A stretch of DNA of 24,586 nucleotides from a virus, in the IMG/VR virus record IMGVR_UViG_3300022200_005971, positions 1 to 24,586 of that record; one strand, 5' to 3'. Of the stretch, positions 1 to 24,586 are shown one piece after another. The position numbers and the translations under genes are program-made. The notes beneath the pieces were generated by a model, which made no database searches, was not told where the DNA came from, and saw only the letters and a program-made list of their open reading frames with translations. Numbering within the stretch: the first letter of the stretch is position 1; every line of letters begins with the position of its first letter.

Positions 1-876
1 GTCATCATAAATTCTTTGTACCTTTCTCTTTAAAGAATCTATATGGACGTTCTTCTCCCTAATAAGTGATCTTCTCTCCTGTGGTGTCAGCTTCACATAT
101 CCATCTCTCTTAGGCTCAACAAAAATCAAACACCTTCTAGCAAACCCTAAATCAAAAAACTTCTTCAAATAAGAAGAATCAAAGTCGTCACCACATGCAC
201 CATGAACAAACATCAATTGCGGTACACCATCAATATCCTCAGAATATTTATCCCCTTTCGTAACCTTAGCCTCAGTAAAGCCATGATCAAAAGCCTGCTT
301 AACTGACGATACCAAAGCTCCAAACGTCCCATTAACACCTCTCTCTTCAATACTATCGAAAATCTCCGAATCTTCCCACGAAGTACATCCAAAAGCAGCC
401 TTGAAGAACGCCTCCCTCTGACTAAAGAAACCTTCAGGAGTAGAATTACTCGCTATCCGCCCCCTAAGAGTTCTCGGTCCATGCGTAGAAATATACTCCT
501 TCTGCTTAGCTTTAGCTGATGCCCCAAACTTAGCTTCAGCCTCATTCTCAACCCGCTCCTTCTCTCTCTCAAACCATCTTGCCTGTCTTCCCTTGATATC
601 ACTATTCACCCCCTGAAATATCTCCTCCAAAACCCTCTTGCTCTTGTCTTTCCCATTACCACTGTGGCTCAAAGACATAGCATAAATGTTGGCACTGGTT
701 TCCCGTGTCTCAAGGATATCGCTACATATCTTAACTCTATTGTAGCAAAGAATTCTCGACACGCTGTATAATGCCAACAGTGTCATCGCATCATAATTTG
801 CTCTCGGAAGAGAAGGCAACAAGACCTTCTCAACAAGGTCCCTCGTAAGGGTAGGTAATTTGTTTTTATCAATCAT
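1..876 (-). CDS. P-loop primase/helicase-like replication protein, 3' end cut by window edge
   Basis: A minus-strand reading frame opens at the ATG at 876-874 and stays open for 292 codons to the window edge, so the C-terminus is missing. An in-frame TAA lies just upstream, so no longer start is possible in that frame. Seen: a Walker A-like loop SGNGKDKS at residues 72-79, preceded by hydrophobic NIYAMSLSH, then a long charged helical stretch (about 95-128), then SNSTPEGF (143-150) and LMFVHGACGD (221-230). This order resembles the DUF3987-type ATPase domain of phage primase/helicase-like proteins, where a GSGKD-type loop is followed by a 'TPEGL'-like segment. Family knowledge suggests a role in phage DNA replication; that is inference from motif order, not a firm match. 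It is transcribed divergently from the structural genes, and its start codon lies in a structured leader (875-979). Other P-loop ATPases remain possible. Confidence 0.6.
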   Translation of the reverse strand, partial: MIDKNKLPTLTRDLVEKVLLPSLPRANYDAMTLLALYSVSRILCYNRVKICSDILETRETSANIYAMSLSHSGNGKDKSKRVLEEIFQGVNSDIKGRQARWFEREKERVENEAEAKFGASAKAKQKEYISTHGPRTLRGRIASNSTPEGFFSQREAFFKAAFGCTSWEDSEIFDSIEERGVNGTFGALVSSVKQAFDHGFTEAKVTKGDKYSEDIDGVPQLMFVHGACGDDFDSSYLKKFFDLGFARRCLIFVEPKRDGYVKLTPQERRSLIREKNVHIDSLKRKVQRIYDD

Positions 877-979
877 GTCTGGCTGTTAAATATATTCTAG
901 AATCCCACCGTCTAAAGAGTAACGTCGCCAGACATTGGAAGTAGACGGTGGGGTTCCAAAACATATTCGTTAGTCTGGC
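875..979 (-). promoter_or_regulatory. Structured leader RNA of the minus-strand gene, possible start-codon switch
   Basis: On the minus strand the leader holds, in order: GCCAGAC (979-973), a 16-nt linker, one arm of a 15-bp stem (956-942), a 27-nt loop (941-915), the other arm (914-900), a second 16-nt linker, and GCCAGACAT (883-875), which runs into the ATG at 876-874. The stem arms are GAACCCCACCGTCTA and TAGACGGTGGGATTC, with one G-U pair. The loop contains ATGTCTGGC (935-927). This is complementary over 9 nt to the start-proximal copy and over 7 nt to the upstream copy. The loop could therefore pair with either copy, but not both; pairing with the second would cover the start codon. Read as DNA, the three GTCTGGC/GCCAGAC sites could instead bind a protein. 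Confidence 0.55.
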
Positions 980-996
980 AGGTCTTTCTTAACACA

Positions 997-1025
997 AGGA
1001 TATGCCTATCAAAATCAGTTGTCAA
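997..1025 (-). promoter_or_regulatory. Sigma-70-like promoter for the minus-strand replication gene
   Basis: On the minus strand a perfect TTGACA (1025-1020) is followed after 17 bp by TATCCT (1002-997), which has four of six consensus bases. Predicted transcription start is near 990, about 11 nt before the first GCCAGAC of the leader, so the whole structured leader would be in the transcript. A second TTGACA lies at 1040-1035 without an obvious -10 box. The call rests on box match and spacing only. Confidence 0.5.
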
Positions 1026-1086
1026 ACCAAAATATGTCAAGGGGGCAAAAATGGACTTTTTTGTTGAGATAAATAACTGAGTACCA

Positions 1087-1303
1087 GCCCGTTACCTATC
1101 TCCGTTACCTATCTTTTTCAGCATAAGAAAGCCAATAGTATATAGATAAGTAACTAAGTAACGTATATTTATTTATTTATTTATTTATATTTTATATAAA
1201 AGTCCCTTTTTCTTGTTGTTCTTGCGGTTTAATTGAGATTTAGTGAAAAAGTATAAAAAATAATATATGCCCGTTACCCAGTAACTTAGTTACCTATCTT
1301 TTT
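1087..1303. repeat. GTTACC repeat cluster flanking an AT-rich tract (candidate origin or operator array)
   Basis: CCGTTACCTATCT occurs as a perfect 13-bp tandem pair at 1089-1101 and 1102-1114. GTTACCTATCTTTTT (15 nt) occurs at 1104-1118 and again at 1289-1303. GCCCGTTACC occurs at 1087-1096 and 1269-1278. Inverted copies lie at 1144-1163 (AGATAAGTAAC then TAAGTAACG), and GTAACTTAGTTAC at 1281-1293 is a small palindrome. Between the left and right groups is a strongly AT-rich stretch with ATTT five times (1167-1186). Iterons beside an AT-rich tract, placed between divergent transcription units, are typical of replication origins. A repressor or activator operator array is an equally fair reading. 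Confidence 0.6.
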
Positions 1304-1391
1304 GGTGTGTGATGTTGTATAATTCGTGCCTTGTGGGAGGAGGAGCAACGAGCGTAGCGAGTGCGACGACGACCTTCCCTAAATCCTCATC

Positions 1392-1419
1392 TTGACACTT
1401 AATCCCTTTTTGCTACGAT
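1392..1419 (+). promoter_or_regulatory. Extended -10 sigma-70-like promoter for the packaging/structural operon
   Basis: TTGACA (1392-1397) is followed after 16 bp by TACGAT (1414-1419), which is preceded by TGC and so forms an extended -10 element. Predicted start is near 1426, upstream of the first plus-strand gene at 1539. A similar TGC-extended box lies before the portal gene (3464-3472). No competing promoter with both boxes was seen between here and the first gene. Confidence 0.5.
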
Positions 1420-1445
1420 CCAATCGGTTCATAGGTGAACTTGTT

Positions 1446-1488
1446 GGAAGAGTTAATCAGCCCTCCCCCATAGCTGGTTAGCTCTTTC
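1446..1488 (+). promoter_or_regulatory. Strong hairpin in the operon leader (attenuator or control element)
   Basis: GGAAGAGTTAATCAGC (1446-1461) pairs with GCTGGTTAGCTCTTTC (1473-1488) over 16 bp with three G-U pairs. The loop is 11 nt and C-rich (CCTCCCCCATA). It sits between the predicted promoter and the first gene. The sequence after it is only loosely T-rich (ATTTATTGCATTT), so it is a poor intrinsic terminator; attenuation, RNA stabilisation or protein binding are other options. Confidence 0.5.
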
Positions 1489-1538
1489 ATTTATTGCATT
1501 TGGAGAAAATCTATGGTATAAGGCGAGTAAGGTAACTC

Positions 1539-1769
1539 ATGCCTATGATAGTTAGGATTGATACATTTAAGAAAACAGTGAGTGTTGAATCCGACGCTAT
1601 CTGTTCAATCGATGAGTTAGAGTTCCTCAGCGCCTCTTACGAAGTTATTATGCAGGATATGATGGAAGAGTGTGAGTGGTTGATGGCTATCGGGGAACTT
1701 GAATTGAACGCTCGCCTGAACATCTTTGAAAGCGGTAGAAAACTTAAAAAGGTACCAGGCAATAAGTAA
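1539..1769 (+). CDS. Small hypothetical protein at the head of the packaging operon
   Basis: Encodes 76 residues, acidic in the middle (QDMMEECEWLMAIGELEL) with a basic tail (RKLKKVPGNK). No family is recognised. It is probably mostly alpha-helical and soluble, with no membrane segment. The start ATG at 1539 has a weak AAGG 6 nt upstream, one of the few Shine-Dalgarno-like words before a gene here; a second ATG two codons later (1545) is an alternative start. It lies 21 bases ahead of the probable small terminase gene and is read in the same direction, so it may belong to the packaging module. It is supported by operon position and open frame only. Confidence 0.55.
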   Translation: MPMIVRIDTFKKTVSVESDAICSIDELEFLSASYEVIMQDMMEECEWLMAIGELELNARLNIFESGRKLKKVPGNK

Positions 1770-1790
1770 ATATTTTGTAAACGGAAACCC

Positions 1791-2099
1791 ATGCCTTTCG
1801 ATAGCGAATCAGCTAGGAAATACGGGAAATTAGGTAATGAGGCTAAGAGAACCAGGAGGACTCAGTGGGAAAACATTGTGGGGTGGTTAGCTGGTAGAGG
1901 AGGAGAAGCTTTCTTGCAAAAGTTAGAGAACCTTTCTGTTGGCGCAGAGATGACTAAAGAAGAGAAAGAGTTTATTGGGCACTACAAAGATCTTTTGGAA
2001 TATCATCAGCCAAAGCTTTCACGACAAGAGCTTGGGGGCATTGGGGGAGGAGCCATTCAACTTAACACTGTGAAATATGGAGATAACGATTCCGCATAA
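1791..2099 (+). CDS. Probable terminase small subunit
   Basis: A 102-residue charged protein immediately before, and overlapping by 23 bases, the large terminase gene. In tailed phages this is the usual place of the small subunit, which recognises the packaging site and loads the large subunit. Seen: a basic N-terminal part (RKYGKLGNEAKRTRRTQWEN) followed by helices, with a PKLSRQELGG segment near residues 74-83 and a glycine-rich patch (GGIGGG). Similar 'KLSRQE' stretches occur near the C-terminus of some phage small-terminase-like proteins. I cannot see a clear helix-turn-helix, so the call rests mainly on size, charge and overlap with the downstream gene. Confidence 0.6.
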   Translation: MPFDSESARKYGKLGNEAKRTRRTQWENIVGWLAGRGGEAFLQKLENLSVGAEMTKEEKEFIGHYKDLLEYHQPKLSRQELGGIGGGAIQLNTVKYGDNDSA

Positions 2100-3441
2100 T
2101 TATGCTCCGCGGGATTATCAGTTACCTTTACTTAAGGCTCTTGATAGTGGGGTCGATAGGGCTTTTTGCTTATGGCATAGACGCTCTGGTAAGGATGTTA
2201 CGCTGTGGAATTTAATGATTAAGAAGGCATTCGAGCGTGTCGGCGTTTATTTTTATTTATTGCCGACTTATGTTCAGGCTAAGAAGATTATTTGGGATGG
2301 GATAACTAATGATGGGTGGAAGATGTTGGATTATATACCTGATGCTTTAGTTGAGAAGAAGAACGGGCAAGAGCTGAAGATTGAGTTAAAGAACGGTTCG
2401 ATCATCCAGTTAATTGGGACAGACAAATACGATTCGATTCGTGGTACTAATCCTGTTGGATGTGTTTTTTCTGAGTATGCGTTTCAGCACCCTATGGCTT
2501 GGGAAGTTATTAAGCCTATTTTGAGGGTTAACAAAGGCTGGGCGGTGTTTAATACTACTCCTAACGGAAAGAACCATTCGTATGATTTACACATGGCGGC
2601 TGAAGGCAATGATAAATGGTTTGTTCAGACTTTAGGAATCCATCAGACTGGTGTGGTTGATGAAGAAGATATTGACGAGGAGAGAAGGAGCGGGATGACA
2701 GAGGATATGATCCAGCAAGAATATTATTGTAGTTATGAGGTTGGAAGGATTGGTTCAGTTTATGGGAAACAACTTGAAGGAGTGCAGGAACGTGTTTGCA
2801 AACTCCCAGTGCTTAAAGATAAGCCAGTAGATTTATTCCTTGATCTTGGTAGAGCAGACTCAACTGCTATTATATTTATGCAACGAGTGGGCAAGGAATT
2901 GCGTGTAATCGATTTTATTGAAGAAAACGGGCGAGATGTCGGTTTCTATATCAAAGAGCTCTTAGAACGAAAGTATTGGTACGGAAATATGTGGTTACCG
3001 CATGATGCGTTTAACAAGAGGATGGAAAGTGCTAAGACAATAGCTGAGCAGTTTCAAGAGGGAGGGTTTAAGATTAAGCATGTGCCTAAGAGTTCGATAG
3101 CTAATGGGATAATGGAGGGGAGGAAGATTATGCCATATGTTTGGTTTGACGAAGATAGAACTATTAATCTACTCAAGGCGTTAGAGAATTATCATTACGA
3201 ATATAACCAGCGGAGAAAGATGTTTACGAACAATCCTTTACACGATTGGAGTTCACATGCTGCTGATGCGTTTAGATATATGGCTGTTTCTATTGGTAGT
3301 GATGCCGTTACAGAAAGTTACGAGTCTCAGGTAAGTTCCTACCTTGAGGACAGTAGAAGAAAGTATATCGTGCCTGGACTTGGTGTTAAAGCAACTGATT
3401 ACGGAGATTACACAAAGGCAGCGCAAGAATATCTAAATTAA
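2077..3441 (+). CDS. terL: Terminase large subunit (packaging ATPase/nuclease)
   Basis: A 454-residue motor protein that pumps DNA into the prohead and cuts it to length. ATPase motifs: Walker A-like WHRRSGKDVT at residues 33-42, Walker B with catalytic Glu in VGCVFSEYA (127-135, E133), and a coupling motif NTTPNG (159-164). Nuclease domain (RNase H-like fold): LDLG at 255-258 with D256 and the following D261, HD at 309-310, and DWSSHAADAF at 390-399 with D397. All expected catalytic acidic positions are present, so it should be active. Length is normal for the family. The start overlaps the end of the small subunit gene by 23 bases, which suggests translational coupling. Confidence 0.95.
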   Translation: MEITIPHNYAPRDYQLPLLKALDSGVDRAFCLWHRRSGKDVTLWNLMIKKAFERVGVYFYLLPTYVQAKKIIWDGITNDGWKMLDYIPDALVEKKNGQELKIELKNGSIIQLIGTDKYDSIRGTNPVGCVFSEYAFQHPMAWEVIKPILRVNKGWAVFNTTPNGKNHSYDLHMAAEGNDKWFVQTLGIHQTGVVDEEDIDEERRSGMTEDMIQQEYYCSYEVGRIGSVYGKQLEGVQERVCKLPVLKDKPVDLFLDLGRADSTAIIFMQRVGKELRVIDFIEENGRDVGFYIKELLERKYWYGNMWLPHDAFNKRMESAKTIAEQFQEGGFKIKHVPKSSIANGIMEGRKIMPYVWFDEDRTINLLKALENYHYEYNQRRKMFTNNPLHDWSSHAADAFRYMAVSIGSDAVTESYESQVSSYLEDSRRKYIVPGLGVKATDYGDYTKAAQEYLN

Positions 3442-3443
3442 GA

Positions 3444-3472
3444 TTTACAAAAACGATATATTGTGCTAGGTT
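3444..3472 (+). promoter_or_regulatory. Candidate promoter for the portal/capsid genes
   Basis: TTTACA (3444-3449, five of six consensus bases) is followed after 17 bp by TAGGTT (3467-3472), preceded by TGC, giving an extended -10. The -10 itself is weak, but the TGCTA core matches that of the promoter at 1392-1419. It lies just past the large terminase stop, and the predicted start (about 3479) is directly before the portal leader hairpin. Confidence 0.35.
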
Positions 3473-3484
3473 CGGGGTAGGGGA

Positions 3485-3505
3485 GGATGAGAGTATTCTT
3501 CATCC
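3485..3505 (+). promoter_or_regulatory. Hairpin directly upstream of the portal start
   Basis: GGATGA (3485-3490) and TCATCC (3500-3505) form a perfect 6-bp stem with a 9-nt loop, ending 4 nt before the portal ATG at 3510. A hairpin in this place would sit under the initiating ribosome and could limit portal synthesis; only one portal ring (12 copies in the family) is needed per virion. A role in translation is inferred. Confidence 0.4.
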
Positions 3506-3509
3506 GTTT

Positions 3510-5276
3510 ATGGCGTACAAAGAAGCACCTAAGGAGGCTAACAACCCCAATGACGGTTTCTCAAATAAAGCTGTGCAAGCAGCTGTTTCTTTAATTGAGG
3601 ACAATTATGAGTCAAAGGTTGAGCGTGATGGGATGAATGATGCTATTCAGAAGCTTATTGAAGAGGGCTTTGAAGTAAGTAATCCCACAGGGACTAGAAA
3701 AATCTCCAGTAAAGTTCTTCAACAAGCGCTATGGCGGACAGCTAGTAGAATGAAGCCTTTAGACTTTTCTATTCACGGAAGCAGCCGACCTGAAGAGGTT
3801 GAGAAGATTGTGACTGATGGAGTAGGAACAGTGATGGATAAAGGTGGGTATGCTGGCGCATTAAGAGATAAAGGAGGAATGTTCTACAAGTCTTTGTTGT
3901 ACGGTGATGCGTTTATGCAGATTGGTGCTAACCCTGATGAAAAGAGTTCTATTCCGATTAAATTTACACCGATTAGTAACTCAAATATTTACGTTGATTC
4001 TTTTGCTACAGGGGTTAGAACAGGTGGTCACGGACAAACCGCTACTAAGGTTTGTGTAGTTTTCTCTTATAGTTGGGAGGAAGCTTGTCGTTTGTATCCT
4101 GAGCTGCCTAAAAAGGCTGTTAAAGGAGAAATCCCAAGAGAGAGTTCTATCTTGAAGGACCTTGAGAGAAGCTACGAGCAAGAAACAGAAACAGAAGATG
4201 ATAAGGTTGAAGTTGCACATTTTTACGACATTTCAGCTAAAAATTACACAGTGTTTGCTGGGGCGATGGCTTCAGTATTAAGTGAGGTTAATGGTGATGA
4301 TTATCCGTTTGTGATTGACGGAGAGGCTTACATCCCAGTTAGTCACTGGATGTGCATGCCTTCACATGAAGGTTTCTACAACCATGGGATTGGTGACATG
4401 ATTTACGACTTGGCTATTTTATCTAGAGAGCTTCTTAATATGGGCGCTCAACACGCTGGATTTACAGCTAATCCGTTGACGATCCTAAACATGCCTCAAG
4501 AAGAGGCTGCTAGGTTCTTTAGCAAGATGAAATCAGCGCATGAGATGAGAGTTCAAGGGAAACAAGCTTTTGTTGTTAACGGGTACGATCCGAACAATCC
4601 GAACGCTACTACTATTCAGACACAAACAATCACTCCTCAATCAGCGTTGAATGAGTGGCAAATGATTTACGATAGATTAGATAGGGAGATTAGAAGGCTT
4701 GGGATTAACCTTGATGAAGCTGACAGGGGTAATGTTACTGCTACGCAGATTATTGCTGAGGAAGAGAGCGCAAACGCTTTCGTTAAGCAAGTAATGGAGA
4801 ATAATGCTAGTGAAACTAAGTTCTTGGTTAAGATTGCGATGGATATGATTAAGAAATTCGTTAGCGATAAAGACGAAACTCCGCTAGATTTGACTACGAC
4901 TATAGAGATTGGAGGTGAAGGGAAAGAGATTCCAGCTGTTCCGCTAGGATTAGTTGCTAAAGAGTTAAAGGATCACAACTACTTCGTAAGGGTTAATTCA
5001 AGAAGTGGAGCGATTCCTTCTAACGTGTTGCAGCAAGCTCAAATTACAAGAGTGTTGCAAGCGACTCCTCCAGGAACACCAGCTTACTTTAAATTATTGA
5101 AACAATTCGCACAGTTAAATGATAGAGACATTAGTATGATGGATTTAGGTGCTCAGCCTGCTGCTCCTCAAATGCCAGCACAAGCTGGAGGAGAGGTTCC
5201 AGAAGAGGCTATGGTAGCGGGAACAGAAAGAATTGCAGTAAATCCTAGGCAAGCAACTCCACAACCAGCGTTCTAA
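3510..5276 (+). CDS. Portal protein
   Basis: A 588-residue protein in the canonical place between the large terminase and the scaffold/capsid genes. Portals form the ring through which DNA enters and leaves the head. Features fitting phage portals: a mixed alpha/beta N-terminal half with MFYKSLLYGDAFMQIG (wing region, about residues 124-139), a long helical part including IYDRLDREIRRLGINLDEAD, and the segment GNVTATQIIAEEES (about 407-420), which matches the 'TAT/TATE' stretch near the portal crown helices. The C-terminus is Pro/Ala/Gln-rich and likely flexible. The stop overlaps the next start (TAATG at 5274-5278). Identification rests on position, size and these segments. Confidence 0.85.
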   Translation: MAYKEAPKEANNPNDGFSNKAVQAAVSLIEDNYESKVERDGMNDAIQKLIEEGFEVSNPTGTRKISSKVLQQALWRTASRMKPLDFSIHGSSRPEEVEKIVTDGVGTVMDKGGYAGALRDKGGMFYKSLLYGDAFMQIGANPDEKSSIPIKFTPISNSNIYVDSFATGVRTGGHGQTATKVCVVFSYSWEEACRLYPELPKKAVKGEIPRESSILKDLERSYEQETETEDDKVEVAHFYDISAKNYTVFAGAMASVLSEVNGDDYPFVIDGEAYIPVSHWMCMPSHEGFYNHGIGDMIYDLAILSRELLNMGAQHAGFTANPLTILNMPQEEAARFFSKMKSAHEMRVQGKQAFVVNGYDPNNPNATTIQTQTITPQSALNEWQMIYDRLDREIRRLGINLDEADRGNVTATQIIAEEESANAFVKQVMENNASETKFLVKIAMDMIKKFVSDKDETPLDLTTTIEIGGEGKEIPAVPLGLVAKELKDHNYFVRVNSRSGAIPSNVLQQAQITRVLQATPPGTPAYFKLLKQFAQLNDRDISMMDLGAQPAAPQMPAQAGGEVPEEAMVAGTERIAVNPRQATPQPAF

Positions 5277-5563
5277 TGATAGAAAATATACGTCAGTTCT
5301 TTAAAAATCAGTCGAAAGAGGGCAAAGAATGTCAAAAAGTGTTAGGAAACACTAAAAAACTTGGTGAATTTGCTAAGTTTTGGGAAAACAACGGCAACGA
5401 CATAGCAGTAGTTGTGGCGGGTAAGCTTATTGATTTCTCAACTAGCAGGGAGTACACCGAGAAAGAGTTTGCAGCTTACAAGGAAGGGCTGCAAGAGGTT
5501 GGAATATTCCTAGGGCTTTGTTGGACCGAGTATGAAATGTTGAAGCAAGATTCTAAAGAGTAG
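5276..5563 (+). CDS. Small hypothetical protein between portal and scaffold
   Basis: Encodes 95 residues with no recognised family. The N-terminal third is basic and helical (IRQFFKNQSKEGKECQKVLG); a middle stretch, NDIAVVVAGKLIDF, looks like a beta-hairpin; the C-terminal third is acidic and helical. No transmembrane segment. The ATG shares its A with the portal stop codon (TAATG), so it is probably translated by reinitiation after the portal. Small proteins in this position are sometimes head-assembly factors, but nothing in this sequence shows a function. Confidence 0.7.
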   Translation: MIENIRQFFKNQSKEGKECQKVLGNTKKLGEFAKFWENNGNDIAVVVAGKLIDFSTSREYTEKEFAAYKEGLQEVGIFLGLCWTEYEMLKQDSKE

Positions 5564-5571
5564 AGTTTTGC

Positions 5572-5591
5572 TTTAGCCTTTCACGGCTAAA
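5572..5591 (+). promoter_or_regulatory. Hairpin abutting the scaffold start codon
   Basis: TTTAGCC (5572-5578) and GGCTAAA (5585-5591) form a perfect 7-bp stem around a 6-nt loop, and the next base is the A of the ATG at 5592. The stem would block initiation at 5592 while leaving the in-frame ATG at 5616 free, so it helps decide which start is used. It could also be a weak terminator or processing site, but no T-run follows. Confidence 0.45.
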
Positions 5592-6287
5592 ATGTTCATT
5601 CATAACCCATATCGCATGAGCGAAACGAACCAGTCTGACACTGAGTTATTTGGAACCAGTGAGGAGTCTGAAGGAGTTGAAAGCTCCACAAGTACCACTG
5701 ATGAAGTGAGCGGTAACGCCACTACAGATAGTGAAGAAAGTGATTCTCTAGATCTAGATGAGAGTCCAGTGAAGGAGAACGCGACCTCTGCTAAAGAGCA
5801 AGCCGATAAACAAGTCGAAACATGGATTGCTAGAGTTGTTACAGGCAAGGCAGATCTTAGTGAGATTCCTCACAAATGGCTAAGGGATAAAGTTGAAACA
5901 CACTTGAGTGCCTTAGACAAAACGCCAGCTATTACAGAGCTAATTGATAAGAAGTTTGCGGAGAAGCATGCAGACAACGAGTTTCAGTCAATGAAACGCG
6001 AACTTAACGCTTCTAAGCTCTCTGCTAATCAAAAAGCTGAGTTACAAGCTGAGTTTAAAGAGAATCTTGAGCTAGGGATGCCAAGACATATTGCTCTTAA
6101 GAAGGCTATTAAGGCGGCTTCGGTTGATTTAGCACCTAGTACTGATGAATTACGTCGGTCAATGGCTGTTCCTACAGCTGGTAGACCAGTAAAAGACAGT
6201 AGAGATGCTGATTCATACGATCAGTTGCCAAAAGATCCTAAAGAGAGGTTGAAAGCCTTAGAAGCTCAAAGAAGAAGCTCAATCTAA
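5592..6287 (+). CDS. Capsid scaffolding protein
   Basis: A 231-residue, very acidic, helical protein directly before the major capsid gene. Scaffolds guide capsid shell assembly and leave before DNA fills the head. Seen: a low-complexity Ser/Thr/Glu/Asp N-terminus (about residues 10-60), a helical core with heptad-like charged stretches (about 110-175), and a basic helical C-terminus (KDPKERLKALEAQRRSS), where scaffolds of this type bind coat protein. The first ATG (5592) touches a hairpin; the second in-frame ATG (5616, protein beginning MSETNQSD) may be the true start, which would remove eight residues. No protease motif is visible. Confidence 0.8.
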   Translation: MFIHNPYRMSETNQSDTELFGTSEESEGVESSTSTTDEVSGNATTDSEESDSLDLDESPVKENATSAKEQADKQVETWIARVVTGKADLSEIPHKWLRDKVETHLSALDKTPAITELIDKKFAEKHADNEFQSMKRELNASKLSANQKAELQAEFKENLELGMPRHIALKKAIKAASVDLAPSTDELRRSMAVPTAGRPVKDSRDADSYDQLPKDPKERLKALEAQRRSSI

Positions 6288-6340
6288 GGACGGTTGTGTA
6301 ATGGATGTTAGTAAAACTATTTATCTAATATTCAAAACAC

Positions 6341-7510
6341 ATGGCTAACTCAATTAGTGCATTGAATCCTGAGAATTGGAAACCGATTGTACAGGATTAC
6401 CTTAACAACATGCTTGTTGCTATGGATATTGCGAATACTAAATGTGTTCCTTATCTTAACGACGGTGATGCTGTTAACTTCCCTTATGTAAGTGATGTTC
6501 GTGTACAAGATCTTGTACAAGGTACTGACCTTACTATTGACGCCATCAGTGCTACACAAGACACACTGACTGTTGATCAATCTCGTGCTGTGACTTTCCA
6601 AATTCATCCAGTACAAGAAAAGCAAGCTAAAGCTAAGTATGGTCTAGACCTTGCTTACCAAGCTGCTTACCAACTAAGAAACGACATCGACCAAGCTGTA
6701 ATCGTTTCTGGTGTAAACAACGCTGCTACAGAACTAGAATCTGCTGCTGTTACTACTTCTGCATCTAGCATTTACGAATACATGACAGAAGCTAGATCAT
6801 CTTTAGTTCGTGCTAACGCTGGTGACGGTGAACATTTCGCTGTTATGCCACCTGAAGAAGTTGCTAAGCTTGAACAATCATTCGTTGCTAATGGTTTCGT
6901 TCTAGGCGATAAAACACTTGAAAGAGGATTCCAAGGTTCAGTTAACGGATTCAAGGTTTACGCTTCAAACAACACTCCATCACAAGTTGTTCTTGCGATG
7001 GGAACACAACCAACAAACGGAGACACATTTACTTTGTTCGGTATTACATGGACATGGGTAACTGATGGTACTGCTGCAAACCCAGGAGAAATCAATATCG
7101 GTGCTAACGTAGCTGATGCTAAGGCTATCCTTAAGACAGCTCTTAATGGAACTACTCCACCTTCTGCTGGTGATTACGTTCAAGTTTCAACTGATAGCAG
7201 AAGAAAACTACAAAACGCTCAACTTGAAGCTGCTACTTTCTCAGGAGACAACATGACAATTACTGCTTACGGTAGAATGTCACCTGCTGAAACTTTCACA
7301 GCTGCTGGCAATGTTTTCGGAGATGAAGAGACAAGCATCCTATTCGGACGTTCTGGTGCTATCTCTCTAGGTCTTCAAATGCAACCTGAGCTATACATCA
7401 GAGACCAAGAAGCAAACATTGGAAAGAACTACATTACACACACATTGTACGGTGTAGCTACTTTCGAAAGAGACAAACAAAGATTGGTAACTCTACCAGT
7501 TGTTTACTAA
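6341..7510 (+). CDS. Major capsid protein with an inserted beta domain
   Basis: A 389-residue protein after the scaffold, expected to form the head shell in an HK97-like fold. The N-terminal part (1-213), with DAVNFPYVSDV, a helical segment around 100-125 and the GFQGSVNGFKVYASNN stretch (197-211), and the C-terminal part (335-389, LFGRSGAISLGLQ then TFERDKQRLVTLPV) resemble coat proteins of short-tailed phages. Between them, about residues 214-335, lies a beta-rich insert (GDTFTLFGITWTWV, then a helix VADAKAILKTALNG). This resembles the small structural domain found inserted in or appended to many phage capsid proteins and would project from the shell. C-ending codons (AAC, TTC, TAC) are frequent compared with the terminase gene, as expected for high expression. 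Confidence 0.88.
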   Translation: MANSISALNPENWKPIVQDYLNNMLVAMDIANTKCVPYLNDGDAVNFPYVSDVRVQDLVQGTDLTIDAISATQDTLTVDQSRAVTFQIHPVQEKQAKAKYGLDLAYQAAYQLRNDIDQAVIVSGVNNAATELESAAVTTSASSIYEYMTEARSSLVRANAGDGEHFAVMPPEEVAKLEQSFVANGFVLGDKTLERGFQGSVNGFKVYASNNTPSQVVLAMGTQPTNGDTFTLFGITWTWVTDGTAANPGEINIGANVADAKAILKTALNGTTPPSAGDYVQVSTDSRRKLQNAQLEAATFSGDNMTITAYGRMSPAETFTAAGNVFGDEETSILFGRSGAISLGLQMQPELYIRDQEANIGKNYITHTLYGVATFERDKQRLVTLPVVY

Positions 7511-7523
7511 CAGGTAGTTAATC

Positions 7524-7577
7524 TCTTTTAGGCGGGTGGGGGTGGATTAAGTTCTACGCCCGCCCATAAAGGGATTA
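7524..7577 (+). promoter_or_regulatory. Structured RNA element, copy 1 (after the capsid gene)
   Basis: Lies 13 bases past the capsid stop. GGCGGGTG (7531-7538) pairs with CGCCCGCC (7557-7564); a GGGG bulge follows (7539-7542), then a short upper stem TGGA/TCTA (7543-7546 and 7553-7556) and a 6-nt loop. It is preceded by CTCTTTTA and followed by CATAAAGGGATTA (7565-7577). No T-run follows, so it is not a standard intrinsic terminator. A second copy with the same architecture lies at 8081-8134. Confidence 0.65.
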
Positions 7578-7603
7578 AGCCTAAATAACTAACTAAATTA
7601 AAT

Positions 7604-8080
7604 ATGACAGCAAAAAATCCACAACTAGCAGATAAAATCATTATCAGAGAGCAGCTTGGAGGGGGAATTTATTTCTCAGACGACACAGCAACACCTATTT
7701 TAGGGGTCGTTGAGGGTGGTAGTGGTGAAGTAGGGCTAGCATTAGAGCTTGACCATATCCAAACTGGATCAATCATTACTAACAACCTTCCTCTATATAT
7801 TGGAGGAGTCACAACAGTGACAGGGGCAGGAGCGATTGCTACCAATTCTTCTGTTGTAGCGGTTGTGACTACTGGTGCAGATGCTTTAACTCTAGGGGAT
7901 GGTGATCAAGGGCAATTTATGTATATTTACATGAAAAACTTTGGGGGTGATGGCACTCTTACTCCAACAAATCTATTGGGAGGAACGGCAATTACTTTTA
8001 GTGCTGTAGGTGACACAGCTCAATTATTTTTTGACGGATCAGATTGGGTAATGATGGGAGGTAGCGCAACGCTAGCGTAA
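7604..8080 (+). CDS. Probable head decoration or minor virion protein
   Basis: A 158-residue protein rich in Gly, Thr, Ala and Val with alternating beta-like segments (for example QGQFMYIYMKNFGGDG, then TAQLFFDGSDWVMMGG near the C-terminus). No catalytic motif or membrane segment; no family recognised. Its place directly after the capsid gene, with a leader carrying one conserved hairpin and a trailer carrying the other, suggests an abundant capsid-associated product such as a decoration (cement) protein. The closing 'ADTAQLFFDGSDW'-type beta-strands also occur in small phage head proteins, but this is a weak resemblance. The start is preceded by TAACTAACTAAATTAAAT and has no Shine-Dalgarno sequence. 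Confidence 0.65.
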   Translation: MTAKNPQLADKIIIREQLGGGIYFSDDTATPILGVVEGGSGEVGLALELDHIQTGSIITNNLPLYIGGVTTVTGAGAIATNSSVVAVVTTGADALTLGDGDQGQFMYIYMKNFGGDGTLTPTNLLGGTAITFSAVGDTAQLFFDGSDWVMMGGSATLA

Positions 8081-8134
8081 TTCTTTTTAGGCGGGTGGGG
8101 CTAGCTTCGGCTAGGCTCGCTCATAAAGGGATTA
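8081..8134 (+). promoter_or_regulatory. Structured RNA element, copy 2
   Basis: Begins at the stop codon of the preceding gene. GGCGGGT (8090-8096) pairs with GCTCGCT (8115-8121) through wobbles; the same GGGG bulge follows (8097-8100), then a 5-bp upper stem CTAGC/GCTAG capped by a TTCG tetraloop (8106-8109). It is preceded by TTCTTTTTA and followed by CATAAAGGGATTA (8122-8134), identical to copy 1. The upper stem has a wholly different sequence from copy 1 yet still pairs, which argues that structure is under selection. Confidence 0.65.
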
Positions 8135-8164
8135 TGGCGATAATAACTAAATAAACTAAATATT

Positions 8165-9151
8165 ATGCCAGGAGGACTAATAAATTCTAACCAACAAGCG
8201 CAAGTTTCAGAGCAACGAAGAATGCCAGTTGACAATGTTGGTTCAGATTCAATTCAAACAATTAGCGGCGAAACTTTAAGCCTATACTATTACAACGCTG
8301 GTGTGCTAACTGCTGATGCAGGTCAAGCAGCTGGAACAGTAGTTGTTGCTAAGTTCGCCAACAGAAACATTAAGAACGCGCTAGGGGATGTTACAGGTAC
8401 ACACCTTGATACTTCTGTGTCTTTCACTACAGGGACAATTTTTACTGAGTTGGTTGAGTTTCCAGCTAAAGTGGCTGAAACATGGGATAGAGCAGAAGGA
8501 GATACTAAGGCTGAAGCTATTACTGATGGATTCACAAATGGTCAATACTGTATTGATCACAGAACGGGTACGTTGTATGGGGTTAAGGCAACTAATGGAA
8601 CAAGCGACACAGTTTCTTATAAGATCGAAACAAGTGCTTCTTCTTCCCCTAGTGGGGTCCCTTCTGTAGTAAAGATAGTTGACGGAGATGGTGATTTTGC
8701 TTCAGTAACAACAGGTGGTAGTCTAAATGTCCAATCAGACGCTTACGATTCAGGGACAGGGTCAGACAAGGTTTATAATATCAACCCTCTAAACGAGCTT
8801 CACTTTGAGGAAACCTTAGCGGACGTAACAAATGGTACAGATGGAACATACTACTATTATGTAGATATGGACGGAGCTAAACATTTCTCAGCTCAATTAG
8901 AGTTGAGTGGAGGTTCTGGTACTTGCACAGTAACTGTTGAGGCTACGAATCAAGATGACGGGACAGCAGCTGCTTCTTGTGCTTACCAAGATGTAACTAA
9001 CGGACTGTTTGGTGCAGCTTCTTACACGGCTAGTGATTTCTTGATTGCTGACACTGCGATGAGCTTCAAGTATATCCGTTATAAAGTTGTTGCTAGTACA
9101 GCTGCAGCAAATGACGCAGACTGGACTATATATCATAAAAAACAATACTAA
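8165..9151 (+). CDS. Beta-rich virion protein, possible head fibre or decoration protein
   Basis: Encodes 328 residues with no recognised family name. The sequence is beta-rich throughout: an N-terminal SGETLSLYYYNAGVLTADAG-type strand region, a central ITDGFTNGQYCIDHRTGTLYGVKAT segment (about residues 120-145), which resembles a common phage structural motif 'G..Y.ID..TG.LYG', and a C-terminal jelly-roll-like part from about 205 (YYYYVDMDGAKHFSAQLELS to YIRYKVVAS). No signal peptide or catalytic motif. It is likely a surface structure on the head or at the head-tail junction. The start leader is A/T-rich (ACTAAATATT) and lacks a Shine-Dalgarno sequence. The stop overlaps the next start (TAATG). 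Confidence 0.7.
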   Translation: MPGGLINSNQQAQVSEQRRMPVDNVGSDSIQTISGETLSLYYYNAGVLTADAGQAAGTVVVAKFANRNIKNALGDVTGTHLDTSVSFTTGTIFTELVEFPAKVAETWDRAEGDTKAEAITDGFTNGQYCIDHRTGTLYGVKATNGTSDTVSYKIETSASSSPSGVPSVVKIVDGDGDFASVTTGGSLNVQSDAYDSGTGSDKVYNINPLNELHFEETLADVTNGTDGTYYYYVDMDGAKHFSAQLELSGGSGTCTVTVEATNQDDGTAAASCAYQDVTNGLFGAASYTASDFLIADTAMSFKYIRYKVVASTAAANDADWTIYHKKQY

Positions 9152-9687
9152 TGGCTACATTGACATCACAAGTAGGCGCAAGCAGTGGAGCAGCTGGAAG
9201 TCAATTGGTAGCCGTTATGTCTGCCCCAGTTGACGTTCATTCTACCACTAATGAAACGACATTATTGTCCTTCACTCTTCCTGGAGGAGGGCTGGGTACT
9301 GCCAACATGATCCAGGCGCAAATTTTACTTTCTGATTTTGATACAAGTACTACCAACGGAGTTACGTTCAGGCTAAAGTATGGAAGCACTACTATCGCTT
9401 CTTATATATTTGACGACTGCGGGACAGTGAGTAATGCAAACGGCGTTATTATCGCAAACATGTACGCGGCAGGTGCAACTAATGCACAAGGTGGGTCTAT
9501 TGCTGTACAAGTAATGGCTCACAACGACGGAGCAGAATCTTTCTCTGTTCACAACACTGGCACTGGGGCTGAAGATAGCACAGGTGATTTAACATTCTCT
9601 ATTACTGCACAGCCAGAAACAAGTTCTGCTTCCGTTGGAACTACTGCTCAAACAGGGTATGCAATGTTGGCAACGATGGCAGCATAA
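9151..9687 (+). CDS. Single-module beta structural protein, paralogous to the fibre C-terminus
   Basis: A 178-residue protein whose region 37-153 is clearly related to residues 477-585 of the fibre protein at 16374-18194. Shared landmarks in the same order are LGT-N, SD-D, LKYGST (75-80 here, 515-520 there), an AAG-T-AQ-G stretch, and a closing AEDSTG-LT-S (140-150 here). The rest is Ala/Ser/Thr/Gly-rich. The shared module is likely a jelly-roll or receptor-binding knob; free-standing here, it may decorate the head or form a small fibre. Translation probably follows reinitiation, since its ATG overlaps the preceding stop. Function beyond 'structural' is inferred. Confidence 0.7.
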   Translation: MATLTSQVGASSGAAGSQLVAVMSAPVDVHSTTNETTLLSFTLPGGGLGTANMIQAQILLSDFDTSTTNGVTFRLKYGSTTIASYIFDDCGTVSNANGVIIANMYAAGATNAQGGSIAVQVMAHNDGAESFSVHNTGTGAEDSTGDLTFSITAQPETSSASVGTTAQTGYAMLATMAA

Positions 9688-9704
9688 TTTAACTAATTAA
9701 AAAC

Positions 9705-10004
9705 ATGACTAATACAATTCTAAAATACATTCCTGCGGAGGAGCTCGTAGAAGCGCCGAAAGAGGAAGTGGTGGAGTCTACACCGAACATTACAAAGACT
9801 CGTGTAGAGGAAGCAGTTAAATATCTAAAATGGATTGGAGTTAATCCAGTACCATTAGATCAATCTGAATATGGAGGGAAAGGGTACAAAGAAATTGCTA
9901 AAGCAGTTGGTTTAACTGAAGGGCAAGTAAAACTTTTGCACGAAGAATATCGGCAAGCTAAAGCAGAAGTTAATAAACAAGAAGAAGTAACAGAAACACT
10001 ATAA
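9705..10004 (+). CDS. Small helical protein with helix-turn-helix-like segment
   Basis: Encodes 99 residues. An acidic N-terminus (EELVEAPKEEVVEST) leads to helices and then YKEIAKAVGLTEGQVKLLHEEY (61-82), which has the spacing of a helix-turn-helix (IAKAVGL, turn, GQVKLLHEEY). The C-terminus is charged. It could bind DNA, but within a run of structural genes it may equally be an assembly or head-completion factor whose helices only resemble that motif. The leader TTAACTAATTAAAAAC is of the A/T-rich type seen across the operon. The stop overlaps the start of the next gene (TAATG at 10002-10006). No family is named with confidence. Confidence 0.65.
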   Translation: MTNTILKYIPAEELVEAPKEEVVESTPNITKTRVEEAVKYLKWIGVNPVPLDQSEYGGKGYKEIAKAVGLTEGQVKLLHEEYRQAKAEVNKQEEVTETL

Positions 10005-10564
10005 TGGCACAACTAACATCACATCAAGCGAACAGACAGCCGTATGTTAACACTGAACACTCTGATAGTGTAGAAGGATCAGCGCTGCGTTCAGGGGGCA
10101 GGAGTGTTCAAGCAGAAATTACTCTGGGCGCAAACAATGCATCTGAGTCAATTAATGTATTTCAGATAACTGGTCCTATTGAAGGGCAAGCTCTACATGC
10201 GGTAGTCACAGATGCCACCACTTTAACTAATTGTACAGGGTGTTACTTTGATTTATGGGACGGGACGTCCTCAGTAGTATTAACGAAGATGACTGGAGCT
10301 GCTTTAAGTGGCGAAGCAGTGGGAACAGTGATGATTAAGTCTAGCACTGCGTCGTCAGCACTACAGGTGGTTAGTAATGCGGCTGGGACTTTATATGAGT
10401 CGTCAGGGGGCAAACTGTTCCAGCATTTTTCTGTAGTACAGAAGGACAGTACGAATACATATATAAGATTTAACTACACAACAACAGATACCCCTATCAA
10501 TGCAAAGATAGAGGTTGGGATGCATTATGGCTTGCTGGATGGAGGTTCAGTAGCAGTAGTCTAA
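10004..10564 (+). CDS. Beta-rich virion protein (unnamed)
   Basis: Encodes 186 residues, mostly predicted beta-strands with Ser/Thr/Gly/Ala loops. Landmarks are ASESINVFQITGPIEGQALH (about 47-66), CYFDLWDGTSSVVLTKMTGA (about 80-99) and a final INAKIEVGMHYGLLDGG. There is no signal peptide, membrane segment or enzyme motif. The pattern suggests a jelly-roll type structural protein, as in its neighbours at 8165-9151 and 9151-9687, but I see no clear sequence match to them. The ATG overlaps the preceding stop codon, so expression is coupled to the 99-residue gene upstream. Likely a head or tail surface component. Confidence 0.65.
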   Translation: MAQLTSHQANRQPYVNTEHSDSVEGSALRSGGRSVQAEITLGANNASESINVFQITGPIEGQALHAVVTDATTLTNCTGCYFDLWDGTSSVVLTKMTGAALSGEAVGTVMIKSSTASSALQVVSNAAGTLYESSGGKLFQHFSVVQKDSTNTYIRFNYTTTDTPINAKIEVGMHYGLLDGGSVAVV

Positions 10565-10576
10565 CTAAAATAAATT

Positions 10577-11893
10577 ATGTCATATCCAATTATAAACAGT
10601 GTAGGATGGAAGTTTAGGGAGACGTTTGATAGCGTTGGTAGTGTTTTGGCTAATGGAGGTGAGATCAATGGGGATGCTACAGTTGATGATGGTGGGAGTT
10701 TTCCTACTAATGGGTCTTCTATCTTCTATCAAGCTGCATTCTATGGGCAAGAGATATCTGTAGAGATAGACGTTGATTTAACTTTTGTTTCTGGCAGTTA
10801 TCAAGCTCTTGTTTCTAATAGAGGCGAAATAGCTGATACCTATTTCGAATGTTCGATTGACAACACCGCTTCAACAACAGATAAGAAGATGTTGTGGCTT
10901 GGCGGATCATTAAGGCTATCCACTGCTACAATCCCAAGCACAACGAAAAAGCTTTTGTATGTTAAAGATTCTTCTAACAATATTACATTTTACGCAGATG
11001 GGGTTAAGGTTGGGAATACGGTAGCTGGTACTGCTCTTACAACTCCTACTCTGAATTTATATATTGGGAACGTCTTTAGTGGGATATATCCTGCTAAGTC
11101 AACTATTCACAATGTTAATATTTACCAAAGAGCATTGTCAGCAGAGGAAGCTCTCGATCTTTTTGAACAAGACACTTACCAAGAAGTTGATGACTCACAA
11201 TTCTTAGTTAGCCTTCCATTAAGAAGTAATTACAATGACGGTTCAGATCAAGTTACAGTTAATAGAGGTAGCCTAGGCGGAACAGTGCGGCTAGGGGATG
11301 GCTCTACATCAAACACTTTTCCCACTCAGCTCTATCCGAAGGGGATGAGCTTTGATGGGGGAGCTGATAACTACCTTGAGATGGCTGGGCAAACTGATCT
11401 AGACAATGTTTTTGATACAGGTGCCTCATTGGTAATTGACTTGTCTCTTGCAGGTACAGGTAATGGTGGGGCAGGGCGAATTCTCTCTAAGGGTGACATA
11501 GCAGCTGGATGGGCTTTGTATGTAACTGCATCTGGGTCTGGGTATAGGGTTACTTTGTCGAAAAAGTTTAGCTCTGCTACTGGGGCTTGGTATCTGACAA
11601 ATGCACTCACTTTTGGCAAGAGATATCATCTTGTGCTCAGCTATGATGCCAGTTCTACAAGCAATGTGCCGAGCGTTGTTTTGAATGGAGAAAGCGTTGG
11701 TGTGTCGACATCAGCTGCGCCATCAGGGACAAGCAGCCCAGATGCTGATGAGGCTCTTTTTATAGGAGATAACAATGTGCACTCTAGATGGATAGATGGC
11801 ATTATATACGGGTGCGGAATTTTCCCAGGGCTGATTACTCCAACTCAAGCTAAATGGCTTTACCAGAAAGATATGAATTTAATTAATCAATAA
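10577..11893 (+). CDS. Two-domain LamG-like (concanavalin-like) virion protein
   Basis: A 438-residue protein with two LamG-like beta-sandwich modules, about residues 10-195 and 208-432. Landmarks of the fold: an opening strand (KFRETFDS; FLVSLPLRSNYND), a middle 'FYADGVKVG' (module 1) and 'VVLNGESVGVS' (module 2) strand-turn-strand, a 'LYIGN/LFIGDN' strand, a 'GIIYGCGIF / STIHNVNIY' strand, and a final helix after the domain ('LSAEEALDLFEQ', 'ITPTQAKWLYQ'). LamG-like domains commonly bind carbohydrate, so a role in adhesion to host surface or mucus glycans is plausible. The stop overlaps the start of another LamG-type gene at 11893, so both are made together. Confidence 0.75.
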   Translation: MSYPIINSVGWKFRETFDSVGSVLANGGEINGDATVDDGGSFPTNGSSIFYQAAFYGQEISVEIDVDLTFVSGSYQALVSNRGEIADTYFECSIDNTASTTDKKMLWLGGSLRLSTATIPSTTKKLLYVKDSSNNITFYADGVKVGNTVAGTALTTPTLNLYIGNVFSGIYPAKSTIHNVNIYQRALSAEEALDLFEQDTYQEVDDSQFLVSLPLRSNYNDGSDQVTVNRGSLGGTVRLGDGSTSNTFPTQLYPKGMSFDGGADNYLEMAGQTDLDNVFDTGASLVIDLSLAGTGNGGAGRILSKGDIAAGWALYVTASGSGYRVTLSKKFSSATGAWYLTNALTFGKRYHLVLSYDASSTSNVPSVVLNGESVGVSTSAAPSGTSSPDADEALFIGDNNVHSRWIDGIIYGCGIFPGLITPTQAKWLYQKDMNLINQ

Positions 11894-13866
11894 TGGCAAC
11901 AATCAAACAACAATATGCAGCTAACCTAGTTGCCAGTCACGATTTCCGAAAAGGGACTTTCAATGATTTAAGCTCAACTGGTGCCGATTTGTCACCTAAT
12001 GGAACTCCGTATGCGACAAGAACGCCATGGGGAAACGCCTACGCTTTAAGAAATAGCTCATACTTTGAAGTTTCTACGGCAAGCTATCCTGATTTAAATG
12101 TGGCTGGAGATGTTACTTTTGGCGGAGTGTTTCACTGGGGCAAGGTGCATACTGCCAATAGCTATTTATTGGGGCATGGGGGAAGTGCTGAAACTGAGGC
12201 TACTAACATTCTATATTCCCTTAGAGTGAACGCTAATGGGACTAGTGTTTCATGCCTACATGAATATGGTGCTGGGGTTAATGTTGCAGTAAATACAACT
12301 GGTTTCACAGTGAAGCCTGGCATCAATTTCTTAATGGCTACAAGAGATACAGTTAATAAAACTTACACAATTTGCCTTAATGGGGCGTGTGAGGAACTCT
12401 CGTATTCAGATAATCCGTCTGGTGGAACGACTGCTGATTATATGGTGGGGTCGTTAGCAGGTGCAGCTCCAATGCCAGCAGATATTTTATGGACACAAAC
12501 TTACAATACAAGTATGTCACAGGCTGAGCTTTGCCAAATGTATGAAGAATGGCAGCAAGAGGAGTTGATGTTCAGTGTGCCTAAAAAGACAATCTTGCCT
12601 ACAGGAACAATGGCAGCAGGATTGCCTGAGCCAATTCTTGAGTACGATATGACTATCAATGGTGCAGCCGTTAATGATCTGAGCAGCTCTAATCTGCCAG
12701 CCACAGTGGCTGGATGTATTAATACTGAGGGGCAAATGGGGCAAGGGGTTTTATTTGACGGTAGCACTGATGCTAGATTAGATGTTGGAGTTACAGACCT
12801 TATACATGAGCTATCTAATGCGAGTTTTTGCTTCATGTTAGAGCCTAGTGCTTTTACTGATTTTGATGGATTCCTTACGCAAGGGACATCAACAACTAGC
12901 CGAACAAGAATCGGACTTGGAGGTTCAGGCGCAGGCGTTAATAAAGATATCTTGATTAACTTTGCTAATGGAGGAACAGCAGCTAGTGCGTACACTACAA
13001 ACACACCATTAAATACGAATGCGCCCGCCTTTATTAGAGTTGAGTTTGATGGAGCAGGGGCTACTGATGCTGATAAGGTGAAATTATTTGTGAATGAAGA
13101 TGAACAAACATTAACCTTTTCAGGAGATCAAGCAACCTTACTAGCTCCAGTGTCAGCCAACTTATACGTTGGAGATGATGCAGGGGCGGTTAGTAGAGAA
13201 TTTAGAGGTATAATGAACCACTTAATCATCTTCGATCAAAACTTAACAGATGCTCAAGGGGCATTACTGTACAGCAGATTTACCAAGAAGCTTAATTTAA
13301 ATTTATTGCAAGAGGATATTGTTTGTACAACATCTAGTCAGAATTCAGGAGACCTATCTAACACTGAACTAAAAATCACATCGGGTTCATGGACTGTTGA
13401 AGAGTCATCTGGGCATAAAGGAGCTGTTAATGAAACGTCAGGATTCTTATATTACCCCTCTATTGGAGCCTTTGGGACATGGTGGTTTACTATGAACAAA
13501 GCAGTTTCATCAACACAAACAGGCTGTTTCTTGGTGTGTGGGGAAAAAGATAACTCTGGAACTCAGGAATATTACCTGTTTTCTGACACATCAGCAGAGG
13601 TGAAGCTATGGAATGGTAGCACAACAATTTTAAGCACTGGCTATGATTTAACCGTAGGGGTTGATTATTCTTTCTGCATAACAAGAACCCCTAAGGGAGT
13701 TTTTACCGTATATATTTCGACAGATGGAGGAGCAACCTATACATCAATTGGCACAGTCGAAAGCACAACCCACACAGCAAGTAAATACCTTGTGATAAAA
13801 GGTGAAGCTGGAGATCACTTCAGAGATGTTAAGTATTACCCATTACTAATTGACCCTACTCTTTAA
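11893..13866 (+). CDS. Three-domain LamG-like virion protein
   Basis: A 657-residue protein with three concanavalin-like modules. Module 1 is about residues 10-225 (ends ILWTQTYNTSMSQAELCQMYEEW). Module 2 is about 245-470, with VKLFVNEDEQTL, NLYVGDDAGA and HLIIFDQNLTDAQGALLYSRF, a typical LamG ending. Module 3 is about 475-655, with GVFTVYISTDGGATYTSIG and HFRDVKYYPLLID; it is the least typical. As in the preceding gene, the final helix after modules 1 and 2 ('L..AQ/AE') is the family hallmark. Likely a surface adhesin on the head or tail. The start ATG overlaps the preceding stop (TAATG). Whether any module binds sugar cannot be told from sequence alone. Confidence 0.75.
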   Translation: MATIKQQYAANLVASHDFRKGTFNDLSSTGADLSPNGTPYATRTPWGNAYALRNSSYFEVSTASYPDLNVAGDVTFGGVFHWGKVHTANSYLLGHGGSAETEATNILYSLRVNANGTSVSCLHEYGAGVNVAVNTTGFTVKPGINFLMATRDTVNKTYTICLNGACEELSYSDNPSGGTTADYMVGSLAGAAPMPADILWTQTYNTSMSQAELCQMYEEWQQEELMFSVPKKTILPTGTMAAGLPEPILEYDMTINGAAVNDLSSSNLPATVAGCINTEGQMGQGVLFDGSTDARLDVGVTDLIHELSNASFCFMLEPSAFTDFDGFLTQGTSTTSRTRIGLGGSGAGVNKDILINFANGGTAASAYTTNTPLNTNAPAFIRVEFDGAGATDADKVKLFVNEDEQTLTFSGDQATLLAPVSANLYVGDDAGAVSREFRGIMNHLIIFDQNLTDAQGALLYSRFTKKLNLNLLQEDIVCTTSSQNSGDLSNTELKITSGSWTVEESSGHKGAVNETSGFLYYPSIGAFGTWWFTMNKAVSSTQTGCFLVCGEKDNSGTQEYYLFSDTSAEVKLWNGSTTILSTGYDLTVGVDYSFCITRTPKGVFTVYISTDGGATYTSIGTVESTTHTASKYLVIKGEAGDHFRDVKYYPLLIDPTL

Positions 13867-13867
13867 C

Positions 13868-14113
13868 ATGCAAGCTATGGTCGCAGAATTCAGCTTAGAA
13901 CTTATAGGACTTTTAATCACACTGACAACAACTGTTATTGGTGGAGTTTTCTTTGTAACCAAAGTCTGGGCGCTAGCTCGTGATAATAGGGAGGAGATCA
14001 ATGGTATTAAAGGAGATATCAAGGATATAAAAAACGAGAGTAAAGACGTTACAGATCGAATGGCAAGAATTGAAACAAAGATTGATCTACTCCTAGAGCA
14101 GGTCAAGAAATAG
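13868..14113 (+). CDS. Small single-TM coiled-coil protein (holin-like?)
   Basis: An 81-residue protein from the ATG at 13868 (MQAMVAEF). An upstream in-frame TTG at 13850 would lie inside the end of the preceding gene and is less likely. One hydrophobic helix (about residues 9-32: LIGLLITLTTTVIGGVFFVT) is followed by a charged coiled coil (about 36-80) with heptad-like Ile/Leu spacing (INGIKGDIKDIKNES, then MARIETKIDLLLEQ). The layout resembles small holin-like or XhlA-like phage membrane proteins, although XhlA usually has the order reversed (coil then TM). It sits amid virion genes, not beside the peptidases, so a virion membrane-contact role is also possible. Confidence 0.65.
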   Translation: MQAMVAEFSLELIGLLITLTTTVIGGVFFVTKVWALARDNREEINGIKGDIKDIKNESKDVTDRMARIETKIDLLLEQVKK

Positions 14114-14132
14114 TATTATCTAAAAATTAAAT

Positions 14133-14780
14133 ATGGCAGCATTACAAGTACAGGACGCTTATGATGCCTTTGGGAGGCTAAAGAGAGACATTACAGACGT
14201 TTCTTTGACTACGTTCAAAGAGTGGTGTGATTACCTTAATAAATTTGCTTACAGATACCTTGTAGGAATTGACCCTGAAAGGTTTATTTCTTCAAGTACA
14301 GTTAGCGTATCAGCTGGGACTTCTAGCTATTCATTGCCTGCTGATTTCAGAAGTATGCAAGCAATGGGAACAGGACTGTTTGAGGTTGATGACAACGGAG
14401 TAGCTAAAACTTTAGCTCTAACAGGCTTTGGGAGCGCAAACAAAGGTTATTACGTTTCAGGCTCAAACGTCGTTCTAACGCCAAATCCTGCACAATCAGC
14501 AACATATACGTTAAGATATACGCCAGATGTTACAGATATTGATGATATGACAGATTATTTCACTGTTGATACTACAAATACTGGGAATATTATCTTGCCT
14601 TCTGAATTTAAAGAATATGTGGTGAAGGCTTTGGATGTATTTTACAACCAATGGGATGAAGAGGTTGGGATGGAGAGTTTCGCTGATGCTAGGTTTACTA
14701 GAGCTTTAACTGAGTTAGCACAAACTTACAAACGCACACCAGGTGTGTACGGACTAGATGATTACTCAATTTACTACTAA
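14133..14780 (+). CDS. Head-tail adaptor/connector protein
   Basis: A 215-residue protein. Seen: an N-terminal helical part (DAYDAFGRLKRDITDVSLTTFKEWCDYLNKFAYRYL, about 7-43), then a beta-rich domain with VSAGTSSYSLPADFRSMQAMG (about 55-75), GSNVVLTPNPAQSATYTLRYTPDVTDIDDMTDYF (about 108-145), and a C-terminal helical part (LPSEFKEYVVKALDVFYNQWDE). The combination 'SLPADFR', then 'Y.L.Y.P....L', then 'PSEFKEYV..AL' is typical of gp6/P22 gp4-like and related short-tail adaptor proteins, which bind under the portal. It lies directly before the nozzle-like protein, with two bases between stop and start. The call is by pattern and position. Confidence 0.75.
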   Translation: MAALQVQDAYDAFGRLKRDITDVSLTTFKEWCDYLNKFAYRYLVGIDPERFISSSTVSVSAGTSSYSLPADFRSMQAMGTGLFEVDDNGVAKTLALTGFGSANKGYYVSGSNVVLTPNPAQSATYTLRYTPDVTDIDDMTDYFTVDTTNTGNIILPSEFKEYVVKALDVFYNQWDEEVGMESFADARFTRALTELAQTYKRTPGVYGLDDYSIYY

Positions 14781-14782
14781 TT

Positions 14783-16366
14783 ATGGCTTATTACCCAATA
14801 AGGGCAAATGCAGGTGGTCGTAAGAGCCAAAACTTAACATTAATGGCTCCTAAAGGACAAAATCTTAGAGATTTGCCACAGCTTTTAGATGCTTCTTATG
14901 CACAACGCATTAGGAATTATTTAATTGATGCTTCTGGACAGCTTTATAAGAGGCAAGGTTTGGAGAAGATAGTTGATACAGCAGGAACTGACCCGATAAC
15001 AATGGTGTTAGAGTACAATTCAGATAACTGGATCATTGGGTACGGGACTACAGTTGCTAGATATGAGTTAAGTACAGAAACTTTAACTGTTTTAAAGAAT
15101 GATTTTACTGCTAATGATGGGTTTGAGGGCGTTAATTATGGTGAGTATGTTTTTATTGTGAATGGAGAAGACAGCCTATATAGAATGGATGCAGCTTACA
15201 CGCTTACTGCTGTAGCTGGAGCACCAGTCTCTAAATGTATTGCAGTAGCTGGTAACAGAATCGTGTTAGGAGATGCTACTTCTCCAGGTACAATTAAGTA
15301 TTCTGAGGTTGATGATGGGACTAATCCTCCGTTCACTAGCTGGTCTAACGGAACTAACGCAAATGAGCCTGGAAACGCTTACTTTAGAAACGGTGGGTTT
15401 GTTCATTCTATTGTAACTTTGGGAAACAACATTGTTTGTTTCGCTGAGAACGGGAAGTTTGCTTTCTACTTAGATCAAATTGATTTAGGAGGAACGATTA
15501 GCAAAATTGAGAGAGAAGTGATGAGTAGAGTTGATTATGGAGGGTATAGAGGAGCTATCCAAACACAGAAGGGGCTGTTTTATGTTAACGAAGCTGGGTT
15601 ATGGAACTTGGTGTCACTGGGACAAGCTGATGTAAAATACAGTGATCAGGAAGGAAAGGCGACACTACTACTAGGAGGGGACTATTTTGATGGAGCAGAT
15701 TTAAGTGATGCTACTTTGGCGTTTGATACAGCTAAGAATACAGTTTATGTAAGTTATCGTAAGGGGTCAGACTCTAACAACTTTATGATAGCTTATAATA
15801 CAGATACTCAAGCGGTATCAGAGATTACTGGATGGACTATTGGAAGGTTTATGGTAATTGGAGATGTCATTTATGGAGGAAGTTCAACAGCTGGGAAAGT
15901 TTATCAGTGTTTTACTGGATTTGATGATGATGGGATTTCTATTGGTACTGAATACATCCAAGAAATCACTGTAGGAACACCGTTTACTAAGAAGCAGCTA
16001 GATGGTTGTTATGTACAGGGGTTCTTAAGCTCTTCTTCAGTTGTCAATGTGAAATTTGATATCTATGATGTACAGGGGCGACCAATCAACAACAAGTTAA
16101 AGCTGGAATGGGAAGCTCAGTACAACAATAACTCTTATGCAGGGTATAATAGTGCTGCTTACGGAGTTTCTCCTTACGGTGGCGATGTGGACAGCGCAGA
16201 TTTAGTAGAGAGCTTCGATGGGGCAACAGACAAGATTAGAAACTTCCAACGGATCAGATTACATATCACTAATAGCGATAAGCTACCCCATATCATTAAC
16301 TGGATTAGCTTGCTTACTACAGAGAAATCAAAGATCCGAAGGAGAAAACTTACTAACGTAACCTAA
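14783..16366 (+). CDS. Short-tail nozzle/hub-like protein (P22 gp10/T7 gp12-like)
   Basis: A 527-residue beta-rich protein. The N-terminus (RKSQNLTLMAPKGQNLRDLPQLL...AQRIRNYLIDASGQLYKRQGLEKI, about 13-65) is typical of podovirus tail hub/nozzle proteins, where an 'A..A....N..... G.L..R.GL..I' stretch opens a beta-propeller. Repeated propeller-like blades follow (YVFIVNGEDSLYRMD, RIVLGDATSPGTIKYSEVDDG, IVCFAENGKFAFYLDQID, LFYVNEAGLWNLVS). The closing part (QRIRLHITNSDKLPHIINWISLL) is a beta domain with a basic tail, KSKIRRRK. Such proteins seal the tail and open on adsorption. Position after the adaptor supports the call; the exact family is inferred from architecture. Confidence 0.7.
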   Translation: MAYYPIRANAGGRKSQNLTLMAPKGQNLRDLPQLLDASYAQRIRNYLIDASGQLYKRQGLEKIVDTAGTDPITMVLEYNSDNWIIGYGTTVARYELSTETLTVLKNDFTANDGFEGVNYGEYVFIVNGEDSLYRMDAAYTLTAVAGAPVSKCIAVAGNRIVLGDATSPGTIKYSEVDDGTNPPFTSWSNGTNANEPGNAYFRNGGFVHSIVTLGNNIVCFAENGKFAFYLDQIDLGGTISKIEREVMSRVDYGGYRGAIQTQKGLFYVNEAGLWNLVSLGQADVKYSDQEGKATLLLGGDYFDGADLSDATLAFDTAKNTVYVSYRKGSDSNNFMIAYNTDTQAVSEITGWTIGRFMVIGDVIYGGSSTAGKVYQCFTGFDDDGISIGTEYIQEITVGTPFTKKQLDGCYVQGFLSSSSVVNVKFDIYDVQGRPINNKLKLEWEAQYNNNSYAGYNSAAYGVSPYGGDVDSADLVESFDGATDKIRNFQRIRLHITNSDKLPHIINWISLLTTEKSKIRRRKLTNVT

Positions 16367-16373
16367 ATAACTT

Positions 16374-18194
16374 ATGGCAGACTCAACAACAATGCCAACC
16401 TTAGCGTACTTTCAATGGGCTAGACCTGATGCCCCTAACCCTAAGCTGGCAGCACCAATTGATTCAGATGACACTACTTTAGTTTTTACATCTGCACCAG
16501 AGGACGAAGATGGGAATGTAATCACTACAGCTTTCCTAATGGGGATCAAGAATAGTGATTCTTATGTGGAAACAATTTATGTACCAGTTGGAGCTTTAAG
16601 TGTGGACGGTCTAACAGCTACAGGGGTTGTTAGAGGGATTGATATTTCAGGAATTGATTACACTACTGGGAACAGTAATTTTGCTTCAAGTTTTGATCAA
16701 GATAGTCCAGTTTTCTGTAATGTTACTGCGGTAGCTGCTTCTATTATGAGAGATTTGTTACAAGGTACAAATCAGATGGCTACAGGTGGAACAAGTTTCA
16801 CAATCGGAACTGAGCCAGGAGCTAGTGGAGAAACAGTTACTTTATATAGAACGACTACAGCAGGCGTTAGAAAAGGTTTCTTTAGATGGGAATCAGGTAC
16901 AGGAAAAACACAATATTCAGACGATGGGACAACTTGGGTAGATAATGATGATAATACAGCGGGTAATCTTTCACTTGTTTCAGCTAATGATACAACTGCT
17001 GGATACCTTAATGGGAAGCTAGTAGCTGGTACTAATGTCACTTTGACAGAGAATAATGACGGAGGGAACGAAACATTGACTATAGCTGCAAGTTCAGCTA
17101 ATCCGACGGTTACAACTCATGCAACTTATACTCCAGCTTATTTAACAGGAGGTAACGCACCTGAAACAAATGTCGCTATCTGGGATTCAGTTAGCGATGG
17201 GGAGTTTGCGATTACTATTGATGGGGTAGCAAGAGAGATTACAGGATTAGACTTTACAACCCCTGTGACTAGCATGGCAGAGGTTGCTGCTGTTATTCAA
17301 GCAGGTATCAGAGCAGTAACAGGTTCAACAGAGACATGTACATGGAGTGGAACAGAGTTCGTAATTAGCTCAGTTGATACAACTGCGAGTTCAGCTATTA
17401 CAAAGACATCTACAGTAGCTGCACCAGCGGGTACTGATATCTCAGGTGCAGGAGCAGGTGCTTACATGGATTGTGACGCTGGTTCAACTGCTGCAGTAAC
17501 TGATAAGGTTCTTGACCCTACAGCGGATGCTGGGAAGGTTCCAGCATTGAACGCTAATGGGAACGTAGATACAGATTTATTACAAGAGGTTATTCCTACA
17601 GGAGGATATACAGCTAAAGGTGAGATCGTAGCTGGTACAGCTGCTGATACACCAGGTTTACTGAGTGTAGGAAGTAATGGGCAAGTGTTAGTAGCTGATA
17701 GTGGAGAAAGCACAGGGCTAAACTGGGCTACTATTAGCAAGGGGGAAATTGTCCACAGTGATTTTACACAGGTTGTTACTACGAATAGCGGAGCTGATAT
17801 AACTTTGATTTCGTATACTGTTCCAGCCAATGCGTTAGGGACTTCTAACGCTTATAGAATAGTTGCTTTCTGTTCAGATATTGACGGAGCAGGTGGAGGG
17901 GACACAGCATATAAACTAAAATATGGATCAACTGTAGTCGCTACAGGGACAGCGAGCGGCGTGAATGATCAAGGGAAGGTAGAAGGGTATATTCAGGCAG
18001 CAGGAGGAACTGGTGCTCAAGAAGGGATGGTGTGTGGCTCAGCAGGAGGAAGTAGTGGATTTGGCGTAGGGGCTGGTACAGCTGCTGAAGATAGTACGGG
18101 GGCTTTAACTCTTTCTTTAATTATCAATCATGTGAGTACCAGTGGTGATGTCACATTCGACGGAGGATATGTAGAGTTCATCCCTGGATCTTAG
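16374..18194 (+). CDS. Tail fibre protein with DUF3383-like module and C-terminal knob
   Basis: A 606-residue protein. The N-terminal part (1-135) is probably the virion attachment domain. A DUF3383-like segment follows at about 262-335 (VAIWDSVSDGEFAITIDGVA, then GLDFTTPVTSMAEVAAVIQA), then a fibre signature at about 387-452 (VPALNANGNVDTDLL, TAKGEIVAGTA, LLSVGSNGQVLVADSGESTG-LNWA), which recurs in phage tail fibres. The C-terminal region 477-585 is related to the stand-alone protein at 9151-9687 (LGT-N, SD-D, LKYGST, AEDSTG) and is probably the receptor-binding tip. No chaperone gene follows. The start leader (CTAAATAACTT) is A/T-rich. The host receptor cannot be predicted. Confidence 0.75.
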   Translation: MADSTTMPTLAYFQWARPDAPNPKLAAPIDSDDTTLVFTSAPEDEDGNVITTAFLMGIKNSDSYVETIYVPVGALSVDGLTATGVVRGIDISGIDYTTGNSNFASSFDQDSPVFCNVTAVAASIMRDLLQGTNQMATGGTSFTIGTEPGASGETVTLYRTTTAGVRKGFFRWESGTGKTQYSDDGTTWVDNDDNTAGNLSLVSANDTTAGYLNGKLVAGTNVTLTENNDGGNETLTIAASSANPTVTTHATYTPAYLTGGNAPETNVAIWDSVSDGEFAITIDGVAREITGLDFTTPVTSMAEVAAVIQAGIRAVTGSTETCTWSGTEFVISSVDTTASSAITKTSTVAAPAGTDISGAGAGAYMDCDAGSTAAVTDKVLDPTADAGKVPALNANGNVDTDLLQEVIPTGGYTAKGEIVAGTAADTPGLLSVGSNGQVLVADSGESTGLNWATISKGEIVHSDFTQVVTTNSGADITLISYTVPANALGTSNAYRIVAFCSDIDGAGGGDTAYKLKYGSTVVATGTASGVNDQGKVEGYIQAAGGTGAQEGMVCGSAGGSSGFGVGAGTAAEDSTGALTLSLIINHVSTSGDVTFDGGYVEFIPGS

Positions 18195-18222
18195 AAATAT
18201 AAGACAACTAACTAAATAAAAC

Positions 18223-20715
18223 ATGGCAATAAAAACTAACAAGTATTCCGCCTTAACGAAGAAAGCCAATCCTAACGGCAGTGTTAAGCTTGGAAACACT
18301 ACTTACGGGTACAAACCTAAGAGGAAAGGTAAAGACACTTCTAACGCGAAGCCTGTTGATTTGCCAGAGATTGGAACGCCTGAGGGTATTGACACTACAG
18401 TTGGTGGGAAGAAGGTGACTACGGGGGCAATGCCAGGCATGTATGTTGATGCTAAGGGGAATACTATAGATACGACTAATGTGAGTGGCGTGGCTACTGG
18501 GGGGTTACTTGCAGGTGAAACCAACGAAGAATATAATTCTAGACTTGGTTTAGGACCAAACGATCCAGGTTACAGAAGATCAGCTCCAGGTTCAACACCA
18601 GCTGAAGACTTTGCTTTTAAAGATGTAGGAGAGGAAGCATTTTATCGTGTAAGTGGGGAGGTTGATAAGACAGCTCAAATGGCTACTGATCTAGGGTTTG
18701 AGAGCTATAGCGCGTTGCCTACTAACTTGAAGGACTTTGTTGACCAATTTATTGAACAACAACAAAAATCAGACTTAGCGATGGCTGAGTACGAGAAGTC
18801 GGTTGCTGATATCTTAGATGAACGTAGTATTGAGCAAACAAGAACAGCTGGTGCTAGCCAGGCAGCTGCAACTGAGGCTTCTTTGCTAAGTGGTAGAGAA
18901 GGGTTTGTAGGAGGAACAGAAATTGGAGCAGTTAAACAGTTTAAGGATCTAATTGTTACTGAAATAGACTCAGCGCAAAAGAGAGTTGATCTAGCTAAAG
19001 CTCAAAGAGTTAAAGCTTTAGAAGATCTTAAGAGGGCGCAAGACAGACAAGATTTTGATGCAGCAGAGACTATTAAAGGACGTATAGCGCAAGCTGAGGC
19101 AGCGATCAACGCAGAAACGACTAACATGATCGAGCTAGAGCAAAGAGGTGCTCAGATCGCTTTAGAAGAGTTTGCTACGTTAAGTGCTGATCAGAGGGCT
19201 AGCTACAGTACTTTCCAGAACTTGATGGAAACAGGAGTAGTAATGGATATGCCTTCACTGCTTAGTATGTCTAATAGTTTAGGGTTACCAGCTGATGTTG
19301 TTTATTCAGCTTATGCAGGTATGCAAGCAATTAGAGATGATAAGAGTTTGTCAGTAGAAGAAAAGAGGATTGGTATTGAGCAACAAATGAATCAGTTACG
19401 CGATTATCAGTTAGGTTTGAGTAGTGCTACTGCTAAGAAGGTTGATGATTTCTTAAAGCTTTCACAGTCTGGGAACTATACAGCTGAGCAATTACAATCC
19501 TTTGCTGTAGCGATGGATATTCCAAATGATCAGAACCCAGTTTGGATGGCTGAGCAAAGGAAACTGGCTGCTGAAGCTAAGATAGCTGAGGCTGAAGCTA
19601 ATGGTCAGTTTATTTCTCCAATGGAACGTCTAGAGTACGCAGCTGCTTCTTGGGAATATTTACAGGCTACAGGACAAGCAGGAGTGTATAAACCAACAGA
19701 TTCTAAATATGCAGTATCAGCTACTGCTGATGGAGGGATTAGAGTGGGGGTTGAAGCTGGTGATAGATACGCAAGAGGGCAATGCGGGGAGTTTGTAAAT
19801 GACGTATTAGGCATAGGTGTAGGAGACAAGTTGTCAGACAAAACTAAGTTTATAGATCGATCTATTGGGGTTCCTCAGCCAGGGATGGCTTTTGTTATGA
19901 CCGCAAACGGAAGTGCTGCGCAGTATGGTCACATTGGGATTGTGGAGAGTGTGAACCCAGACGGGACATTTAATACTGTTGAATCTAATGCTAATGGTGA
20001 CGAAAAAATTACTAGGGAAACTAGAAGTATTACGGAAGTCCTTGGCTTTATTAAGCCTAATAAGTCAGAGTTTATTGGAGGGGTCGAGCCAGGGGTAGAG
20101 GGAACAGGTTATACTGATGCTCAACTTGCATTAATGAGGGATTTAAAAGGGGAAAAGATGAGTAGCACAGTGGTCTCTGAGCTAGAAAAAGCAGGTTTGA
20201 CCACACAAGATTTAAGCCTGTTTGACCCAGCGACGGCTCCAATTACTACTGAAGAAAAGGATCAAGTATATGGTGTATTAGAGGCAATTGAAAGATTGAA
20301 AAATCATGAAGGATTTAACAGTGCCGTAGGGTTCTCTGCTCAAGAGCTTTTCTTGCCAGGGGACATAAAAGGAGAGGATGGTTTTATATCTGGTACAGCT
20401 GCCGCAGACTTCAAAGCTAAATTTGATTCGTTTAGAGATAGCTTGGTGTTGCCAATGCTTGATCAGCTTAAAGGGGCTATGTCAGACAATGACATCAAGT
20501 TCATTAGGAATGCCGCGACAGCCTTGTCTTTGACTCAAAGTGAAGATGCATTCTTAGAGGAGCTAGATAATATCAAGGAGACGTACGAAAAAATCTTGCA
20601 AGATAAGGGTGTTATTGATTCAGAGACATCTACTGTGGACTTGTCACCAGACGAGCTCGCTGACAAATACAACCCTGTTAAAAACAGTTTAACTAGTAAA
20701 TATATAACTAAATAA
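18223..20715 (+). CDS. Large internal virion protein with CHAP peptidoglycan hydrolase domain
   Basis: An 830-residue protein. The first ~120 residues are basic then Gly/Thr/Pro-rich and probably disordered. Long helices and coiled coil span about 140-480 (heptad-like VDLAKAQRVKALEDLKRAQD at 255-274, and IAEAEANG). A CHAP domain lies at about 513-612: GQCGEFV at 519-525 with the catalytic Cys at 521, YGHIGIVESV at 568-577 with His at 570, and ESNANGD at 587-593 with Glu587 and Asn589. The C-terminal 200 residues are helical. CHAP enzymes cleave peptidoglycan as amidase or endopeptidase. As part of a long structural protein it probably acts during DNA injection rather than lysis. It precedes another long helical protein. 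Confidence 0.8.
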   Translation: MAIKTNKYSALTKKANPNGSVKLGNTTYGYKPKRKGKDTSNAKPVDLPEIGTPEGIDTTVGGKKVTTGAMPGMYVDAKGNTIDTTNVSGVATGGLLAGETNEEYNSRLGLGPNDPGYRRSAPGSTPAEDFAFKDVGEEAFYRVSGEVDKTAQMATDLGFESYSALPTNLKDFVDQFIEQQQKSDLAMAEYEKSVADILDERSIEQTRTAGASQAAATEASLLSGREGFVGGTEIGAVKQFKDLIVTEIDSAQKRVDLAKAQRVKALEDLKRAQDRQDFDAAETIKGRIAQAEAAINAETTNMIELEQRGAQIALEEFATLSADQRASYSTFQNLMETGVVMDMPSLLSMSNSLGLPADVVYSAYAGMQAIRDDKSLSVEEKRIGIEQQMNQLRDYQLGLSSATAKKVDDFLKLSQSGNYTAEQLQSFAVAMDIPNDQNPVWMAEQRKLAAEAKIAEAEANGQFISPMERLEYAAASWEYLQATGQAGVYKPTDSKYAVSATADGGIRVGVEAGDRYARGQCGEFVNDVLGIGVGDKLSDKTKFIDRSIGVPQPGMAFVMTANGSAAQYGHIGIVESVNPDGTFNTVESNANGDEKITRETRSITEVLGFIKPNKSEFIGGVEPGVEGTGYTDAQLALMRDLKGEKMSSTVVSELEKAGLTTQDLSLFDPATAPITTEEKDQVYGVLEAIERLKNHEGFNSAVGFSAQELFLPGDIKGEDGFISGTAAADFKAKFDSFRDSLVLPMLDQLKGAMSDNDIKFIRNAATALSLTQSEDAFLEELDNIKETYEKILQDKGVIDSETSTVDLSPDELADKYNPVKNSLTSKYITK

Positions 20716-20717
20716 AT

Positions 20718-22550
20718 ATGGCTTTCCCAACAACATTAGAAGGTGTTGAGGCACTCTTAGACTCTATGGTCGCCCAAGGGGCTTCTAATGCCGAAAAGCA
20801 AGCGGTAATAGACCATTTCACTAGACAGCAAGCGCCTCTCGCTAGCGCGGTTAGCCAACAAATTGGTAAAGTTCAAGAGACACAATCTAAGATGGCTAGC
20901 CTTCCCGAATCACAACAAAAACAGATTGAAGACCTTGTTTCTGTTTCCAAAGTGCCTAAGCAAGAGTACATTGATGCTTTTTTAGAAAAGAATAGAAAGT
21001 TTGAAGAAGGACAAATGGGTGCTGTCGCAGCAGCAGGTATTGAACAAGGTGTTCAAGACATAAAAAAGGGAGCAGGGGATATTAAAGAGGCGGTATCGGG
21101 AGAAGATATATCCGCTGGGGATAGAGCGCTAAAAGCAGGTTCTGGATTAATAGATATTGCCTCAGGAACTGCTGGGACTATTTTTTCTGCACCAGCTGCT
21201 GTTATATCTGAAGTTCCAGTAGTAGGACCCGCGGTTGAAGAAACATTTGGCTTTATTGATGAAAAGTCTCGAGATGCGGCTGTTCAGTTTGGAAACTTGT
21301 TAGGTATTGATCCTGAAAGTGAACAAGGACAAGCACTTCAAAAAGGATTTGGTCTTGTGGGGCAACTTGTTGCCGCTAAAACTGTTCCTAAAGTTGCGAA
21401 GCCTGTAGTGGAAAAGGTAAAACCATCTATCTCTCGTCTAGGGAAAGGTGTGACAGATGGGATTGTTAAAGTTCAAGAGACATTTAAGAAAACTCCAGTT
21501 ACTGAAGCAAAGGTTCAGACATTATCTGTAGCAACTGGTTTAAAGCCAGAGGTTATTAAGACAATTGCAGAATACCCTGAGCAATTTGGGAAGGTTCAAG
21601 AAGGAGTTATAACAAGAGAAACGCTTGCAGATAGTGTTGCTAAAGGAATAAATAAGAGATCCTTAGAGATTAGCGAAACAGGAAAAGCTTATGAAACAAT
21701 TCGTCAAAGCGGCGAAAGTATTCAAATGCCAACAAGCGCAATCAATAACCTTTTAGAGAAAAAGGGGTTTACCTTGAAGGATGGGATTCTTACCGAAAAG
21801 GGTAAGTTGTCTACTCCACTAAGTGAAGCAGACCTAATTGCTGTCAGAAAAGCATATGAGCTGATTAAAGACTCTAATTCTTTAACTGCTGCTGAAGTTT
21901 TGAACTTGAGACAAAAGCTAGATAGTCTAATTAATTATAAGACTGACGTATCACCTAAAGGGCAAAAGCTAGTTAAAGAAATGCGATTTGAGGTAGACAA
22001 GGTTGCTAAGGAAAACATTAAAGGCTTAAAAGACCTAGATTCACAATTCTCTGGAGAAATAGCTGAACTAAATAAAATCAAAAGAGAATTCTTCACAAAG
22101 GAAGGAGAACTGAAGCCTTCTTTCTTGAATCAGATGGTAAATCTGACAAAGGAGGGGAAGCAAAACAAATTGGCACTTCTTGAAAAAGTCCAGCCTGGCA
22201 TCACTCAAGACTTACTAGCATTGAAAGCATTCGAGTCTATTACTGGCAAAGGTCCATCCCTAGGAAGAGTCTTAACTGGAGTGGTTGCTACGCCAGGGTC
22301 CATAGTCGGACCTGTAATCGGGGCAATGGCATCTCAACCCACAATTGCTGTACAACTAGTTAAACTTGCGTTTAAGGACTCAACCGCTTCAAAGCCGCTA
22401 ATAACTAAGATAAAAGCGCAAGAACCATTCACGGTTGCTGAATCTAAAATGTTTGTGGACGCGGTGAAGCAGGCTATGCCAGAAATGATCCCTTATATAG
22501 ATCAAGAAATAACTATCGAAGGCGCAGATACAGAGCAACAAGAAATATAG
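20718..22550 (+). CDS. Helical internal/ejection-type virion protein
   Basis: A 610-residue protein, almost wholly helical. Two stretches of small and hydrophobic residues could insert into membranes: about 137-175 (AGSGLIDIASGTAGTIFSAP) and about 513-555 (GRVLTGVVATPGSIVGPVIG). Between them are Lys/Glu-rich helices (VAKPVVEKVKPSISRLGKG) and Gln-rich coils near the N-terminus. No enzyme motif was seen. Its position after the CHAP-bearing protein, its size and its amphipathic pattern fit the ejected internal proteins of short-tailed phages, which help DNA cross the envelope; no homologous sequence was recognised, so this is inference. It ends 152 bases before the next gene, which has its own promoter, so it probably closes the structural transcription unit. 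Confidence 0.6.
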   Translation: MAFPTTLEGVEALLDSMVAQGASNAEKQAVIDHFTRQQAPLASAVSQQIGKVQETQSKMASLPESQQKQIEDLVSVSKVPKQEYIDAFLEKNRKFEEGQMGAVAAAGIEQGVQDIKKGAGDIKEAVSGEDISAGDRALKAGSGLIDIASGTAGTIFSAPAAVISEVPVVGPAVEETFGFIDEKSRDAAVQFGNLLGIDPESEQGQALQKGFGLVGQLVAAKTVPKVAKPVVEKVKPSISRLGKGVTDGIVKVQETFKKTPVTEAKVQTLSVATGLKPEVIKTIAEYPEQFGKVQEGVITRETLADSVAKGINKRSLEISETGKAYETIRQSGESIQMPTSAINNLLEKKGFTLKDGILTEKGKLSTPLSEADLIAVRKAYELIKDSNSLTAAEVLNLRQKLDSLINYKTDVSPKGQKLVKEMRFEVDKVAKENIKGLKDLDSQFSGEIAELNKIKREFFTKEGELKPSFLNQMVNLTKEGKQNKLALLEKVQPGITQDLLALKAFESITGKGPSLGRVLTGVVATPGSIVGPVIGAMASQPTIAVQLVKLAFKDSTASKPLITKIKAQEPFTVAESKMFVDAVKQAMPEMIPYIDQEITIEGADTEQQEI

Positions 22551-22553
22551 GGA

Positions 22554-22574
22554 TAATAATAGGAGCTATTATTA
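22554..22574. promoter_or_regulatory. Perfect 9-bp inverted repeat between structural and lysis-type genes
   Basis: TAATAATAG (22554-22562) and CTATTATTA (22566-22574) are perfect inverted repeats around GAG, starting three bases after the stop of the 610-residue gene. No T-run follows on either strand, so it is at best a weak terminator. A dimeric regulator operator upstream of the next promoter (22630-22659) is the other reading. Confidence 0.4.
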
Positions 22575-22629
22575 GAGCTAAGACTGTTGCTGCTAATATC
22601 ATCACTGAAAAATTGTTCATAGGTAAAAC

Positions 22630-22659
22630 TTGTTAATAAAGCAGATATCATAGTATACT
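22630..22659 (+). promoter_or_regulatory. Candidate promoter for the zinc-finger/peptidase gene cluster
   Basis: TTGTTA (22630-22635) is followed after 18 bp by TATACT (22654-22659, five of six consensus bases). It lies in the 152-base gap before the gene at 22703, with predicted start near 22666. The -35 match is moderate. The rest of the gap is A/T-rich, with no reading frame worth calling. Confidence 0.4.
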
Positions 22660-22702
22660 AATAAACACTACTTGTAAAGTAACTAAAATCTAACCAATAT
22701 AT

Positions 22703-22966
22703 ATGGCGATTAAAAAGCAATGGGATCCAGTCTGGGTAACGGTAAAAGCTACAGGTGAGAAAGCCTGTATCAAATCATATAAGTTTGACCCAGAACTACA
22801 TGTCAAAACAGAAACAGCAGAAGAAGTTGTTGAAGAAACCGCACCTGAAGTGGAAGAGGTTAAGGAAGAAGTTAAAACTGAAGAGCTTGTTTGTGAAGCA
22901 TGTGGGAAAGAAGCTAAAAGCCTAGCAGGGCTAGTATCTCATAAGAGATTTTGTAAGGAACAATAA
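22703..22966 (+). CDS. Small acidic protein with CCHC zinc-finger-like C-terminus
   Basis: Encodes 87 residues. The N-terminal part (1-35) has WDPVWVTVKATGEKACIKSY, a small beta-like region. The middle (37-60) is Glu/Val-rich and probably disordered. The C-terminus has Cys64-x2-Cys67, then 12 residues, His80-x3-Cys84, within VCEACGKEAKSLAGLVSHKRFC. This spacing matches the classical C2H2/CCHC zinc finger, with Leu77 in the usual hydrophobic position. It could bind nucleic acid or mediate protein contact. Small zinc-finger proteins occur in phage genomes, often without known role. It opens the cluster that continues with the peptidases, and its promoter lies just upstream. Function remains unknown. 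Confidence 0.65.
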   Translation: MAIKKQWDPVWVTVKATGEKACIKSYKFDPELHVKTETAEEVVEETAPEVEEVKEEVKTEELVCEACGKEAKSLAGLVSHKRFCKEQ

Positions 22967-22976
22967 CCAGTAGCGT

Positions 22977-23591
22977 ATGCCTCTTATAGCTGATTTTGTA
23001 GATTACGAACCTGCCAAGGTTTACGACCAGGGCAAAACTGGAACATGTGTAGCGCATGCGTTCTTTACTCTTCTATCAGAACATGTTCAACAAAAGTATA
23101 AGAAGGAAGTAGAGTTTGATTTCTACAAATATCATGCCGAGATGGAGAAGCATCGTAACGGCAAGCTGAGGGTTGAATATCTCTGCGAGAAAGCAGTTAG
23201 TGATGGATTCCTGACAAAGACAGGTGAGCTTGTTAAAATCGCCTCATATCGAAAGTTTGGGGCATGGAGGAGCTGGGATTTCTTGTGCGAGCATATTCAA
23301 TCGCCTAATGCTGGACCGATGCTATTCGCGGTCAATAGATACGCAGGGCATGACTTGTCACCGAAAGACACAGATATAATTGAGATGCCTACAGAGGAAC
23401 AGTTTAAAAAGAAGAAGAAGAGTGGTCACATGATGATATTGAGAGGGTTCGATAACCAAGCTAAGTGGCTGCGCTGGCAAAACAGCTGGGAGGGAGGAGA
23501 AGACTTAAACGTGAAGTGGTGCCCCTGGGAAGTGTTTCAGAAGATAAATAAATATTGTTATTATATTAAGAATGTAACCATATCAGAATGA
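22977..23591 (+). CDS. Papain-like cysteine peptidase (C1-like)
   Basis: A 204-residue protein whose sequence keeps the papain-type catalytic layout: DQGKTGTCVAHAFF (17-30) with the oxyanion Gln18 and nucleophile Cys24, GHMMILRGFD (150-159) with His151, and WLRWQNSWEGG (164-174) with Asn169. The order, spacing and flanking glycines fit the C1 family ('QG.CGSCWAF', 'GHA..I.GY', 'W...NSWG'). There is no signal peptide or propeptide, and it is shorter than typical papain enzymes. It may cut a virion protein, a host target or a peptide in peptidoglycan; neighbouring peptidases favour the wall, but this is inference. The stop is TGA and overlaps the next ATG. Confidence 0.75.
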   Translation: MPLIADFVDYEPAKVYDQGKTGTCVAHAFFTLLSEHVQQKYKKEVEFDFYKYHAEMEKHRNGKLRVEYLCEKAVSDGFLTKTGELVKIASYRKFGAWRSWDFLCEHIQSPNAGPMLFAVNRYAGHDLSPKDTDIIEMPTEEQFKKKKKSGHMMILRGFDNQAKWLRWQNSWEGGEDLNVKWCPWEVFQKINKYCYYIKNVTISE

Positions 23592-24118
23592 AAGAAGAAT
23601 GGCGAGATATAGAAGGGTTAGAGGGGTTTTACCAGGTTAGTAGCGCGGGGCGCGTCAGATCCTTCAATAAGGCTAAGGGCAAAGATGTTAAGGGAAAGCC
23701 ACGAATCCTATATACGAAGGCGAACAATAGCGGGTATTTATTGGTGTGGACGTGTCTCTATGGACGTAAAAAAGCATTAACCATTCATAGGCTGGTGGCA
23801 AAAGCCTTTGTATCTAACCCCGAGGGGAAAGAGTTTGTGAATCACAAGAATGGAGTGAAAACTGACAACAGGGTTGATAACCTTGAATGGTGTACCAGGC
23901 GTGAGAATATGGCTCACGCTCATGCTAAAGGGCTTGCGCCGCGATACGGAGTAAAGAACTCTCAGGCGAAATTAACCCCTCACGCCGTTAAGCGCATGAG
24001 GCTTATGCGCGAAATCTCCCCGAGCATGTCTTATAAAAACATAGGCGCACTGTTTGGGGTAGGGGAGGGGGCTGCCAGAGATGCGATTCTTAAAATTAAA
24101 TGGTCTCACATTCAATAA
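23588..24118 (+). CDS. HNH homing-type endonuclease with NUMOD4 domain
   Basis: A 176-residue protein. NUMOD4 at the N-terminus (about 3-50: EEWRDIEGLEGFYQVSSAGRVRS) is followed by an HNH_3-type nuclease core: IHRLVAKAF (66-74, His67), NHKNGVKTDNRVDNLEWC (85-102; Asn85, His86, Asn88 and Asn94, and the terminal NLEW). The C-terminal third (about 120-176) has a helix-turn-helix-like DNA-binding segment (SYKNIGALFGVGEGAARDAI). It is probably a free-standing homing endonuclease that cuts intronless relatives at a nearby site and spreads by repair. The start overlaps the preceding stop by one base pair set (ATGA). Some stretches (GCGCGGGGCGCGTC) are richer in GC than their neighbours, consistent with recent arrival. 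Confidence 0.88.
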   Translation: MKEEWRDIEGLEGFYQVSSAGRVRSFNKAKGKDVKGKPRILYTKANNSGYLLVWTCLYGRKKALTIHRLVAKAFVSNPEGKEFVNHKNGVKTDNRVDNLEWCTRRENMAHAHAKGLAPRYGVKNSQAKLTPHAVKRMRLMREISPSMSYKNIGALFGVGEGAARDAILKIKWSHIQ

Positions 24119-24127
24119 CCAATCACT

Positions 24128-24586
24128 ATGCTACTTAGTCCAGTACAAAACACAGCGGTAATGGAGATGCAATGGGTTCAACGCAGACCACGTATCAGCC
24201 AGCACTTTGGCTTGAATCCACAGATCTATTCACAGTTCGGAATGAAGGGGCATAACGGAATCGACTTCGGCATTCCAGTTGGAACAAAGATCTTTGCTAG
24301 TGAGCACGGAGTTTGTAGAATTAAAGATTCAGGGCAAGCTGGGTATGGATTACATGTTAAGGTTAGGAACGCATATAAAGGTTCTGAATGCGTGTATGCT
24401 CATCTTAGTCGTGTTGTAGTTCCTGATGGGCACACAGTTAATCCAGGTGACTTGATTGGGTACAGCGGAAATACTGGTTTCTCTACTGGACCTCATCTTC
24501 ATTTCGGACGAAGACTGCTCAGGCATGGTGCAGAAGATGCACTGTGGGCGTGGGAGGTATTGGACTATAACAATGGTTTCTATGGG
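24128..24586 (+). CDS. M23 peptidoglycan endopeptidase, 3' end cut by window edge
   Basis: The frame opens at ATG 24128 and runs 153 codons to the last base without a stop, so it is partial at the C-terminus. It keeps the M23 (lysostaphin-like) zinc site: HNGID (residues 42-46, His42 and Asp46), YAHLS (90-94, His92), and GPHLHF (121-126, His123 and His125). These are the metal ligands and catalytic His of this family, which cuts peptide cross-links in bacterial cell wall. No signal peptide is visible; access to the wall would need a holin or delivery within the virion. It follows the HNH gene by nine bases with an A/T-rich leader (AATAACCAATCACT). It may be an endolysin or a virion wall hydrolase. 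Confidence 0.88.
   Translation, partial: MLLSPVQNTAVMEMQWVQRRPRISQHFGLNPQIYSQFGMKGHNGIDFGIPVGTKIFASEHGVCRIKDSGQAGYGLHVKVRNAYKGSECVYAHLSRVVVPDGHTVNPGDLIGYSGNTGFSTGPHLHFGRRLLRHGAEDALWAWEVLDYNNGFYG

Follow-up and report, generated by a model that had tools for sequence, protein, structure and literature searches.

A covariation-backed RNA hairpin recurs between virion genes in a group of related uncultivated phages

Comparative sequence evidence indicates that two long hairpins in the structural operon of an uncultivated phage are real, conserved RNA structures, common to at least six related uncultured phages. By analogy with known systems, the element most likely marks sites of intergenic cutting or protection of the message, and among the roles originally proposed for it we would prefer processing or stabilisation. 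The DNA that we analysed, here called the window, is the single IMG/VR virus record IMGVR_UViG_3300022200_005971 (24,586 bases), which also encodes a terminase. The first copy lies in the gap between the capsid gene and a 158-aa gene, and the second between the 158-aa gene and a 328-aa gene:

6341-7510: capsid gene, matching the major head protein profiles phrog_267 and phrog_283
7518-7578, plus strand: element copy 1, complete hairpin
7518-7528, plus strand: copy 1 outer stem 5' arm UUAAUCUCUUU (from folding; covarying helix 1)
7531-7537, plus strand: copy 1 lower stem 5' arm GGCGGGU (comparative register)
7538-7541, plus strand: copy 1 GGGG, unpaired in the comparative register
7542-7557, plus strand: copy 1 upper stem GUGGA/UCUAC with the 6-nt loop UUAAGU (from folding)
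7558-7564, plus strand: copy 1 lower stem 3' arm GCCCGCC (comparative register)
7568-7578, plus strand: copy 1 outer stem 3' arm AAAGGGAUUAA (from folding and covariation)
7579-7603, plus strand: A/U-rich leader of the 7604 gene, lacking a Shine-Dalgarno (SD) site (context, outside the element)
7604-8080: 158-aa gene, stop codon at 8078-8080
8078-8134, plus strand: element copy 2, complete hairpin
8078-8087, plus strand: copy 2 outer stem 5' arm UAAUUCUUUU, containing the stop codon of the 158-aa gene (8078-8080)
8090-8096, plus strand: copy 2 lower stem 5' arm GGCGGGU (comparative register)
8097-8100, plus strand: copy 2 GGGG, unpaired in the comparative register
8101-8114, plus strand: copy 2 upper stem CUAGC/GCUAG with a UUCG tetraloop (from folding)
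8115-8121, plus strand: copy 2 lower stem 3' arm GCUCGCU (comparative register)
8125-8134, plus strand: copy 2 outer stem 3' arm AAAGGGAUUA (from folding and covariation)
8135-8164, plus strand: A/U-rich SD-less leader of the 8165 gene (context)
8165-9151: 328-aa gene, downstream of element copy 2

Each copy folds as a single long hairpin of 20–27 bp that runs, from the outside in, through an outer stem, a short junction, a lower stem, a GGGG present on the 5' side only, an upper stem and a loop. The two-copy architecture of the original prediction was confirmed: the shared blocks GGCGGGTGGGG (7531-7541 and 8090-8100, both on the plus strand) and CATAAAGGGATTA (7565-7577 and 8122-8134) each occur exactly twice in the window, and both copies fold more stably than dinucleotide shuffles (z-scores of -5.4 for copy 1 and -5.2 for copy 2, with none of 200 shuffles as good). 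Among 62-nt segments of the window, none is as stable as copy 1. As had been described, the upper stems and loops differ (a 6-nt loop in one, UUCG in the other), and the 3' arm of the lower stem varies yet still pairs, being GCCCGCC in copy 1 and GCUCGCU in copy 2. The T-rich segment that had been taken for a lead-in is indeed common to both copies, but it is more than that: it pairs with AAAGGGATTA to form an outer stem, previously overlooked, of 11 bp in copy 1 and 10 bp in copy 2, and in copy 2 the stop codon forms the 5' end of this stem.

We gathered related contigs from viral contigs by searches with the capsid and the downstream protein, and then inspected their intergenic gaps. Outside this genome the element was present in six related uncultivated phages, L014 (also L015), L018 (the contig of L006 and L039; also L040), L023, L029 (the contig of L045), L041 and L042, and a truncated copy consisting of the first 27 nt stands at the cut end of L034, directly behind the capsid gene. 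A covariance model built from all copies found one true copy per related contig, even in records of 35–39 kb, and DNA pattern scans of the viral contigs gave no copies beyond the relatives already found. Many related contigs are without the element, which is therefore not essential to the gene order; in L024, L027 and L031 the corresponding gap holds hairpins of 20–23 bp that are unrelated in sequence.

An alignment made with MAFFT comprised eight sequences only, the two window copies and the six relatives. RNAalifold recovered the outer and lower stems from it with two-sided changes at 12 of 18 pairs, and direct counting gave 92.8% of cells paired and both sides changed in 11 of 16 pairs. The covariation score was 0.533 against 0.301 ± 0.035 for shuffled alignments, none of 500 of which reached it, and it collapsed to 0.21 or less in slid registers; the proposal of a selected RNA structure with compensatory changes thus held. 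With the window omitted, the six relatives alone scored 0.471 against 0.325 (0/500 shuffles), so that compensatory pairing, and not mere sequence conservation, is present among them. When a model built from the relatives alone was searched against 206 kb including T7, the two window copies were its best matches (E values of 2.2e-7 and 1.8e-4), and no comparable match was found in T7, in the Manatee Spring phage or in relatives without the element. Whole-gap folds of all eight copies had z-scores from -3.0 to -6.1, and the 20–27 bp size is kept in all of them despite wholly different upper stems. Several loops are tetraloops of the kind that stabilises RNA: UUCG in window copy 2 and L014, GCAA in L018 and GAAA in L029. 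Conservation extends to the G-rich strand and the AAAGGG arm, and the tail varies together with its pairing partner (L014, AATGGAGT; L018, AAGAGAGATTA). G-U pairs are frequent, occurring in four of the eight sequences at one pair. The full model scored 52–72 bits on the sense strand and 14–23 on the antisense strand, a bias that is expected of a signal acting as RNA.

The pairing of the inner stem deserves separate consideration. Minimum-energy folding prefers, by 3–4 kcal/mol, an inner stem slipped by three bases (GGGUGGG/CCCGCCC), in which a 5/2 internal loop takes the place of the GGGG bulge. The comparative data favour instead the lower stem with a GGGG bulge that was first proposed: the register GGCGGGU/GCCCGCC (alignment columns 15–21 with 49–55) had a covariation score of 0.673 with 10 two-sided cells and was matched by none of 500 shuffles, whereas the slipped register scored 0.434 with 4 two-sided cells and was matched by 34 of 500. 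Because covariation favours the unslipped stem, evolution seems to have kept the pairing in which GGGG stays free. The unpaired GGGG could be a recognised bulge, or the RNA could alternate between two registers.

With respect to the genes, the base of the hairpin is placed between -3 and +13 nt relative to the stop codon in all eight copies, and 17–30 nt of A/U-rich, SD-less leader separate the hairpin from the next ATG. The stop codon falls within the outer stem in window copy 2, L041 and L042 and outside it in most others. The next gene is a homologue of the 328-aa gene for window copy 2, L014, L018, L023, L029 and L042; in L041 the element stands one gene earlier and the homologue one gene later. 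Most of these homologues carry SEQRRMPVD at the N terminus. Copy 1 is exceptional in preceding an unrelated gene; behind the capsid gene it is an extra copy, its sole parallel being the truncated one in L034. The usual partner of the element is the downstream gene of the 328-aa family, not the capsid gene. The original view that the hairpins sit only around the two genes expected to be produced most abundantly therefore finds no support in that form, since relatives have one copy per contig and it is tied to the gap before the 328-aa homologue.

SD-like sites are found at almost no gene of the window, whose leaders resemble AACTAAATAAAATATG, and the host is probably one that does not rely on SD. 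We place the A/U-rich leader outside the element, because most genes of the phage share such leaders, including one in a hairpin-free gap (18195-18222). A special ribosome-binding site was rejected as an identity for the element: most window genes lack SD-like sites, and the A/U-rich leader also occurs without a hairpin. The stop codons of the window are TAA in 18 cases, TAG in 4 and TGA in 1. A DNA search of annotated phages with 7480-8200 gave no match; among the same phages neither the 8165 protein nor the protein in the portal position had a relative, and relatives of the capsid were distant only. A prophage-based search for the host, in which genome contigs were compared with capsid alignments, found no relative. 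The predicted structure of the 328-aa protein (mean pLDDT 43.5) was too uncertain for use.

Other features of the window were noted in passing. A 26-nt inverted repeat with a 27-nt spacer and TAGACGGTGGG arms (889-967), of a stability near that of copy 1, lies upstream of the leftward gene 1-876. Repeated GTTACCTATCT / AGTAACTAAGTAAC units at 1088-1300, in a 0.6-kb non-coding stretch between divergent genes, are possibly an operator or a replication origin. A protein with NUMOD4 and HNH domains (23588-24118) is likely a homing endonuclease, and a large virion-like protein of 830 aa that contains a CHAP domain (18223-20715) is likely an injected lysin of the phage.

Two further RNA features emerged near the capsid gene. 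In relatives, a second, different conserved motif, absent from the window, lies immediately upstream of the first gene after the capsid gene, at these loci:

L018: 6173-6228
L020: 6213-6269
L009: 3172-3227
L025: 6226-6281
L031: 6205-6259
L030: 6215-6272
L023: 6230-6290

It is laid out as P1, a short bulge, CYRG, a hairpin with a G-rich loop, an unpaired CAAAxACA-like stretch, CUGG and P1'. Within the alignment 94% of cells are paired and covariation is 0.437 against 0.238 for shuffles, with slid controls at 0.135 or less; the loci searched had no Rfam match. Directly upstream of the capsid start codon there is also a hairpin of unrelated sequence, in the window (6288-6340) and in nearly all relatives (L003, L004, L018, L020, L009, L024, L025, L029 and L031), several with an AAAGG-like motif on the 5' side. 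This hairpin could bring a distant SD near the ATG, in the manner reportedly used by T4 gene 38.

We propose, tentatively and at close to an even chance, that the element is an intercistronic hairpin that sets mRNA ends, through host RNase III cleavage of the kind seen at T7 R sites, through a block to exonucleases, or both. A module of about 60 nt would lie between the stop codon of one virion gene and the 17–30 nt leader of the gene after it. Within the polycistronic late mRNA this module would adopt a duplex of roughly two turns, in which a 10-bp outer stem is followed by a lower stem, then by an asymmetric G-rich bulge and an upper stem that is often capped by a UUCG or GNRA loop. Cut by RNase III or stopping exonucleases, this duplex would permit the virion genes on its two sides to reach different levels. 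From the observed structure, conservation, position and absence of a U-tract we infer the cleavage or block to decay and the enzyme.

We favour this proposal because the size, internal asymmetry and intergenic place of the element resemble those of T7 RNase III sites. All eight copies are extended hairpins of about two turns between cistrons, with an asymmetric bulge or internal loop between the lower and the upper helix. No sequence match to T7 (L046) was found up to an E value of 10; homology to T7 R sites is not required for such a site to function. A search of three relatives and of T7 turned up no phage-encoded RNase III, and it is therefore the host enzyme that would act, as it does for T7. 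We folded in the same way the T7 gaps at what we take to be the positions of RNase III sites, and obtained intergenic hairpins of similar size; the clearest, at the presumed position of R4.7, has a small internal loop between its lower stem and an upper stem of 10 bp. Like the element, T7 R sites (R0.3 to R18.5, with R1.1 as the model case) are intercistronic structures of about 60 nt in which an asymmetric loop or bulge separates a lower from an upper stem; they stand before the next gene, occur more than once per genome and are conserved in architecture. Unlike them, the element has a G-rich 5' arm with a GGGG bulge, often a UUCG or GNRA loop, a place among structural genes and the capacity to include a stop codon, and there is no sequence similarity. 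The likeness is thus one of anatomy, and RNase III cleavage here would follow by inference. The T7 R1.1 site, an RNA of 60 nt, contains an asymmetric internal loop of 4/5 nt (PMC6121014). RNase III needs little primary sequence, and so the conserved G-rich strand and AAAGGG arm tell against a plain RNase III reading and hint at a specific binder.

The main rival is a regulator binding the G bulge: the hairpin may be an operator at which a phage or host protein recognises the unpaired GGGG and regulates how the downstream virion gene is translated or how stable its message is, perhaps through autoregulation. The conserved bulge is compatible with such an operator, covariation keeps GGGG unpaired against the stabler slipped pairing, and in window copy 2 and five relatives (L014, L018, L023, L029 and L042) the gene after the element belongs to a single homologous family. 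We nevertheless consider it unlikely, since copy 1 precedes an unrelated gene, the start region 17–30 nt downstream is left uncovered, the loop sequences are not conserved and the constant neighbour is explicable by synteny alone. For comparison, the T4 gene 43 operator is a hairpin about 40 bases upstream of the gene start, with 16–18 bases and a conserved loop, that extends over the ribosome-binding site (PMC3014915). The element, by contrast, has 20–27 bp and variable loops and ends 17–30 nt before the start. A bolder version, to which we assign a smaller probability, is a two-state RNA switch or phage-protein operator in which binding to the bulge would lock the RNA in the comparative register and regulate how the downstream virion gene is processed or expressed; it is suggested by the same retention of an unpaired GGGG against a stabler pairing. 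If true, it would be a previously undescribed class of regulatory RNA in phages that start translation without Shine-Dalgarno sites.

More doubtful is a site behind strongly expressed genes that partly attenuates transcription or makes it pause, placed like T7 Tphi behind gene 10. A GC-rich stem does stand directly behind the stop codon, and post-capsid gaps of some relatives (L003 and L029) hold hairpins with short T-rich tails. Against this, the 8 bases after the stem contain 0–3 T in all eight copies, the 3' flank is A-rich and itself paired, and the element is absent from the output of a terminator scan. Tphi lies behind the major capsid gene, as only copy 1 does, and has a T run after its stem, which no copy of the element has. 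An intrinsic terminator was rejected on the same grounds (no U-tract, no entry in the scan, a paired A-rich tail), in agreement with the original judgement that this is not a standard terminator.

We give still less credence to a translational element, in which a terminating ribosome would open an outer stem overlapping the stop codon and so couple or uncouple translation of the next gene. The stop codon does lie in the outer stem of window copy 2, L041 and L042, but most other copies have it outside the stem, genes lacking the element have leaders similar to those that follow it, and the whole genome is without SD sites. Action at the level of DNA, as a phage promoter (the tail resembles the T3/T7 core CTAAAGGGA), a recombination site or a protein-binding inverted repeat, is very improbable: the two window copies share CATAAAGGGATTA exactly, and L023 and L042 have almost the same sequence, but the tail changes with its pairing partner in L014 and L018, the frequent G-U pairs preserve RNA but not DNA symmetry, model scores are strongly strand-asymmetric, and no T7-type polymerase was detected in four relatives (PF00940 was absent from G001, G014, G015 and G018, records that are possibly incomplete, and was detected in the T7 positive control). 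A T7-type promoter was rejected on the last of these grounds and on the variation of the tail with its partner.

Among named RNAs, ARAGORN found no tRNA-like element, and no Rfam 15 family matched at the gathering threshold; relaxed thresholds gave only chance scores to eukaryotic snoRNA and miRNA families and Ocean-VII, far below gathering, which bears out the earlier impression that the shape belongs to no named family. T4 has stable intercistronic CUUCGG hairpins with UUCG loops between its genes. The element is likewise a stable intergenic phage hairpin, with UUCG in some copies only; it differs in its two helices, its outer stem and bulge and its conservation across genomes. We found no description of the element in the literature searched. 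Intercistronic hairpins in phage mRNA are known as a kind, and a family with an outer stem able to hold the stop codon and a conserved G bulge is undescribed in the sources searched.

Phages need very different amounts of adjacent virion proteins from one message. The element is a compact, covariation-backed RNA module, not in Rfam, and it turns up repeatedly in the structural operon of a poorly known group of phages, whose translation apparently begins independently of Shine-Dalgarno sites. Its covariance model can be used to trace it in other genomes, and it offers a defined object for testing how such phages set the ends of their mRNAs.
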